A stretch of DNA of 64,000 nucleotides from Sphingobacteriaceae bacterium (GTDB lineage Bacteria > Bacteroidota > Bacteroidia > B-17B0 > Aurantibacillaceae). The DNA lies in assembly GCA_002319075.1 (NCBI GenBank), contig NVQB01000001.1, positions 124,001 to 188,000 on the forward strand, in the 5' to 3' direction. Below, piece by piece: positions 1 through 64,000 of the stretch (the first letter of the stretch is position 1; each line of letters opens with the position of its first letter). A program made the translations under genes and the position numbers. Below the pieces are notes generated by a model, which was not told the origin of the DNA, did no database searches, and worked only from the letters and a program-made list of their open reading frames with translations.

Positions 1-109
1 TCGACACGATACATAATTCATGTCCCTTCCCGAGGAGATGGTCGATTACAACCTTACTGCGTGTTGCGTGTCCCATGCCTTCTCCAGGCACTCCATAAAG
101 TATATTCAT
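1..109 (-). CDS. Glycosyltransferase, N-terminal fragment (cut by window edge)
   Basis: Only the first 36 codons are inside the window; the gene continues beyond base 1. The reading frame opens with an ATG at 107-109 and encodes MNILYGVPGEGMGHATRS, followed by a hydrophobic and charged stretch. The GxGMGHATR motif is the N-terminal nucleotide-sugar transferase loop of MurG/UGT-like GT-B enzymes, especially the MJ1255-like family. It lies on the same strand as the PAP2 gene and 71 bases downstream of it, so the two may be co-transcribed. The family is inferred from this short motif alone and the acceptor is unknown. Confidence 0.66.
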   Translation of the reverse strand, partial: MNILYGVPGEGMGHATRSKVVIDHLLGKGHELCIVS

Positions 110-180
110 ATATCCGTTTAACTGCTTTTAATTAGTCTTTATTGGTACTCTTTTAATAGCCACCAGAATAGATCAGGATC

Positions 181-885
181 TTAATTTTTTCGGGTTAACC
201 AATGCCTTGTCTTACCCATATACAAAAAAAGAAACCCTAAAATAATTCCCAAACCAGCGCCGGCGCAAACATCAAATGCTGAGTGAGCGCCAATAGCAAC
301 ACGCGACACTGCTACCAATACCGCCCACACGAAAGGAATCAAAAACAAAAAACGCAGCTTCGGATAACTGCGGTTCAAATAAATAGCGTATGACAAAATC
401 ATAGCAAATAAAAAAGCATTAAAACTATGTCCGCTTGGAAACGAAAAGCCTGCTTCATCCACCCAGTGATGCTGGATCTGCGGGGCTATCTGACTGAATT
501 CAGCAGGATGGGTTTTGACAAGGGCATCAAAAAAGTCTTTTCTTGCCTGTTTGTCCAACTGGTAAAGGGAATCAATGACGTTGGAGAGTCCTGTTTTATT
601 TAGCATATAAACGTGACTCGGTCTTTGTGATTTTAAAATAGGTTTTGTATAACGCTCATTTATAAATGCCAGCACCGCAAAAAAAACAACAAGGGTTAAA
701 AACGATTTGCAAAAAACAAGAAGTTTATCCCGTTTCCCCTGAGCACTCGAGGCATAAAAAAAGCTGGTAATAACCAATAAAATAAAGAAACCAATTGGTC
801 CCCCCGAACTCGTTATAGCATAAGCTATCTCGCACCAATAACTGTTTGGTGAACAGGCCGTAAACGGGATAGCCGTAAAAAACAC
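181..885 (-). CDS. PAP2-superfamily membrane phosphatase
   Basis: An integral-membrane phosphatase of the type 2 phosphatidic acid phosphatase superfamily, probably acting on a lipid phosphate such as phosphatidate, PGP or undecaprenyl diphosphate. All three signature motifs are present: KPILKSQRP at about residues 81-89, PSGH at 150-153 and SRVAIGAHSAFD at 194-205, the last carrying the catalytic His. Several hydrophobic helices surround them. The start is doubtful. The listed start is a GTG, but the frame stays open for about 22 more codons upstream and encodes another hydrophobic stretch (LAVLLLVFF) without any ATG, so the real protein probably starts further up at a rare codon. The substrate cannot be read from the sequence. 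Confidence 0.88.
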   Translation of the reverse strand: MFFTAIPFTACSPNSYWCEIAYAITSSGGPIGFFILLVITSFFYASSAQGKRDKLLVFCKSFLTLVVFFAVLAFINERYTKPILKSQRPSHVYMLNKTGLSNVIDSLYQLDKQARKDFFDALVKTHPAEFSQIAPQIQHHWVDEAGFSFPSGHSFNAFLFAMILSYAIYLNRSYPKLRFLFLIPFVWAVLVAVSRVAIGAHSAFDVCAGAGLGIILGFLFLYMGKTRHWLTRKN

Positions 886-1062
886 CAGAAGCAGTAAGAC
901 CGCAAGGGAAATAGTGGCAGTATAAAATATGGTTTTGATACTCTTGATTTAGAAATGAAAGATAACAATAAAAGAGATAAATTTCTTAAAAACCAGTATC
1001 TTAGTGCATAGCAAGTATTTAATTTTTACCCAAATTCTCATCTCTATAATTTATACTTAACA

Positions 1063-2127
1063 ATGAAGAAATCACGTTATAAAATCGGTCTGCTGTTTTT
1101 TTTATATACCTTCTCTTTGCACCTTACCGCACAACTTTCATTTTCAGTAAATACTTCTACAGGCACAAATACCATCACTTGTACAAATTCATTAATTACT
1201 CTTTATGTCTCTTCAAATTACAGCGGGCCTCTCACCTATAGCTGGGTAAATACCGTTACAGGTAGTCTTGTTTCAAACTCCAGCTCCTTAGCACTAACAA
1301 ACCCTGGTGTATTCTCTATCACTATAGCCTCTGCAACAAGCGCTAGTAGCCAAACTTACCAGGTAACGTCCAACACTACTGCTCCCACAGTTTCTTTAAC
1401 GTCAAACCTCAACGCTCTTACCTGCATCATAAACACGGTTCAACTGCAGGCTTCAAGTAACATGACCGTAACACATTTTAGCTGGGGCTCGGCATTCCCT
1501 TGTGCTCCCGGGCCCAATTGCGTTGCCGGAACGGCTGGCACTTATACCGTTACTGGAACTAATCCCGCCAATGGCTGCAGAAACACTGCTACTCTCAGTA
1601 TCACGAATAATAAAATTTATCCTGCTATTATTTACAGCGACCCTGTTGGTTTGGCTTGTCCGGATGGTACTCTAAACATAAGTCCGAATCTTCAATCAAC
1701 GGTTAACCTCACCTACTCATGGACCCCACCTTTTAACGTAGTAGCCACCGGGTTAAATAGTAAGACGTTAACAGTAAACAGTCCTGGAAATTACAATGTC
1801 GTAATAACTAACACAAGCAACGGCTGCGCTAGTAGTGGTGCCATACAAGTATATGTGTGCTTAGGAATTCAGGAACGCTCTTTAAAAACAAATTTCGCCG
1901 TTATCTATCCGGTTCCTGTTTCGGATTACCTTTCAATAGTATTACCTGCAGGATATAAAAACCTTGATTACAAAATCATAAATGGGTTGGGAAAGACACT
2001 CCTCTCGGGGTCCGGCAATGATCCCCTCACCCATATTTCAATAGAAACACTCGAAAATGGCCTCTATATGTTAGAACTTAACTGCGACGGTAAAACACAA
2101 CTCGAAAAAATCATAAAACTGCACTAA
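1063..2127 (+). CDS. Secreted protein with Ig-like repeats and T9SS type A sorting domain
   Basis: A 354-residue exported protein. Residues 1-24 form a signal peptide (basic start, hydrophobic core, ending LTAQ). Residues about 25-270 are rich in Ser, Thr and Asn and contain roughly three beta-sandwich repeats (GTYTVTGTNPANGC and NYNVVITNTSNGC recur), each with paired Cys. Residues about 280-354 are a type IX secretion C-terminal sorting domain (IYPVPVSDYLSIV, then LENGLYMLEL and a basic tail). T9SS would carry it to the cell surface or medium. It is divergent from the PAP2 gene and 7 bases upstream of the next gene, so they probably form an operon. Its ligand is unknown. Confidence 0.85.
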   Translation: MKKSRYKIGLLFFLYTFSLHLTAQLSFSVNTSTGTNTITCTNSLITLYVSSNYSGPLTYSWVNTVTGSLVSNSSSLALTNPGVFSITIASATSASSQTYQVTSNTTAPTVSLTSNLNALTCIINTVQLQASSNMTVTHFSWGSAFPCAPGPNCVAGTAGTYTVTGTNPANGCRNTATLSITNNKIYPAIIYSDPVGLACPDGTLNISPNLQSTVNLTYSWTPPFNVVATGLNSKTLTVNSPGNYNVVITNTSNGCASSGAIQVYVCLGIQERSLKTNFAVIYPVPVSDYLSIVLPAGYKNLDYKIINGLGKTLLSGSGNDPLTHISIETLENGLYMLELNCDGKTQLEKIIKLH

Positions 2128-2134
2128 ACAAAAC

Positions 2135-2767
2135 ATGAAACGGCTTCTTACAATCGTTCTCTTTGCTTCAATGAGTTTGATTTTTCACTCTCATGTGAAG
2201 GTGTATGTTAAAGGTGCTAAGTCAGATAAAAGAAAAGTAACCGCAGTTAATGCTCCCATTGCATTACAGAAATTCAGCGAAGCGCTCGCATTTTGCAGAA
2301 AACAAAAACTCGATACTACCATCGCATTTTTTTCGGATATGAGTTTACATTCAGGAAAAAAACGTTTTTACATCGCAGATCTTCAGCAAAAAAAGATTTT
2401 ATGTTCAAGTCTTGTTTGTCATGGTATGGGTAAGTATAGTACTCCTGAACTCCCTGTATTTAGTAATGAGCCAGGGAGTTATTGTAGTTCTCTCGGAAAA
2501 TATAAAACCGGAAAACGCGCCTTCAGCAATTGGGGCATCGGCGTACACTACAAAATGTATGGACTTGAAAAAACAAATTCCAACGCTTTTAAAAGGATAG
2601 TTGTGCTTCATTCTTACGATCCCGTTCCTGAAAATGAGATATTCCCTCAACATTTGCCGATGGGCTGGAGCCAGGGCTGTCCGGTTATTTCAAATGAAAC
2701 GATGAGAGAAGCGGATAAGATTTTACAGAAAAAGAAAAAACCGCTCCTGATCTGGCTTTATAATTGA
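2135..2767 (+). CDS. YkuD_2-type L,D-transpeptidase-like protein
   Basis: A 210-residue exported protein similar to the murein L,D-transpeptidase catalytic domain family common in Bacteroidota (YkuD_2). The N-terminus is a signal peptide. The likely catalytic segment is HSYDP at about 159-163 followed by WSQGCPVIS, with nucleophile candidate Cys182 and His159. The family's N-terminal features, IADLQQKK and CHGMGK, are visible near 80-100. By family it would act on peptidoglycan cross-links in the periplasm. It starts 7 bases after the T9SS gene, so co-expression is likely. The activity of YkuD_2 proteins is less well established than that of classical YkuD enzymes. Confidence 0.8.
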   Translation: MKRLLTIVLFASMSLIFHSHVKVYVKGAKSDKRKVTAVNAPIALQKFSEALAFCRKQKLDTTIAFFSDMSLHSGKKRFYIADLQQKKILCSSLVCHGMGKYSTPELPVFSNEPGSYCSSLGKYKTGKRAFSNWGIGVHYKMYGLEKTNSNAFKRIVVLHSYDPVPENEIFPQHLPMGWSQGCPVISNETMREADKILQKKKKPLLIWLYN

Positions 2768-3187
2768 TCAGGCATTAAAATAATTTAAAACCACTTCCTG
2801 AGTAGCTGGTTTTGCCTTAGACGAAGGGGTAAAACTAAATTCAGGATGTATGTGAATGGCAAGAAAAAGTTGTTCCCGGGAATTTAATTGCTTTAGCGCA
2901 TCCATTTTGCAGGGCAACGTTCCAAAATCCTTTGACAGATCAGCGCATAATTTAATACCCTCTTCCAGATCTTTTATAGGAAACTTGCAGGTCCAGCTTG
3001 ATTTGTTCATGAACTTTTTATCCATAGAAACAAAATAGGAACCTGGATCAGCGGTAACACTCAAACTCCAGAATTCACGTTTATGAACGCTTAAATCACT
3101 TATTGGCAATACCTCCAGTGTTTTTTCACCAGGATACTCCTGTCCTCTTTCAGAGTAAATTTTTTTGATTATGTCGATTGCTTTCAT
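2768..3187 (-). CDS. Hypothetical protein, soluble
   Basis: A 139-residue protein without signal peptide or membrane helix; I recognise no family. It has mixed alpha/beta character, a Trp-containing segment (REFWSLSV) and a polar C-terminus. It converges tail to tail with the L,D-transpeptidase-like gene with no spacer, and no separate terminator is visible. Coding potential is supported by its length, an ATG start and the lack of a competing frame of similar quality. Confidence 0.6.
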   Translation of the reverse strand: MKAIDIIKKIYSERGQEYPGEKTLEVLPISDLSVHKREFWSLSVTADPGSYFVSMDKKFMNKSSWTCKFPIKDLEEGIKLCADLSKDFGTLPCKMDALKQLNSREQLFLAIHIHPEFSFTPSSKAKPATQEVVLNYFNA

Positions 3188-3418
3188 GATAAAAAATTAA
3201 GATGCCTTACAAATAACATTACGAATATCTGCACACTTCGGATCATCAAAACATGCACTTTAACCGCTCGCATCAAAAAAAAATAAAAGCACTCCGCTCA
3301 AAAAGCATGCTAGTACTGGGATTGGGCAATTCATTTCCCAAACTGTTAAATCTAAACTTAATAAAATCCAGGCTCAGAATCCTCTCGTATACTTCTAAAA
3401 CAACATAACTCTATACTT

Positions 3419-4135
3419 ATGAAAACAAATGAAAATGAATTATTAGACTTTATGAAAAAACCTATCGGGAGAGGTGGTTTTTTAAAATACACAGGCGCAG
3501 TTCTGGCAACTACAGGACTTGTAATGGCAGGTTGTAAAAAAGATAAAAAAACAGAAGAAGAAGCGCCACCAGCTACAGAAGATAAAGGCGTTAACCTTGG
3601 AAGCGGAGATATTGGAGTTTTAAATTATGCTTATGCACTTGAGCAGTTAGAAGCTGCTTTTTATACGAAAGTGATGGACTCCCCTTTTTCAGGCATGACT
3701 GCTGAAGAAACACAAATTCTTTCCGACTTAAAATTACATGAAATAGCTCACCGCGAATTTTTGAAAGCAGCGTTAGGAGCAAGCGCTATTCAAGCCTTAG
3801 AGGTTAATTTCGCATCTATTGATTTCACTAACCGTTCAAGTGTATTAAATACAGCTAAGGCATTTGAAGACTTAGGAGTAGCGGCTTACAACGGCGCTGG
3901 AAAATTAATTGTAGATCCTAATTATTTGCTCATTGCAGGTAAAATTGTTTCTGTAGAAGCAAGACACGCGTCAGCCATCCGCGATCTGCTAAACCCAAAA
4001 TCGTCCGACTTTGCAGGCGACGATGTAATCGACATCAATGGTCTTGACGGCGCTAAAACTCCATCGCAGGTATTGGCGATTGCCGGATCTTATATCAAAA
4101 CCAAAATTGACGCAAGTAATCTTCCAACAAGCTAA
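3419..4135 (+). CDS. Ferritin-like lipoprotein (Ferritin_2 family)
   Basis: A 238-residue exported ferritin-like protein. The N-terminal segment GRGGFLKYTGAVLATTGLVMAGC resembles a Tat signal followed by a lipobox, with lipid-anchor candidate Cys39, but the usual Arg pair has become GRGG, so only one Arg remains. After a charged linker (about 40-58) comes an all-helical domain with LNYAYALEQLEAAFY, LKLHEIAHREFLK and VEARHASAI, the Glu/His pattern of ferritin-like four-helix bundles. The paralogue follows 24 bases later and tatA after that. Whether it binds di-iron or acts as a desiccation-related protein cannot be decided from sequence. Confidence 0.83.
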   Translation: MKTNENELLDFMKKPIGRGGFLKYTGAVLATTGLVMAGCKKDKKTEEEAPPATEDKGVNLGSGDIGVLNYAYALEQLEAAFYTKVMDSPFSGMTAEETQILSDLKLHEIAHREFLKAALGASAIQALEVNFASIDFTNRSSVLNTAKAFEDLGVAAYNGAGKLIVDPNYLLIAGKIVSVEARHASAIRDLLNPKSSDFAGDDVIDINGLDGAKTPSQVLAIAGSYIKTKIDASNLPTS

Positions 4136-4159
4136 TTATTTATTTTAAAAACATATTTT

Positions 4160-4990
4160 ATGAAACTATTAAACATATTAGAAAAATTAGGCGATACAAA
4201 TTTCGATTTAACAGAAACAAAATCGCAATCCCGTCGTGAATCTCTTTTCACTATAGGAAAATCAGGAAAATCTATTTTACAGGCAGCCCTTCCGCTGGGT
4301 ATTATTGCAGCACTTCCAACCGACGCAAAAGCAGGTGGCGGTGGAAGATCTACTGCATCGATAGTAGATGTGTTAAATTTTGCCTTAACACTTGAATATT
4401 TAGAGTCAAGCTTTTACAATCAGGGAAATGCAGCACTCGCTTTAATTCCGGCATCTGATAAAGCTATCTTTACACAGATTGGAAAACACGAAAATCAACA
4501 CGTAACGTTTTTAAAATCTACCATCACTTCTTTAGGAGGTACACCGGTAAATTCTCCAAACTTTGATTTCACGGCAAATGGTGCATTTAACCCGTTTTTT
4601 GTTTATGGCGATTTTCTAGCTTTGGCTCAGGCGTTCGAAGACACTGGAGTGCGCGCTTATAAAGGACAAGCCGGAAATCTCATCACAAATGACACGGTAC
4701 TTCAGGCAGCACTTCAAATTCAGGCTGTAGAAGCTCGTCACGCAAGTGAAGTAAGAAGACTTAGAGCTAAGAATGGTGATACCAGCACTAAAGGATGGAT
4801 TACCGGTAACAGCCGCGGAACACTACCTTCAGCAACTCAGGCCGTTTATAACGGAGAAGACAACACAACGCAAGGTACATTAAACTTAAGTAGTGTAACA
4901 ACTGTTGGCACAAATGCTATTACCGAAGCCTTCGACGAACCACTAACAGATACAGAGGTTTTAGCTATTGCAAATTTATTTATTGTATAA
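4160..4990 (+). CDS. Tat-exported ferritin-like protein (Ferritin_2 family)
   Basis: A 276-residue paralogue of the preceding gene. The N-terminus carries an intact twin-arginine motif, SRRESLF with Arg25-Arg26, then a hydrophobic stretch ending AKA-GG near residue 58, a good signal peptidase I site. There is no lipobox, so it should be soluble in the periplasm. The helical bundle shows LNFALTLEYLESSFYNQG, GKHENQHVTFLK and VEARHASEV, repeating the Glu and ExxH-type positions of the first copy. Export in folded form would fit a protein that loads its metal in the cytoplasm. It is the middle gene of a three-gene set ending in tatA. Confidence 0.86.
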   Translation: MKLLNILEKLGDTNFDLTETKSQSRRESLFTIGKSGKSILQAALPLGIIAALPTDAKAGGGGRSTASIVDVLNFALTLEYLESSFYNQGNAALALIPASDKAIFTQIGKHENQHVTFLKSTITSLGGTPVNSPNFDFTANGAFNPFFVYGDFLALAQAFEDTGVRAYKGQAGNLITNDTVLQAALQIQAVEARHASEVRRLRAKNGDTSTKGWITGNSRGTLPSATQAVYNGEDNTTQGTLNLSSVTTVGTNAITEAFDEPLTDTEVLAIANLFIV

Positions 4991-4999
4991 TCTACTGTC

Positions 5000-5182
5000 A
5001 TGATACATCAATTTTTACTGGCATTTATGGGAGCACAGGAAATCATTATCGTTTTAATTATCGTTCTGTTATTATTCGGAGGTAAAAAAATTCCTGAATT
5101 AATGAAAGGACTTGGGAAAGGAGTTAAAGATTTCAAAGAAGCTTCTCAGGTGTCTGATGACAAAGACAAACAAGGAATCTAA
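5000..5182 (+). CDS. tatA: Sec-independent protein translocase subunit TatA/E
   Basis: A 60-residue TatA/E-type protein: a short N-terminal transmembrane helix (about 13-27), the FGGKKIPE hinge with conserved Phe-Gly, an amphipathic helix (about 33-47, [15 protein letters not shown]) and a charged tail. TatA forms the pore-like assembly that moves folded twin-arginine proteins across the inner membrane with TatC, which is not in this window. It starts 9 bases after the Tat-exported ferritin-like gene, so this operon appears to bring its own TatA. A strong terminator follows. Confidence 0.93.
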
Positions 5183-5200
5183 CAGCAGGCTTATAACTAA

Positions 5201-5230
5201 AAAGCAGGAATTTTATTCCTGCTTTTTTTT
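5201..5230 (+). terminator. Rho-independent terminator after tatA
   Basis: A perfect 10-bp stem (AAAGCAGGAA at 5201-5210 with TTCCTGCTTT at 5216-5225), a 5-base loop and a T run on the plus strand. It closes the ferritin-like/tatA operon. Confidence 0.88.
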
Positions 5231-5284
5231 TAATATACCTATCTGAAAATTCAAGTATAATTCGTGTGCCGGTAATTTAATGGT

Positions 5285-6220
5285 TTAACAAAAAGAAAGT
5301 TCTTCCTTTAACATAGCATTTTGAGGAGCCAGCAAAATATCTCTAAGAAATTTAAGGGCAATTCTGCTTCTTGATTTCACTGTGCCCAGTGGAAGTTGTT
5401 TCATTGTCGCTACTTCTGTTTGAGTAAAACCTTGTATAAAAAGAAGTTCAATAATCTCCCGTTGATCCAGTGGTAAACGCAATATGAGCTCTTTCACCTG
5501 TTTATTTTCAAAATCTGAAACGGTTTCTTCATAAGCAGGCTCTGGCGCACAGTCATAATTCTGAGTTAACTGATGGTATCTGAAATATTTTGAGCGCAGG
5601 TAATCCTTGCAGTGGTTTCGCGCAATATTTATAAGCCAGGTATACAATTCTCCTTTTGTTGCATCGTATTTTGACATGTTGTGCCATGCCTTTAAAAATA
5701 TTTCCTGGCAAAGATCTTTTGAAAGCGTGTTATTATACGTCCATTTATAGATCTCTGCCGTTATGGCTTTTTTGTACTTTGAATAAAACATTTTGAAAAA
5801 AAGAGGATCACTGTAATCGTAAAATCCATTCTCAGAATGACCTCCGATATCGCTAGTGGTGCCGATAATTTTTTCAGGAATTCCGTTCTTAGAACGGATA
5901 ATTTTTGCCTGCGTCTCCACAAAACCGAGGCTCCCGTTCTTTTTAATAATACGACGTTTAAAAGCGTATCCGTCACTTTTACGCAATGCTTCGTTAATGG
6001 TAGCAGTAATACGCTCAATGTCGGATGGATGAGTAGTATTGATAATAAAATACTCATCGTTGAGTATAAGTTCGTTTGGTTCGTAGCCGTACAAGCTAAA
6101 TTGCTCAGGAGACCACGATAAATTATTTTGTTTAAGATCGAGTTCCCAGTTTCCTTTTTTTTGCTCAGCACCAAACAAATTTTGTTTACCGGCTGAGCTT
6201 GTATGTGAGAGCATGCCCAT
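5285..6220 (-). CDS. PAS domain fused to an ECF-type sigma-70 factor
   Basis: A 311-residue two-part regulator. Residues about 24-126 form a PAS_3-type sensor domain (GNWELDL, WSPEQFSLYGY, HPSDIERI, FVETQAKIIRSKNG, IIGTTSDI). Residues about 136-210 are sigma-70 region 2 (DLCQEIFLKAWHN, FTWLINIARN-like segment) and 248-299 are region 4 with its helix-turn-helix (LPLDQREIIELLFIQGFTQ, LPLGTVKSRSRIAL). The expected role is to direct RNA polymerase in response to a signal bound by the PAS domain. No anti-sigma gene lies next to it, which fits control from within the protein. It converges with the tatA operon. The fusion lies in one uninterrupted frame. Confidence 0.87.
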   Translation of the reverse strand: MGMLSHTSSAGKQNLFGAEQKKGNWELDLKQNNLSWSPEQFSLYGYEPNELILNDEYFIINTTHPSDIERITATINEALRKSDGYAFKRRIIKKNGSLGFVETQAKIIRSKNGIPEKIIGTTSDIGGHSENGFYDYSDPLFFKMFYSKYKKAITAEIYKWTYNNTLSKDLCQEIFLKAWHNMSKYDATKGELYTWLINIARNHCKDYLRSKYFRYHQLTQNYDCAPEPAYEETVSDFENKQVKELILRLPLDQREIIELLFIQGFTQTEVATMKQLPLGTVKSRSRIALKFLRDILLAPQNAMLKEELSFC

Positions 6221-6377
6221 AGTCTTGTGGAATTTATACTATTCAGTTCAATTCTAATACCAGATGTTAAAAATTGAAAAAAGGCGTTAAATCAAGGAAT
6301 ACCAGTAGGAATAGAAAAGTCCGGAGGATATTATTTCCCAAACTGGGTACTTTCAGAAATACGTAGAAGAAAAAAGC

Positions 6378-7805
6378 TTATACCTGTTCAAACAAGGCAG
6401 TCATGTTTAGATCGCTTTGAACGTTTCCGGAATATAAATTAGGCTGTAACCCAAAGGTAGTTACCATGGTTAGAAAAACAGATTTGCGTGTACCTGTTTC
6501 ATTTTTAAAAGTTCCGGCTTTATGGCGCAATTCCCGGTCGTATTTTTTATCTATCACAAACCGATTAATAGAAAACTTCATTTCACACAAATTAATGACA
6601 TTATCCCGCCTGTCAATTATAAGATCTACCTGAGCGCCATCTTTTGTTTTTATGCTTCGCCAGGCCGATATTTCTGTTTCAACACCTCCTATTCCAAGAG
6701 CTTTTTTTAACTGCGCTGTATGATTAAGACATACCTGCTCGAACGCATAACCACTCCAAGCTCTGTGCAGAGGATTATCTATCATTTTTAGCCAATAATC
6801 ACGATCCTTTGATTTGTGATCTTTTATAAAACGGATATGAAACAAAGAAAATAAATCGGTTAACTGATACAAGCTATTGCGCGATGTTTTTCCGAAAGGA
6901 ATATATTTTCTAATAAATCCACTTTCTTCCAGTTCGTTTAACAACCTTGTGAATCCACCTCCATTGGCCAACTTACTTGCTTTACTTATTTCTTCGCGGC
7001 TTAGCCCCCTGCTCTTTCTTGCCAGCGCTGTAACAATTGCTTCATGCCGCTCGGCTTTGGCAAATAATGATTTAAATAAATTATCAAACTCACCGGTTAA
7101 CAGCCCGTTTGATCCAAAACAAAGGGAGTTGATTGTTTGCGCCGCGCTCTGTCCTTTTTTTATCGCATCCCAGTAAAATGGATTGCCACCAAGCACCATA
7201 TAGAGCTGAATAAGCTGGTAGCGGTCTAAGTGATTTTTTCTTTTTCTCAGTAACTCCTCGCATTCTTCCAATGAAAAAGGTGCAATCCTTAATTTTTGCG
7301 TAACACGGTTATGCAATCCACCTTTGTTATTTATCAGCGTGTTTATCATCCACGAAGCTGCAGATCCACACACTATAAGCAGAATATCTTTACGGGCAGA
7401 GGCCCAACTATTCCAAAAATGCTCTAGTGCGGGAATAAAGCCAGAATGAGGAGTATCGAACCAGGGCAACTCATCAATGAAAATTATTTTTTTCTTATGT
7501 TTTGATTTCTCGATAACACTTCTTAAACCACGAAAGGCATCCATCCAGTTAAGCGCTTTTTTTTGCCTGACTTTCGGATATTGCTCCTGCATCGCTTCCT
7601 GAAAATTGGCCAGTTGTAACTCAAGACCCGCCTGCCCCAGACCAGTCAGACGAAACGTAAATTTCCCTTCAAATAAATTCCGTATCAGAAATGTTTTTCC
7701 TACTCTCCGTCTGCCGTATAGAGCTACGAATTCAGATTTTGAAGAGTAAAACTTTTCATTAAGAATAGCAATCTCTTCTTTTCGACCTATCAGGTTAGTA
7801 TTCAT
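6378..7805 (-). CDS. AAA ATPase (ATPase_2/DUF234 type) with nuclease-like C-terminus
   Basis: A 475-residue STAND/AAA-like ATPase. Walker A is GRRRVGKT at 31-38 and Walker B is IIFIDELPW near 117-126, followed by a winged-helix region. The C-terminus resembles DUF234, a PD-(D/E)XK-like fold: Asp394 in QVDLIID and Glu408-Met-Lys410 in LCEMKF match the D...ExK metal-binding pattern. I chose the ATG at 7803-7805 (protein MNTNLIGRKEE); an upstream TTG would add 13 residues encoded by repeat DNA. This ATG lies inside one arm of a repeated inverted element (7803-7924). Its role is unknown; relatives occur in many copies in Bacteroidota and archaea and may be selfish or defence-related. Confidence 0.85.
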   Translation of the reverse strand: MNTNLIGRKEEIAILNEKFYSSKSEFVALYGRRRVGKTFLIRNLFEGKFTFRLTGLGQAGLELQLANFQEAMQEQYPKVRQKKALNWMDAFRGLRSVIEKSKHKKKIIFIDELPWFDTPHSGFIPALEHFWNSWASARKDILLIVCGSAASWMINTLINNKGGLHNRVTQKLRIAPFSLEECEELLRKRKNHLDRYQLIQLYMVLGGNPFYWDAIKKGQSAAQTINSLCFGSNGLLTGEFDNLFKSLFAKAERHEAIVTALARKSRGLSREEISKASKLANGGGFTRLLNELEESGFIRKYIPFGKTSRNSLYQLTDLFSLFHIRFIKDHKSKDRDYWLKMIDNPLHRAWSGYAFEQVCLNHTAQLKKALGIGGVETEISAWRSIKTKDGAQVDLIIDRRDNVINLCEMKFSINRFVIDKKYDRELRHKAGTFKNETGTRKSVFLTMVTTFGLQPNLYSGNVQSDLNMTALFEQV

Positions 7806-7924
7806 TTTGGCTATAACTATACAAATATACTTATTTATAGCCAAAATGATCGCAAAATGATTTGTTTGACCAAAAATTCATTTTGGCTATAACTCCTAAA
7901 AAAAACATAGTTATAGCCAAAATG
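7803..7924. repeat. Four copies of a 14-16-base inverted repeat at the ATPase promoter/start
   Basis: The word CATTTTGGCTATAACT occurs forward at 7803-7818 and 7879-7894. Its reverse complement occurs at 7909-7924 in full (AGTTATAGCCAAAATG) and at 7835-7848 for 14 bases. The arms form two nested palindromic pairs about 75 bases apart. The first copy includes the ATPase start codon. The arrangement suggests operator sites or RNA hairpins at the 5' end of the ATPase mRNA, possibly for autoregulation; this is inference. Confidence 0.85.
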
Positions 7925-8198
7925 AAAATAGCTCTATATGTATGTTAAACCACTATCTGAACATACAAATCCGTTAAAGCTTCGTTACTAGTGAGCCGTT
8001 TAACGTTAAACAACTAAAAAACAAACCCACTGTTAACGATGCATGAACACCATAAGTAAGACGTGCGTGTTGAATTACGAGCGCACCAGAAGAGAAATTA
8101 TATCCAGGCCGGTTTTTTTTAACAACTTTGACCAACAAAATACCTTCACAGAGTTAATTTATTGTTTAATTTGTCTTTTATTTATTACTATTTTTTTA
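7925..8198. other. Spacer between the ATPase repeats and the hybrid kinase
   Basis: Contains no gene I can support. An in-frame ATG at 8043 would extend the kinase by 52 residues, but that segment is poorly conserved-looking and T-rich. No terminator or clear -33/-7 promoter pair is evident. Confidence 0.4.
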
Positions 8199-11100
8199 AT
8201 GACCAGCAGTGATATAAAGGAGAAGAAGAGGCTTGATGAACTTCACAGATTAGATCTGTTGGATACCAAACCTGAAAAAGAATACGATGAAATTGTGGTG
8301 CTTGCGTCTTTAATTTGCGAAACTCCCATTTCTCTCATTACCCTTATCGACACAAACCGTCAATGGTTTAAGGCTCGTGTAGGTCTCGACATACAAGAAA
8401 CCCGCAGAGAGGTAGCTTTTTGCGATCAGGCAATAAAAAAAGAAGGCCTTATGATTGTAGAAAACGCATTGGAAGACGAGCGTTTCGCGAATAATCAAAT
8501 GGTGTTAGAAGATCCACACATCCGTTTTTACGCAGGAGCTCCCTTAATAACTTCTAAAGGTTACAAGCTGGGAACTTTATGCGTATTTGATCGTAAACCA
8601 AAAAAACTTACGCACTCCCAACAATTTAGTTTACAAATACTGGCCAAACAGGTTGTAAAACAAATAGAGTTCAGTTCACTCAACAACAAACTAAAAATAA
8701 CCTCCGAACGTTTAAAACATGCCACTGAAGGAGCGCAGGTAGGCACTTTTGAGTATGATCTTGTAAAAAACACTTTGATCTGCGACGCAGTACTTTACTC
8801 TCTGTATGGGGTAAAACCATACACCTACCCTACTGCCTTTGATGCCTGGCGTGCGCACCTTCATCCAAAAGATTATGAAATAACCAATCAAAAAATACAA
8901 GCTGCTATTCGCGGCGAAATTAAGTTTGATACCGAATTCAGAGTTATATGGCCCGATGGTTCGGTACACTATATAAAATCGAAAGCTGAAATCTTGCGTG
9001 AACCCGGCGGAAAAGCTACTCGTATGCTAGGTGCTAACTGGGACATAACCGCTCAGAAACAAACAGAAAGGGAATTAAAACTCAGTAACGAAAGAGACAG
9101 GATTTTCGTAGAGCAATCTCCAAATGCTATTGCAATGTTTGATACAGATATGCGTTACATGGCTGCATCCGAACAATGGATTAAGGATTACAAACTTTCT
9201 AATGTAAATATTATAGGGCGTTCGCATTACGAGATTTTCCCTGAAATTAGCGAGGATTGGAAAAAAATTCATGCAGACTGCATGAAAGGAAAGATCAATA
9301 AGTGTGAAGAAGCATATTTTGAAAGAGCCGATGGTGTGAATCAATGGATTACCTGGGACATTCGTCCCTGGTACATTTCAGAAGACATTATTGGAGGACT
9401 AATGATGTACACCGCCGATATCACCAAAGCTAAAGAGAGAGAACTTGAAAAGTTAAGAGTGGAAGAAATTCTAAATAAAACCAATGAGATAGCCCGTATT
9501 GGCACCTGGGAGGCCGTTTTAGGAACACGAAAAGTTACCTGGAGTAAAATTACCAAAGAAATCCACGGCGTTCCTGAAAACTACCAACCCGACTTTGACT
9601 ACGAACTGAATTTTTTTCCGGAAGGAGAAAATAGGGATAATCTGATAAAGGCGATTGATACTCTTATAAAATTTAACAAGCCGTACGACCTGGAGCTGGA
9701 AATTATTACCACAACAGGAGAAAGAAAATGGGTGCGTTCCATCGGTCAGGCGGAATTTGAACATGGCGTATGTAAACGTGTTTATGGCATGTTTCAGGAT
9801 ATACATGAAAGTAAAAAAGCCAAAGAAGCTATTATTGAAGCTAAAAATCTCGCTGAACAATCTGCGCTTTTAAAAGAAACCTTTTTGGCAAACATGAGTC
9901 ATGAAATCAGAACTCCTATGAATGCCATTGTGGGCTTCACTAACCTCTTGTTAAAAAAAGATCTGGGTGATGAAGAACGTGAATACATGCAGATTGTAAA
10001 AAATTCGGGTGAAAATTTACTCCGCATTATTAATGATATTCTCGATATATCGAAAATTAATTCAGGGATGATGACTTTTGAAGAGCATCCGCTCAACATA
10101 AGCGAAATATTCGCCAGCCTTCGTTTGATGCTTTTACAAAAAGCTACTGAAAAAGGTATTGGTTTAAGTTTTGATACACCCCCATCGCTCTCGCTCAATA
10201 TATTGGGCGATCCAACACGTTTAACGCAAATACTTCTTAACCTCCTTGGTAACGCCATAAAATTTACCCAGAAAGGAAGCGTAAAAATAAAAGCCTCGCT
10301 TGTAAGCGAAGATAAGGAGAGTTTTGTAGTGAAGTTTTCAGTGAAAGACACAGGTATTGGAATAGCAAAAGACAAATTAAATTATATTTTCGATCGCTTC
10401 AGTCAGGCCGAACAACACACTACACGTACTTATGGGGGTACAGGACTTGGACTAAGCATCGCCAAACAATTGATTGAATTGCAGCACGGCACTATTGAAT
10501 GCATAAGTGAACCTGGTGAGGGCTCAGATTTTATTTTTACGCTGCCATTTAAAAAAACAACTACCCATTTAAAAAATCAATTAAACAGTATTAAACTTGA
10601 GAAGGCCAGATTTGACAACCTTAAAGTTTTGATAGTAGACGATAATCCCATTAATATTAAGCTCATAAAGGGGATGTTTTCTGAATTCAAGATGCAGATT
10701 GAAACGGCCGAAAACGGACTGCAGGCGGTAGAAAAAGTAAGACAGTCTACTTACGACCTGGTTCTTATGGATATTGAAATGCCTGAAATGAGCGGCTATG
10801 AAGCTTCAGAACACATCCGGAAAACTCTCGGGAACAATGTTCCTATAATAGCCATGAGTGCACACGCCATGTCTGAAGAAAAAGAGCGGTCTCTGCAACT
10901 GGGCATGAATGACTACATTTCAAAACCGCTTAAAGCAGAATTACTTTTTGAAAAAATACTGCAGGCAGTTTCAACAGACTCTTCACTAAAAAAACAAGAG
11001 CGCCTCGTAAATTTAGATCCGCTTAAGGCATCGATACACGGACGAAACGATTTACTACGTGAAATCCTGGATCTGTTTCTTCAAGGCGTACCTGATGACC

Positions 11101-11345
11101 TTGACACAATCTATCATGCTATTGGGCAGAGTGCTTTCGATACTATTAAAAGGCGCGCACATCGCATGAAATCTACTATTCTGGCTGTTGGGATAGCACC
11201 TTTAACCACTATCCTTACCGAAATTGAAACCTTAAGCACTTCTGCAACATCCATACATCGCATTGAAGAATTGTATACAGAGCTTCTTCCTCTTTGCAGA
11301 CAAGCACTTGAAGAGGTAGATATGAAAAAAAAGAAACTTTCATAA
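8199..11345 (+). CDS. Hybrid sensor histidine kinase (GAF-PAS3-HisKA-HATPase-REC-Hpt)
   Basis: A membrane-free phosphorelay protein of 1048 residues from the ATG at 8199. Domains in order: GAF (about 10-165, beginning RLDELHRLDLLDTKPEKEYD as usual for the family), three PAS domains (about 175-545), a HisKA dimerisation domain with phospho-acceptor His568 in NMSHEIRTPMNA, a HATPase_c domain (NLLGNAIKF, DTGIGI, GGTGLGLSI), a receiver with Asp858 in LMDIEMPEM and a C-terminal Hpt domain with His988 in RRAHRMKS. All relay steps, His to Asp to His, are thus in one chain. An earlier ATG at 8043 would give 1100 residues. A stand-alone receiver lies 266 bases downstream and may be its output partner. 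Confidence 0.93.
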   Translation: MTSSDIKEKKRLDELHRLDLLDTKPEKEYDEIVVLASLICETPISLITLIDTNRQWFKARVGLDIQETRREVAFCDQAIKKEGLMIVENALEDERFANNQMVLEDPHIRFYAGAPLITSKGYKLGTLCVFDRKPKKLTHSQQFSLQILAKQVVKQIEFSSLNNKLKITSERLKHATEGAQVGTFEYDLVKNTLICDAVLYSLYGVKPYTYPTAFDAWRAHLHPKDYEITNQKIQAAIRGEIKFDTEFRVIWPDGSVHYIKSKAEILREPGGKATRMLGANWDITAQKQTERELKLSNERDRIFVEQSPNAIAMFDTDMRYMAASEQWIKDYKLSNVNIIGRSHYEIFPEISEDWKKIHADCMKGKINKCEEAYFERADGVNQWITWDIRPWYISEDIIGGLMMYTADITKAKERELEKLRVEEILNKTNEIARIGTWEAVLGTRKVTWSKITKEIHGVPENYQPDFDYELNFFPEGENRDNLIKAIDTLIKFNKPYDLELEIITTTGERKWVRSIGQAEFEHGVCKRVYGMFQDIHESKKAKEAIIEAKNLAEQSALLKETFLANMSHEIRTPMNAIVGFTNLLLKKDLGDEEREYMQIVKNSGENLLRIINDILDISKINSGMMTFEEHPLNISEIFASLRLMLLQKATEKGIGLSFDTPPSLSLNILGDPTRLTQILLNLLGNAIKFTQKGSVKIKASLVSEDKESFVVKFSVKDTGIGIAKDKLNYIFDRFSQAEQHTTRTYGGTGLGLSIAKQLIELQHGTIECISEPGEGSDFIFTLPFKKTTTHLKNQLNSIKLEKARFDNLKVLIVDDNPINIKLIKGMFSEFKMQIETAENGLQAVEKVRQSTYDLVLMDIEMPEMSGYEASEHIRKTLGNNVPIIAMSAHAMSEEKERSLQLGMNDYISKPLKAELLFEKILQAVSTDSSLKKQERLVNLDPLKASIHGRNDLLREILDLFLQGVPDDLDTIYHAIGQSAFDTIKRRAHRMKSTILAVGIAPLTTILTEIETLSTSATSIHRIEELYTELLPLCRQALEEVDMKKKKLS

Positions 11346-11346
11346 C

Positions 11347-11568
11347 ATGAGTAAACCGGTAATAATTATTATGGATACTACCCCATCGTTCTTTCCTTTG
11401 ATAAAAGCAGCAGGGAAAGATAACACTTACGACCGGTTCTTAAAGGAAAAGGACACTTGCTCAATGCATATGACACTTGCACCCTATAGTAGTAATTCTT
11501 TTCCTGATAAAAAAAAGAAGCAAACATATAAACTGGGAGTCTCCATAAAAAACAGGTTAAAACTTTAG
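11347..11568 (+). CDS. Small hypothetical protein, doubtful
   Basis: A possible 73-residue product starting one base after the kinase stop codon. No recognised domain; the C-terminal half is Lys-rich. The tight spacing to the kinase is the only argument for translation. It could equally be untranslated spacer between kinase and receiver. Confidence 0.33.
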   Translation: MSKPVIIIMDTTPSFFPLIKAAGKDNTYDRFLKEKDTCSMHMTLAPYSSNSFPDKKKKQTYKLGVSIKNRLKL

Positions 11569-11610
11569 CAAGATTAATTCAAAAATTATTTACCCTTTTC
11601 ACACCTAAAC

Positions 11611-12021
11611 ATGAAAGAAAATGTACTCCTAAAAAAAGAATCAAAGTCTGGCGTATTTTTTATAGTGGAAGATAACGAAGCTTATGCAAAAACATTACAG
11701 TCCTTCATAAAAGTAAATTTTCCGGAGGCGAAAGAAGTAAAAACCTTCCCCGTTGGAGAAACATGTGTGTTAGAACTTTATAAAAAACCAGATGTTGTAA
11801 TTGTAGATTATTTTCTGGATGGTGAAAAATTTAATGCCGAAACAGGTATCGAAATCATTCGCCAGATTAAAGAAGAAGAACCCGACATGAACATAATACT
11901 TCTGAGCTCAAACGATAGTCCTGCTGTATATAAAGCTGCTGTCGAAAATTATAATTGTCCTTTTGTAAAAAAAGATGCAGGGGCGTTTGAAAAAATTTAC
12001 GACCTCATCGCGCAAATCTGA
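11611..12021 (+). CDS. Stand-alone response regulator receiver (CheY-like)
   Basis: A 136-residue receiver domain without output domain. Visible hallmarks are the acidic pocket Glu20-Asp21 in FIVEDNEAY, phospho-acceptor Asp66 in VVIVDYFLDG, the Ser pair in ILLSSNDS and Lys near 119 in VKKDAG. It is probably a phosphate shuttle for a histidine kinase; the nearest is the hybrid kinase upstream on the same strand, which already has its own receiver and Hpt. It converges with the MBL-fold gene with 4 bases between. Confidence 0.88.
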   Translation: MKENVLLKKESKSGVFFIVEDNEAYAKTLQSFIKVNFPEAKEVKTFPVGETCVLELYKKPDVVIVDYFLDGEKFNAETGIEIIRQIKEEEPDMNIILLSSNDSPAVYKAAVENYNCPFVKKDAGAFEKIYDLIAQI

Positions 12022-12025
12022 TTTC

Positions 12026-12781
12026 TTAATTAACGCTGTACCAGTTACGCAAACGTACCTCAATATTCTTATTAGCCGATTGTACGCTATTTTTAAAAAG
12101 CTCGGTATCGCTCATCTGGTCGCGGCCACGGTAATGGTATGGATAAACAATTTTAGGTTTAAATTCAAGTACTGCCCGGGCTGCATTTGCAACGTCCATT
12201 GTGTAAGGCATGTTCATACAAACAAAGGCAATGTCAATATTTTTGAGACTTAGCATTTCCGGAGTACCGCCTGTATCGCCAGAAATATAGATGTTCTGAC
12301 CTCCAAGATTAAAAACATAACCATTTCCTCTTCCCTTAATGTGCATTGCATCCGGTTGTTCAGGATAGTTATACATGGCAACTGCCTTAAATGTAATACC
12401 TTGCTGAGTGGTACTTTTATCATTTGCCAGGATAATGACTTTTTTCTTTAATAAGGCAGGCATCTTTTCTGCTACCGCTTGAGTTACAATAAATGTTGCT
12501 TTTTTTGTATCAATATCATTCAATGTTTGCAAATCTAAATGATCAGGATGTATGTCTGTAATCAGGATTAAGTCGGGTGCGGCTAATCCTTTAAATCCGG
12601 CTTTTCCATTATAGGGGTCCACATAAATAGTTTTTTTATTCCATGTTAAAACCATCGCAGCATGAAAAACAGGCTGGATAACCAGTTTGCCTTGTAAGGT
12701 TTGAATCGTATCTGCAGCAGGAAGCTGAGCCAATACCGAACTGGAAAAAATTACGAATATAAAATTGATGAAAGCTTTCAT
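12026..12781 (-). CDS. Exported MBL-fold metallo-hydrolase
   Basis: A 251-residue protein with signal peptide (1-18, ending VLA-Q) and a metallo-beta-lactamase fold of the UlaG-like type (Lactamase_B_3). Metal-ligand motifs are TDIHPDHLD, in which the first His of HxHxDH is Asp as in many members of this subfamily, then SGDTGGTPEM and YPYHYRG with a late His. It should sit in the periplasm and hydrolyse an unknown ester or phosphodiester. It is 45 bases downstream of the DUF5655 gene on the same strand. Confidence 0.84.
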   Translation of the reverse strand: MKAFINFIFVIFSSSVLAQLPAADTIQTLQGKLVIQPVFHAAMVLTWNKKTIYVDPYNGKAGFKGLAAPDLILITDIHPDHLDLQTLNDIDTKKATFIVTQAVAEKMPALLKKKVIILANDKSTTQQGITFKAVAMYNYPEQPDAMHIKGRGNGYVFNLGGQNIYISGDTGGTPEMLSLKNIDIAFVCMNMPYTMDVANAARAVLEFKPKIVYPYHYRGRDQMSDTELFKNSVQSANKNIEVRLRNWYSVN

Positions 12782-12826
12782 GTGACAAATTAAAAGACTA
12801 AAGTAAGGAAAAACATAATGTAAAAA

Positions 12827-13228
12827 TTAAAGCAGATCATAAGATTTTTTGAGGAGGGTCAAAACTTTTAAAGTGATCTGATCCGCTGAACACAAACGGA
12901 TATGGTTCTCAAATTTACCCGCACTTAAATTACTTTTTTGTATGAGCGTACTCTCAACTTCTGTTTTAGAATAGAATTTAAGATCCAGCTCTTTTTTCAT
13001 TGGACGAATAATTAGAAAAGTTTTGGTATGTACAAAAACAATGCAATTCTGCGTGGTACTAACAAGAACGTCCTTCCACTGCATAATTTCAACTAACAAT
13101 TTATCAAATACCAGTACTAATTCAGGAGATTTGCCTTCGAATAAAGAATTCAAATTTACCTTGACACAATTGTGCCAGGCATTTTTTTGTTTTAGTTCTC
13201 TTTCGCACTTCGGACAAATCCAGCTCAT
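12827..13228 (-). CDS. DUF5655-type protein with N-terminal zinc ribbon
   Basis: A 133-residue cytosolic protein. Residues 5-21 hold a small zinc-binding knuckle, CPKC...HNC (Cys5, Cys8, His19, Cys21). The rest matches my memory of the DUF5655 domain: a helix with PELVLVFDKLL, the strand CIVFVHTKTFLIIRPMKK and a C-terminal LCSADQIT segment. The function of the family is not known. It begins 19 bases after the APC permease stop on the same strand and may be translated from the same message. Confidence 0.72.
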   Translation of the reverse strand: MSWICPKCERELKQKNAWHNCVKVNLNSLFEGKSPELVLVFDKLLVEIMQWKDVLVSTTQNCIVFVHTKTFLIIRPMKKELDLKFYSKTEVESTLIQKSNLSAGKFENHIRLCSADQITLKVLTLLKKSYDLL

Positions 13229-13247
13229 TACATTACCTTTGCAAATT

Positions 13248-14594
13248 CTAATCCAGTAGTTTATTTTCTTCCTGCTTAAATGGCCACTCTTTTAACCTGT
13301 TCGCTTTTATTAAATAGACGGTCAATCCTAAAATTATGACTAAAAGACCCGTTAGAACCATTTTAGAACCTGTAGATGCAAGAATACCAATCCACATCAG
13401 AATAGCCAGGTATACAGGAATTGGAAATAATGGCATTTTATAAGGAAACGACTCTTTAGCCCTTGTTCTTCGCAAGAGGAGTAAACCAACTGCCTGGCCG
13501 ATAAACTGAATTAAAATTCGCATAGCAAGTATGGCATTAATCACATCGCTTAATCTGAAAAGTATGCTAAATACAAATGCAATTGCTCCCAAAACCAAAA
13601 GAGAAACATGAGGAAACTGGCGCGTAGGGTGCAATTTCGCAAATACTTTAAAAAATGCACCATCGGCAGCTGCAGCATAAGGGATACGACTATAACCCAG
13701 AGTAGCCGAAAAAACAGACGCAAAAGCAACCCATAAAACAAGACACGTCACAACTATAGCCGCGGTATCTCCCATAAGCCGCTGCATGAAAAGACTTATA
13801 ACATGTTCACTTTCTTTCGCCTCCTGCCAGGGTATAACGCTTGTGACACTTACATTCATTGCAAGATAAAATAGTGAAATACCTGTGATAGATAAAAACA
13901 TACTGCGGGGAATGTTCTTAGCAGGATTGGTAATTTCTCCGCCAAGGTGACATACGTTATAATAGCCGAGGTAACTATAAACCGTTTTTACACCAGCATA
14001 ACCCATAGCTGCTATAAAGGCGTAATTTATGGTGAGATCGTTATTAATTTGCTGAACAGGTCCAAAAAAATTGCCATGAGCTATCCCGCCGCCAATAATC
14101 CATAAAAGGGTGAGGATAACCCCTCCCCACAGGAAAGTACTTATTTTACCGATAGCTTCAATTTTCCGGTAAAGAAGAATTATTATTAAAATAACGACAC
14201 TTCCGCTTACTGCTTTTGATTCGTAATAACCGAGGGGCAAAAGGTAAGAAAGATAGGATGCAAATCCAATCGCAGCAGAGGCAATTACCAGTGGTGCCTG
14301 AATCATTGTTTGCCAGACAAACAAAAAACTCATCATCTTTCCGGCACCTTGAGAACCGTAAGCTTCTTTCAAAAAATTATAGGACCCCCCGGCTTTGGGA
14401 AAAGCAGCCCCCAATTCACTCCAAACCATTGCATCTACAAAAGACAATAGCGCGCCGGCAATCCAGGCATACAAAAAGTAAGGACCATTCATCATGCCTA
14501 TTACCATTGGCAGAGTTATAAAAGGTCCTATTCCAACCATGTCTATCATATTGATAGCCGTGGCTTGCACTAATCCAAGACGTCGTTGAAGCAT
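13248..14594 (-). CDS. APC-family amino acid permease
   Basis: A 448-residue secondary transporter of the amino acid-polyamine-organocation superfamily with about 12 membrane helices. The first helix carries the unwound GIGPFI substrate motif (MVGIGPFITLP), and WSELGAAFPKAGGSYNFL follows as in cationic amino acid and APC permeases. It probably imports an amino acid by proton or sodium symport across the inner membrane; the substrate cannot be predicted. It heads a probable operon with the DUF5655 and MBL-fold genes. Confidence 0.9.
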   Translation of the reverse strand: MLQRRLGLVQATAINMIDMVGIGPFITLPMVIGMMNGPYFLYAWIAGALLSFVDAMVWSELGAAFPKAGGSYNFLKEAYGSQGAGKMMSFLFVWQTMIQAPLVIASAAIGFASYLSYLLPLGYYESKAVSGSVVILIIILLYRKIEAIGKISTFLWGGVILTLLWIIGGGIAHGNFFGPVQQINNDLTINYAFIAAMGYAGVKTVYSYLGYYNVCHLGGEITNPAKNIPRSMFLSITGISLFYLAMNVSVTSVIPWQEAKESEHVISLFMQRLMGDTAAIVVTCLVLWVAFASVFSATLGYSRIPYAAAADGAFFKVFAKLHPTRQFPHVSLLVLGAIAFVFSILFRLSDVINAILAMRILIQFIGQAVGLLLLRRTRAKESFPYKMPLFPIPVYLAILMWIGILASTGSKMVLTGLLVIILGLTVYLIKANRLKEWPFKQEENKLLD

Positions 14595-14670
14595 AACAAA
14601 AAGCTTCGGTAAACATCGGCATTTTATTTGGGGACAAATGTTAAGCAGTAAACTTTAAAACTAGAAAGTT

Positions 14671-14678
14671 TATATTTG
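14671..14678 (+). promoter_or_regulatory. Bacteroidota -7 box upstream of the small membrane protein
   Basis: TATATTTG matches TAnnTTTG exactly and lies 14 bases before the ATG at 14693. No good -33 TTG was found at the expected distance, so only the -7 element is supported. Confidence 0.4.
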
Positions 14679-14692
14679 ATTATCCTCAACAC

Positions 14693-15076
14693 ATGACACT
14701 TTCAAGACTATTTTTTGTACATAGTAGTATCACGCTTCTCGCCGCATTGGTACTTATTGTAAAACCCGAAGTAATTCCAGCCACAATTAATATTAGCATA
14801 ACTGAGCCGCAATTCCTTATTTGTTACTTGTTAGCTGCTGCTGAATTAGCAATTTCTCTACTTTCGTTTGGCGCAGCTTATTTAAAAGATATTAAAGCCC
14901 TGCGCCTTATCTCCCTTTGTTTTATAGCTTTTCATTTATGCACCGCCACTGTGGAGCTAGCAGTACTTTCCGATCAGGCAAGTTCTAAAATTTTAATAAA
15001 CGTCATGTTACGACTAAGCGTTTCAGCGCTCTTTTTTTACTACGGAAGATATAAACTGAAAGTTAGCGCTACTTAG
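14693..15076 (+). CDS. Small four-helix membrane protein, unknown
   Basis: A 127-residue protein with four predicted membrane helices (about 7-22, 40-60, 70-90 and 100-117). No catalytic motif is visible and I do not recognise the family. It is divergent from the APC permease and its last 8 bases overlap the end of the receiver gene on the other strand. Confidence 0.65.
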   Translation: MTLSRLFFVHSSITLLAALVLIVKPEVIPATINISITEPQFLICYLLAAAELAISLLSFGAAYLKDIKALRLISLCFIAFHLCTATVELAVLSDQASSKILINVMLRLSVSALFFYYGRYKLKVSAT

Positions 15077-15461
15077 ACACAGGAAGTACACGTTCAAGAT
15101 ATTGAACAAGACTTTGCAGAGTAGAAGGCTTTTGAAAATGGTCGAACGCCCCCGCTTCTAATGTTTGGTACTTGATATCCTCATTTATTGAAGTGGAATA
15201 GATGATTACCGGAATATCCACCGCTTTTGATATTTTTTTTATCTCTTGTAAACATTCTAAACCATTCATAGGCATCATGTTAAGATCAAGAAAAATATAG
15301 TTCGGACTAAGCTCTCCTGATTTCAATTTCTGCAGCGCATCTTCTGCTGAAGAGGAATAGTGAAAATCTACTTTTTTGCTAAGTTCTTTTAATGCCAGTT
15401 GAAAAAAATCTCTGTCATCCGCGTCATCATCAATCAATAAAAAGCTAAGTATGTTTTTCAT
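15069..15461 (-). CDS. Stand-alone response regulator receiver
   Basis: A 130-residue single receiver domain of the Rcp1-like type usually paired with PAS/phytochrome-like kinases. Acidic residues Asp11-Asp13 (LLIDDDADD), phospho-acceptor Asp59 in YIFLDLNMMPMNG, Ser/Thr in IYSTS and Lys in FQKPS are present. There is no output domain. No kinase is adjacent, so its partner lies elsewhere, possibly the five-PAS kinase at 22797. Confidence 0.9.
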   Translation of the reverse strand: MKNILSFLLIDDDADDRDFFQLALKELSKKVDFHYSSSAEDALQKLKSGELSPNYIFLDLNMMPMNGLECLQEIKKISKAVDIPVIIYSTSINEDIKYQTLEAGAFDHFQKPSTLQSLVQYLERVLPVSK

Positions 15462-15543
15462 AATGTTGTTGAACAGGATTTAAGGAGTTGTTACTTTGAT
15501 CAAATATATACAATGTTTTAGAGAATGGAATCATACTGGAAGG

Positions 15544-15876
15544 CTAAGAAGGGAGAATAGCGTTAATATTTAAATCCTTTATGTATTCGTACAAAATATC
15601 TTCATCGTCCTGCAGATTTACTTCCTGTAATTCATTGCTAAATTTGTTTACATATATCTCCACATAAAATGTGTCGAGTAGAAATAATGAAATGTAAATG
15701 TCTTTAGTTTCTACAGTGGTAATAATTTCTCCATAATTCCAGGTGAGTTCGGTTTTAGAATCTGCACTCAGTTTTGTAAAATATGTCTTTTCCATGGGCT
15801 TCAGTTTTAAAAGGAGCGTGCTCCCGCCTTTAAATACCAAATTGTTTGCCAGCGCCATTTTTATCGAAATTCCCAA
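15544..15876 (-). CDS. Hypothetical protein, soluble
   Basis: A product of up to 110 residues, rich in beta strands and acidic near the end (LQDDEDILYEYI). No family recognised. Starts are possible at Met1, Met7 or Met28 (MEKTYFTKLS, ATG at 15793-15795); the last gives the most natural N-terminus. It lies 82 bases upstream of the receiver gene on the same strand and might be co-transcribed with it. Confidence 0.55.
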   Translation of the reverse strand: MGISIKMALANNLVFKGGSTLLLKLKPMEKTYFTKLSADSKTELTWNYGEIITTVETKDIYISLFLLDTFYVEIYVNKFSNELQEVNLQDDEDILYEYIKDLNINAILPS

Positions 15877-16193
15877 AATTGCATAGTACTAAAAAAAGTT
15901 AAGATCAATGATAGCAAAGGATACAGCGACTGTTGATTTTTTAAAGGCCATAAAAAACCGCATTTTTTTCCACACTATTTAATTCATTCCACACTTAAAA
16001 AGTACAAAACGAAAACACGATAAAAAAAAACGAGAAAATAATTCTTCGAATGATTATTACTTCTTTCACCAACCAGGGTATTGGCACTAAATTTTAAGGG
16101 TACGTACAGCCTATTAGTTAGTTCATTAATTATTATCTCCCTTTTAAAACGTTGGAAAAAAACCATCGCAAGAAATTTAACCCGTACTCTAAA

Positions 16194-16514
16194 ATGCAAA
16201 ACACCCCAATTACCCTATTAAACGCACTTGAGGATTGCCGTGAACAGTGCATTGATTTTATCACGGAAAATCAAACTCGTGAGGAACCTTTCGCTATAAA
16301 ATGTCTGGATTTATGCAGAGACTGTGAAAAATTATGCGAGGTCACGTTTATGTATGTGAATCGCAGATCTCATTACTCGAAAAAAATTCTTAAGCTTTGC
16401 TCCGAGGTATGTCACAAATGCGCTGATGAACTTTTAAAACATTTTTCGCCTTTGGCTAAAGACTGTATTGAGATGTGCAGATTCTGCGCGCAGCAATGCG
16501 CCACGGCCAGTTAA
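16194..16514 (+). CDS. Cys-rich four-helix-bundle protein (Csp/DUF326-like), copy 1
   Basis: A 106-residue helical protein with 13 Cys, most spaced as CxxxC or CxxC along helices (EDCREQC, CLDLCRDCEKLC, CSEVCHKC, CIEMCRFCAQQC). This is the pattern of the four-helix-bundle copper storage proteins Csp1/Csp3 (DUF326), in which Cys line the core and bind Cu(I). There is no signal peptide, so it would be cytosolic like Csp3. I start at the ATG 16194; a TTG at 16152 would add 14 unlikely residues. Three related genes occur at 27708, 34242 and 35877. Confidence 0.82.
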   Translation: MQNTPITLLNALEDCREQCIDFITENQTREEPFAIKCLDLCRDCEKLCEVTFMYVNRRSHYSKKILKLCSEVCHKCADELLKHFSPLAKDCIEMCRFCAQQCATAS

Positions 16515-16516
16515 TA

Positions 16517-16939
16517 TTAGTCTATTATTTTATCCAGACTCTTAAAAATCAATTCTCTACAAGTAGAGTCGTCTTGAATTTCGAATTTTAGATTTTTAAG
16601 GACTGCTCCGCTATACCCTTTGCCTTTATTTATCTGAATTCTTCCCAACGAGCTCCAATCTTTAACTGTCATTAATGCTTTTGCGCAAAGATCTTTGCCC
16701 TGAATTCCTACCAGCATGTAATCCTGCTCATTGTGATGTTCATAGCCCTCAAACACAAATCGCAATTCCGACTGATCTATGTTTTTTAATTCTTTAAATA
16801 ATTCCACTTTATATTCGTTTGTTTCGGGAGCAAACTGATCAAAAACCGGATTTGTATTTTTACAATCGGGCTGATCACAGGCAATTGCAGAAGCTACGAG
16901 TCCTGCAACCATAATTAAGTTGATGAGTTTTTGTTTCAT
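16517..16939 (-). CDS. Putative lipoprotein, unknown
   Basis: A 140-residue protein with a signal peptide and lipobox (VASAIAC, lipid anchor Cys21). The mature part is mixed alpha/beta with two further Cys and no recognised domain; VLKNLKFEIQDD and CRELIFKSLDKI end the chain. It converges with Csp copy 1 with only 2 bases between the stop codons. Probably attached to the inner face of the outer membrane. Confidence 0.66.
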   Translation of the reverse strand: MKQKLINLIMVAGLVASAIACDQPDCKNTNPVFDQFAPETNEYKVELFKELKNIDQSELRFVFEGYEHHNEQDYMLVGIQGKDLCAKALMTVKDWSSLGRIQINKGKGYSGAVLKNLKFEIQDDSTCRELIFKSLDKIID

Positions 16940-17460
16940 TGCACTGATAAAATAGTATTCCCGTAAAGTTATTATTTATTTGATTTTATTGCGTTTTTTC
17001 ATAAATACTTTTTGTCGGCAAGCTTCCGGCATAAAACAAGGTGCAAAGTGTATTTATAGGGGTGCTTTTTAATCATCACAAATTAAGTAGTAGCAGCAGT
17101 TTCTGTATCTCCGTTTATGGCGCAAATTTCTGCTACTCAACAGACGAGTCTGGCATGTGTATAAAGGCGAAGCATCCACCTCACCTGTCTGAACCCTTTG
17201 TTTTATAGGGTTTTGATAACACTAACGGTCGTGGGCTTAGTTTAATTTATACAAGCGGGACTTTTTTCGGCTATCCAAACGATCTCAAGTGCTTTTCGAA
17301 GACATTTAAAAATTGTAAAACTACTTAAGTCTGAGAGGCCCGATTTCTTTCACATTTTTTCGGTTTTCGCCCGCTGGAAGCTTTCAATTGTGAATAACTC
17401 TGGTGATATCCTCTGTACATCAGTCGTTTTGGCACTTCTTTTGCCTTGTAATTTTACAGT
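16940..17460. other. 521-base spacer without recognised gene
   Basis: No open frame with convincing content on either strand. It contains an 8-bp inverted repeat AGTAGCAG/CTGCTACT (17089-17096 and 17130-17137) and a weak hairpin AACCCT/AGGGTT with a short T run (17192-17214). These could belong to leader or terminator structures, but nothing is conclusive. Confidence 0.4.
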
Positions 17461-17877
17461 ATGAAATATTTTACCCTCCTAGTCCTTTGTATTCTCACTT
17501 TTTCATTAGGTGCCCAAAACCCTTTTGGTCCCAAGCCTGAACCGGTAAGGGCTACACCTGAGATCATTCACGACGACCTTGAAGAAATGCCCCTATTTCC
17601 GGGTGGTACAGTGGCTATGCAGAAGTATCTGGATGAGCATATTGTGCGCCCAAAAGTAATGCGGGAAGTTTGTAGCGGAACCAGAATTATAGCAGGTTTT
17701 GTTGTTGAAAAAGACGGGAGTTTAAGCCAAATAAGCATCGTAAAAAGTGTGAACGGTTGTCCTGATTTTGATTTCGAAGTACTCAGAGTGATTAAAAATA
17801 TGCCCAAATGGGAACCGGGAAAATATAATGGGCGCTGGGTAAGGTGCTATTACAGAATGCCTGTTTATATTGATTAG
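17461..17877 (+). CDS. Exported TonB C-terminal-domain protein
   Basis: A 138-residue protein with a signal peptide (1-18, SLGAQ) and a TonB_C-like domain (about 45-138): MQKYLDEHIVRP, GFVVEKDGSLSQISIVKS, FDFEVLRVIKNMPKW and a final PVYID. There is no N-terminal membrane anchor or Pro-rich spanning region, so it is not a complete energy transducer. Small periplasmic TonB_C proteins are common in Bacteroidota. Two Cys (in MREVCSGT and NGCPD) could form a disulfide. Confidence 0.8.
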   Translation: MKYFTLLVLCILTFSLGAQNPFGPKPEPVRATPEIIHDDLEEMPLFPGGTVAMQKYLDEHIVRPKVMREVCSGTRIIAGFVVEKDGSLSQISIVKSVNGCPDFDFEVLRVIKNMPKWEPGKYNGRWVRCYYRMPVYID

Positions 17878-17884
17878 CGATTTT

Positions 17885-19069
17885 CTACAACCTGTAATCT
17901 ATCAGATTTAATTTTCGGAGAAACCTCTTCTCTTGTTTTTCTACGGAGAATCGGTACCCTACAAAAATTCTGAATTTGCCGGAGGAATAATTAAAGGTAG
18001 ACCCTTTCTTGGCGTCGAAATAATAAAAGTCGAATAAGCCCATTGTGCCATAAAAAAATCTTCCGCTATCGTAACCCAAAGCAATTCTCAAATTTTGTTT
18101 ACTGGAAAACCTGGCGGCTAATTCATATTTTGACCCATCTTCTCTTGTAATGTTGGTATTGTCATGTCCCAGCCCCTGCACCAACGACAAGGTCATGTGA
18201 ATTTTTTGCCTGAGAACAAGCGTGTAAATATACCCGATGTTAATGCCAACATTGGCCACTTCTCCTTTTTTAATACTGGAGGCTGAATCAAAATAAGGAA
18301 CAAAAGTATTAGAAATCAAATTAGAATCTGCCCGAACTCCCAACACAGAAAAATATCCTCCGCATAGAAGCGAGCCGGCACTTTTCTTTTGATATTCTGT
18401 AAATGCAAAGGAACTTCTGTAGGAAAACCTCTTGTAATTAAAAATATAATAGTAGTTGAAACTTAAAGCGAAAACGTTCACATCTGGCCGTACTTGATAT
18501 GCTTGCGTGTTTGTTTTCTGAAAGGTTTCATATTTCCTCGAATTCTCTATGTAAAATCCCTGGTAGGTTTGTAGCGCCAAATCGATGGTCGTTTTTTTAC
18601 CATACAAATTAAATTGATAATCCTGGTAACTGGTTTTGCCTTTTGTGCCCTGATCGTTATCAAAAAGCGAAACTCCTGAATTTAAAAGGAAACTGGCGAA
18701 TCTCGAATTGATGCTTATTCCCAAATCGTATTTGCTGTTGGGTTGAAATCTGAGAAAGTTGGCGGTTAAACCATCTCTCACTTCAAAATTTAAAAAGCGC
18801 GTTGAAACAGGAAGTGTGAGCACTAATTTTCCTTTGTAAGAAGAATAAAATTCCTGGTTCCAGTATGGCAAACGTTCTTTCATAAAAGCGAAAGCAACAC
18901 TGCGGTGAATCCACATCCACTTTTGTTTCAAGGTCTTATGCGGAATGTCTTTAACCGATTTTACTGTTTCAAATTTAATGGTATCCTGACCAAAAATTGG
19001 CGCAGCAGGTAACATCGCCATAAGCAAGACCTGCATGTGAACTACAGTAACCTTTAAAACTGAGCGCAT
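17885..19069 (-). CDS. DUF4421 outer-membrane beta-barrel-like protein
   Basis: A 394-residue exported protein (hydrophobic signal 8-27, ending FGQ) resembling the Bacteroidota DUF4421 family: TLPVSTRFLNFEVRD, FRFQPNSKYDLGIS-like segments, FSYRSSFAFTEYQKKSAGSLL and a C-terminal strand FRIFVGYRF. The alternating aromatic and polar strands fit an outer-membrane barrel. Function unknown. It converges with the TonB_C gene with 7 bases between stops. Confidence 0.77.
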   Translation of the reverse strand: MRSVLKVTVVHMQVLLMAMLPAAPIFGQDTIKFETVKSVKDIPHKTLKQKWMWIHRSVAFAFMKERLPYWNQEFYSSYKGKLVLTLPVSTRFLNFEVRDGLTANFLRFQPNSKYDLGISINSRFASFLLNSGVSLFDNDQGTKGKTSYQDYQFNLYGKKTTIDLALQTYQGFYIENSRKYETFQKTNTQAYQVRPDVNVFALSFNYYYIFNYKRFSYRSSFAFTEYQKKSAGSLLCGGYFSVLGVRADSNLISNTFVPYFDSASSIKKGEVANVGINIGYIYTLVLRQKIHMTLSLVQGLGHDNTNITREDGSKYELAARFSSKQNLRIALGYDSGRFFYGTMGLFDFYYFDAKKGSTFNYSSGKFRIFVGYRFSVEKQEKRFLRKLNLIDYRL

Positions 19070-19105
19070 TTGGAATCGGTTGAGGATTTAATTCCAAAAA
19101 TAAAT

Positions 19106-19132
19106 AAATAAAAAGACTGCTTTACAGCAGCC
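19106..19132 (-). terminator. Terminator after the 31-residue membrane micropeptide gene
   Basis: On the minus strand a 7-bp stem (GGCTGCT/AGCAGTC, one G-T pair, arms 19126-19132 and 19115-19121) with a 4-base loop is followed by a T run. It lies between the micro-ORF and the DUF4421 gene. Confidence 0.65.
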
Positions 19133-19157
19133 TTCATCTTTTAATAACTTAATTCAG

Positions 19158-19253
19158 TTAGTTTGCTTTAGCGTTTTTGTCTGAAGTTAGCAATACTCCA
19201 ATCGCTACACCAGCTACGATTCCTGCCAGGATTGTTCCAATTATTCCTTTCAT
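19158..19253 (-). CDS. 31-residue membrane micropeptide, YtxH-like
   Basis: An ATG-to-TAA frame encoding 31 residues: MKGIIGTILAGIVAGVAIGV, then a short LLTSD-containing polar tail. The Gly/Ala-rich helix with small residues every third or fourth position resembles the start of YtxH-type stress proteins, but the family's long charged tail is missing. A terminator follows at the right distance, which supports a separate transcript. Too short for most gene callers. Confidence 0.55.
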   Translation of the reverse strand: MKGIIGTILAGIVAGVAIGVLLTSDKNAKAN

Positions 19254-19328
19254 AATATATGTTTAAGTATGCTCTACTAATTTTATGCCAGGGCAAAATG
19301 CTCTCACTGCAAATCTATGCATTGTAGT

Positions 19329-21263
19329 TTACCGGTCTGTTTTCACAAACCTGCCCTTAAACGTGCCTGTGGTAGTCTCCACCAAAACCAGATAAGTTCC
19401 GGGTTTCAATGCTGTTACATCTACCGTTTTAGATTTCCCTTGCAGTATTACTTGTCCTGTGGTGCTCATAACGGTTATCACTTTGATAAAAACACCTGCC
19501 TTAACACTGAGATTAAGCTCGTTAGTAACAGGATTAGGAAATAAAGAAATACCGGTGATCTGCTGGGTGGAATTAGTGAGCCCCGATAGCACGTAGGCGT
19601 AGCAGCCAGACGTATCCTGGCAGGAAGAACTGTTGGTAACGACAGCGTAATTGCCATTGGACGCCGGTGTAAATACCTGACTGGTTTCGCCACTTATCGC
19701 GGTGTTCGCATTGTCGCAGTTGATCCACTGATAAGTATCCGCGGTGTTTGCCTGAAGCGATGAACCTTGCTGTGTAACCACTGCTGCATGCGTATTTACA
19801 AGTACGTTTACTTTAGAACCCGTTGCAGATCCGCATGCATTGGTCATGGTGCATACCCATGTACCAGCATTTGCAGCGGTAAGATTGGTTAATGCAAGCG
19901 TAGCGGTTGTTTGTGACGTAACAGGAGTGCCATTTTGTGTCCATACATAATTCAAGGCATTGTCTGAATGAATTGCAAATGCCAGTGAGCTTCCGAGACA
20001 GGTTTTAAAAGTAGTATCCTTTGCCGGGCTAAAAGTAGGTTTGCGACACACAGAAGTAATAGCGGGTGTTGCCGGAGAATACCACCCCATGTTTACTGGA
20101 AAGCGCGCTCTTGCTGTTTTTACATTGAGCGAAGGATGGTATTCAAATACACCATTTGGCGTAACGCCATATAACTTTCCATTGTTACCATTGATAAGGC
20201 TAAACGGAAATGGTCCTACATTCAAATAAGAACCGTTGCCATAAGTAAAATCGAGCTTTTTGGTAAACTGATCAGTTGCCGGATCAAACTCATAAAGTAT
20301 TCCACACCCGGAAGGATAATATTGTTCGGGTGTTCCTCCATCAGCAGTGCCGTAAAATTTACCGTTAGCCGCTTCCACCATGGTAGAAGGTTGCATGCCC
20401 GTTAGGCCACCCAGAAAACTATATTTATTGGTGTAGGCACTTGTAGCGGGGTCAAATGAATAGATAACACCTTTGTTACCATTTGCGCCGCCAAACCTGG
20501 CAACGCTATAAAGTTTGTTATTGTAAGTAGCATAGTGGTTATCAAACTGAAAGCCGTTATTGCCGGTGCAGGGACACAAATAGCTTATAGAAAATGTAGT
20601 TGCTACAGGATCGATTTTCACAATCGATCCAAAATTAGGATTTGGAATGGGACACTGAGAGTTGCCGTAAGTTGTACCGTAAAGATATCCGTCAGGCGCA
20701 AAGTAGAGTGTGCCTTCCAGGCGATTGCCCAGCGTGGTATTACCACTGCCGCCCTGAAACGTTGGGATAGTAAGTACAGTAGAAATATTTTGAGTAGCTG
20801 CATTCCAGGAAAACAAAACCCCTGTTTGGTACGGGCCCCTGATCTGCCCATATATAATGCCGGGATAAACTTCCGTTAAGGTCCGTAAACCATCTCCCGC
20901 AGGGCGAACTCCTGTGATCTGCGTGTTGCCGGCTCCAAATTCTTGCAGCACTTTAAAAACAGAAGTACTCAGATCATATTCATAAAAAACGCCGCCACTA
21001 AACAAACCTTGTGCATACTGACCACCCGCCGCAGTTAAACCATAGAGCTTGTTGTTACTGGCCGCTAATAGTGCGCCAGGGTCTCTGCCATTGACGGCTT
21101 CCTGAAAATGATGAACTATAACCATATTATTGCCGATGGAATCCGTTTTAAAAATATATCCATGGTTGTAATTACCGCCATTACTAACAGTTCCCCACAA
21201 TTCACGCTGAGAATAGGTTAAGGTAACAAGAGTGCAGAAGCAAAAAGTAAAAAATGTTTTCAT
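19329..21263 (-). CDS. T9SS-exported protein with GloVer tandem repeats
   Basis: A 644-residue secreted protein. The best start is the ATG at 21261-21263 (MKTFFTFCFC..., signal ending TYSQ); a start 12 residues upstream is possible. Residues about 20-390 hold repeats of the GloVer type (LYGLTAAGG, YGTTYGNS, LYSVARFGGANGNKGV, FYGTADGGTP, LYGVTPNGV), each followed by a strand ending FDP or similar, suggesting a beta-propeller. Then come one or two Ig-like modules with Cys (about 410-570) and a type A sorting domain (SLFPNPVTNELNLSV to the end). It would be delivered to the cell surface by T9SS; its target is unknown. Confidence 0.87.
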   Translation of the reverse strand: MKTFFTFCFCTLVTLTYSQRELWGTVSNGGNYNHGYIFKTDSIGNNMVIVHHFQEAVNGRDPGALLAASNNKLYGLTAAGGQYAQGLFSGGVFYEYDLSTSVFKVLQEFGAGNTQITGVRPAGDGLRTLTEVYPGIIYGQIRGPYQTGVLFSWNAATQNISTVLTIPTFQGGSGNTTLGNRLEGTLYFAPDGYLYGTTYGNSQCPIPNPNFGSIVKIDPVATTFSISYLCPCTGNNGFQFDNHYATYNNKLYSVARFGGANGNKGVIYSFDPATSAYTNKYSFLGGLTGMQPSTMVEAANGKFYGTADGGTPEQYYPSGCGILYEFDPATDQFTKKLDFTYGNGSYLNVGPFPFSLINGNNGKLYGVTPNGVFEYHPSLNVKTARARFPVNMGWYSPATPAITSVCRKPTFSPAKDTTFKTCLGSSLAFAIHSDNALNYVWTQNGTPVTSQTTATLALTNLTAANAGTWVCTMTNACGSATGSKVNVLVNTHAAVVTQQGSSLQANTADTYQWINCDNANTAISGETSQVFTPASNGNYAVVTNSSSCQDTSGCYAYVLSGLTNSTQQITGISLFPNPVTNELNLSVKAGVFIKVITVMSTTGQVILQGKSKTVDVTALKPGTYLVLVETTTGTFKGRFVKTDR

Positions 21264-21586
21264 GATCAATTTAACCGGGAGTTTATATATGAAGTTCAAT
21301 TTATCTTATAAATATAACTTAAAGCCACTTTTTCTCCCCACCATACACAACATTTTTCGCACAACTAACATTTGCAGTGACTCTGAAACGACTTCATTAA
21401 AAATAAGGCCATCGGCAGACGAACCGATTTACATTTTTCCGGCACAATAGGCTTGCTTAATTTGGGGTGATTAAGACAAATTCAGATACTCTACTATTGT
21501 CGCAATCACCCTCTTTATTTGTCATTTTCGGCCTGCTAGAAAAACATCCGCCCGCCTAACTTTGCCTAAACTAATAAATAAAAATT
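21264..21586. other. Divergent promoter region between the GloVer gene and the VOC gene
   Basis: About 320 bases with no supported gene. A -7 box TAACTTTG lies at 21557-21564, 22 bases before the VOC start. The rest shows no further structure that I can support. Confidence 0.4.
21557..21564 (+). promoter_or_regulatory. Bacteroidota -7 box upstream of the VOC gene
   Basis: TAACTTTG fits TAnnTTTG and lies 22 bases before the ATG at 21587. No convincing -33 TTG element was found at 17-23 bases upstream. Confidence 0.42.
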
Positions 21587-22015
21587 ATGAGCAAAGTAGC
21601 TATCTACCTTAATTTTCAAGGCAACACAGAGGAAGCCTTTAATTTTTACAAAACTGTGTTTGGAACAGAATTCTCTGCTCCTATCGGACGGATTCGTGAT
21701 ATTCCGGCCGATCCCAATGGCCCGAAATTTTCTGAAGCTGATCTTAATTCGGTAATGCACGTCGCGCTTCCCATTGTTGGCGGAACCGAGATCATGGGGA
21801 CTGACATGCTGGAATCTATGGGACATAAATTGGTAGTAGGTAATAACGTTACCATCAGTCTTCAATTGGACACCAAACAAGAAGCGGATAAGTATTATGC
21901 AGCGCTTGCTGAAGGTGGTTCAGACAAGGCTCCCATGAGAGATGAGTTTTGGGGCTACTGGGGCTGCTGCCTCGATAAATTTGGTGTCCGCTGGATGTTT
22001 AATGTTATGAAATAG
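21587..22015 (+). CDS. VOC-superfamily PhnB-like protein
   Basis: A 142-residue vicinal oxygen chelate protein of the PhnB/YdcG type. It starts with VAIYLNFQGNTEEAFNFYKTVFGTEF, the typical first beta-alpha-beta-beta-beta unit, and ends with DEFWGYWGCCLDKFGVRWMFN, typical of the family. Such proteins are often misnamed 3-demethylubiquinone methyltransferase; a metal-dependent reaction is possible but not shown. It is a single gene with its own -7 box and terminator. Confidence 0.88.
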   Translation: MSKVAIYLNFQGNTEEAFNFYKTVFGTEFSAPIGRIRDIPADPNGPKFSEADLNSVMHVALPIVGGTEIMGTDMLESMGHKLVVGNNVTISLQLDTKQEADKYYAALAEGGSDKAPMRDEFWGYWGCCLDKFGVRWMFNVMK

Positions 22016-22051
22016 AAGGCCCCAGGGCGGGGCCATAAACGTATTACACAG

Positions 22052-22084
22052 AAGCCTTTTCGATAGAGTAGAAAAGGCTTTTTC
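22052..22084 (+). terminator. Rho-independent terminator after the VOC gene
   Basis: A 9-bp perfect stem AAGCCTTTT/AAAAGGCTT (22052-22060 with 22072-22080) followed by TTTT on the plus strand. Confidence 0.82.
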
Positions 22085-22146
22085 TGTTAATTCTCATTAA
22101 TCTCTGATATTCAGACGTTTTAACAAGCTTGAACCTATAAAAGTAG

Positions 22147-22154
22147 TATCTTTG
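22147..22154 (+). promoter_or_regulatory. Bacteroidota -7 box upstream of the J-domain/KTSC gene
   Basis: TATCTTTG fits TAnnTTTG and lies 40 bases before the ATG at 22195. A CTTG at 22128-22131 is present but only 15 bases upstream, shorter than the usual spacing. Confidence 0.42.
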
Positions 22155-22194
22155 CGGCCGCTTTAGCAGCTTAAAACTTAGAACCGATACAGGC

Positions 22195-22644
22195 ATGAAA
22201 AAAATTGTTGAATACAGAAAATTAATGGGTGCCGATAAAGACATCAAATTAAACGATCTTAAATCTTTATACCGCAATTTTATGAAAGAGTATCATCCTG
22301 ATAAATTCCAGGAGGATAATGAGGAGAAAGCTGCCGCAGAAGAAAAAAGCAAACAGATCATTGAAGCGTATCATACTTTAGTGAGCATTTCAAAGGAAAC
22401 AGCTGAAGCTAATCTTGAAGCCTATACAAAAACCATCAGTACGTGCGGAATAACAGACATGGAATATAAAGGCAAGCGTCTCAGAGTTGAGTTTGCTGAT
22501 GGCAGTGCTTACGAATACATTGGCGTTCCGGAAAACACTTACATCAAACTTATTAATGCCGATTCACAGGCGCGTTTTGTTCGCAGGCATATCTCAGCTT
22601 CTTTTCTTTACAGACAAGTAAGCAAAACAGCAATGGAAGTTTAA
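22195..22644 (+). CDS. J-domain protein with C-terminal KTSC domain
   Basis: A 149-residue fusion. Residues about 3-75 form a J-domain with an intact HPD motif (His34-Pro-Asp36 in EYHPDKF), the part that stimulates Hsp70 ATPase. Residues about 85-143 match the KTSC domain (MEYKGKRLRVEFADGSAYEYIGVP, NADSQARFVRRHI, YRQVSK), a small domain linked in other bacteria to nucleic acid-related proteins. The Gly/Phe and Cys-rich regions of full DnaJ are absent. The product probably targets DnaK to a specific client. Similar fusions recur in Bacteroidota, to my knowledge. Confidence 0.85.
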   Translation: MKKIVEYRKLMGADKDIKLNDLKSLYRNFMKEYHPDKFQEDNEEKAAAEEKSKQIIEAYHTLVSISKETAEANLEAYTKTISTCGITDMEYKGKRLRVEFADGSAYEYIGVPENTYIKLINADSQARFVRRHISASFLYRQVSKTAMEV

Positions 22645-22796
22645 ATTTAGTTTAGCTGCGCCGCCAAAAATGGCGCGTTCTGGCTAACTCAATTTTAAGA
22701 AATTTTCATAGAAGATCCCTCTGCTACAAGTCTCTCTCCTTTTCATCGTTGCGGGTTAACTCCCGATACGTTATGACATTTGATCCTTAGAGTAAT

Positions 22797-25610
22797 TTAA
22801 TTTGCGGGGCCATGCAAAACAATGTTGAAAATTGTTCCAACACCCGGTTCTGATTCTGCAAATAAATGTCCACCGTGGTTCATGACTATTCTCCGGCAAA
22901 GCGCCAATCCAATTCCTGAACCCGGATAAATATCTTTGCTATGTAAGCGTTTAAACACTTCAAAAATTTGTTCTGCGAATTGAATGTCAAAACCAATTCC
23001 ATTGTCGCTAACCGTTATCTTATAATACTTTTCGCCAACAAGAGGTTTATGAATATAAAGTTTGGTTTCTTGTTCAGATAAGTCTGTTGATTTGATTGTA
23101 ACTACGGGCGTTCTGGAAGGATCGGTGAATTTTAAAGCATTGTTAAGCAGGTTATAAAACAGCTGGTTCATCTGCAAAGCCAACGCGTTTATTACAGGCA
23201 GCGGTCCAACATGTATTTCTGCATTTTTTTCTGTAGCAATCAATTCAAAATCTGTTACCACCTCCTTTAAAATTCCGTTTAAATTAACGGGGGTCAACGA
23301 AATCTCTTGTTTTAACACGCGCGAAAACTCTAACAAATCTTTTATAAGGAGCGTCATACGCTCTGAAGACTTGTTTATTTTTTTTACAAGCGATTTACTT
23401 TCGTCGGGAAGATTGCTTTGTTTATCAAGCATGCCCGCGTAAACACGGATTTTACGCAGGGGTTCCTGTAAATCGTGGCTCGCTACATAAGCATATTGTG
23501 AGAGTTCTTCGTTTGAACGGTTAAGGCTTATGTTTGCTTCTTCCATTTCTTCATTTGTGGCCGTCATCTCTTCGTTCATGGCCTGAAGCTCTTCGTTGGA
23601 TGCGGCAAGCTCTTCATTCGTTGCGGCAAGCTCTTCTGTGCGTTCCTGAACCTGTCTCGTTAATTCTAATTCTATTTCTCGTTCTTTGGTAACATCGCGC
23701 GACGATCCACTGATCCGGTAGGGAATGCCGTTAGCGTCTTTGAATGTTTTACCCTGCGTGTGTAAAATCCGCCTTACGCCGGTTTTTATATTTTTGATTT
23801 TATACTCCACGTCATAAGTCCCTTCACTTCCAGGCGCTATGGCGTCCATCATAGCTTTCTGTAAACGTGGCAATTCTTCCGGTTCGCATGGCAAACCAGA
23901 CTTTTCAGGAGTAATTATTTCATCTTCGCTAAATCCAAACCAACTTCGCATTCTTGCATCATAATGCCGCGCACGCTCTTTAATGTCAATACTAAATGTT
24001 CCCAGGTTGGCTAAATCTACGGCTCCCTGTAAAGCAATCTTAGATTCTTCTACTTTTTGCCTTGCATGTACCTGTTCGGTAATGTCGCTTGCGGTAACCA
24101 TTATGCCGTAGATTTCGCCTGAGGCGTAACGCAGCGCTTTGTAGATATAAGTATAAAAGCCGGTATAAGCCTGTCCATGTCGAATTAATGTAATTTCTTC
24201 TTCAGGTTGTGTGAATGATTCTCCGGTTCTGAAAGTATGCAGCATGCGCTCCATGAAAACAGAATTAGTGAGTTCTGGTAACATTTCTGTAAACGTTTTG
24301 CCTACTTGCGATGCATCTCGCCCTAACAACTCCTGCATTTTTTCGTTGATGCTATCCACCTTCATTTCCGCACCCACCAAAACCAATTTTGAAACAGGAG
24401 AATTAAATAAAATTGAGCGTGCAAAAACGGCATTGTCTTCCGCTTGTTTTTTAGCTACCACCAGAGGCGTTACATCGGTTGCCACCACTAAAATACCTGT
24501 TGAATGGTTATAGGTATCGCGAATGGCTGTATAACTGAAATCTATAAAAAAATCTTTTACATTATGATTATGCAGTACTTTCACTGATATAGCTTTTCCG
24601 TGGTAAGGAATGCCGGTATCATATACCTCATTTAATAACTCTATAAACCCTTGCCCCACTATTTCAGGCAAAGCATTTTCTAACGGTTGCCCTATTACCG
24701 CTTCGTCACGTCCCCAAATATTAAGAAGACTCTGATTAGCGGATTCTATAATATAATTTTTTCCAACTAAAACACCAATGGCAACGGGCGCCTGATTAAC
24801 AATACTTTTGATCCTTTGCTCACTCTGCTGAATTTTTTCCGCCATCTCCACGCGGTGATGCACGTCCATACAAAAGCCAACGTATCCTGCGTATTGCCCT
24901 TCGTCATTAAAGTATGGATCGCCCGACGCACGACACCACATAATGGAGCCATCTGCTTTCGTTATTCTAAACTCTACGTCGTAATGCGTTCTGCTATTTA
25001 ACGCTGCTCTGTACACTGAAGCCCCGCGTTCACGATCTTCTTCCACTATTGCATTCGCCCAACCTTCTCCCAGCAAAGTTTCATAAGACATACCCGTCCA
25101 GTCTACCAAGGTTCTGTTTAAATAAATCAATCCACCCTCTGCGTCTGACATCCAAAGACCCGTAGGAGCATTTTGAGTAACCTGTCGGAAGGTGGTTTCA
25201 CTCTTAAGCAGTTTTTTGCGAGCTTCTAACTCAGGTCTTAAATCGCGAACAGTGGCACTTCTCCCTATGCTCTTCCCCGTGGATGGATCCTTTACTGTTT
25301 CATAACTTGCAAAGCCTGGAAGTAATTCACCCGTTTTAAAGTGCTTTAAAGTAATAGTTCCCTTCCAACTTCCCTCTTTTTGAACTGTTGCATGAATCAT
25401 GAGCATACGATCCAGTTCATGGGGGGCATAAAAATCTGCAGATCGTAAACTTTTTAAGTCCGTATTTTTATCGATTCCAATAAGATCATACGCTGCCCTG
25501 TTAAGATACTCAACAACACTCTCATTGTTCGACATCCCCATAAAATCAGGACTGTTGTCAACAAGAACTTTTAACTTTTCCCTTTCACCACTTAATGTAT
25601 GCATGCTCAT
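22797..25610 (-). CDS. Sensor histidine kinase with five PAS domains
   Basis: A 937-residue cytosolic kinase. Five PAS/PAC units cover about 5-640 (repeated hallmarks such as GYVGFCMDVHHR, VVATDVTPLV, VTASDITEQ and SGSSRDVTKE close successive units). A long coiled coil (about 645-705) is built from EELAATNEELAASNEEL-type repeats. The phytochrome-like HisKA follows with His712 in YVASHDLQEPLRKI, and the HATPase domain has NLLNNALKF, DNGIGFD and GSGIGLALC. There is no transmembrane segment or receiver. The single receiver at 25666 is divergent and 55 bases away, the usual partner arrangement for this kinase type. Confidence 0.93.
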   Translation of the reverse strand: MSMHTLSGEREKLKVLVDNSPDFMGMSNNESVVEYLNRAAYDLIGIDKNTDLKSLRSADFYAPHELDRMLMIHATVQKEGSWKGTITLKHFKTGELLPGFASYETVKDPSTGKSIGRSATVRDLRPELEARKKLLKSETTFRQVTQNAPTGLWMSDAEGGLIYLNRTLVDWTGMSYETLLGEGWANAIVEEDRERGASVYRAALNSRTHYDVEFRITKADGSIMWCRASGDPYFNDEGQYAGYVGFCMDVHHRVEMAEKIQQSEQRIKSIVNQAPVAIGVLVGKNYIIESANQSLLNIWGRDEAVIGQPLENALPEIVGQGFIELLNEVYDTGIPYHGKAISVKVLHNHNVKDFFIDFSYTAIRDTYNHSTGILVVATDVTPLVVAKKQAEDNAVFARSILFNSPVSKLVLVGAEMKVDSINEKMQELLGRDASQVGKTFTEMLPELTNSVFMERMLHTFRTGESFTQPEEEITLIRHGQAYTGFYTYIYKALRYASGEIYGIMVTASDITEQVHARQKVEESKIALQGAVDLANLGTFSIDIKERARHYDARMRSWFGFSEDEIITPEKSGLPCEPEELPRLQKAMMDAIAPGSEGTYDVEYKIKNIKTGVRRILHTQGKTFKDANGIPYRISGSSRDVTKEREIELELTRQVQERTEELAATNEELAASNEELQAMNEEMTATNEEMEEANISLNRSNEELSQYAYVASHDLQEPLRKIRVYAGMLDKQSNLPDESKSLVKKINKSSERMTLLIKDLLEFSRVLKQEISLTPVNLNGILKEVVTDFELIATEKNAEIHVGPLPVINALALQMNQLFYNLLNNALKFTDPSRTPVVTIKSTDLSEQETKLYIHKPLVGEKYYKITVSDNGIGFDIQFAEQIFEVFKRLHSKDIYPGSGIGLALCRRIVMNHGGHLFAESEPGVGTIFNIVLHGPAN

Positions 25611-25618
25611 TTTTTAAG

Positions 25619-25648
25619 CTTGCAAGGTAAGAAAATTTATTATTTTTG
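25619..25648 (+). promoter_or_regulatory. Candidate promoter for the receiver gene
   Basis: CTTG at 25619-25622, an 18-base spacer and TATTTTTG at 25641-25648 match the Bacteroidota pattern TTG-N(17-23)-TAnnTTTG. The gene starts 18 bases downstream of the -7 box. Confidence 0.55.
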
Positions 25649-25665
25649 CGCTTTAGACCTAACCC

Positions 25666-26043
25666 TTGAAAACTGTTTTTTTAATAGACGACGACCTTGA
25701 TGACCGCGAAATTTTTCAGGAGGCTCTCCATTCTATTGACCTGTCTGTAATTTATCTGGAAGCTGGAGATGGCCAACAAGCGCTTCAAATGATCATGCAG
25801 GAAAATTTCGTTTTACCGAATCTGATTTTTGTTGATCTCAATATGCCCCGCGTTGGTGGTCTGGAATTTTTACAAAAAGTAAGGCTATTTCCTGATTATA
25901 AAAATATTCCGATTTATGTCTATTCTACCTCCTCTGCGCAAGCGGATGCAGACAAGTGTTTAAAAGCAGGGGCTACAGGATTTATAACCAAACATAATTC
26001 TTTTGATGATCTCAAAAAGGAATTGACAAAACTTCTTAAGTAA
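25666..26043 (+). CDS. Stand-alone response regulator receiver (TTG start)
   Basis: A 125-residue receiver without output domain: acidic pocket Asp8-Asp10 in LIDDDLDD, phospho-acceptor Asp57 in FVDLNMPRVGG, YSTSS and the Lys in ITKHNS. The start codon is TTG at 25666; no ATG fits the family N-terminus MKTVFLIDDD. It is divergent from the five-PAS kinase and is its probable phosphorylation partner (Rcp1-like arrangement). Confidence 0.92.
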   Translation: MKTVFLIDDDLDDREIFQEALHSIDLSVIYLEAGDGQQALQMIMQENFVLPNLIFVDLNMPRVGGLEFLQKVRLFPDYKNIPIYVYSTSSAQADADKCLKAGATGFITKHNSFDDLKKELTKLLK

Positions 26044-26065
26044 AATTTTATTGCAGGTGAATCAT

Positions 26066-26097
26066 AGCGTGTTAAAAATAGTTTGACACGCTTTTTC
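26066..26097 (+). terminator. Terminator after the receiver gene
   Basis: A stem AGCGTGT/ACACGCT (26066-26072 with 26086-26092) with a 13-base loop and a TTTTT tail on the plus strand. Confidence 0.72.
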
Positions 26098-26441
26098 TAT
26101 TTCCCATCCAGACTACCCGGCTACTTTTTTTTATCAGAAATTTAAAGTCTTTAGCAATAGCTTCTGCCTCCGAGAATATCCCTGGAGACAAACTCTCATC
26201 CTCTCTAAAACTTAGTACTTTTCTTTTAGCCTTAACTCACTGGAAAATCCCTTTTTTGTGCAGATATTTTTGAATGAATATTATTAAACGATGTTCTTCC
26301 TCAGTAATGAAATCAGCACCGTGCATAAACCAGGGGTAAGTGATGCGCCATTAAAACTACTGTATTCATTCTTTATTTCACTAAAAAAGGCCCCATTAAA
26401 ATTCATTTTTGCTGGCACATAAATTGAAACAAGTCTGTACT
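26098..26441. other. 344-base spacer before the CxxC micro-ORF
   Basis: No gene supported. On the minus strand a run of about 35 codons near 26240-26345 (including ITEEEHRLIIFIQKYL) is open between stops but too short and without context; it may be a gene remnant. No promoter or structured element was recognised. Confidence 0.35.
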
Positions 26442-26549
26442 ATGACACTCAAAACTCAACACATTATTAACCCTGAAATATGTCTTCAATGTCCGCTTAA
26501 GAAAGCTGTGCTTGCTTTAAAGGCAAAAAAGACAGAAGAAAAAAACTAA
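26442..26549 (+). CDS. 35-residue micro-ORF with CxxC motif upstream of YihY
   Basis: ATG to TAA, 35 residues, with NPEICLQCPLKKAVLAL followed by a Lys-rich end. The two Cys form a CxxC pair that could bind a metal or form a disulfide. The stop codon is 4 bases before the YihY start, so both would be on one message and might be translationally coupled. No homologue is known to me. Confidence 0.42.
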   Translation: MTLKTQHIINPEICLQCPLKKAVLALKAKKTEEKN

Positions 26550-26553
26550 GAAT

Positions 26554-27525
26554 ATGTTAAAGGTCAAAAATTATTTTTCAGGCATCTGGAGCATCACTAA
26601 AAAAACCGGCAAAGCCTGGATGGATGCCGATCCTTTTAGACAAAGCGCAGTAGTTGCCTATTACGCCATATTTTCAATTCCAGCATTATTGGTAATCATT
26701 ATTAGTTGTGCCGGCTTAGTGTTCGGCAGAGAAGCTGTGCAAGGACAAATATCAGATCAGATAGGTTCTGCTATAAGTGCAGATACTGCCGAACAGGTAG
26801 AAGAAATGATTGCAAAAGCCAGTGAGCAAAAAGCCTCGATAATGGCCACCATCATCAGTGTAATAACGCTTATCCTTGGATCGACCGGAGTTTTTTCGCA
26901 GTTGCAAACTTCCTTAAACCAGATCTGGGAAGTTAAAGCATCAGAGGAGAAAAAATTCCTTAAGACATTGCGCGACCGTTTATTTTCTTTCGGCCTGGTT
27001 TTGTCTATTGCTTTTTTAATGTTGGTATCACTTGTCTTAACGGCAGGCCTCGAAGCCTTTAGCGGTTGGATAAAGGCCCATCTTCCTGATTTTATGCTCG
27101 TAGTGTTCCGGTTAATTAGTTTTATATTATCCCTTTCTATTTTAAGTGTATTGTTTGCACTTATGTTTAAAATTTTACCAGATGCTAAAATTAAATGGCG
27201 TGATGTATGGATCGGGGCCATTGCCACTACTTTACTATTCCTGCTTGGAAAATTCGGTTTGGGAATCTATTTTGCTAAGGCTGAGCCCGGCTCTACATAC
27301 GGCGCCGCAGGATCAATTGTTCTTATTATGTTATGGGTATCTTATTCATGTATGATCTTATTTTTTGGCGCAGAATTTACAAAACAATATGCTTTACATC
27401 TCGGAAGAAAAATTGAAGCGAAAAAAGGCGCTGAGCTTTTAAAAAATAGCGATGACCTTAACAACGAAGAACAAGCCATTATCCATCTCAAAGATTATAA
27501 ATCTAAAAACAAAAATGTGTCATAA
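26554..27525 (+). CDS. YihY/BrkB-family inner-membrane protein
   Basis: A 323-residue membrane protein with about six helices. Typical family segments are DPFRQSAVVAYYAIFSIPALL, STGVFSQLQTSLNQIWEV, the polar PDAKIKWRDVWIGAI and AGSIVLIMLWVSYSCMILFFGAEF. The family was once called ribonuclease BN; a transport or envelope role is more likely. The C-terminal 30 residues are charged and cytosolic. Confidence 0.9.
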   Translation: MLKVKNYFSGIWSITKKTGKAWMDADPFRQSAVVAYYAIFSIPALLVIIISCAGLVFGREAVQGQISDQIGSAISADTAEQVEEMIAKASEQKASIMATIISVITLILGSTGVFSQLQTSLNQIWEVKASEEKKFLKTLRDRLFSFGLVLSIAFLMLVSLVLTAGLEAFSGWIKAHLPDFMLVVFRLISFILSLSILSVLFALMFKILPDAKIKWRDVWIGAIATTLLFLLGKFGLGIYFAKAEPGSTYGAAGSIVLIMLWVSYSCMILFFGAEFTKQYALHLGRKIEAKKGAELLKNSDDLNNEEQAIIHLKDYKSKNKNVS

Positions 27526-27707
27526 GAAATCATTGTGGTAAATACGGTACTTTCAAAAATTTTTCAAGTTTCATCGGTATAAACCCGGATATTCAAATTT
27601 TAAAAAGTCGAGGAAAACAATTTTGTAATTATATTTAACCCGTAAAAAAAAACAGATTTTAAAATGTTTTTTTTAACCTAACTATGATCTACCTGTTTTC
27701 TTAAAGT

Positions 27708-28034
27708 ATGCAAAAAGATCTCTCTGTAACTTTACTTCTACTTTCTCAATGCGTGGAAGCCTGCGACAATTTTAACGAGACTATCGCTCTTCGTAGCGAT
27801 ATCCCAAAACTCAACCGCCTTATAGGGCTTTGTTCTGATTGCTCAGAATTTTGCAGCCTCACCAGCGATTTTTTACAAAGAGAATCTTCGATCTCTAAAA
27901 AAATGTTACGTTTTTGTTCGGAGGTTTGTCATAAATTTGCAGATGAACTTACTAAAAATCCGCAGGTAGACGGAGATAAAAATTGCTATAAAGCCTGCAG
28001 ATCCTGTGCTGAACAGTGCGCATTAATTGGTTGA
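27708..28034 (+). CDS. Cys-rich four-helix-bundle protein (Csp/DUF326-like), copy 2
   Basis: A 108-residue paralogue of the gene at 16194 with 11 Cys: SQCVEAC, GLCSDCSEFC, RFCSEVCHKFADEL, CYKACRSCAEQC. The RFCSEVCHKFADEL block is nearly the same as in copy 1 (KLCSEVCHKCADEL). Cytosolic, no signal peptide. By family it would hold Cu(I) on Cys inside the bundle. Its 3' end overlaps the convergent DUF2252 gene by 12 bases. Confidence 0.83.
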   Translation: MQKDLSVTLLLLSQCVEACDNFNETIALRSDIPKLNRLIGLCSDCSEFCSLTSDFLQRESSISKKMLRFCSEVCHKFADELTKNPQVDGDKNCYKACRSCAEQCALIG

Positions 28035-29246
28035 TGAGCGCTTTGGGGTAGAACTACGAAGTGTGTACCAGACCTTAAAAGCTTCATATTTTTTCGCTAG
28101 AATTTCTGTTTGTCGTACTGCACAATTTATAATTGGCTCCTGCCAATTTGTATTTTCTCCAAAGAGTATTAGTTCATCGGCACTTGCAGAATTCTGTCGT
28201 CCTGCACTGCGCAGTTGCGCTGAAGCCGCAAGAACGGCCATATCGTTTACAACCTTGTAAATTTTACGGTATTCGTGTTTTATAAGTTTTAAATTAATAC
28301 TGTCTTTAGTAGGTTGTAATTCCTGCAATACATAAGCGGTTCCTTTAAATACAGTAGTACTCAACAGAAATGGTACAATATTCTGCATACGTTGCTGAAT
28401 GGCAATAATCCTTTCTGATTCGTTTGCCCAGGAAGGCTGTTTAATTTTTAAAACTTTCGCTAAGGATGACGTTCGCGATTCCTTCATGTCCAACAACAGG
28501 TACTTTTCTTTAACATTGGTGCTCTTAAGAAGAAATAGGTATCTTTTTAATCCAAGACTCCCTATTCCGGCAATGCGAAATACTGCATCTATAACTTCGT
28601 AATTGTAAGGACGCCCGCTGTTATTAAGAATCCATTCGTCCATATGAGTGCAAAGCTCTTGTTTTTCGGGTTGACCTAAGGGAAGATATTTTGCATCTGT
28701 ATTTAGAAAACGCTTATTTCCTTTTTTAAAAGTTCTTTTATCTAATAAATCTTTCTGTTTTCGCCTGCTCACAGCCGTTAAAAAATCGCACACGATTCCG
28801 CTGGCAGAGTGAGGTTCAATGTAAAAAGATTTACCGCGGGCAAGGGTTTCAGAATAGACCTTGAGAAAAAGGCGGGACATATTGTATGCCTTTTTTGAAG
28901 CCAGGTTAAGGGAATCAAAAGCGATAAAAATACTACTCACAAAATGAATTAATTCCCAGGAGACAGGAGCTAAAATAGCTTCGTCAAAATCATTGAGATC
29001 AAAATAAACGAGTCGGTTATTGCCTTTGTAACTTCCGAAATTCTCCATGTGCAAATCACCGCAGATCCAGGCGTTGGGTGAAAATGGAAGTTCTTTTTCT
29101 TTCGCCAGAGAATCGTAATACAAATGGCATGTACCGCGAAAAAAACGGTAAAAAGATTTATTCATAAGCGCATACTTATGCTCTACCCTGTCTTGCAATA
29201 AAGCTTTATTAAATGCCAGAATTTTTGATAAGTCGGCTCCCATCAT
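28023..29246 (-). CDS. DUF2252-family protein
   Basis: A 407-residue protein resembling DUF2252 (COG4320), remotely kinase-like: WICGDLHMENFGSYKG, LVYFDLNDFDEAILAPVSWEL, then RIAGIGSLGLKRY and LLLDMKESRTSSL. The GDLHxxN and DxNDFD motifs recall the catalytic and metal-binding loops of aminoglycoside kinase-like folds; the substrate is unknown. It begins exactly where the DUF748 gene upstream ends, suggesting a two-gene operon. Confidence 0.84.
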   Translation of the reverse strand: MMGADLSKILAFNKALLQDRVEHKYALMNKSFYRFFRGTCHLYYDSLAKEKELPFSPNAWICGDLHMENFGSYKGNNRLVYFDLNDFDEAILAPVSWELIHFVSSIFIAFDSLNLASKKAYNMSRLFLKVYSETLARGKSFYIEPHSASGIVCDFLTAVSRRKQKDLLDKRTFKKGNKRFLNTDAKYLPLGQPEKQELCTHMDEWILNNSGRPYNYEVIDAVFRIAGIGSLGLKRYLFLLKSTNVKEKYLLLDMKESRTSSLAKVLKIKQPSWANESERIIAIQQRMQNIVPFLLSTTVFKGTAYVLQELQPTKDSINLKLIKHEYRKIYKVVNDMAVLAASAQLRSAGRQNSASADELILFGENTNWQEPIINCAVRQTEILAKKYEAFKVWYTLRSSTPKRSSTN

Positions 29247-30461
29247 TTATCTCTTTGATGTTTTTTTGAGCTCGGTTTTATCTTTGTGTTCTTTTTTCTT
29301 GTGTTCTTTCTCTTTGCCGTCCTTGTCTTTTTTTCCAAAAACTTTCTGAAGAAAAGTTTTCTTTTCATCAGCCTGCTCAACCTTTCCGAGATCAATGTCA
29401 TTATCTACAGAAGGTTGCAGGGCCAAAACAAAAGCGTTCTTAAGAATATAACTTATGGCTGTCCACAATCCTGTATCCGGCTTATCAAAACGTCCTTCCA
29501 CAGGAAGTTTGGTAGCGACCTGTTCCTTCTTGTGATTTTCCAGGATCCATTTTACTCCTCCCACAACATTGGCCCATACAATTTCCCCAAAAGTTCCTTC
29601 TTTAGCTATATCTACATCTTTTAATAATGGTTTTACATAGCCTTTGAAAGCCCCTTCCTTAGCGGCAAATTCAGTGTAGAGCCCGAAGTTTCCTTTCTCA
29701 ACCTTAAAGTTTCCGTAAGCTTCAAAAAAATCATTCAGCTTGAGCATATCTACATTGTTAATACCTGCATTTAAATCAAAGGTTGGCTTTTTCTCAAGTG
29801 GATTCAATTTAACATTCATGTTGAAATTTCCACCATATACGTCCCCTGTTGCTTTTATGGCAGAAGGCAATACTTTATTACTGTCGTTTACATTAGAAAG
29901 ATTATCGGCTGTCACCTGAATATTTTTTAGCGGCACATCAATTTTTGGCGAGCTGTTAGGATCAATAAAATGAATTTGACCGTTGTTGATCTGAAAGTGA
30001 TTGATAGTTAAAGGCATCAGTGTTTTTAATACGTCCTGAAAGTCTGTTGTATCCTGCTTAACATCTTCCCCCTTGTGTTTGCCCTGCACGAAATTCAACA
30101 CGGGTGACTCAATTATTATTTCACCAACTATTCTTCCTTTAAAAATAGATTTCCATTCCACAGATAGATCAATTTGCGGAGTTTTAAAAAAAGGAGTGGT
30201 GTCTCTTTGATGGGTTACCGAATCTACTTTTGTAAGAAGTAAATCATTTATCTGGTAGGCCCCACGAATTAAAGCCAGATCAATGTCTTCTACGTGACCG
30301 TAATAATTTTCGATGGCTGCAAGTTTTTTATTAACGACCTTTAATATGACATAAGGTAAAATAAAGCGCGCTATAATTAATAAAAGTATAATAGACACTA
30401 TTACAATTCTGAGAGTTCTGCGTTTCTTTTTGGGATGAATAACAGTGGTATTTGAATTCAT
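29247..30461 (-). CDS. DUF748/AsmA-like envelope protein
   Basis: A 404-residue protein with one N-terminal membrane helix (about 16-38), then a large periplasmic beta-rich region typical of DUF748 (IDLALIRGAYQINDLLL, KTPQIDLSVEWKSIFKGRIVGE, INNGQIHFID, GNFNMNVKLNP). The last 35 residues are almost wholly Lys, Glu and Asp. AsmA-like proteins span the periplasm and may move lipids; this copy is short. It is directly upstream of the DUF2252 gene. Confidence 0.82.
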   Translation of the reverse strand: MNSNTTVIHPKKKRRTLRIVIVSIILLLIIARFILPYVILKVVNKKLAAIENYYGHVEDIDLALIRGAYQINDLLLTKVDSVTHQRDTTPFFKTPQIDLSVEWKSIFKGRIVGEIIIESPVLNFVQGKHKGEDVKQDTTDFQDVLKTLMPLTINHFQINNGQIHFIDPNSSPKIDVPLKNIQVTADNLSNVNDSNKVLPSAIKATGDVYGGNFNMNVKLNPLEKKPTFDLNAGINNVDMLKLNDFFEAYGNFKVEKGNFGLYTEFAAKEGAFKGYVKPLLKDVDIAKEGTFGEIVWANVVGGVKWILENHKKEQVATKLPVEGRFDKPDTGLWTAISYILKNAFVLALQPSVDNDIDLGKVEQADEKKTFLQKVFGKKDKDGKEKEHKKKEHKDKTELKKTSKR

Positions 30462-30691
30462 GAGATAGATTATAAGATTGTTTCACAGACTATAAAATCG
30501 TGCCACAGGGTTGGATACTTATTTCACGCTTTCAAAAATGAAACGCGCAAACAATTTACTTTGATTCATAAGGGGTAACCCTTATTATTTAATAGATTCT
30601 TTTTATCCACCTTAACTTTCTTCTCATGTATCCGGATAGGAATAACTCCTGCAAACTTTGTTATACAAATTCAGCGAGCAAGAACTTAGCG

Positions 30692-30919
30692 TTACTTTTT
30701 AGGCGTGGTGTTTGTGGGTAGTAAAGGTTCCGAATTGGCTGGAATCATTTGATCTGGGCCCGCCTTAACAGTTAGAGAATCTGGTAGCTGCGGGGTGGAG
30801 CCAGGTGTGGATTCTAAAACAGAATCGGATGCCGTAGCAGTTTGAACCGGATGATTTGAAGTGCCACAACTGGCGCATGCAAACACCGAAGCACATAGTA
30901 AAGTTTTTATTTTTTTCAT
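30692..30919 (-). CDS. Small Pro/Ser/Thr-rich lipoprotein
   Basis: A 75-residue product with signal peptide and lipobox (ACASC, Cys18). The mature part is only about 57 residues, rich in Ser, Thr and Pro and probably unfolded (SVLESTPGSTPQLPDSLTV). It may be a surface spacer or degenerate; no domain is seen. Confidence 0.55.
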   Translation of the reverse strand: MKKIKTLLCASVFACASCGTSNHPVQTATASDSVLESTPGSTPQLPDSLTVKAGPDQMIPANSEPLLPTNTTPKK

Positions 30920-31149
30920 AAGTCTAAGTGATTATTTGTAGATGTGTGTTCCCACAGCTACTATGTTTTTACCCTGTTTTATTTTAAAATGTTTATTCTG
31001 CTGCTATGTAAAATTAATGCCAGCCAGTAGTGATCGAAAAAGTTCCAGGAGTTTCCTGTAAACACAATTACAGGAACAGTGTTTGTATAATAGCATACTG
31101 TAATTAAAACTAAACAGGAATAATTAAAAGAGTTTAGCCTACTTATTTT

Positions 31150-32865
31150 ATGACGATGGAAAACAAGAAAAGAATAGCAATTATTGGCGGTGGACCCAGC
31201 GCCTTGTTTATGCTAAAGCGTTTAGTAGAAAGTGGAGAGGAAGATTTAGAAATTGAAATTTTTGAAAAGTCTGATAAACTTGGAGCTGGCATGCCATATA
31301 GCCAGGCGGGTGCTAATGACGAGCATGTTACAAACGTATCAGATAATGAAATTCCGACTATCCTAACCTCCATACACGAATGGTTGGCGGTAGCTCCCAA
31401 AGAACTTTTACAACGCTTTGATATTACGCCCGAAAAATTTAATGAATACAAAGTTTTGCCCCGCCTATTTTTTGGAGAATATTTATCCGGACAATTTCAC
31501 ATGCTCCTAAAGAAGGCTGAAGAAAAAAAACTGAACATAAAAATAAATCTACAGCAACCGGTAATTGATATTATAGAAGACTCTGTTACAAATCTAATAA
31601 GCGTTGAAACAACTCAAATGATTAATAAATCATTTGATGTTTGTGTTCTTTGCACAGGCCATCATTGGCCCACTAAATATGAAGGTAGTGTAAAAGGGTA
31701 TTTCGACTCTCCCTACCCTCCTTCAAAATTAGCGTTGCAACTAAATCACCCTGTTGCCATACGTGGCACATCATTAACTGCCATTGATGCTATTAGAACT
31801 CTGGCACGCAATAACGGCACATTTGAAAAAAAAGAAGATGGCACACTCTCTTACAATTTAAACCAGGTAAGCTCAGGCTTCAAAATGATTCTCCATTCAC
31901 GAAGTGGACTTTTACCTGCTATTCGGTTTCATTTAGAAGATTCACATTTATCAAATCATTCTCAACTCACAGACAGCCTGATACAGGAGAACCGAAAGAA
32001 CAACAATGGTTTTTTATCGCTGGATTTTGTTTTTGAAAAAGCTTTTAAGGAAGTTTTTAGAGATAAGGATCTGGATTTTTATTTAACCATAAAAGATCTG
32101 TCGTTAGAAGAGTTTGTCGAAAAAATGATGGACTTGCGTGAAAGGCTTGATCCATTTGTGCTATTTAAATCTGAGTTTAAAGAGGCTGCCAAATCTATTC
32201 AGCGCCGGGAGTCTATATACTGGAAAGAAATGCTCGCTATTTTAAGTTTCACTATGAATTACCCTGCCAAACATTTTTCTGCAGAAGACATGCAAAGACT
32301 TCAGGCCCATTTAAGTCACCTCATATCTGTTGTGATTGCTTTTGTTCCGCAGACTTCAGCCAGAGAATTAGTGGCACTTCACGAAGCGGGCTTGCTAAAC
32401 ATAGTTGCAGTAGGCCCGGAAAACAGAATTGAAATCGAGCAAAAAGGTGGAGTTACTTATCATTACAAGGATGATGAGAATGTAATGCAGTCTGCGTATT
32501 ATCACACATTTGTAGATAGCATGGGACAAAAACACTTATCCCTTGAAGAATTTCCATTCAGGTCGCTTTTAAAAAACAAATCGGTTAGCCAGGCCAGGAT
32601 AAAATTCAGGAGTGCGGAAGCCGGCGAGAAAGAATTACAAAACGGCAATACTAATGTAGAGAAAGACAATAACCATACTTATTATTTAAGGGTTCCTGGT
32701 ATAAGTATTAACGATGACTTTCAATTGCTGGATAATTACGGGGCATTAAATGAACGCATATTTATAATGGCGGTGCCTTACATCGGTGGATTTAATCCAG
32801 ATTATTCGGGGCTTGATTTTTGCGAAGAGGCTTCTAAACGTATTGTATCGAAAATTTTCAGATAG
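31150..32865 (+). CDS. FAD/NAD(P)-binding protein (COG4529-like)
   Basis: A 571-residue flavoprotein. The N-terminus has a Rossmann dinucleotide motif IAIIGGGPSALFMLKRL, and further blocks typical of the NAD_binding_9 family are visible: EKSDKLGAGMPYSQAG, VCVLCTGHHWP, RGTSLTAIDAIRTL and MAVPYIGGFNPDYSGLDFC near the end. Members oxidise or hydroxylate unknown small molecules. It is a single gene, with 284 bases of spacer upstream containing no clear promoter. Confidence 0.85.
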   Translation: MTMENKKRIAIIGGGPSALFMLKRLVESGEEDLEIEIFEKSDKLGAGMPYSQAGANDEHVTNVSDNEIPTILTSIHEWLAVAPKELLQRFDITPEKFNEYKVLPRLFFGEYLSGQFHMLLKKAEEKKLNIKINLQQPVIDIIEDSVTNLISVETTQMINKSFDVCVLCTGHHWPTKYEGSVKGYFDSPYPPSKLALQLNHPVAIRGTSLTAIDAIRTLARNNGTFEKKEDGTLSYNLNQVSSGFKMILHSRSGLLPAIRFHLEDSHLSNHSQLTDSLIQENRKNNNGFLSLDFVFEKAFKEVFRDKDLDFYLTIKDLSLEEFVEKMMDLRERLDPFVLFKSEFKEAAKSIQRRESIYWKEMLAILSFTMNYPAKHFSAEDMQRLQAHLSHLISVVIAFVPQTSARELVALHEAGLLNIVAVGPENRIEIEQKGGVTYHYKDDENVMQSAYYHTFVDSMGQKHLSLEEFPFRSLLKNKSVSQARIKFRSAEAGEKELQNGNTNVEKDNNHTYYLRVPGISINDDFQLLDNYGALNERIFIMAVPYIGGFNPDYSGLDFCEEASKRIVSKIFR

Positions 32866-32987
32866 ACCGCCGGAGGTTTAACAACACTAAAGGTGAAATA
32901 ATTGGTTATTAAAGAGGAAGGATTGCAGCACGATGTCATGTCCTTTAATAGTGACTAGTAGTAATTAAAAGCAATAACACAGTTTAT

Positions 32988-33419
32988 ATGGCAGATTTAA
33001 CACGCTTCATAACCGCTCAAAACGAAAGCTACGAGATAGCTTTAGCAGAAATAAAAAATGGGAAGAAACAAAGTCACTGGATGTGGTACATTTTTCCTCA
33101 ATTAATTGGATTGGGACAAAGCAGTGCTTCTACTTTTTATGGAATTGTTAACCTGCAAGAAGCAAGAGCGTATTCAGACCACCCGGTGTTAGGGCCCCGG
33201 TTAATTGAAATTTCAAACGCCCTGCTTAATTTGTCTGAAACCACTGCTTATGCAATTTTTGGCAGCCCGGACGATAAAAAACTAAAGTCTTCTATGACTT
33301 TATTTTCTTTGGTAAAAAATAGCAATCCGGTCTTTAAAAAGGTTCTGCAAACATTTTTCAAGGGAGAGTGCGATGTAGCAACCCTTAATCTGATTGAGAA
33401 AAAACTGAAAAATGACTGA
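32988..33419 (+). CDS. DUF1810-family protein
   Basis: A 143-residue helical protein of the DUF1810 family: LTRFITAQNESYEIALAEI, the signature QSHWMWYIFPQLIGLGQSS, EARAYSDHPVLGPRLIEI and IFGSPDDKKLKSSMTLF. Function not established. It overlaps the start of the DUF72 gene by 8 bases, so the two are translated together. Confidence 0.9.
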   Translation: MADLTRFITAQNESYEIALAEIKNGKKQSHWMWYIFPQLIGLGQSSASTFYGIVNLQEARAYSDHPVLGPRLIEISNALLNLSETTAYAIFGSPDDKKLKSSMTLFSLVKNSNPVFKKVLQTFFKGECDVATLNLIEKKLKND

Positions 33420-34173
33420 CTCAAAATTATTACCGAACTTATATACCGGCTTAAGCGGATTGATTGTTCCTGTTCCCAAATACGGTTTTCCCGAAGAACA
33501 CAAGCTCTCGAGCCGTTTAACTTATTATTCTACTTTCTTTAATAGCCTGGAAATAAACAGCACCTTTTATAAGCTGCCTCTTGCAAGCACCCTCACTAAA
33601 TGGCTGCAGCAGGTACCCAGCCACTTCCGATTTACATTTAAACTTTGGAAAGAAATAACCCACGTTAAAAATCTGGATTTTAAAGTCGCCGACGTAGAAA
33701 AATTCTTCCATGTGATAAGCGCTGCAAATTCTAAAAAAGGAACTATCCTTATTCAATTTCCGCCAAGTCTTGGCAAATTTTTCTTAAAACAATTAGAATT
33801 TCTCTTAGAGTGCATTGCAAAAAACAATGAGCAAAATAACTGGAGCATTGCAGTAGAGTTTCGCAACAAATCCTGGTATGAAAAAGAGGTCTATAAGCTC
33901 CTTAAAGATTACAATGTCGCCTTGGTGATACAAGACATTCCGAAATCTGCCTCGCCAATAATAACGGACCTATCAGAGAATGTGTACATAAGATTTCACG
34001 GACCAAAGGGAAATTACAGAGATAGTTATCCCGACTATTTTTTATCAGAATATTCAACTTTCATAAAAGAATATCTCGACGAAGGAAAAACGGTATACGT
34101 GTATTTCAACAATACAATGGGCGATGCTTTTAAAAATTTAGAGGTCCTGAACAGTTTTTGTTGTCGCACTTAA
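33412..34173 (+). CDS. DUF72-family TIM-barrel protein
   Basis: A 253-residue protein of the DUF72 (YecE-like) family: YTGLSG at the start, YYSTFFNSLEINSTFYKLP, FTFKLWKEITH, WSIAVEFRNKSWY and VYIRFHGPKGNYRDSYP. The fold is a TIM barrel with conserved acidic and Asn residues, but its reaction is unknown. The start overlaps the DUF1810 gene by 8 bases. Confidence 0.9.
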   Translation: MTDSKLLPNLYTGLSGLIVPVPKYGFPEEHKLSSRLTYYSTFFNSLEINSTFYKLPLASTLTKWLQQVPSHFRFTFKLWKEITHVKNLDFKVADVEKFFHVISAANSKKGTILIQFPPSLGKFFLKQLEFLLECIAKNNEQNNWSIAVEFRNKSWYEKEVYKLLKDYNVALVIQDIPKSASPIITDLSENVYIRFHGPKGNYRDSYPDYFLSEYSTFIKEYLDEGKTVYVYFNNTMGDAFKNLEVLNSFCCRT

Positions 34174-34241
34174 TTCGCTGATTAGATTGTGACGTGGGGA
34201 AATTTACCTAAGGTTTTTAATACGTTTGTAAACCCTACAAC

Positions 34242-34571
34242 TCAGGAAGCGTACTCGCAAGCTTCCGCAGTAGCCCTGCAAACATCCCTGCATTCCATTA
34301 TTTTAGGATCATTTGGATGCATTTCAAGTTCATCTGCCGCGCGATGAAGCAATTCGGAGCAAAATTTCAGAGCGCGTTTTGAATTAAAAGAATTACGTAA
34401 AAGGAAAGCCGAGGTTGTGTGCGACATTTGCGCAGCATCTTTACAAAGGGAAATGCTACGTGTTTCTTTTTTAGTCACCATATCTGATTCGGCGGAACCT
34501 ACTAGTGTTGTGCATGACTCATAACATTGAGCCAGTAGTAGCAAGAGTTCAGATTTTTCTTTGAGTTCCAT
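34242..34571 (-). CDS. Csp/DUF326-like four-helix protein, copy 3, Cys-depleted
   Basis: A 109-residue paralogue of the genes at 16194 and 27708 with only 7 Cys. The framework is retained (LLAQCYESC, KFCSELLHRAADELEMHPND, CRDVCRATAEACEYAS), but Cys present in copies 1 and 2 are replaced by Ala, His, Leu, Met or Thr; for example CSEVCHKCADEL becomes CSELLHRAADEL. It probably binds less copper or has another role. It lies 72 bases downstream of the LuxR-type regulator on the same strand. Confidence 0.75.
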   Translation of the reverse strand: MELKEKSELLLLLAQCYESCTTLVGSAESDMVTKKETRSISLCKDAAQMSHTTSAFLLRNSFNSKRALKFCSELLHRAADELEMHPNDPKIMECRDVCRATAEACEYAS

Positions 34572-34643
34572 AAATCCGTTTAAAGGCTTGCTAAGTATCT
34601 TATTCCTGTATCTGTTTCCAAATAAACAAAAGGAGATTTCATC

Positions 34644-35282
34644 CTATTTAATGAGTCCGTTCAAAACCGCATAACGTATAAGTGTTGCAGTATTTACACT
34701 CCCCGTTTTTTGAAGGAGATTTTTCCTGCGTGTTTCTATGGTTCTGACACTTGTAAATAATTTTTTCGCCATTTGAACATTTGTGAGGCCAAGTGCTATA
34801 AGATCAAGCACCTGCGATTCCCGTTCCGTTAAAACCGGCAAATTAGCTGGCTGTAATTCCTGCGACTTGTGCTTGGTAACAAGATCAATAATTACTCCCG
34901 GATTCATATAAGTTCCTTCAGTATTCACTTTTTCGATAGCTGCAACCAGTTCGTCTTTACTTGTATCTTTTAGCACGTAGCCGTCTGCCCCTCCCATTAA
35001 AATTCTGGTGAGTGAACTTTCGTAATCATGCATAGTAAGAATAAGAATTCTTATTTCAGGATGTTTCTCTTTTACTTTTTTTGTAAAGGCAACAATGGCC
35101 TCTACAGGAATATTCATGTCTAACAAAACAACTTCTGTTTGAAGAAGAGCTAGTTTTTCATAAGCTTCTACTTCATTGTTTGCTTCTCCGGTTAATATGA
35201 TATTCTGTTCACCGCTCAGCATAGCTTTTATGCCTTGTCTTACAATCTCACGCCCTTCTACTAAAAACACTCTTACAGGCAT
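34644..35282 (-). CDS. NarL/FixJ-type response regulator with altered acidic pocket
   Basis: A 212-residue two-domain regulator: receiver (about 1-125) with phospho-acceptor Asp55 in VVLLDMNIP, then a LuxR helix-turn-helix (about 147-200) with LTERESQVLDLIALGLTNVQ and VRTIETRRKNLLQKTGS. The usual double acid near the N-terminus reads FLVEGREIV, Glu9-Gly10, so one Mg-binding acid is lost. Phosphorylation may be weak or unneeded. A single receiver gene lies 48 bases upstream on the same strand. Confidence 0.9.
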   Translation of the reverse strand: MPVRVFLVEGREIVRQGIKAMLSGEQNIILTGEANNEVEAYEKLALLQTEVVLLDMNIPVEAIVAFTKKVKEKHPEIRILILTMHDYESSLTRILMGGADGYVLKDTSKDELVAAIEKVNTEGTYMNPGVIIDLVTKHKSQELQPANLPVLTERESQVLDLIALGLTNVQMAKKLFTSVRTIETRRKNLLQKTGSVNTATLIRYAVLNGLIK

Positions 35283-35330
35283 ATATCAGAATTTACTATA
35301 AAGGTTATCATTTGGTATGTGGTATAGTGT

Positions 35331-35765
35331 TTATCTTATGAACAATAATTTTGAAGGCTCCATTTTCAATTCTTCCAGGGCTTTATCCGTTTTAAGTACA
35401 AAATCCATAATTTTGTTATGACCCGAACCTTTCTTAACAAAACCAATGGCGCCAAGCCTTTTACATTTTTCCATTTGCTCCGAATCACTGGATGTAGAGT
35501 ACATAATTACTGGAACCTTAAGCCCAAAAGAAGCCTCTATTTTTTCAAGCGCTTGTATTCCATCCATTCTGGGCATATTTATGTCAAGCAACACCTGATT
35601 TTGTAAGCCATTTGGTTCATATTCGCTTGCTTGCAGGTAGTCGACCAACTCTATTCCATCATTAACTCGGGTAATAGGATGATTTATAACTTCGTTGAAT
35701 ATTTCTTTAACACTAAAAAAATCATCTTCGTCGTCTTCTGCTATAACACTATTAAATTCCGTCAT
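35331..35765 (-). CDS. Stand-alone response regulator receiver
   Basis: A 144-residue receiver domain: acidic pocket in VIAEDDEDD (Glu10-Asp11-Asp12), phospho-acceptor Asp61 in VLLDINMPRMDG, YSTSSD and Lys in FVKKGSGH. No output domain. It is directly upstream of the NarL-type regulator, so the pair may share a promoter; no kinase is adjacent. Confidence 0.9.
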   Translation of the reverse strand: MTEFNSVIAEDDEDDFFSVKEIFNEVINHPITRVNDGIELVDYLQASEYEPNGLQNQVLLDINMPRMDGIQALEKIEASFGLKVPVIMYSTSSDSEQMEKCKRLGAIGFVKKGSGHNKIMDFVLKTDKALEELKMEPSKLLFIR

Positions 35766-35876
35766 AAAACGTTGCGAAGTTAACAGAAGCTGCTAGTATT
35801 TATGATTGGGTAAATACTGATTATTGTTTTCAACCCTGTGTAAAACCGCAATGTTAAGGGTTTAACCTGATTAAGG

Positions 35877-36236
35877 ATGGCATTTATTTTGAGGGACGTT
35901 AAGATGATTAAATGTGATTATACAAATTGCATAGAAGCATGTCTTCAGTGCGCTGCAACTTGTCATCGTTTCGCGAATGCCTGGTTAGTTAAAAACGAAA
36001 TGAGCGATTGCATAAAGCTAAGTCTTGAATGCGGGGCTATAACAACTGCGGCTGGTACTTTGATGAATTTTAAAAGTGAATTTTCGAAACCCGTCTGTTT
36101 GATTTGTATTGAGATCTGCAATAAATTTATTAACGCCTGCCGTAAATACACATCGCAGGAATGCCGTGATTGCGTAGCTTCCTGCCAGAGATGCATTTAT
36201 GAATGCCTTCAACATCATAATTTGAAAATTAGTTAA
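35877..36236 (+). CDS. Cys-rich four-helix-bundle protein (Csp/DUF326-like), copy 4
   Basis: A product of up to 119 residues with 16 Cys, the richest of the four copies: MIKCDYTNCIEACLQCAATC, DCIKLSLEC, CLICIEICNKFINAC, CRDCVASCQRCIYEC. An ATG at 35904 (MIKCDY) is the more natural start; the upstream ATG at 35877 adds MAFILRDVK. Cytosolic, probably a Cu(I)-binding bundle. It is divergent from the receiver gene at 35331. Confidence 0.82.
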   Translation: MAFILRDVKMIKCDYTNCIEACLQCAATCHRFANAWLVKNEMSDCIKLSLECGAITTAAGTLMNFKSEFSKPVCLICIEICNKFINACRKYTSQECRDCVASCQRCIYECLQHHNLKIS

Positions 36237-36450
36237 ATTCGAAGTACAGTAGATTCTTTTACCAAGGTTTACTGATTGGCCCTGCGAAGCTCCCTTTTTC
36301 TTCTTTTGAATATAGCGAGGGAGACGAAACTTCCACAGAAAGAGTTTATTTGAATGACGTGGAGCGTTTTTTCCGCAAAGAATCCACTAAGAAGGTCTCG
36401 GGCAGCTGGCACAACTTTTCCATAATCAGTTATTATCAGTTACTACTACT

Positions 36451-36552
36451 ATGAGAACATTACAAGAAATTGCTCAAACGATAATTATGGCCTTATTAAC
36501 CGGTCATTCTCATTGCGAAAATTCAGATTCCAAAAACGACCTCTTATCTTAA
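36451..36552 (+). CDS. 33-residue micro-ORF, doubtful
   Basis: ATG to TAA encoding 33 residues (MRTLQEIAQTIIMALLTGHS, then an acidic/polar end). It lies 7 bases before the ATG at 36560 on the same strand, which would suit a small operon. No known relative and weak evidence. Confidence 0.28.
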   Translation: MRTLQEIAQTIIMALLTGHSHCENSDSKNDLLS

Positions 36553-36559
36553 AAAAACC

Positions 36560-36766
36560 ATGAAGACCATTTTATTTCTATTAGCGCTAACCTTCAATAT
36601 TTTCCTTTGTCTTTATCCCGGAAATAGACTTCCTGCAACAAAAGGTTCAGACTCCGCTACGGAGAGGATTCAAATTATTGAAACTGTTGCTGAACAACCA
36701 CAACGTCAGACTATGACTTACAGTGCTATGCTAAAAAACAAAGCGTCTGAATTGAGCCAAAAATAA
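36560..36766 (+). CDS. Small exported protein, unknown
   Basis: A 68-residue product with a signal peptide-like start (MKTILFLLALTFNIFLCL) and a polar remainder with no domain. The ATG start is in a typical A-rich context. Support is weak: only the signal peptide and uninterrupted frame. Confidence 0.42.
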   Translation: MKTILFLLALTFNIFLCLYPGNRLPATKGSDSATERIQIIETVAEQPQRQTMTYSAMLKNKASELSQK

Positions 36767-36910
36767 TCTCCGGTTTACTTTATAATAACAACAGCCATAG
36801 CTTCCCTTTTCAAAAGAAAATCGGTACCAGCAAGACTCGAACCAAAAATTCCTGCGATTGAAGGCGGGCTTTTCATTTTACGCATCGCACGCTGAAACAG
36901 TTTTAAATTA

Positions 36911-37654
36911 TCATCTTTTTAAAAACGTCCATGTAGCACTTAAAGAAGCATAGTGCACGGAAGAAAAGTTATACACCTCGTCATTATCTGCTCCTCCTTC
37001 CAGTATCCGGTAACCGAGTTTAACACTCAGTGGCGCGCTAACCTGGTAGCCCAATGCAACAAGTACATCTTCTGCCCTTCCCTGTGCGCCGACCAAAGCG
37101 TCACCGTCAGCAATCAAATGCCATTTGTCTGCAAACTCCCAATTCGCGTAAAAACGAATGAGTGGTACAATTCCAACGTTGGTTTTTTCTGCACTTACAT
37201 CGCCATTAGCTAAAGCAATTTTTGCATCGCGTATTTTACCGGTTAAACCCAGGGCCAGGGTGAAACGCTCACGCAGAATAAAACTGTATTGATAAGTGAG
37301 CCTGTAGGAATTAAATTTCCAGGTGTAATGCGTTAAACTCCCTTCCTTAAATAAATTATTTTGAAAATAAAGGTCGCTCGATATAATTCCCGAACTTTTT
37401 ACGGACAAAGGTGCGTAAAGCGCGGAAAGCGTGTGACGGCGTTTAAAAGTATAATTAACCCTCGCCCGATAATAAGGACTTAGTGTTTTATCAAAATCAC
37501 GCGATAAAGAAAAACGAGTTCCTTCCTTGCCCGGAATCTGAACATCATTATAACCAAAAAAACAAATTCCTGTCTCAAGATCAATTGCTAATTGAGCCTT
37601 GCATGTCCATCCCAAAATCAGGATGGCCAACGATAAAATATACCTGTGCATCAT
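36911..37654 (-). CDS. Outer-membrane beta-barrel-like protein, unknown
   Basis: About 247 residues from the ATG at 37652-37654 (MMHRYILSLAILILGWTCKAQ is the signal peptide); a start 13 residues upstream is less likely. The mature part alternates aromatic strands and turns (ARVNYTFKRRHTLSALYAPL, SYRLTYQYSFILRERFTLALGL) and ends in SATWTFLKR, like a small barrel whose last strand closes the protein. Function unknown. Confidence 0.73.
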   Translation of the reverse strand: MMHRYILSLAILILGWTCKAQLAIDLETGICFFGYNDVQIPGKEGTRFSLSRDFDKTLSPYYRARVNYTFKRRHTLSALYAPLSVKSSGIISSDLYFQNNLFKEGSLTHYTWKFNSYRLTYQYSFILRERFTLALGLTGKIRDAKIALANGDVSAEKTNVGIVPLIRFYANWEFADKWHLIADGDALVGAQGRAEDVLVALGYQVSAPLSVKLGYRILEGGADNDEVYNFSSVHYASLSATWTFLKR

Positions 37655-37948
37655 TTGTAAGTCTTGTTGAAAACCATGAAAATGTGATGCCAACGCTAAG
37701 TTCTTCCCGGTAATTTATTGCCTTTAGACATTGTAGATTTTACGCGGCGCGAAAACTTAAACAATATCCCTGAAAAATCTATAGTCTATAAATAAGATAA
37801 TCCGGAAATGAACATTCCACATTTAACAACTTGAAAGGGACAAACAATTAAACCCTCCTTATTTGGATAACTTAGATAAGGTGAAACAAGTTCGGTACCC
37901 CGCCTGTCCTCGACCAAGTCCTCATTTTTTTATTTAAAACCTTATATC

Positions 37949-38851
37949 ATGAAAAACAAGTTATTACTACTTGCGCTCTGTACTTATGGTTATTTAATGC
38001 AGGCGCAAGCTGACAGAGATTATTCTGCTTATTACGATCAAATAGTAATTATTGAACAAGCTAACGCGCGCGAAGACTTCGACGAAGCATTGCGTTTGTA
38101 CATGCTTGCTTTTGTGAAATTTGACAGGGTCTTTGCCCGTGATGCATACAATGCTTGCCAGATAGCCGCTTTAAAGAACCACAAAGATTTCAATACTTTT
38201 TTCATGTACTGTGCCAAATCGGGAATCGAAAAATCAAAACTGACACGCAATAAATTAATCGCAAGACAGTATGTTACCGATTCTATTAAACTCAATTATC
38301 TTTTTGTAAAGGGTTATAAAATTTATTCAGAACGCATCGATACAACTTTAAGATCTGAATTTAAAAGACGATACGAGCTCGAACAGGCTCACAAGGATTC
38401 GGCCGATTATAAAAAAATATGCAAAGATAATTTCACCAGAATTAAAACACTTGCAAGGCAAGACCGTTTTCCGGGCGAAAATTTAATAGGACCCGACCCT
38501 AATCTGGAAAATGGCTATGTTACGTCCACTCTGCTTGATTACCCCTATGCCTATGTTCAACTCCAGCCTTTTCTGACGCAAGCTGTAAAGGCTGGCAAAA
38601 TACAACCATTAAGCGCTTTGTATCTTTACGGCTTTAACCAGACCCGAACAGGCAAGTTATACGATGCCAGCGTACCCGCGGACACCGCAAATTTTAAAGC
38701 CATCTACAATTTGCCATTTGGACTTAGCTCTGAAAATTCAGCAGAGGTAAACTCGCAAAGAAAAGCAGCAAGAATTTTTTCTACCGATGTAGAGGCCTCT
38801 CTTGAGCTTATGGCAGAAAAAAATAAAATTGATTATTTGTTTGGGTATTAA
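37949..38851 (+). CDS. Exported hypothetical protein
   Basis: A 300-residue protein with signal peptide (1-20, ending MQAQ). The mature part is helical with many Tyr, Asp and Lys (AYYDQIVIIEQANAREDFD, LRLYMLAFVKFDR, FFMYCAKSGIEKSKL); no recognised domain, though helix pairs hint at a repeat fold. It converges with the M48 protease gene. Confidence 0.7.
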   Translation: MKNKLLLLALCTYGYLMQAQADRDYSAYYDQIVIIEQANAREDFDEALRLYMLAFVKFDRVFARDAYNACQIAALKNHKDFNTFFMYCAKSGIEKSKLTRNKLIARQYVTDSIKLNYLFVKGYKIYSERIDTTLRSEFKRRYELEQAHKDSADYKKICKDNFTRIKTLARQDRFPGENLIGPDPNLENGYVTSTLLDYPYAYVQLQPFLTQAVKAGKIQPLSALYLYGFNQTRTGKLYDASVPADTANFKAIYNLPFGLSSENSAEVNSQRKAARIFSTDVEASLELMAEKNKIDYLFGY

Positions 38852-38881
38852 AAGCACTCATACATTTATAAATTCTTTCTT

Positions 38882-41800
38882 TTAATTTAAAACAGCCCTA
38901 TCGAGATAAGGCTTTTCATTCATAAATAAAAGTTTCGAAACCAGTATTCTCCAGCGCTCTGGGGCATTTTCTCTTAGCATCAAAATTCCTAATAAACAGG
39001 TTCGGGCTTTCATCTCAGCTGTCATGGTAAACAAAAGTTTATCCGCTTCACTAACTTTTTTGTCTTTTGTAAACTCTACAAATTGATAAAATGCCTTTGC
39101 GCAAGGGCCATAAAATTCGTTTATAGATTCCTGATAATTTGTTAAGGATTGACGCTTCTGAACAGCGAGAGCAAGGGCAGGAATCAGAATATTAGGATAA
39201 AGTCTTTTCTGTGTGTTCATCATCAAAGCTTCGTTTCTTCGCCCTTCTTTCACCCCGTCAGAAACTGCCGCCTGCGCCAGAATTTCGGTGTAAACAGCCG
39301 AATCCTGGCTACAGTGTTGCAACGCTTCTTCTATTTTGCCTTCAGCTAAGAGATGAAAAGCAAAAAAACTTCCGGAAGCAGGCAGAGTGCTCCCAGCAAT
39401 ACTAAGCACATAATCAAGGTAAGGTGTATGAAGGTCAGTATACTTGATAAAAGAAGAGTGTGCGGGTAATAGATTATATATTCTTTTCATATCCGCTTCC
39501 ACAGCTTCACGCATATAAGGTGACTTCTCATATACCTTACTGTAACATTTTATAGTTTTTTCCCAGTCCTCTTTTTGTGAGTAACAATATCCTGCACCGT
39601 AAGCCAACCAGATATTTTCCGGCCATCTTATATTACCTGCCAAAAAAGCACTATCCGTTCTTGATTCATTACCAAAGCATCTGCAAGCCAGATAATAAAG
39701 ATCAGGATTGGAAGGGTCTTTCTCAAACATAAGCCGCTGCGCCGCACAAGCTTGTTGTTTTTCTTCCGTGGTACCCATATCCTGTTGTAACCTGAGAGTA
39801 GCTACTTCGTAAGGATTTCGTTTTAACCTCTTCTTACAAATTTCGCTTCTATCTGCAAGATCAGCAGTCAACATTAAAGAGGACACAAGCGTTGTAGAAT
39901 TTTCATCTTCCCATAAAGCGTGAGAACGGATAAAATTCTCTCTTTCTTCGATGTTTGAAACTAGTGAAGCTATTTGAGCAGGATGAAATTTGTAAGCGGT
40001 TACAACATCGCGTGTAACTGTTTCTCCAGCTTTTACTTTTACACTTTCTGGTGGATCTGAAAAGTAGTCATCCATATCCATTCCCACCCACCGCGGCGCG
40101 CCAAGAATGGTTTCATGTGAATTAGCGTTATCAAATCTGTTTCCATAAATGGCCTTCCAGGTAAAAATTACGGCGGCTTGTCCAATATTGTAAACATAAG
40201 TTCTCGAGTAATCTGCAAGCTCTGGGGTAAAAGACTCTATTGTATCTTCATTGAGGGTCAGTGCAGTCACACGAAATTCTGTTGAAGGATCTATTTCCAG
40301 TTCCGCGGCGCTTGCAGGATCTACAATCACAGACCTATCTCCGGCATGCACTATTACCGCCACCGGCAAACCATTGTAGCTTACCATAGTCGAACTGCCT
40401 AGTCCGGTTGCCAGGATTACAGCCGCTATAATAATAGACGCTGCAACAGTTATTCTGGCCGCCGTAAACCAGGGGCCCGCACCCGATTGAAATCGCGCGA
40501 AAAATCCGGTGCGTTTTGGTAAAGGTTTTTCAGAGTCAGTTGTATAAGCGTAATAAAAATCAGGCAGAACCAACGGCAGGGGCGATTCTTTAACTTGATT
40601 TGAACTCAACCTGAATGTCATTTCCACATACTCTTCAGACAACAACAATTCGTCAAGTGCCGCCTCGCGAATAGTTGTCAGCACTTTTAAAACCAGTTCT
40701 ATCCATGATCCCGCTACGTCTATCCAATTATTTATATTGGCATTGTTAGCCGAATTCAATTCAAAAACCCCAAGCTGACTCACAAAGTCTTCACCATCAA
40801 GACGTGCCAGGAGTTCTTCATTTAATTTAATAGCCGCCGCTTTTTCAAAAGGACTTTTTAATGCATCATGTAAATCATTTGCAGCTCTTAAAAGATCGTC
40901 CATTTCAGAAGAACTCACTTTTCCGCCCGAAGTCATAATAGCCAGAACTTGGTAGAAATGCTCAGCGCTTTTTTCTACAAGTTTTTGCGAGTGTTCGCAG
41001 TAGTGTATGAGTTTTGTGAGCGATAACAAATAAAGATCCCAACCCTTTCCTATTTTCTTTGCAGCTGAATAATGAAGGTTACGCACTCTCGCATCGTGCT
41101 CTTCAATTTTACCTTTTTGAACTCTTACTTCTTCTTTCACGATTTCTATTGCACCGGGAAGATCTTTATGACTCAGTTCTCTGCCTCTGTATTTTATTTT
41201 TCCATCGTTGGTATGTAATTTTTTATGCTTTAACCCTTCAAGCATTTGAAGTTCGTCTTCCAGGTCCTTAAGAGTAGATAGCTCTGTTTGCAAATGTTCA
41301 GGATACAGATTCTCAAAATCTTCCACGCGCGTATACGGATTAAAATTTTGATTAATTATTTCAGAAAACGATTTGTGTACTATAAAAAGTGGCCTGTTCA
41401 GATACATCCCTCTATATTTAGGAAGTAGAAAACTTCTTTGAAACTCTTTATTTTGTAGGGCGAGACTCTCCTCTTTTGAAAGAAGTGCCATTTTTTCATC
41501 AATATGTTTAAGAAGTTCAGACGTTAATTTACGCTTTGTCTCTTCCGGGTCTTTGAAGAGAATCCATGAACTGCGCTCATCAATGAATGCCGGGATGTAT
41601 GTTTTTTTCGCATTATGTTCGCGCTCAATACTTGGCGGATGCGTCATCCACATCTTAGGTGTCTGCGCCATCTGTTCCTTAAAAATTCTAAATGAGGCAG
41701 CACCCTCCAAAGGTATTCTGGGAGAAAGTCCATAGTCGGAATTATTTAATACAACAGCCATTTTTTCAATCGCATTGGCCTGTAGCGCATAGATGTCAGT

Positions 41801-42724
41801 AACTTTTTTCTTTTTTTTGAGTTGTAAATTCACAAACGTTATAGCTTCTTCATAGGCCTGATCTGCAGAGTTTAACTTATACAGGGAGTTTATAAGTGCA
41901 TCGCTGCCGGTTAAAGAAACCGCAACAAGATCTGCGTGAAATTCCATCTCGCGTGATAAGGCACGTTGCGTAATCAATACAAGTTTGAAAAAAAATTCAG
42001 AGAAAGAACGAATAGACCAGATCACAATGTTTAGCAACCATCCTATCCAGGCCAAACGAAAATCAACTCCTGACAAGCGGTTTAAAAAATCGTCAAGCGC
42101 ATCGCGCTTTGAAATTATCTGGTAAGCTACCTGGTGAGCAATGTAAACCCAACGCCCGATGATCATACTGCGCTGCGTAAAATGTCCAAATTCATGAGCT
42201 AGTATAGATTTAAACTCTCCCAGATTAAGTGTGTTTACTAAACCCAAACCAATTTCCAGATTTTTTTTCGAAGGAAATATTAAATTGATAATCGAGATGT
42301 CGTAAAATACACTTGCATTAACTACATTCGACAGAAATATTTTGTGCGGTCGCGGAGCCCTGGCATCATCGGCTACTTTATAAATAAATTCAAATAAATC
42401 AGGTTCATCTTCCTTCTTAATTTCTATGTCGTTGGATTTATTCTTTTTTATAATAAAGAATAATGCCTTAAACATAAAAACTCCCAGGAATCCCAAAAGT
42501 ACTGCCACTACAAAACTTAAAAATCCATCTTTGCCACCCGTGAATACATTGGCAAATAATTTAATACTGGTATAAAAGAACCATCCTGATAATGAAATGT
42601 AAAAAAGAATAAAAAGCAGCAACACTGCAGATGCCAGCCAAACGTGTTGTTTGTAGCTTTTTGCAGGAACGGTAAGATTAGCAGGAACAGAATCTGGTCC
42701 TTTTGGATAAGAAGTATGAGTCAT
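38882..42724 (-). CDS. Giant M48 family membrane metalloprotease with C-terminal repeat region
   Basis: A 1280-residue protein. The N-terminus has two membrane helices (about 28-55 and 65-92), then an M48 peptidase domain with the zinc motif LAHEFGHF (His177, Glu178, His181) and a third-ligand region MEFHADLVAVSL near 260. A long, mostly helical linker (about 400-740) follows, then another membrane helix (about 750-775, VAASIIIAAVILATGL), a beta-rich part and a C-terminal helical-repeat region resembling TPRs (NIWLAYGAGYCYSQKEDWEKT). It resembles HtpX-like quality-control proteases but is about four times as long. It starts 99 bases upstream of the POT gene's 3' end. Confidence 0.86.
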   Translation of the reverse strand: MTHTSYPKGPDSVPANLTVPAKSYKQHVWLASAVLLLFILFYISLSGWFFYTSIKLFANVFTGGKDGFLSFVVAVLLGFLGVFMFKALFFIIKKNKSNDIEIKKEDEPDLFEFIYKVADDARAPRPHKIFLSNVVNASVFYDISIINLIFPSKKNLEIGLGLVNTLNLGEFKSILAHEFGHFTQRSMIIGRWVYIAHQVAYQIISKRDALDDFLNRLSGVDFRLAWIGWLLNIVIWSIRSFSEFFFKLVLITQRALSREMEFHADLVAVSLTGSDALINSLYKLNSADQAYEEAITFVNLQLKKKKKVTDIYALQANAIEKMAVVLNNSDYGLSPRIPLEGAASFRIFKEQMAQTPKMWMTHPPSIEREHNAKKTYIPAFIDERSSWILFKDPEETKRKLTSELLKHIDEKMALLSKEESLALQNKEFQRSFLLPKYRGMYLNRPLFIVHKSFSEIINQNFNPYTRVEDFENLYPEHLQTELSTLKDLEDELQMLEGLKHKKLHTNDGKIKYRGRELSHKDLPGAIEIVKEEVRVQKGKIEEHDARVRNLHYSAAKKIGKGWDLYLLSLTKLIHYCEHSQKLVEKSAEHFYQVLAIMTSGGKVSSSEMDDLLRAANDLHDALKSPFEKAAAIKLNEELLARLDGEDFVSQLGVFELNSANNANINNWIDVAGSWIELVLKVLTTIREAALDELLLSEEYVEMTFRLSSNQVKESPLPLVLPDFYYAYTTDSEKPLPKRTGFFARFQSGAGPWFTAARITVAASIIIAAVILATGLGSSTMVSYNGLPVAVIVHAGDRSVIVDPASAAELEIDPSTEFRVTALTLNEDTIESFTPELADYSRTYVYNIGQAAVIFTWKAIYGNRFDNANSHETILGAPRWVGMDMDDYFSDPPESVKVKAGETVTRDVVTAYKFHPAQIASLVSNIEERENFIRSHALWEDENSTTLVSSLMLTADLADRSEICKKRLKRNPYEVATLRLQQDMGTTEEKQQACAAQRLMFEKDPSNPDLYYLACRCFGNESRTDSAFLAGNIRWPENIWLAYGAGYCYSQKEDWEKTIKCYSKVYEKSPYMREAVEADMKRIYNLLPAHSSFIKYTDLHTPYLDYVLSIAGSTLPASGSFFAFHLLAEGKIEEALQHCSQDSAVYTEILAQAAVSDGVKEGRRNEALMMNTQKRLYPNILIPALALAVQKRQSLTNYQESINEFYGPCAKAFYQFVEFTKDKKVSEADKLLFTMTAEMKARTCLLGILMLRENAPERWRILVSKLLFMNEKPYLDRAVLN

Positions 42725-42823
42725 TTAATTTCTGGGTTATAAGAACTCTAAAACTAGAATAAAAATTGAGTGCAGGCAAATTAATTTTACCTGGTCCAAA
42801 AATTAATAAGAATTTCTTTTGAG

Positions 42824-44326
42824 TTACTTTACTCCACCCATCAACTTCTTTACCACTGGAGAAATCACTATCAAAATAACTCCGGCAATTAAAGCATAAA
42901 TAGCTAACTGTTTATAACCCTCCGCATAGATCATCAGCTTTTCAAGATTTGTAGAGTTCTCAGAGGCACTCGAAATGTTTGCGCCTAATAATCCGGCAAA
43001 GTACTGACCGTAAGCGCTTGCCAGAAACCACATACCCATAACTACGGCCTGTGTTTTTTGTGGCGAAAGTTTTGTCATTACCGACATACCAATCGGCGAC
43101 AAGCATAACTCTCCAAAGGTTATGATAAACCAACCGAATGTGAAGATATTTAGAGATGTAACACCATTTGCATCGGCAAAAAACTTAGTATAATAAAAAA
43201 TATAAAAACCAGCCGCCAAAAACAGAAAGGCCAGGCCGAATTTTACAATGGTGTTTGGCTCTAATTTAAGCTTGTTCAAACCAATCCACACCAGTCCTAT
43301 TAAAGCGGCGAACACGATCACAAAAAAGGAATTGGCAGAGTTATTTACGCCATTAGGATCAAGGGTGAAACCCAGGACTTTGTTATCTAAATTACTGGCG
43401 GCAAACAAGCTTAATGAACCGCCACTCTGTTCGAAAAAGGCCCAGAAAAAAATCGAAAACACCATGAAAATAACTGCAGCAATCAACATCTTATTTTCGC
43501 GCCAGGTGAAATTTCGCATTTCGTAACCCAGATACAGTAATGATGCCGGACCAATAATATACATAAAGATGTCTGTGTATTCCTGGTTAGACACCAGCAT
43601 CATAATAATTGGAACAAAAATCAGCGAGGCTATGAACGTACTGTACTCAAAAATCTTTCTTTTTCCATCTGTTAAATGCAATAAAGGAGAGAGGCCTATG
43701 CTACCCAATTTTTTTTGCGTTTGTGTAAAGGTTAGTAAACTAATCACCATAAACACAGCAGAGATTCCAAAAGCTACATTCCAGCGTAAATGCTCAGGAA
43801 TAGATTCCGAAAAAATAAATCCTTTACCAACGGCAATACAAACGTAACCACCCAGCAAGGCTCCAAGATTAACACCGGCATAAAACATAGAGAAACCGGC
43901 ATCGGTGCGACTATCTCCGGGCTTATATAAATTACCAACGATGGTAGAAATATTCGGTTTAAAGAAAGCCGTTCCAACAACATTTAAACTAATTCCCAAA
44001 AAGAAAAAAGCTTTTGGATCTATAGATAAAACAATACTACCAACAATCATTAATAAGCCTCCCCAAAAAAGAGAGCGGCGAAAACCCAAAATTTTGTCGG
44101 CTATTAAACCACCAATAAAAGTAAACGCATAAACATAGGCCTGCGAAGCTCCATACTGAAGATTCGCCGTCGTATCATCCATCGCTAGCTCTGTGGTCAT
44201 AAAGAAAACCAGCATTCCCCGCATGCCATAGAAACTAAAACGCTCCCACATTTCACTGAAAAACAAAAACCACAATTGTTTCGGGTATTTGCCTTTAAAA
44301 CTTTGTATCTCTTCTATTGTTTGCAT
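42824..44326 (-). CDS. POT-family peptide transporter, copy A
   Basis: A 500-residue proton-dependent oligopeptide transporter with about 14 membrane helices. The family proton-binding motif is present: EMWERFSFYGMRGML near residue 25. FYAGVNLGALLGGYV and ELCLSPIGMSVMTKLSP are further typical segments. It should import di- or tripeptides across the inner membrane. It lies 63 bases downstream of a paralogue on the same strand. Confidence 0.93.
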   Translation of the reverse strand: MQTIEEIQSFKGKYPKQLWFLFFSEMWERFSFYGMRGMLVFFMTTELAMDDTTANLQYGASQAYVYAFTFIGGLIADKILGFRRSLFWGGLLMIVGSIVLSIDPKAFFFLGISLNVVGTAFFKPNISTIVGNLYKPGDSRTDAGFSMFYAGVNLGALLGGYVCIAVGKGFIFSESIPEHLRWNVAFGISAVFMVISLLTFTQTQKKLGSIGLSPLLHLTDGKRKIFEYSTFIASLIFVPIIMMLVSNQEYTDIFMYIIGPASLLYLGYEMRNFTWRENKMLIAAVIFMVFSIFFWAFFEQSGGSLSLFAASNLDNKVLGFTLDPNGVNNSANSFFVIVFAALIGLVWIGLNKLKLEPNTIVKFGLAFLFLAAGFYIFYYTKFFADANGVTSLNIFTFGWFIITFGELCLSPIGMSVMTKLSPQKTQAVVMGMWFLASAYGQYFAGLLGANISSASENSTNLEKLMIYAEGYKQLAIYALIAGVILIVISPVVKKLMGGVK

Positions 44327-44389
44327 TTGCTGTATTTTAAAAATCCCGATGCAGGCACCGGGATTTTAATTTTGTGATATAAATAATTA

Positions 44390-45925
44390 CTAACTATGAA
44401 GTTCTGCAGGCGGAACTTCCGTATGGTGTTCGTTCATCATCTTTTTCAACCACGAACTTAACACAAATAAAATCGCGGCTGCAATTCCAGTCATAATAAT
44501 AAAAACCATAAAAAATTCATAAAGGTTAGTAATTTGAAATCCGAAAAAAGAAGGATAAACAACTGGTACATTCGGATCTATATTTTCAGCAGAGGGTGGA
44601 ATTAAGGCGCTTAAAGTTCCTGCAAATTTATTCGCAGCGGCATTAGCTAAAAACCAGGTTCCCATCATTAAAGAAGATAAACGTAAAGGTGCCAGCTTCG
44701 AAACCATGGATAAACCAATAGGTGACAAACAGAGTTCTCCCATAGAGTGAATGATGTAAAGTGAAACTAACCACCACATGCTTACTTTTTCTCCAAGACC
44801 TAAACCTTTAACAGCAATTGCTATAACAATATATCCTAAAGCAACTAAAGCTAAACCGTAAGCCATTTTGTAAGGTGATGAGGGTTCTAAACGTCTTTTA
44901 TACAAGAAGCCCCAAATAATAGTAAAGATTGGAGCCAATGTAATTACAGCAAGCGGATTGATCGACTGAAAATAAGAAGCTGGCATTTCCCAACCAAAGA
45001 TTGTTCTGTTAGTTTGTCTGTCAGCAAACAAAGTCAATGACGCTCCGGCTTGTTCAAACGCGCCCCAAAAGAAGATTACAAAAAATGCAAGAATAAAAAT
45101 TACAATGATCCTGTTCCTTTCGAGTTTTGTAAGACTTTTATCCGTCAAAATGATTATTGGCATAACAATCATTGCTCCGTAAATAAAGTAGCTGATAATG
45201 TCTACATCGCTTTTAAACATTTGTTTAAAATTCAGCATAAAGAACACGATTCCAATAGAACCTATGATCATCAGGATACTTTTCATATCCAATTTCTTTA
45301 CAGGCAAACCAATTTCTTTCCCTTCTTCAGAAATAAGGTATTTTTTTTGAAATAGTATAAAGGCGAGTAATCCAAGCAGCATGCCAACGCAAGCGGACAA
45401 AAAGCCCCATTTAAAATCCATAGATCCGCAAACAAGAGGAGAGAAAAAAGCTCCAAGATTGATCCCCATGTAAAAAATAGTGAAAGCACTGTCAATACGT
45501 CTGTCTCCCGCAGGATACAATTGACCAACCATGGTAGAAATATTCGGTTTAAAGAATCCGTTACCGATAATGATAGAGGTTAAACCCAGCCACATAATTG
45601 CTATTCCGCCATCTGCACCCGCAGAGGCACTTAGAAACATACAAAATTGACCGATAGCCATTAATAAACCTCCGATAACAATACTACGACGGTTTCCCAA
45701 ATATTTGTCGCAAAGATAACCTCCTAAAAGTGGAGTCAGGTATACTAAGCCAGTGTAGCTTCCATAAATTTCTGAAGCATCAGAGTCTTTCAATAACAAT
45801 ACTTTAGTCATAAATAAAATGAAGATCGCCCTCATTCCATAATAACTAAAGCGCTCCCACATTTCAGTGAAAAATAAAAAATAGAGCCCTTTAGGATGCC
45901 CTTGTTTCTCGGTAGTTTGTTCCAT
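44390..45925 (-). CDS. POT-family peptide transporter, copy B
   Basis: A 511-residue paralogue of the neighbouring transporter: EMWERFSYYGMRAIF, FYMGINLGAFFSPL and ELCLSPIGLSMVSKLAPLR are the matching blocks. It has about 14 helices and probably the same di/tripeptide/proton symport role. Tandem POT genes probably arose by duplication and may differ in substrate range. It is the upstream gene of the pair. Confidence 0.93.
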   Translation of the reverse strand: MEQTTEKQGHPKGLYFLFFTEMWERFSYYGMRAIFILFMTKVLLLKDSDASEIYGSYTGLVYLTPLLGGYLCDKYLGNRRSIVIGGLLMAIGQFCMFLSASAGADGGIAIMWLGLTSIIIGNGFFKPNISTMVGQLYPAGDRRIDSAFTIFYMGINLGAFFSPLVCGSMDFKWGFLSACVGMLLGLLAFILFQKKYLISEEGKEIGLPVKKLDMKSILMIIGSIGIVFFMLNFKQMFKSDVDIISYFIYGAMIVMPIIILTDKSLTKLERNRIIVIFILAFFVIFFWGAFEQAGASLTLFADRQTNRTIFGWEMPASYFQSINPLAVITLAPIFTIIWGFLYKRRLEPSSPYKMAYGLALVALGYIVIAIAVKGLGLGEKVSMWWLVSLYIIHSMGELCLSPIGLSMVSKLAPLRLSSLMMGTWFLANAAANKFAGTLSALIPPSAENIDPNVPVVYPSFFGFQITNLYEFFMVFIIMTGIAAAILFVLSSWLKKMMNEHHTEVPPAELHS

Positions 45926-46105
45926 ATTTATTTTTTGTGTTAGGCGCCTAAAATAGGTCTTTTATTTAAAATAACAAACCCCCAACCGGGGGTTAATGTA
46001 AAAGGTAAAGGGTAAATGAAAGAGGTACAAGATTATGGAAAACTAATAATTTTGAGTACGACCATCACTCTTCCCGTTGCCATTTACCTTCGTTCATTGT
46101 AAATT

Positions 46106-46852
46106 CTAATATACGTGCTGCCCTCCATTAATACTGTAATTTGCTCCCGTAATAAAACTGGTTGCTTCGCTGGCTAAAAAACTCACTAAATGGGCTACTT
46201 CATGCGTGCCGCCAAGACGCCCCATTGGCACTTGCGCCACAATTTGCGCCAGTACTTTTTCAGGAACCGCCATCACCATATCCGTACCAATGTAGCCCGG
46301 AGAGATTGTATTTACTGTAATTCCGTATTTAGCCACTTCCATAGCCAATGATTTGGTGAAGCCATGCATCCCCGCTTTTGCGGCACTGTAATTGGTCTGT
46401 CCGAATTGTCCACGCTGACCATTCACCGAAGAAATATTTATAATACGTCCGAATTTTCTTTCAACCATGCCGTCTAAAACCTGGCGCGAACAATTAAATA
46501 CGGAGGTTAGATTGGTTCCTATAACGGCATCCCAATCTTCTTTTTTCATGTTAATTAAACGACCATCGCGCGTGATACCAGCATTATTTACAAGCGTATC
46601 AATCGGACCTACTTCATTTTCTATCTTACGTATCATTTCCCCCGCACTGTCAAAATCACTTACATCTCCGTAAAACAATTTTATATCAAAGCCTTCAGCC
46701 TTCATATCTTCTAACCATTTGTCTGCCTTTTCTTTCGTGTGATAATTTCCCACTACGTGATACCCATCCTTTTGAAGGTGTTTACACATGGCCGTTCCCA
46801 GTCCGCCTGTTGCGCCAGTTACCAATACTACTCTTTTGTTCAACTTGTCCAT
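46106..46852 (-). CDS. phaB: Acetoacetyl-CoA reductase (SDR family)
   Basis: A 248-residue short-chain dehydrogenase closely resembling PhaB/PhbB, which reduces acetoacetyl-CoA to (R)-3-hydroxybutyryl-CoA with NADPH. TGATGGLG (12-19) and NNAG (89-92) bind the cofactor; the catalytic Ser142, Tyr155 and Lys159 are in ISSVNG and YSAAKAG. PhaB-like blocks are ITRDGRLINMKKEDWDAV and the C-terminal FITGANYSINGGQHVY. A FabG function is the main alternative. The MaoC-type gene lies upstream, separated by a terminator. Confidence 0.88.
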   Translation of the reverse strand: MDKLNKRVVLVTGATGGLGTAMCKHLQKDGYHVVGNYHTKEKADKWLEDMKAEGFDIKLFYGDVSDFDSAGEMIRKIENEVGPIDTLVNNAGITRDGRLINMKKEDWDAVIGTNLTSVFNCSRQVLDGMVERKFGRIINISSVNGQRGQFGQTNYSAAKAGMHGFTKSLAMEVAKYGITVNTISPGYIGTDMVMAVPEKVLAQIVAQVPMGRLGGTHEVAHLVSFLASEATSFITGANYSINGGQHVY

Positions 46853-46920
46853 ACTTTTAATTTATAGGTTAATTATTAATTATCCGTTAGGGAACGGGAG
46901 AGAATTAAACTTCCAGGTAA

Positions 46921-46955
46921 AAAAATAGTCCTGGTACATTACCAGGACTATTTTT
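46921..46955 (-). terminator. Bidirectional-looking terminator between the MaoC and phaB genes
   Basis: A perfect 15-bp stem (AAAAATAGTCCTGGT at 46921-46935 with its complement at 46941-46955) with a 5-base loop. Read from the MaoC gene (minus strand) it is a classic intrinsic terminator, so phaB probably has its own promoter. Confidence 0.88.
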
Positions 46956-47362
46956 TAATTTCTAATTTTTTCTGTATTGAGAATTGTGGCTTCACCACTG
47001 GTACAAACAAGGCCGTCAGGATTTTTTATAAGCGTTTCCACTACCGCTCTGTTCTTATCTTTTATAAGTTCTTTAATAGTGAACTCCGCTTTATATGTAA
47101 CGTCCACATACATCGGCTTTAAAAAATTTAAAGATTGTTTTAAATAAATAGTTCCTTCACCAGGAAATAAAGTTCCGAAAACCTTACTAAACAAGGCGGC
47201 ACCCAGCATACCATGCATAACCGGCTTTCTGAATAATGTTTTTGCGGCGTAGGCAGGATCTGTATGCACAGGATTTTTATCACCTGTAACTTCCGCAAAA
47301 CGGTTAACTTCTTCTTGAGAAAAACTGAATTCGTGTGTATAAACTTGATTTACTTCCAGCAT
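46955..47362 (-). CDS. MaoC-like (R)-specific enoyl-CoA hydratase
   Basis: A 135-residue hot-dog-fold hydratase of the MaoC/PhaJ type. The catalytic loop DKNPVHTDPAYA carries the Asp-His dyad, and FRKPVMHGMLGAALFSKVFG is the typical helix. PhaJ-type enzymes convert crotonyl-CoA and other enoyl-CoAs to (R)-3-hydroxyacyl-CoA, feeding polyhydroxyalkanoate. With PhaB next to it this suggests C4 (R)-hydroxyacyl-CoA metabolism; no PHA synthase is in the window. Confidence 0.86.
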   Translation of the reverse strand: MLEVNQVYTHEFSFSQEEVNRFAEVTGDKNPVHTDPAYAAKTLFRKPVMHGMLGAALFSKVFGTLFPGEGTIYLKQSLNFLKPMYVDVTYKAEFTIKELIKDKNRAVVETLIKNPDGLVCTSGEATILNTEKIRN

Positions 47363-47494
47363 ATAGGGGGTTTTGATAAAATTAAAAGTAGTAATTCGAT
47401 TATCAATTCCAAAATTATTTTTAATACTACCACTAAGGTACTTAAAGCATTAAGCATCACTGAGTGTCATTTCCCTTAATGTATCTTCGTGCCC

Positions 47495-47557
47495 TTAGTG
47501 TCTTAGTGGCTTAGTAGTTTAGTAGTTTAGTAGTTAGTAGTTAGTAGTTTAGTGGTT
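47495..47557. repeat. Degenerate 8-base tandem repeat
   Basis: About eight imperfect copies of TTAGTAGT (first ones TTAGTGTC and TTAGTGGC, two copies shortened to TAGTAGT). It lies in the 296-base spacer between the divergent MaoC and rRNA methyltransferase genes. Confidence 0.75.
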
Positions 47558-47618
47558 AAAAAAAGAAATCTTAACTTCGCACACTAATTAATTAGCCCCG
47601 GTTTCTCTAACACAAGCA

Positions 47619-47643
47619 TTTGTGAAATCTGCGTTACCTGTGG
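47619..47643. repeat. Short dispersed repeat unit, copy 1
   Basis: Contains GTGAAATCTGCGT (47622-47634), found again exactly at 57471-57483. Local sequence looks like degenerate 9-base units of the form AAATCTGnG. Confidence 0.5.
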
Positions 47644-47658
47644 CAAAAATATAACTGT

Positions 47659-48837
47659 ATGACCTATCCGCAAATCATTTTAAATAAAGGAAAAGAATTC
47701 TCCATGCAACGCAAACACCCCTGGGTGTTTTCAGGCGCTATCAACAAAAAAGACGCTACCCTTCAGGATGGAGACCTGGTAGAAGTATACTCCAGTAAAA
47801 ATGAATTTTTGGGCATTGGTTATTTTTCTAACGGTGGAAGCATCGCCGTTCGAATTATTTCTTTTGAGAAAACGACGATTGACGAAAATTTTTGGTTCGA
47901 GAAAATCAACAAGGCCTGGAACTACCGTCAGCATCTAACTATTTTAAACGAGCATACAAATGTTTGCCGTTTATTTTTTGGAGAAGGCGATGGTGTACCG
48001 GGATTGATTTTGGATTATTATGCAGGACACGTTGTTGTTCAGGCTCATTCCTGGGGAGTTTACCTTCAAAAAGATAATATTACTGAAGCCATAAAAAGAA
48101 CTTTAGGTGACTCTCTGAAAAGCATCTACGATAAAAGCGCTGAAACTTTATCGAAACATTTTGCAGGGAAAACCGAAAACGGATTTTTATTCGGATCGGA
48201 AGAAGAAATTATCGTTAAAGAAAATGACCATCTTTTTAAAATCGATTTCATCAACGGACAAAAAACGGGTTTCTTTATCGATCAACGCGATAACCGCAAA
48301 CTCCTTGGAGACTACAGTAAAAATAAAACTGTTTTAAACACTTTTTCTTATACGGGTGGATTCTCTGTATACGCAGCAGCTGCTGGAGCTAGTCGAGTAG
48401 ACTCTGTTGACGTGAGTGCTCCTGCAATTGCACTTTGTGACCAGAACATTACTTTAAACAACTGCAAGAATCACGAGAGTTATGCTATAGACACCTTTGA
48501 ATTTTTAAAAGATAAAAAAGATGTTTACGATGTTATTGTATTAGATCCTCCGGCTTTTGCTAAGAGTCGCGATGCTAAACACCACGCGGTGATCGGATAC
48601 AAAAGATTAAACACAATGGCCATGAAACTCATTAAAAAGAATGGGATCATCTTTACGTTTAGCTGCAGTGGCGTGGTCGACAAAATGCTCTTTTATAACA
48701 CAATTACTTCTGCCGCTTTAGAAGCAGGAAGGAATATTAAAGTACTTCATTATTTATATCAACCTGCCGACCATCCAGTAACGCCTTTCTTTGCCGAAGG
48801 GGAATACCTTAAGGGAATGGTGCTTTGGGTAGAATAA
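47659..48837 (+). CDS. RlmI-like class I SAM-dependent rRNA methyltransferase
   Basis: A 392-residue 23S rRNA cytosine-5 methyltransferase of the RlmI/YccW type. Residues about 1-80 form a PUA RNA-binding domain (RKHPWVFSGAINKKD), followed by the RlmI-specific region and the Rossmann SAM domain with LNTFSYTGGFSVYAAAAGA and DVIVLDPPAFAKS; the catalytic Cys is in FTFSCSG. E. coli RlmI modifies C1962; the exact site here is inferred. Confidence 0.9.
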   Translation: MTYPQIILNKGKEFSMQRKHPWVFSGAINKKDATLQDGDLVEVYSSKNEFLGIGYFSNGGSIAVRIISFEKTTIDENFWFEKINKAWNYRQHLTILNEHTNVCRLFFGEGDGVPGLILDYYAGHVVVQAHSWGVYLQKDNITEAIKRTLGDSLKSIYDKSAETLSKHFAGKTENGFLFGSEEEIIVKENDHLFKIDFINGQKTGFFIDQRDNRKLLGDYSKNKTVLNTFSYTGGFSVYAAAAGASRVDSVDVSAPAIALCDQNITLNNCKNHESYAIDTFEFLKDKKDVYDVIVLDPPAFAKSRDAKHHAVIGYKRLNTMAMKLIKKNGIIFTFSCSGVVDKMLFYNTITSAALEAGRNIKVLHYLYQPADHPVTPFFAEGEYLKGMVLWVE

Positions 48838-48900
48838 AATTTATACTTACTAATTTAGTGCTTATACAGCCATAGCTACCTGTCTACCTACCCCTTACGT

Positions 48901-48987
48901 CTATTGACTATAAACTAGTGACTACGGCCTATTGACTTTCAACTATTGGCTATAGACTTTCAACTATTGACTTTCTCCATATTGACT
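48901..48987. repeat. Degenerate 14-base tandem repeat
   Basis: Six imperfect copies of CTATTGACTTTCAA (variants CTATTGACTATAAA, CTAGTGACTACGGC and CATATTGACTAATT; one copy is expanded to 21 bases). It ends 53 bases before the mqnE start. Confidence 0.8.
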
Positions 48988-49039
48988 AATTTTAGCATTT
49001 GTATTGGCATGCAAGCAAAAGAACCCGTAAATTTGCCCC

Positions 49040-50185
49040 ATGATTTTAAGCGAACACCATCCACAAAGTCTTCTCGCAAATTCTTCTTATTCTCCCGAAT
49101 TAAAAGCCATTGCAGAAAAAGTTTTTAACGGCGAACGCATCACCTTTGATGAAGGCGTTACTTTATATAAAAAAGCCGAACTTGGATTTTTAGGAGTACT
49201 TGCTAATTATGTGCGCGAGAAAAAAAGCGGTAACTATGTTTATTTTAATCACAATTTCCACGTAGAGCCTACTAACGTTTGCGTCTACTCCTGCTCTTTC
49301 TGTTCATATTCACGTTTGATAAAAAATCGTGATCAGGGCTGGGAACTATCCGTTGACCAGATCATGAACATCATTAAGGGTTACGACAACCAGGCTGTTA
49401 CAGAAGTTCACATTACCGGCGGCGTAGTCCCTAAACAGGACCTTGCTTTTTATACCGAATTATTTCAAAAAATCAAGGCACACCGTCCTGATTTGCATAT
49501 CAAAGCATTAACCCCAGTTGAGTTCCACTATATTTTTAAAAAAGCAAAACTAACTTACGAAGAAGGTTTGAAAATTTTTAAAGAAGCAGGACTGGATAGT
49601 CTGCCCGGTGGAGGCGCAGAAATTTTTGATAAAGACATTCGCGATAAAATTGCCGGTGGAAAATGTACTTCTGAAGAATGGTTGTCTCTTCACGAGATCT
49701 GGCACAAGATGGGCAATCAAAGTAATGCCACCATGTTATACGGCCACATAGAAACCTTCGAACACCGCATTGATCATATGAACCGTCTTCGCGAATTGCA
49801 GGACAGAACACATGGCTTTAACGCATTCATTCCTCTTAAATTTCGCAATAAGGAAAATGAAATGGCCAACGTGCCTGAAGTAAGTGTGATTGAAGATTTA
49901 AGGAACTACGCCGTGGCGAGAATTTACCTTGATAATTTCCCGCACATCAAAGCCTATTGGGCAATGATTGGAAGAAATACAGCACAATTGTCTCTGAATT
50001 TTGGCACCGACGACCTTGACGGAACGATAGATGACACAACTAAAATATACAGCATGGCCGGTTCTGAAGAGCAGAATCCAAAACTCTCTACACAGGAACT
50101 GGTAGACCTGATTAAATCCGTTGGCAAAACACCTGTTCAACGCGACACTCTTTATAACGTTGTAAAAGAATATTCGGAAGCATAA
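49040..50185 (+). CDS. mqnE: Aminofutalosine synthase MqnE (radical SAM)
   Basis: A 381-residue radical SAM enzyme of the futalosine menaquinone pathway. The [4Fe-4S] ligands are Cys81, Cys85 and Cys88 in NVCVYSCSFCSYS, preceded by NHNFHVEPTN. Blocks characteristic of MqnE rather than MqnC are DSLPGGGAEIFDKDIRD and EIWHKMGNQSNATMLYGHIET. It adds the adenosyl radical to 3-[(1-carboxyvinyl)oxy]benzoate. The next three genes follow on the same strand with short spacers; ubiX closes the group. Confidence 0.93.
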   Translation: MILSEHHPQSLLANSSYSPELKAIAEKVFNGERITFDEGVTLYKKAELGFLGVLANYVREKKSGNYVYFNHNFHVEPTNVCVYSCSFCSYSRLIKNRDQGWELSVDQIMNIIKGYDNQAVTEVHITGGVVPKQDLAFYTELFQKIKAHRPDLHIKALTPVEFHYIFKKAKLTYEEGLKIFKEAGLDSLPGGGAEIFDKDIRDKIAGGKCTSEEWLSLHEIWHKMGNQSNATMLYGHIETFEHRIDHMNRLRELQDRTHGFNAFIPLKFRNKENEMANVPEVSVIEDLRNYAVARIYLDNFPHIKAYWAMIGRNTAQLSLNFGTDDLDGTIDDTTKIYSMAGSEEQNPKLSTQELVDLIKSVGKTPVQRDTLYNVVKEYSEA

Positions 50186-50242
50186 AAAAGAAAAGGATTA
50201 TCCTTATTTTTATAGCCAGATTATTCACACACACATTTTACA

Positions 50243-51196
50243 ATGAAAAAACTATTTACTCTCTCGCTAATATTTTTAGCGGTTCAATTTTTTAATGCAC
50301 AGGATTCTATCCGTCCACAGGTACGCGATACATCGTGGAAATTTTCAGGATTTTTCGGATTAAATGCAAGCCAGACAACCCTAAGCAATTGGCAAGGTGG
50401 AGGACAAAACAACGTTGCCATAAACGGAATTTTCAATTATCAGGCAGTCTACAAAAGGGATGCTTTTGAAGAATGGACGAATAAAATAGATGCTCAATAC
50501 GGTATTTTCAGACCAGGACAAGCCGGTTTCCGTAAAAACATCGATCAACTTTTCGCGCTTTCTAAATATGAAATCCTGGCTTTTAAAAAGGTATATTTCT
50601 ACACAGCGCAGGCCGATTACCGCACTCAGTTTGCACCAGGTTACAAATATGCAGGCGACACTATCCAGGGACGTGCTACTTCAGATTTTAATTCGCCAGG
50701 CTACATTCAATTAGCATTAGGTCTTTCTTATAAACCGAAAGACTATTTCTCAATAACTGTTGCACCCCTGGCAGGAAAAATTACCTTAGTGAACCGTCAA
50801 TATTTAGCAGATGCCGGTGAATATGGTGTTGAGCCCGCCAAATATGACGAGGCTGGTAATATGACTGAAAAAGGCAAGAGAATGCGTTATGAATTTGGGG
50901 GAAGGATCATTGTAAAATTTAAAAAAGATATATTTAAGAATGTAAACCTCGATTCTTATTTGGACCTCTTTTCTAATTACACAGATCATCCACAAAACAT
51001 CGACGTGATTTTTAATAATCTTATAACGATGAAAATCAATAAATATTTCTCTGCGAGTCTTATCTGCCAAATGATCTACGATGATGATATCACTGTAAAA
51101 CGTTATAGCACAACTTTTAATGCGAAAGATAATATTGATGGGCCAAGACTTCAAACCCTTACAACCCTGGGCGTAGGCTTCGGCTACAAATTCTAA
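50243..51196 (+). CDS. DUF3078 exported protein
   Basis: A 317-residue protein with signal peptide (1-19, FFNAQ) matching DUF3078: WKFSGFFGLNASQTTLSNWQGGGQNNVAI, then many beta strands (YKYAGDTIQGRATSDFNSPGY, FGGRIIVKFKKDI) and a terminal GVGFGYKF strand. Likely an outer-membrane barrel. It is 57 bases after mqnE and 7 before the next barrel gene. Confidence 0.86.
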   Translation: MKKLFTLSLIFLAVQFFNAQDSIRPQVRDTSWKFSGFFGLNASQTTLSNWQGGGQNNVAINGIFNYQAVYKRDAFEEWTNKIDAQYGIFRPGQAGFRKNIDQLFALSKYEILAFKKVYFYTAQADYRTQFAPGYKYAGDTIQGRATSDFNSPGYIQLALGLSYKPKDYFSITVAPLAGKITLVNRQYLADAGEYGVEPAKYDEAGNMTEKGKRMRYEFGGRIIVKFKKDIFKNVNLDSYLDLFSNYTDHPQNIDVIFNNLITMKINKYFSASLICQMIYDDDITVKRYSTTFNAKDNIDGPRLQTLTTLGVGFGYKF

Positions 51197-51203
51197 AGTT
51201 TGT

Positions 51204-51854
51204 ATGCGCTTTATTATTTGCATATTTCTGGTTCTTTCTTATGCAGGTACAGCGCAGGATAACACTTCTGTTTTTTCACTTAAACCCTCTTTGGGTTTAA
51301 ATGCCTGCCAGGTGCATGGCGATAATTACAGCGGCTATAAAAAGCTGGGTATTTTCGCTGGGATGGCGGTGAACGCGAAAATTAACGAAAGGTTAAGTTT
51401 CGAACTGGGATTCTATTTCTCGCAAAAGGGCGCACGTAAAAATCCAAACAAATACGATTTAAATTATTATCGTCTGAATCTTAATTACATTGATCTTCCT
51501 CTGTCTTTGAGGTATATGCTCAACAAGCGTTATTTTATTACCCTCGGACCTTCCCTTGCTTATCTTATAAATTATAACGAGGATATTAATTACTCCAACT
51601 TTACAGGCATGTATACTTTTAAGAAATATGAGATGGGCGTGAATATTGGTTTGGGAAGAACCGTAATTCGAAATCTAAGTGTGGAAGTACGTTGCTCCAA
51701 TTCAATTACTGCGATCCGCGAGTATGGAATTGCCTCCAGTGTTTACTATTCAAATCCGGTGGCACGCTTTTTTAATAAAGGTTTTTACAACAATATCCTT
51801 ACTTTAATGTTATCTTATAAGTTAGGCAAGACAAACCAAAGTGAAAATCCATAA
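51204..51854 (+). CDS. PorT-like outer-membrane beta-barrel protein
   Basis: A 216-residue protein with signal peptide (1-17) and alternating beta strands (KLGIFAGMAVNAKINERLSFELGFYFSQKG, LNYIDLPLSLRYML, RYFITLGPSLAYLI) as in the outer membrane beta-barrel family of Bacteroidota; it does not look like a full PorT. The last 14 bases overlap the start of ubiX, indicating a shared transcript. Confidence 0.8.
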   Translation: MRFIICIFLVLSYAGTAQDNTSVFSLKPSLGLNACQVHGDNYSGYKKLGIFAGMAVNAKINERLSFELGFYFSQKGARKNPNKYDLNYYRLNLNYIDLPLSLRYMLNKRYFITLGPSLAYLINYNEDINYSNFTGMYTFKKYEMGVNIGLGRTVIRNLSVEVRCSNSITAIREYGIASSVYYSNPVARFFNKGFYNNILTLMLSYKLGKTNQSENP

Positions 51855-52413
51855 ACAAAAAATAGCAATAGCAGTAACCGGCGCAAGTGGCAGCATTTAT
51901 GCAAAAGTATTATTGGATAAAATTTCTAAACTTTCTGAGCAGATCGAAGAAGTAAGTCTTGTTTTTAGTGATAACGCTAAGGATGTCTGGAATCTGGAAT
52001 TAGGCAACCGCGATTACGAAAACTATAAATTCAAAACCTACGCGAAGAACGATTTTTTTTCCCCCATTGCCTCTGGATCTGCAAGATATACCACTTTAAT
52101 TATCTGCCCCTGTAGTATGGGAACACTAGCCCGCATTGCATCGGGCATCAGTAACGATTTAATTACCCGTGCCGCAGACGTAATACTTAAGGAGCGTCGC
52201 AAATTAATTCTGGTAACGCGTGACACACCTTTAAGTTTGATTCATATCAACAATATGAGAACCGTTACAGAAGCCGGCGCCATTGTTTGTCCGGCATCGC
52301 CTTCTTTTTACTCCAATCCCAAAACCTTTGAAGAATTAGCGGCTACGGTTGTAGACAGAATTATCGATCTGGCAGGACTTCAGCAGGATTCCTTCCGTTG
52401 GGGAGAAAAATAA
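51841..52413 (+). CDS. ubiX: Flavin prenyltransferase UbiX
   Basis: A 190-residue enzyme with the family start IAIAVTGASGSIYAKVLL and the conserved SGSARYTTLIICPCSMGTLARIASGISNDLITRAADVILKERR region, ending with the second active-site stretch PASPSFY. UbiX makes prenyl-FMN from FMN and dimethylallyl phosphate for UbiD-type decarboxylases; in the futalosine route such a decarboxylase is needed. The start codon is GTG at 51841, overlapping the barrel gene. Confidence 0.92.
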   Translation: MKIHKQKIAIAVTGASGSIYAKVLLDKISKLSEQIEEVSLVFSDNAKDVWNLELGNRDYENYKFKTYAKNDFFSPIASGSARYTTLIICPCSMGTLARIASGISNDLITRAADVILKERRKLILVTRDTPLSLIHINNMRTVTEAGAIVCPASPSFYSNPKTFEELAATVVDRIIDLAGLQQDSFRWGEK

Positions 52414-52573
52414 AGGGATCACCACAATCAGACATCCCTAATTCTATCAGTGCAAGCCTCTTCATCTCACGGTAAAACGCGTCTAATCTATAAGGGCTAA
52501 AAACCTATGTTAAAGCGCAAACACCCCCTATAATTTTTTCTGTATATCTACGTTAACAGAAAAAACATTCTCC

Positions 52574-53038
52574 ATGTCAAAAACCCTTAAGATTATTTCA
52601 CTATCGCTTATCAGCACTGTATTAGTGGCGGCTCTCGGATACTTCGGATTTCGCCAGTTCGCCCACTCCATCTACCTTCAGCGGACATGCGAATGGGCTA
52701 ACATTGATAATCTTGAAATGCACACAGGCATAGACATTCCTAAAATAAAAAGCAGTGAGTGTAAATATGAAAAGGCTCAAAACACAAAATTAGCCCGTTT
52801 CGACCTTGATAAAAGTGTGGAAATGAACGCTTATCTCCAGCGAAATAAATTTAAAAAATTAGAGAAATTGACAGGAATTGATTTTGGGACCTTTTTAGAT
52901 GGAGCACAGATCAACACAAGTCTAAGTCAGACATCTGAACTCTACTACATGGAAGGTTTTTATGAGACAGAAAACTGGAAAGGTCTACTTGATAAATCAA
53001 CCGGTAAACTTTGGATAACACTTAAATACAAGGATTAA
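52574..53038 (+). CDS. Membrane-anchored hypothetical protein
   Basis: A 154-residue protein with one N-terminal hydrophobic helix (about 7-24) and a soluble domain with two Cys (RTCEWANI and SSECKYEKA) and a strand-rich C-terminus. No family recognised. It lies 160 bases after ubiX, probably a separate unit. Confidence 0.6.
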   Translation: MSKTLKIISLSLISTVLVAALGYFGFRQFAHSIYLQRTCEWANIDNLEMHTGIDIPKIKSSECKYEKAQNTKLARFDLDKSVEMNAYLQRNKFKKLEKLTGIDFGTFLDGAQINTSLSQTSELYYMEGFYETENWKGLLDKSTGKLWITLKYKD

Positions 53039-53118
53039 AAAATAACGGTAAAGTAATCTGTTGTTAGATATGTATGCAAGGGGCACGATAGAAAATACAT
53101 CTTACTAGGAACTCTGCA

Positions 53119-53904
53119 CTACCAACTTCCTCCTGATCCGCCACCGCCAAAACTACCCCCGCCAAAGCCTCCAAACCCACCTCCTGAAGAACCGCCACCG
53201 CCAAAGCCTCCGCCACCGCGACCGCTACCACCAAGCATGCTACCCCAAAAAAGAGCGCTGCCGGCACTTGAAAATGTACGACCACCGCGACCACCGCCGC
53301 CAAACATGCTTCTTAAAAGAATAATTACCACAATAACAATAATGATAAGCGCCAGGGGTGTTTTACCTTTTCCACCTCTTTCACGGGTATAATCCTTCAC
53401 ATTGATCTCGCCCTTTGCAAGTTTCATCAGGACATCTGTTCCGTTGTCAAGTGCCTTAAAGTATTCGCCGTTTTTTAAATAGGGAGTAATTTCATTGTCG
53501 CGAATTTTTTTAGTCGCTAAATCAGGAATAGCACCTTCAAGACCTTGTCCTGTAGCAATAAATAAGCTACGTCCTCCATCAGCTTCAGTTGGTTTAATAA
53601 GAATAACAATACCATTGTCTTTATCCGCTTTACCAACTCCCCAGGTATTACCAATTTTAAATGCGTAAGAAGAAGCATCCAGACCATTAAGATCATCAAC
53701 AATCACCACTACAATTTGATTGGAGGTTTCGTTACTAAACACTTCCAGCTTCTCTTCTAACTGAGCCGCTTCTGAAGCGTTTAAAAAATCCGGAAACTCT
53801 TTTGAGAGATTGTTATATAAACGAGGTGGATTCGGACGTTCAGCTACCTGCGAATTCAGTATTCCTGCAAAAATGATAGAAAGAAAAATCAGTATTTTTT
53901 TCAT
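53119..53904 (-). CDS. TPM-domain protein with Gly-rich C-terminus (YgcG-like)
   Basis: A 261-residue exported protein: signal peptide (1-19), TPM_phosphatase/DUF2149-type domain (about 35-165: EFPDFLNASEAAQLEEKLEVF, NQIVVVIVDDLNGLDASSYAF, GQGLEGAIPD), a membrane helix (about 182-197) and a 50-residue Gly/Ser tail. Such proteins form operons with LemA in many bacteria; their function is unclear. It is the last gene of a three-gene set. Confidence 0.87.
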   Translation of the reverse strand: MKKILIFLSIIFAGILNSQVAERPNPPRLYNNLSKEFPDFLNASEAAQLEEKLEVFSNETSNQIVVVIVDDLNGLDASSYAFKIGNTWGVGKADKDNGIVILIKPTEADGGRSLFIATGQGLEGAIPDLATKKIRDNEITPYLKNGEYFKALDNGTDVLMKLAKGEINVKDYTRERGGKGKTPLALIIIVIVVIILLRSMFGGGGRGGRTFSSAGSALFWGSMLGGSGRGGGGFGGGGSSGGGFGGFGGGSFGGGGSGGSW

Positions 53905-53906
53905 GA

Positions 53907-54341
53907 TTAAAAAGAAATGCTGTTACTTAATTCGTTTTTATCATCGTCTTTTAACGGAAAAAATTTACCGAGCTGTTTTCCACATTCTACTATAGCTCCA
54001 CACAATGCCTCGGCTTTTTTATCCGCTTTAAATTGCAGAATCAGATTTGCCACAAGCTTGTCCCAGTAGTCTGTTCCAAGTTTTTCATGAATTCCGGCAT
54101 CACCAATAATAGCTACCTTTTTACTTAGTGTTGCCATATAGATAAGTACCCCATTTTTCTCTGCCGTATTTTGCATGCCCAATTTTTCGAAAACTTTTTG
54201 CGCCGTCTTAACTTCATTACCAAAACAAAAATTTTCCATGTGAAGGCGAATTTCGCCACTGGTATGTAATTCTGCTTGCGTAATGGCATCAATAAGAGAT
54301 TGCTGCTCTTGTTCTGTAAAAAAATTACGGGCTGTTGGCAT
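53907..54341 (-). CDS. TPM-domain protein, short form
   Basis: A 144-residue TPM-domain protein: FFTEQEQQSLIDAITQAELHTSGEIRLHMENF, VAIIGDAGIHEKLG and a C-terminal helix. It lacks a signal peptide and membrane helix, unlike the neighbour. Two bases separate it from the next gene and 6 from lemA upstream, so they are co-transcribed. Confidence 0.87.
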   Translation of the reverse strand: MPTARNFFTEQEQQSLIDAITQAELHTSGEIRLHMENFCFGNEVKTAQKVFEKLGMQNTAEKNGVLIYMATLSKKVAIIGDAGIHEKLGTDYWDKLVANLILQFKADKKAEALCGAIVECGKQLGKFFPLKDDDKNELSNSISF

Positions 54342-54347
54342 AGCTGA

Positions 54348-54914
54348 TTATTTTGCTTCGCTGAAATCTACTTTAGGAGCATTTTCAGATCCTGCACTTT
54401 CTTTGAAAGGCTCTTTCTTAGGAAAAGTTTCTTTGTTTAAAAACATGCTATTAATAAACCCACGAATGTGAGAGTTATATTCTTTTACCGATTCGTTATA
54501 ATTCTCACGGGCAACAGCAATTCTGTTTTCTGTACCTTCTAATTGCGTTTGAAGTCCTGCGAAATTTTCAGTAGAACGAATTTGCGGATAAGCTTCAAAA
54601 GCGAGGTTGATCGCTGTATTGATTTTTTTACCAGCTATGTCCATATCTTCAGGAGTTTTAGCAGCTACAATTCCAGCACGTGCCTGAGTTACTTCAGTAA
54701 GAATTCCCCTTTCATTAGCTGCAGCTCCTTTTACAGTTGCTACTAATTGTGGAATTAAATCCGCTCTGCGCTGATACGTTGCGCCTACATCGCCCCATTT
54801 TTCGTCAACATTTTCCTGGTAACTTACAGCAGTGTTATAAGAACTTCTGTACATCATAAAAACAATAAATGCGAATAAGAGTACACCTCCTATTATTAAT
54901 ACACCTTTTTTCAT
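54348..54914 (-). CDS. lemA: LemA-family protein
   Basis: A 188-residue protein with an N-terminal membrane helix (about 5-22) and the helical LemA domain: SYQENVDEKWGDVGATYQRRADLIPQLV, EVTQARAGI and FAGLQTQLEGTENRIAVARENYNE. LemA proteins are membrane-anchored helical bundles with an outside domain; the function is unknown. It is the first gene of the lemA-TPM-TPM operon. Confidence 0.93.
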   Translation of the reverse strand: MKKGVLIIGGVLLFAFIVFMMYRSSYNTAVSYQENVDEKWGDVGATYQRRADLIPQLVATVKGAAANERGILTEVTQARAGIVAAKTPEDMDIAGKKINTAINLAFEAYPQIRSTENFAGLQTQLEGTENRIAVARENYNESVKEYNSHIRGFINSMFLNKETFPKKEPFKESAGSENAPKVDFSEAK

Positions 54915-55103
54915 TTTATTTTAAATTTTAATGTAAATGTAATATTAAAATCGCACCTCGATCAAAAGCATTAACAATAATTCTATCTTTAGATCGACCT
55001 TTCGGATGAGGGGCTCATTTTAATTATGAATGTGCTTTTTCCCTGAGGAAAATTCATCTAAATTTCCATTTTGTAACGGTATGATTTTTAGAGCACTCTG
55101 TAA

Positions 55104-56249
55104 ATGAAAAAGTACTTAAAGGCAGAAGAACTTCAACTTGTTTTTAGTGGCAATAATTATTTTGACCTGCTACACGAAATCATCGATAACAGCAAAGAAA
55201 TTCTTCAGCTTCAAACCTATATATTTGAAAGCGACGAAACCGGCCTTAAAGTGATTGCTTCTCTAAAAAAGGCTGCTGCGCGGGGTGTGAAAGTAATTGT
55301 GCTGGCGGATGCTTACGGATCTTTTCCTTTTAATAAAGATTCTGAACGCGAACTAAAATCGGCAGGAATACAGTTCCGCCTGTACTCGCCGCTTTTTTCT
55401 TCTGAAAGTGCTTTTTTTGGCAGAAGATTGCATCATAAAATTGTTGTTGCTGATAAAAAAATAGGGATGATTGGAGGCATTAATGTTGCTAACAAATACA
55501 ACGTCAATAAAGATGAAGCCACTTGGTTAGACTACGGTGTGCTGGTAAAAGGACAAGTTTGCGAATACCTCGATTTACTTTGTGAGCAGGTTTACGATAA
55601 AAGAAAAAGAAGCAAACTGCAAGGCTGGGAATTAAAAAAGCAAGATCCTGTACCTGGAGATTCTCTCATTCGCTTTCGTCGCAACGACTTTATTAAAAGC
55701 AGAAACGAAATACACCAGAGTTACCTCGAGAGTATTAAACACGCGAAAACATCTATAACAATTGTAGCTAGTTACTTTTTACCTGGAAATAATTTCCGGC
55801 GTCTGCTCCGGCAAGCTTCTGCACGCGGAGTAAAAATCCGTATAATTCTTGCAGGTATTTCAGATGTAAACTCTGTTAAACTGGCGCAGGAATACCTCTA
55901 CGAATTTTACCTGACTCATAACATTCAACTTTTCGAATGGCAAAATTCTGTATTGCATGGTAAAGCTATGATGATTGACGATAAGTGGATCACCATTGGT
56001 TCTTACAACCTTAATTTTTTAAGTCATTACATTAGCATAGAATTAAACGCCGACATTATCGATGAAAAAGTCATTCAGGATTTTTCGAAGCATATAGAAA
56101 CCATCATTCAACAGAGTTGTTCGAAGGTTGAGCTCAAAAACGTAAAACGAAAAGCAACTTACTTCGGAAAATTAAAAATGAAAGCTGCCTATCTTTTCCA
56201 CAGAACACTCATGAATGTAGTAATGATGAGTAAAAAACACAAAAAATAA
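55104..56249 (+). CDS. Phospholipase D-type (cardiolipin synthase-like) protein
   Basis: A 381-residue protein with two HKD motifs: HHKIVVADKKIGMIGG near 108-123 and LHGKAMMIDDKWITIGSYN near 289-307, the two half-sites of the phospholipase D active site. There is no N-terminal membrane helix, so it is more like ClsB than ClsA. It probably makes cardiolipin from phosphatidylglycerol or another donor. It is followed 6 bases later by a YdjM-like gene. Confidence 0.88.
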   Translation: MKKYLKAEELQLVFSGNNYFDLLHEIIDNSKEILQLQTYIFESDETGLKVIASLKKAAARGVKVIVLADAYGSFPFNKDSERELKSAGIQFRLYSPLFSSESAFFGRRLHHKIVVADKKIGMIGGINVANKYNVNKDEATWLDYGVLVKGQVCEYLDLLCEQVYDKRKRSKLQGWELKKQDPVPGDSLIRFRRNDFIKSRNEIHQSYLESIKHAKTSITIVASYFLPGNNFRRLLRQASARGVKIRIILAGISDVNSVKLAQEYLYEFYLTHNIQLFEWQNSVLHGKAMMIDDKWITIGSYNLNFLSHYISIELNADIIDEKVIQDFSKHIETIIQQSCSKVELKNVKRKATYFGKLKMKAAYLFHRTLMNVVMMSKKHKK

Positions 56250-56255
56250 AATAAC

Positions 56256-57275
56256 ATGGATACACTCACGCACACCGTTCTTGGCGCCTGTTTAGGGGAA
56301 GTTATAGCCGGAAAAAAACTGGGCAAAAAAGCTATGCTTATCGGAGCGCTGGCGAATAATCTTCCAGATATTGATGTGCTAACTTCTTTGTGGACCGGCC
56401 CGGCGAAAGAACTGCTTGTTCATCGCGGCATCACACATTCTATTTTGTTTGCCCTGGTAGTCTCACCACTGTTAGCCTATGCTTTTCAAAAAACGCTTCG
56501 AACCTACGATGTCTCTTTTAAACGTTGGTTAGTTTTGATTGGAAGTGGCTTATTCATTCATATTATAATGGACGCCTTCACCACCTATGGCACAGGTTGG
56601 TTTGAACCATTTAATCATTATAGGGTTAGTTTTAATACACTTTTTATTTTAGATCCTTTTTTATCGGTGTCTATGCTGATTGGTTCAGTTATTTTATTGA
56701 TCGTTAAACGTACAAGGTATCCTTCGCGAACAAGAATCGCCGTAATAGCGCTTAGTATAACAGTTCTCTATCTGGTAACCACTATTTTTATAAAGCTTCA
56801 TGTTAATGGTGTAATCGAAAAAGACCTCACTAGTCAAAATATTCCTCACCAGGAATTTATGGCCACTCCTACCCCACTTAACACTATGCTTTGGTATTCG
56901 GCTGTTAAAAGTGGAGATAATTTTTACGTGGGGTATTACTCCATCTTTGATAAACATCCAAAACTCAGATGGGAATTTTTTGAAAAAAGAGATTCTCTGC
57001 TTCATACATTAACAGCAAACGAAGACGTAAACTACTTAAGACAATTTTCTAAACATTATTACTGTGTTAGTAAACAAGACAGTGTGCTAAATTTCAGCGA
57101 CATCCGTTTCGGCCAGATTGGCGGTTGGTATACACCTCAGGCTCCTTTTGTTTTTAATTTCGATTTACATCTTAAAAAAGGAAATGAAATTAATTTACAG
57201 CAAGGACGATTTAAATCGGTTAGTGCTAAAGAAATGGGCTACCTGATTGATCGGATTAAAGGGGTTGAAAACTGA
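56256..57275 (+). CDS. YdjM-like membrane-bound metal-dependent hydrolase
   Basis: A 339-residue protein of the YdjM/LexA-binding membrane hydrolase family: MDTLTHTVLGACLGE, ANNLPDIDVL, HRGITHSILF and MDAFTTYGTGWF contain the conserved Asp and His residues, with about five membrane helices in the first 180 residues. The C-terminal 150 residues form a soluble extra part. It is probably in an operon with the phospholipase D-type gene. Confidence 0.87.
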   Translation: MDTLTHTVLGACLGEVIAGKKLGKKAMLIGALANNLPDIDVLTSLWTGPAKELLVHRGITHSILFALVVSPLLAYAFQKTLRTYDVSFKRWLVLIGSGLFIHIIMDAFTTYGTGWFEPFNHYRVSFNTLFILDPFLSVSMLIGSVILLIVKRTRYPSRTRIAVIALSITVLYLVTTIFIKLHVNGVIEKDLTSQNIPHQEFMATPTPLNTMLWYSAVKSGDNFYVGYYSIFDKHPKLRWEFFEKRDSLLHTLTANEDVNYLRQFSKHYYCVSKQDSVLNFSDIRFGQIGGWYTPQAPFVFNFDLHLKKGNEINLQQGRFKSVSAKEMGYLIDRIKGVEN

Positions 57276-57462
57276 TCGCCCGACCCACGCTGATCTCACA
57301 AATTTCGCCGCACTGCACCCCTGAAATTTAATTTAATTTAATTCGCTGGAGCTAATGATCTACGTATAGATTACAAAAACTCGTACTCGATTGACATCAG
57401 GTAAACTTATCTACGAAATTATACTCGCCATAGGCGAAATATTCTCCTTGAAAAAAAATCGG

Positions 57463-57483
57463 TTAAATCCGTGAAATCTGCGT
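57463..57483. repeat. Short dispersed repeat unit, copy 2
   Basis: Contains GTGAAATCTGCGT (57471-57483), identical to 47622-47634, within AAATCCGTGAAATCTGCGT, which is two 9-base units. It lies in the 240-base spacer between the convergent YdjM and M23 genes. Confidence 0.5.
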
Positions 57484-57515
57484 CCAACCAATTGAGTAGA
57501 ATAGATCCCAAATTT

Positions 57516-58490
57516 TTAGTCGAAAGACTGCGATGCCTTTTTCGAAAGTTCCACCAGCATCTCGTACTGCTGCGGCGAAAGATCATTGTAGTAATAGTTG
57601 ATTGGATTTACTTTCTCACCATTACGAATAACTTCATAGTGAATGTGCGGAGCAGTGCTCAAACCCGTACTTCCCACATACCCGATCAATTGTCCCCGGC
57701 TAATTTTTTGCCCCGTTTTTACCGCAAGGCGGCTCATGTGGCCATATAACGTTTGATATCCAAAACCATGATTAATAACCACGTGATTACCGTAACCTTG
57801 AGCTAAATTGTCAGCGCGATCTACCACACCATCGCCGGTTGCATAAATGAGAGTTCCTTGTTCAGCAGAAAAATCCATTCCAGGATGAAACTCCTGCGTT
57901 TTGTAGATTGGATGGGTTCTCCAGCCAAAACCGCTAGTTACCGCATGGGCCAGATCTTTTTGATTGATGGGCATAATAGCGGGGATTGACGCTACAAGTT
58001 TTTCTTTGTTTTTGGCAAGATTTACCACTTCATCAAACGACTTTGACTGCACATAAATTTGTTTCGAAATCCTATCCATTCGCTCAGTAGCAGACTTCAA
58101 AAGATCTGCATTGTCGTAACTGTCAAAAATAGAATACTTGTCACTCCCTCCCGAACCACCGTATCGCATAGATTTCGGTAAAGGATCACTCTCAAAAATG
58201 GCTCTGTAAATATTGTCGTCGCGGTCTTCAAGGTCCTTTAAAACCTGTTCGGCCTGATTCATTTTTTTATTCAATAATTCGTATTGCAAACGCAGCGCCT
58301 CAATTTCACGCTTTCCTTTTTTCTCTGTGGGAGAAGGTAAAAATTGCCGTGCCAAACCAATAGTAATAGTCGCAAATACTAATCCCGTAGCTACATACGA
58401 CAAAAACTGCCAGAAACGCTGACGAAAAGTAATCTTTACTTTTTCGTAGGTCAATGACTTTGTATTGAATCTATATTTAACTTTTGACAT
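57516..58490 (-). CDS. M23-family metallopeptidase, membrane-anchored
   Basis: A 324-residue protein with a membrane helix (about 27-47), a coiled coil (about 55-100) and an M23/LytM domain: His202 and Asp206 in FHPGMDFS, GYQTLYGHMSRL and His282-x-His284 in PHIHYEVIRNG. It cleaves peptidoglycan cross-bridges or activates amidases. It is divergent from alaS, an arrangement common in Bacteroidota. The zinc ligands are intact. Confidence 0.92.
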   Translation of the reverse strand: MSKVKYRFNTKSLTYEKVKITFRQRFWQFLSYVATGLVFATITIGLARQFLPSPTEKKGKREIEALRLQYELLNKKMNQAEQVLKDLEDRDDNIYRAIFESDPLPKSMRYGGSGGSDKYSIFDSYDNADLLKSATERMDRISKQIYVQSKSFDEVVNLAKNKEKLVASIPAIMPINQKDLAHAVTSGFGWRTHPIYKTQEFHPGMDFSAEQGTLIYATGDGVVDRADNLAQGYGNHVVINHGFGYQTLYGHMSRLAVKTGQKISRGQLIGYVGSTGLSTAPHIHYEVIRNGEKVNPINYYYNDLSPQQYEMLVELSKKASQSFD

Positions 58491-58653
58491 TAGTAAGCCT
58501 TAAATATAAGGATTAAAATAAAAAATAGCGACAAAAAAAGAGTCTCCCCATTTCCTGCTTTTTAGCAATAATTCAGAAGTCTGCACGAAGATGAACTGTA
58601 GAGATTTTGGCTGAAATCTTGTAAACTATTGCTTTAAAAAGCTAAGAGTTTAG

Positions 58654-58661
58654 TATCTTCG
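58654..58661 (+). promoter_or_regulatory. Candidate -7 box upstream of alaS
   Basis: TATCTTCG matches TAnnTTTG at all but one position and lies 19 bases before the alaS ATG. ATTG at 58628-58631 lies 22 bases upstream as a possible -33 element. Confidence 0.4.
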
Positions 58662-58680
58662 CAGCTCATTTTAAACTATT

Positions 58681-61347
58681 ATGGACTCTAATAAAGTACG
58701 TCAAACATTTCTGGATTTTTTCAAAAGCAAAGGACATCACATTGTGCCTAGTGCACCTATGGTGGTAAAGGGAGATCCCACGCTGATGTTTAATAACAGT
58801 GGTATGGCCCCTTTTAAAGATATTTTTTTAGGCAACTCTCCCATCAAATACCCGCGTATTGCCGACACTCAAAAATGTTTACGTGTAAGTGGTAAACACA
58901 ATGACCTGGAAGAAGTTGGAGTAGACACCTACCACCACACCATGTTTGAAATGCTTGGCAACTGGAGCTTTGGCGACTACTTTAAAAAAGAAGCCATTAC
59001 CTGGGCATGGGAATTATTGACCGAAGTTTATAAAATTGATAAAGACCGCTTGTATGTTACTGTTTTTGAGGGAAGCAAAGACGAGGGTTTAGCTTTTGAC
59101 CAGGAAGCTTACGATACCTGGAAACAATTTATTGCAGAAGACAGAATTTTAAACGGAAATAAAAAGGATAACTTCTGGGAAATGGGTGATATGGGGCCTT
59201 GCGGACCCTGTTCAGAAATTCATTACGATGGAAGAAACGAGGAAGAACGTGCTAAGGTACCAGGAGCGTCGCTTGTAAATAATGACGATCCTCAAGTGAT
59301 TGAAATCTGGAACAACGTCTTTATGGAGTTTGAACGTAAGGCGGATGGCTCACTGGTAAAACTTCCTAAACAACATGTGGATACAGGGATGGGATTCGAA
59401 CGTTTGGTGCGTGTACTGCAGGGAAAACAAAGCAATTACGATTCAGATGTTTTTACGCCGCTCATTCACAAGATTGAAGAATTAAGCGGACTCCGCTACA
59501 AAGCAGATGAAAACGACAAACAGAAAAAACAGCAATTAATAAATATTGCCATGCGTGTGATCGCCGATCACATCCGCACTATTTCTTTTAGTATCGCAGA
59601 TGGCCAGCTACCGGGCAATACAGGTGCAGGGTATGTAATAAGAAGGATTTTACGTCGCGCAATACGTTATGGGTACCAAACTTTAAATTTAAAAGAACCC
59701 TTCATGTACCGCATCGTGCCAACCCTGGCGCATCAAATGGGGAACGCTTTTCCGGAATTAAACACACAAAAAATCCTGATTGAAAAAGTAATTAAAGAAG
59801 AAGAAATTTCATTCTACAAAACTCTGGAAGTCGGCTTAAAACGCATTGACCAGGTGTGTATTGATACAACTGCCGCAGGTAAACAAGTTATCGATGGTAA
59901 AATTGTTTTTGAACTTTACGATACTTTTGGTTTTCCTTTCGACTTAACATCACTCATTGCCCGCAGCTATAGCCTTAGTGCGAACGAAGATGATTTTAAA
60001 GCGCATTTACAGGAACAAAAGGATCGTTCAAGAGCTGCTACAGCAGTAGATACAGACGACTGGATCTACATTGAAGAAAACAAAAACCTTACGGAAAGCC
60101 AGGAGAAAGAAACTGAATTTATAGGTTACACGGAGCTGGAATGTGAAGCTGTAATTATCCGTTACAGAAAAGTAAAAGCAAAAAATAAAGAACAGTATCA
60201 TCTTGTGCTGAACAAAACACCTTTCTATGCCGAAAGCGGTGGTCAGGTGGGTGATACAGGAGTGATTGAAAATATAAACGAAAGCGTTTTTATTACAGAT
60301 ACTAAAAAAGAAAATGGCGTTATTATTCATTATTGCGATAAACTTCCCGTAAAGCTTACTGCAACCTTTAATGCGAAAGTAAACAAAGAGAAACGCCTGT
60401 ACACAAGCAATAACCATTCGGCCACTCACCTGCTGCATGCCGCCCTCCGAAACATCTTAGGAACGCATGTGGAGCAAAAAGGAAGTCTGGTGAATGACGA
60501 CTATTTACGTTTTGACTTTTCACACTTCTCTAAAATCACCGACGAAGAACTCAGCCAGATTGAAAAAATGGTGAACACAAAAATTCGCGAGAACATCCTT
60601 TGCAAAACAGAATTAATGCCGATTGAAGAAGCTAAAAAGACAGGGGCAATGGCATTGTTTGGCGAAAAATATGGCGATGTTGTGCGTGTTGTTACCATTG
60701 ATAAAAAATACTCTGTAGAACTTTGCGGAGGAACACATGTTACCTCTACAGGACAGATCGGATATTTCAAATTGAGCAGTGAAGGTGCTGTAGCCGCTGG
60801 AATCAGGCGTATTGAGGCCATTACATCCATTAAGGCGGAAGAGTTTTTCGACAATCAAAGTAAATTGATAGAAGAAGTAAAGCTACTTCTCAAAAATCCA
60901 CGCGATATCGCAAAAGGTATTTCCGGACTTCTGGAAGAAAACGCGAACCTTCAAAAACACTTGCAAGCCTTATTTAAAGAAAAGGCAGCAGTAATTAAAA
61001 AAGACCTGATTTCAAAAATTGAAAAAAAGGGCGATATAAATTTCATTTCGCATCTCATACAATTTGATAGTGCCGAAGAAATTAAGAATTTACTTTTTGA
61101 ATTGAAGAACGAAGTACCGAATCTGGTTTGCGTGTTAGCAGCTGAAGTAAATGGTAAACCTAGTATTTCCATAGTTATAAATGAAAGCCTGGTAAAAGAA
61201 AAAAATCTGAACGCAGGAACGCTGGTTCGTGAATTAGCGAAAGAAATTAACGGTGGTGGTGGCGGTCAACCCTTCTATGCCCAGGCTGGCGGAACCAAAA
61301 TGGAAGGACTCCAAAGCGCGCTCAACAAAGCGAAAACGATGATCTAA
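58681..61347 (+). CDS. alaS: Alanine--tRNA ligase
   Basis: An 888-residue AlaRS. The N-terminal catalytic domain begins [20 protein letters not shown] and has the class II motifs ([25 protein letters not shown]). The editing domain has the zinc motif HSATHLLH (His579, His583) and Cys682...His686 in CGGTHV. The C-terminal C-Ala domain ends with [14 protein letters not shown]. Length and motifs are normal. It has its own terminator. Confidence 0.97.
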
Positions 61348-61367
61348 ATAACCTATTAAGAGGCTGT

Positions 61368-61391
61368 ATCCGAATAGATCAGCCTCTTTTA
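61368..61391 (+). terminator. Rho-independent terminator after alaS
   Basis: An 8-bp stem AAGAGGCT/AGCCTCTT (61368-61375 with 61381-61388) and a T run. Confidence 0.78.
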
Positions 61392-61447
61392 CTGTTTTTT
61401 AAATTAATTATATTCTAACCAGAATAATTGAAACGCTGCCCTACTTA

Positions 61448-62764
61448 TTATTTCTCTTTCAGTATTTTTAACCCTGCATAATCGGGAGCATACATCATAG
61501 TTTTGAAAACCCGGTTACTCATAACGCCACTTCCGGGGCTAGCTTCACCAGAATAAGGATTTAGATAACTCCACACAATTTTTTTATTGGCATCAATCTC
61601 AAAAAAATATCCTTTAGCGCCTTCGCAAATAAAAACATGACCATTCGGCAATACTTGCGCACTTGATACATTTGCCGAATAAAAGTCTGAACGTTTTTCA
61701 GCTGTATAAGACCAACTGGATTTTTCGGGAAAATAAGTTTTGTTTTCCTGCAAACCGAATGTTCCGTTTTTTTTGCGATGCGTAGGTAGAATCTCAACAC
61801 TTGAATATTCTTCAGAAGGTCTCCCTAGTCCGTTATTAAATACTATAATTTTAGAACTCGAATCTCCAAGCCATGCGGCGCAGTGCTGACTAAAAAGTTT
61901 CTGATCTTCCACTTTACCTCTATCATAAGCCCTTGTATTTCCCCAACGGTATAATAAATCTCCACCATGCCCGCTTTTACCTCCCTTGTGACTTGCTGCC
62001 TGCTTAGTGGTAGTACTGTGATCCAGCACAAAAATCTCACTTAGGTTTCTATTGCTGATCACAACCTGGTCATAAGTTGCGTCGTAGGAAATAGAATTAA
62101 AATGGAGCCAGTCTCTGTCAACAGTAGCCATAAAATTTATGTTCAGCAATTGCGGATTGTCTTCTACTTTACCGAAATTTTTTTTTGATTTATCAAAATC
62201 CTGCACGAGGTGATCCCATACATGCCACTCCCATACTACGTTTGCCGAATTCTTTCCTTTAGGACGAAGCTCGACAATCTTTTCACTCCATAATAATTCT
62301 CCCAGGAGTTTAGGATTGCGACCAGCTTTTATGGCCTCTTTTTTTGTTTTTACTTCCCAAACAAGCGCCAGTATATTTCCATTAGGAAGCGCACAAATAT
62401 CGTGATGCCTGCGTTGCTTTTGGTCTGAAATAAGGAATGACCAAATAAGCTGATTATTCCAGTCAAATTCTTCTATCCAGCCGCCGCTTTTTGGAAAGTT
62501 TGTATTAAACAGTGTATCAATCCCTGTTCTCAATAAATGCCCATTAGGCAGCAGGTAGGCTGATTGAGCTGGCAACCACTCACTTTTCCAGGTTTTTACT
62601 TCCGTTCCAGCTTTGTCAATAAGGTAGGTTGTTTTCGATAAAAGAGGAGCAAAAAGAATATAGCCTTTTGTATTTGAAGAATCCGCCGAAATAACACCGC
62701 TCTGCTGGGCAGTAGCAAATCCAACTGTCAGGATTAAAAAATTGAGACTGATAAAATATTTCAC
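61448..62764 (-). CDS. Arylsulfotransferase-like exported protein
   Basis: A 438-residue protein with signal peptide (1-19, ending TAQQ) that resembles Bacteroidota aryl-sulfate sulfotransferase-type proteins: ILFAPLLSKTTYLIDKAGTEV, LLPNGHLLRTG, HHDICALPNGNILALVWE, WEWHVWDHLVQD, VLPNGHVFICEG. LPNGxxL repeats indicate a six-bladed propeller. The catalytic His of true ASST may be in HHDI. There is no sorting domain. A transfer of sulfate between phenols is possible but unproven. Confidence 0.8.
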   Translation of the reverse strand: MKYFISLNFLILTVGFATAQQSGVISADSSNTKGYILFAPLLSKTTYLIDKAGTEVKTWKSEWLPAQSAYLLPNGHLLRTGIDTLFNTNFPKSGGWIEEFDWNNQLIWSFLISDQKQRRHHDICALPNGNILALVWEVKTKKEAIKAGRNPKLLGELLWSEKIVELRPKGKNSANVVWEWHVWDHLVQDFDKSKKNFGKVEDNPQLLNINFMATVDRDWLHFNSISYDATYDQVVISNRNLSEIFVLDHSTTTKQAASHKGGKSGHGGDLLYRWGNTRAYDRGKVEDQKLFSQHCAAWLGDSSSKIIVFNNGLGRPSEEYSSVEILPTHRKKNGTFGLQENKTYFPEKSSWSYTAEKRSDFYSANVSSAQVLPNGHVFICEGAKGYFFEIDANKKIVWSYLNPYSGEASPGSGVMSNRVFKTMMYAPDYAGLKILKEK

Positions 62765-62830
62765 CTGGTAAATTTGACTGTTTAAACTGTAATTTTCAAG
62801 AAATAATAAATCGCGGCAATATCGGTAAAA

Positions 62831-62858
62831 AAAAAGCCGTCTTCCCAGACGGCTTTTT
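62831..62858 (-). terminator. Terminator after the superoxide dismutase gene
   Basis: A 12-bp stem AAAAAGCCGTCT/AGACGGCTTTTT (62831-62842 with 62847-62858), palindromic so it works from either strand; on the minus strand it follows the sod stop codon at 62867. Confidence 0.9.
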
Positions 62859-62866
62859 AAAATTTA

Positions 62867-63481
62867 TTACTTTTTAGCCTTTAGATAAAGTTCATTTACT
62901 TTATTCCAGTTGATGACATTAAAAAATGCCGCCATATAATCCGGACGTCTGTTTTGATAATTTAAATAATAAGCGTGCTCCCAAACATCCATTCCTAAAA
63001 TCGGAGTTCCTTTACAGTCGCTTCCCACGTCCATAAGAGGATTGTCCTGGTTAGCTGTGCTGCATATTGCAAGTTTTCCATCAGCTTTAACACATAACCA
63101 AGCCCATCCACTACCAAAACGTGTTGCACCAGCCTGAGAAAAATCTGTTTTAAATTTTTCAAACCCACCCAGATCAGTTTCAATTGCTTTAGCTACTTCA
63201 TTAGTTGGAACACCGCCAGCGTTTGGTGCCATAATTTCCCAAAATAATGAGTGATTGTAGTGTCCTCCGCCATTATTTCGTACAACCGGCTCATATTTTG
63301 AAATATTTTTGCAGATTTCTTCTATACTAAGCGCGTCAGCATCGGTGCCTTTAATAGCGTTATTTAAGTTGGTTACATAAGCCTGATGATGTTTATCATG
63401 GTGAATCTCCATGGTTTTAGCATCAATATGTGGTTCAAGCGCATTAAATGCGTGGTTTAATTTTGGTAATTCGAATGCCAT
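62867..63481 (-). CDS. sod: Superoxide dismutase (Fe/Mn)
   Basis: A 204-residue Fe/Mn superoxide dismutase converting superoxide to oxygen and peroxide. Metal ligands are His27 (MEIHHDKHH), His77 (HYNHSLFW), Asp165 and His169 ([11 protein letters not shown]). [11 protein letters not shown] and [11 protein letters not shown] are closer to the Mn type, but metal use cannot be settled by eye. There is no signal peptide, so it is cytosolic. A -7 box TAAATTTG lies about 30 bases upstream. Confidence 0.96.
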
Positions 63482-63509
63482 AATATTAGTTTTAAGTTAA
63501 GTAATGCAG

Positions 63510-63517
63510 CAAATTTA
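63510..63517 (-). promoter_or_regulatory. Bacteroidota -7 box upstream of sod
   Basis: On the minus strand TAAATTTG (63510-63517) matches TAnnTTTG and lies 28 bases before the sod ATG. No -33 TTG at the expected distance. Confidence 0.45.
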
Positions 63518-63542
63518 GCATTTATGAATTGTTTTAAATAAA

Positions 63543-63569
63543 AAAAGCCCCCAAAAATTGGGGGCTTTT
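63543..63569 (-). terminator. Terminator after the T9SS gene at the window edge
   Basis: A 12-bp stem AAAAGCCCCCAA/TTGGGGGCTTTT (63543-63554 with 63558-63569) and a 3-base loop; on the minus strand a T run follows the hairpin. It lies 20 bases after the stop codon at 63590. Confidence 0.9.
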
Positions 63570-63589
63570 AAAGATTTAGAGTTAAATAA

Positions 63590-64000
63590 CTATTGTTTTA
63601 CAACTTTAATTACTTCAGTAGCATTTTCAGATTTAACTTTTACATAATAAACACCATTAGCAAAAGTGCTGATGTTGATGTTAGTATTTAAATCAGAGTT
63701 AGTGTTTGTTAAGATTACTCTTCCTGTTAAATCTACAACTTCAATTGTTTTTACAGAAGTTGAGTTTGATTCTACCACGAAAGAAGCTGCAGTTGGATTT
63801 GGATAAAGTTTAATTCCGCTTGTAGCGTTTACTTTACTTAATCCTGTACATGCATCAACGTTTAACACATAAGTAGTTTTTCCTACACAACCGTTAGCTC
63901 CTGTTCCTGATACTGTATAAACAGTATTAGCTACCGGGTTAACCATGGCTACGTTAGACTGAATAAAACCAGTAGAAGAAGCCCATGCAAATGAAACAGC
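63590..64000 (-). CDS. T9SS-exported protein, C-terminal fragment (cut by window edge)
   Basis: The last 136 codons of a longer gene whose frame is open to base 64000; an internal Met at 63946 is not a real start. The fragment contains the end of an Ig-like or similar module (NTVYTVSGTGANGCVGKTTY) with two Cys and a type A sorting domain: IKLYPNPTAASFVVES, IEVVDLTGRVILT and a C-terminal FANGVYYVKVKS with a short basic end. The gene would be exported by the type IX system. What lies before this point is unknown. Confidence 0.85.
   Translation of the reverse strand, partial: AVSFAWASSTGFIQSNVAMVNPVANTVYTVSGTGANGCVGKTTYVLNVDACTGLSKVNATSGIKLYPNPTAASFVVESNSTSVKTIEVVDLTGRVILTNTNSDLNTNINISTFANGVYYVKVKSENATEVIKVVKQ

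Follow-up and report, generated by a model that had tools for sequence, protein, structure and literature searches.

PDC-S27 is catalogued as a fusion of an ATPase with a PD-(D/E)XK superfamily domain, with 3503 members in archaea and 4562 in bacteria in that data set; most PDCs are, by the same account, unvalidated candidates, and the accessible part of the account is silent on an operator, a winged helix or self-recognition in PDC-S27 (PMC12988326). The parts of the sources available to us also place the family among the abundant putative defence genes of archaea and rumen microbes. No description of an operator or mechanism for PDC-S27 was found in the literature searched, a scope outside which bioRxiv preprints fall. 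The nearest described behaviour, as far as the accessible text goes, is that of I-TevI and the T4 intron endonucleases, in which the nuclease is an autorepressor that binds an operator overlapping its own promoter (PMC2988022). I-TevI differs from the protein described here in that it is an intron nuclease of the GIY-YIG type and has a homing site. To our knowledge, neither it nor the other T4 endonucleases have an AAA+ ATPase, a tandem palindromic array or a family-wide operator code. Archaeal Orc1/Cdc6 proteins contact origin DNA with both their AAA+ domain and their winged helix, and this dual contact resembles the signals that we report below for residue 120 and residues 281/287 of PDC-S27; they differ in being replication initiators without a nuclease and in having different sites. 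WYL-domain regulators of defence islands and RptR, in the portions of the sources at hand, likewise regulate defence loci, but each as a separate regulator protein, whereas the PDC-S27 candidate effector is apparently its own regulator.

We analysed a PDC-S27 gene in a 64-kb stretch of a Bacteroidota genome (hereafter the window), together with its relatives, and conclude from sequence comparison that the protein very probably recognises its own gene. The PADLOC model PDLC04984 (PDC-S27) matches the window protein at E 4.3e-202 (residues 2–472 on model positions 2–473 of 474), which identifies it by sequence as this candidate, a putative phage-defence protein. ATPase_2 (PF01637) is matched at E 7.4e-15, above its cut-off, and by 72 of 72 members at E<=0.1 in an alignment of the window protein and 71 of 80 public-genome loci; this alignment leaves out L040 (no ATG), L113 (partial) and L042 (open end) and is thinned of the close relatives L050, L053, L057, L070, L091 and L100. 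Its Walker residues G36-K37-T38 and D111-E112 are invariant, as are K37, D394, E408 and K410, which an earlier note on this DNA had correctly named. DUF234 (PF03008) matches 53 of the 72 members at E<=0.1 (best 6.5e-5), the window protein not being listed at that threshold. The C-terminus matches no Pfam family at its cut-off, NCBIfam holds no family for the protein at E<=0.001, and a sequence-profile search of solved structures returned none at E<=0.01.

An AlphaFold2 model built from the 72 aligned sequences has a mean pLDDT of 93.4. Residues 1–326 are best matched by the archaeal ATPases PABY2304 (2qen; Z 20.4, rmsd 3.6, 308 aligned) and SSO1545 (2fna; Z 20.3, rmsd 3.0, 298 aligned), at 18–19% sequence identity, and after these they resemble CED-4 (4m9s; Z 16.9, rmsd 4.3, 315 aligned), plant NLRs and Orc1/Cdc6 (2qby, Z 14.3, rmsd 6.6, 300 aligned; 2v1u, Z 13.6, rmsd 7.6, 302 aligned). 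The model predicts a MarR/IclR-type winged helix in mid-protein (helices 251–264, 270–277 and 283–294; strands 298–301 and 312–315), in a segment that falls within the range aligned with the winged-helix proteins 2qby and 2v1u; winged-helix family matches are weak and partial (MarR in 29 of 72 and IclR in 19 of 72 members at E<=0.1, the window protein unlisted). Modelled alone, the C-terminal domain has a pLDDT of 91.0 and resembles NucS (2vld; Z 9.2, rmsd 2.9, 102 aligned) and EndoMS (5gke; Z 8.9, rmsd 4.6, 113 aligned); matches to McrC (6hz4; Z 7.1, rmsd 3.3, 109 aligned), Card1/Can2, FokI, Shedu and Lamassu LmuA lie at Z ~6–7.6, a range that is uncertain. By its D...ExK motif and modelled fold, this domain is a predicted PD-(D/E)XK nuclease, and its cleavage of DNA is likewise a prediction.

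Features of the PDC-S27 locus and protein (positions in the window or residues of the protein)
Feature	Position	Strand	Basis
PDC-S27 gene, 475 aa from ATG	6378..7805	-	ORF, PADLOC, Pfam, models
Proximal candidate operator unit, two half-sites (TTCATTTTGGCTATAAC frame), symmetric centre ~7825.5	7802..7849	-	repeat analysis
Distal candidate operator unit, perfect 18-nt arms	7877..7926	-	repeat analysis
TATATTTG, matching -7 box TAnnTTTG, in proximal-unit spacer	7822..7829	-	sequence; family enrichment
AAA+ ATPase domain (predicted), archaeal/STAND-type	residues ~1-230
Winged helix (predicted)	residues ~251-317; recognition helix 283-294, wing 302-311
PD-(D/E)XK-like nuclease domain (predicted)	residues ~345-475; D394, E408, K410

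The four-copy inverted repeat that the earlier note had described was recovered, at the right coordinates, as two inverted pairs upstream of the minus-strand gene and 76 bp apart. The promoter-proximal pair has 18-nt arms at 7802–7819 and 7832–7849 (94% matching), and the distal pair has 18-nt arms at 7877–7894 and 7909–7926 (100%). The word CATTTTGGCTATAACT occurs exactly at 7803–7818(+), 7879–7894(+) and 7909–7924(-) and with one mismatch at 7833–7848(-); at up to three mismatches nothing beyond these four sites is found in the whole 64 kb. That threshold is loose, shuffles giving a mean of 1.36 sites and reaching four in 6 of 100, against which stand three exact window sites and one with a single mismatch, arranged as inverted pairs. 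Its 13-mer core has five copies in the 5.65-Mb genome, namely the four window sites and one at 3.248 Mb that we read as chance, its full partner arm being absent. A protein search at E<=0.001 found no second copy of the gene in this genome. The ATG (7803–7805) forms the outer edge of the proximal arm, again as noted before; the proximal arm extends as far as the ATG in only 3 of the 86 training genes and 1 of the 54 held-out ones (both sets are defined below), and the overlap is no family trait. Downstream, an open 54-residue frame at 6278–6439 (+) (KALNQGIPVGIEKSGGYYFPNWVLSEIRRRKK...) follows a stop and overlaps the 3' end of the ATPase gene; it looks like a gene remnant and has no Pfam match at E<=1. 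The neighbouring gene at 5285–6220 (-) encodes a PAS domain fused to sigma-70 regions 2 and 4; at E<=1e-30 it has relatives in 3 further genomes among the 40 of the genus.

We scanned positions -160 to +10 of relatives, comprising the best 80 listed from public genomes (49–74% identical) and others of the phylum. Among 99 of the 100 relatives scoring at least 400 bits (L113, which lacks its start, was dropped), an inverted repeat with a score of at least 11 is present in 78, as opposed to 17 of 990 dinucleotide shuffles (1.7%), 4 of 251 segments from farther upstream and 14 of 93 segments from downstream, the downstream repeats probably being terminators. A unit in one fixed symmetric frame, or in register, is found in 86 of the 99, with arms of ~17 nt and 33–34 nt from the first base of GGC to its partner in the other arm. 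The in-register filter demands that both arms have C at frame position 10 and that one or both have G at position 9 (in the training set, C at position 10 alone serves as the fallback), and the frame permits only two spacings, so that the constancy of GC and of the spacing is in part a product of filter and frame; the filter makes no mention of positions 2, 3, 8, 11 and 13. The half-site letters themselves vary by locus: GGCTATAAC in the window gene and CCGCCATAAC, GGCTAAATC, TGACTTAAAG, CAGCGGTTAA, TCGCCAAAT, TTGCGGAATC and others elsewhere. What is conserved among the relatives is the architecture of the repeat, not the exact 16-mer.

Each locus carries one version, both arms and successive units having the same letters; at the variable positions, proximal–distal likeness is 0.81 within loci and 0.42 between them (64 loci with at least two units). 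Units number one to four per locus, most arrays extend no farther than 130 bp from the ATG, and unit-to-unit spacing is 51–55 bp in 47 of 72 cases, the 76 bp of the window being seen once. One relative (L222, genome G516) has three operator units 217 and 553 bp apart, and no open reading frame of 40 aa is confined to the gaps between them (L222 positions 1–940). As a comparison, we took 22 of 30 PDC-S01 loci whose match starts near the N-terminus; 8 lack a usable ATG, and a score of at least 11 was reached in 2 of the remaining 14 (L239, L265). In this small sample, the array is not general to related ATPase-nucleases. Repeated inverted motifs do lie upstream of the PDC-S01 loci L239 and L253, and PDC-S01 may include a subgroup with arrays of its own. 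The genome of the window itself holds two PDC-S01 genes, at 0.61 and 1.25 Mb.

We then asked which residues covary with which bases, using mutual information with average-product correction between the aligned residues and the 17 half-site positions (0–16, numbered from outside to inside, with GGC at 8–10) in the 86 in-register loci, that is, the 99 minus 13 without such a unit (effective number 46). The top pair is residue 281 with position 11 (z 15.9), followed by 309 with 13 (z 11.4), 120 with 2 (z 10.8) and with 3 (z 10.3), and 287 with 8 (z 7.6). In the model, residue 281 is the start of the recognition helix, 287 lies inside it, 309 is in the wing and 120 belongs to an AAA+ loop. A code can be read from these training loci: N281 goes with T (35 of 38), T281 with C (20 of 20) and D281 with G (9 of 16, with T in 5 and a mixture in 2); R287 goes with G (55 of 57); R309 goes with T (36 of 41) and N, H or Q309 with A (21 of 21). 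Arginine commonly contacts G, and asparagine A on the partner strand, and the direction of the code fits these contacts. With 140 loci and 7939 pairs, the ranking is 281–11 (z 21.3), 287–8 (12.6), 284–8 (10.5), 309–13 (9.2) and 120–3 (9.0); lower down, at z ~7, come residues outside the DNA-reading parts, such as 357 and 57.

The code was fixed on the 86 training genes and then tried on another 89 loci, drawn from viral contigs and from the genus and the class. One of these gave no hit (L127), one was unusable (L129) and 14 were dropped as at least 90% identical to training or earlier held-out proteins, leaving 73. A symmetric unit (at least 12 of 16 matches) is present in 62 of these, and an in-register unit in 54. 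For 52 of the 54, the 281 rule gave the correct base (5000 permutations: mean 23.8, maximum 34), with misses in L138 (P with G) and L116 (E with T). R287 predicted G in 10 of 13 (permutation maximum 7), the other three having no clear G, and residues other than R predicted a base other than G in 41 of 41 (permutation maximum 37). R309 predicted T in 6 of 8 (permutation maximum 5), and N, H or Q309 predicted A in 9 of 10, a count that 1930 of the 5000 permutations reached (null mean 8.1); the 309 rule is weak, K309 taking either A or T. Because 24 of the 73 loci (17 of the 54) had been inspected before scoring, we scored the remainder apart: among uninspected loci, the counts were 37 of 37 for 281, 7 of 9 for R287 with G, 28 of 28 for non-R with not G and 3 of 4 for R309 with T, and among inspected loci 281 was right in 15 of 17. 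For residue 120, whose link was found in training and checked on held-out loci afterwards, T stands at position 3 in 39 of the 42 unambiguous held-out loci that have R or K, and in 0 of the 6 that have H, Q or N. Relatives without an in-register unit (13 of 99 in training, 19 of 73 held out) include several with arrays of another core (L136, L142, L192) and a few in which none was found. Arrays with non-GC cores were seen in L136, L142, L192, L201, L191 and L194 (for example GGAAATATC, GTGGAAAAATC, TTGGAGAAAT and TGTCTGAAAG), and the 281 rule seems to be kept in some of these, not in L136.

The proximal unit coincides with promoter-like sequence. The Bacteroidota -7 consensus is TAnnTTTG. Of 76 proximal units (those centred no more than 62 bp from the ATG), 60 contain TAnnTTT[GAC]; the corresponding figures are 17 of 52 for the other units and 22 of 321 for control 49-mers. 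A start 4–6 bp after the unit centre is seen for 43 of the matches. In the window, the box begins 3–4 bp before the centre, unlike in most relatives; TTTG in the left arm could act as a -33 element, and the -33 box of the window is uncertain. Two near-identical relatives from viral contigs (L118, L119) have a TATAAT-like box within the repeat. Computation across the family thus finds arrays, residue–base covariation and overlap with promoter-like sequence, that is, a site over the gene's own promoter that covaries with the gene's own DNA-binding residues, as in an autorepressor.

Within the genus, close copies with the operator occur in 5 of 40 genomes including the source (G755 twice, G404, G516, G395); gene and operator match and the flanks do not, a scattered presence that shows gain and loss and indicates no mechanism. 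Four of six genomes matched the operator class of the window, with the pairs at the gene's own locus. An apparent solo copy in G516 (contig C92) was set aside: it sits at a contig end, is identical to a copy at the start of C45 and is read by us as assembly overlap. A candidate clean empty site was also rejected. In G395, the copy is flanked by tRNA-Ser(GCT) on one side and on the other by a gene whose relative in G000 is near a tRNA-Ser(GCT) with no ATPase there, but with the tRNA inverted. One member of the class (G419, 7.2-Mb genome) has ten paralogues (L123, L130, L133, L135, L137, L139–L143), seven with in-register units whose cores share 2–8 of 11 letters; they make up a natural set of divergent repressor–operator pairs. 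On plasmids (ten of 124 matching records were read, outside all counts), arrays were found in Segatella, Emticicia and Butyrivibrio (Bacillota), and weaker symmetric units in Phocaeicola and Malaciobacter. Segatella fits the code at 281 and Emticicia at 281 and 287; the Butyrivibrio relative breaks both rules (G281 with G, K287 with G). Two plasmid relatives, from Malaciobacter and Parabacteroides (L232, L236), lie near ParA/ParB genes. The distant archaeal and rhizobial relatives examined have no clear array. At 18 loci, the nearest open reading frames of at least 110 aa differ in distance and orientation, and the 20 of 36 neighbours scanned with Pfam include no recurring family, being mostly housekeeping genes with single SEFIR, DprA-like and BRO-N genes. 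The gene looks solitary, scattered and free-standing, outside any obvious island, and a two-gene toxin–antitoxin arrangement, which the earlier note had entertained, finds no recurring partner among these neighbours.

In the explanation that we regard as highly likely, symmetric dimers of the protein bind the tandem operator of its own gene and repress the promoter there, while operator and reading residues diversify together. We infer physical binding, dimerisation and repression from the covariation and from the position of the sites. Since each unit consists of two like half-sites in mirror orientation at a fixed spacing, a symmetric dimer would be its natural ligand, and one to four tandem units suggest cooperative assembly. 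The winged helix would read the core, with 287 and 284 at the first G of GGC, 281 at the base after GGC and wing residue 309 two bases further, while AAA+ loop residues 119–120 would read the outer, A/T-rich part of the half-site. Since the proximal unit contains a promoter, its occupation by the protein and by RNA polymerase would be mutually exclusive in most relatives, so that binding would block polymerase and the gene would repress itself. Because the operators change in step with the residues, every gene would have an operator of its own, and this would hold for paralogues within a genome too. A further step, that the nuclease is harmful, as for a defence effector, and needs tight self-limitation, is conjecture. 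The self-control and recognition by its own product that the earlier note had proposed thus gain strong, sequence-based support from covariation, held-out prediction and the promoter within the proximal unit.

Could the residue–base links simply be phylogenetic, operators and proteins having been inherited together? In a tree built without residues 251–319 (the winged helix), we took independent pairs that differ in class at the residue concerned. The code was followed on both sides of 16 of 20 such pairs for 281 (null mean 2.3, maximum 9 in 20000) and 16 of 21 for 287 (null mean 5.4, maximum 14); for 309, 19 of 21 pairs agree with it (null mean 9.7, maximum 18), which adds little, since K may go with either base and only 7 of the pairs have different bases. 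When each operator was replaced by that of the nearest relative, the 287 signal nearly vanished (z 12.6 to 1.0), as did that of 120 with position 3 (9.0 to 1.8), whereas 281 (21.3 to 8.6) and 309 with position 13 (9.2 to 6.5) survived in part, so that part of the 309 signal is shared ancestry. As the whole explanation, shared ancestry is scarcely credible given how 281 and 287 hold in independent pairs. That the form recognised is a hairpin, made by base-pairing between the arms within the transcript or within single-stranded DNA, is a very remote prospect: the arms are complementary and covarying, with a fixed spacer, but distal units lie upstream of the likely promoter, the residues with which the bases covary belong to the recognition helix and the wing of a winged helix, and an Rfam search of 6200–8200 gave seven hits, all far below gathering scores.

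The repeats could instead be the ends or target of a mobile element, the covariation coming from a transposition-type reaction, and the nuclease domain, the ten paralogues in one genome and the scattered presence in the genus without shared flanks speak for it. We nevertheless consider it very unlikely, since the arrays sit upstream, over the promoter, downstream inverted repeats are rarer and may be terminators, and the genomes searched contain no solo operator pair away from the gene, the contig-end copy aside; the last result also tells against the recombination at the repeat that the earlier note had raised. A different role for the same binding is that the array serves as a seat that keeps a STAND nuclease silent, repression being secondary, and that the protein is displaced or titrated on infection or by invading DNA, with derepression and a freed nuclease. 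Several regularly spaced units where one suffices for repression, further units in L222 at distances of 217 and 770 bp upstream from its proximal unit, beyond promoter cover, and a STAND-like fold in which CED-4 and plant NLR chains come next after the archaeal ATPases all favour this seat, but most arrays lie close to the ATG like an ordinary operator, and we think it unlikely. Decidedly doubtful, too, is an extension in which the array is both address tag and operator: each gene would have a private code, and the STAND nuclease bound to its own array would be silent. Its release by phage DNA, degraded host DNA or an incoming copy with the same operator, bringing derepression and an unleashed nuclease, is a similarly doubtful step.

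On the preferred reading of an autorepressor bound to its own operator, what differs from I-TevI is the STAND ATPase, the array and a residue–base code readable across a whole family. The covarying operator indicates where the protein would be expected to bind and which residues would read which bases, making this an unusually legible natural winged-helix recognition code, and the naturally divergent repressor–operator pairs may be of use in synthetic biology. If the address-tag reading were true, the family would be one of self-addressed guards, with diversification of the code insulating paralogues from one another. For the biology of the family, our results suggest that a candidate defence effector can repress itself, with no separate regulator.
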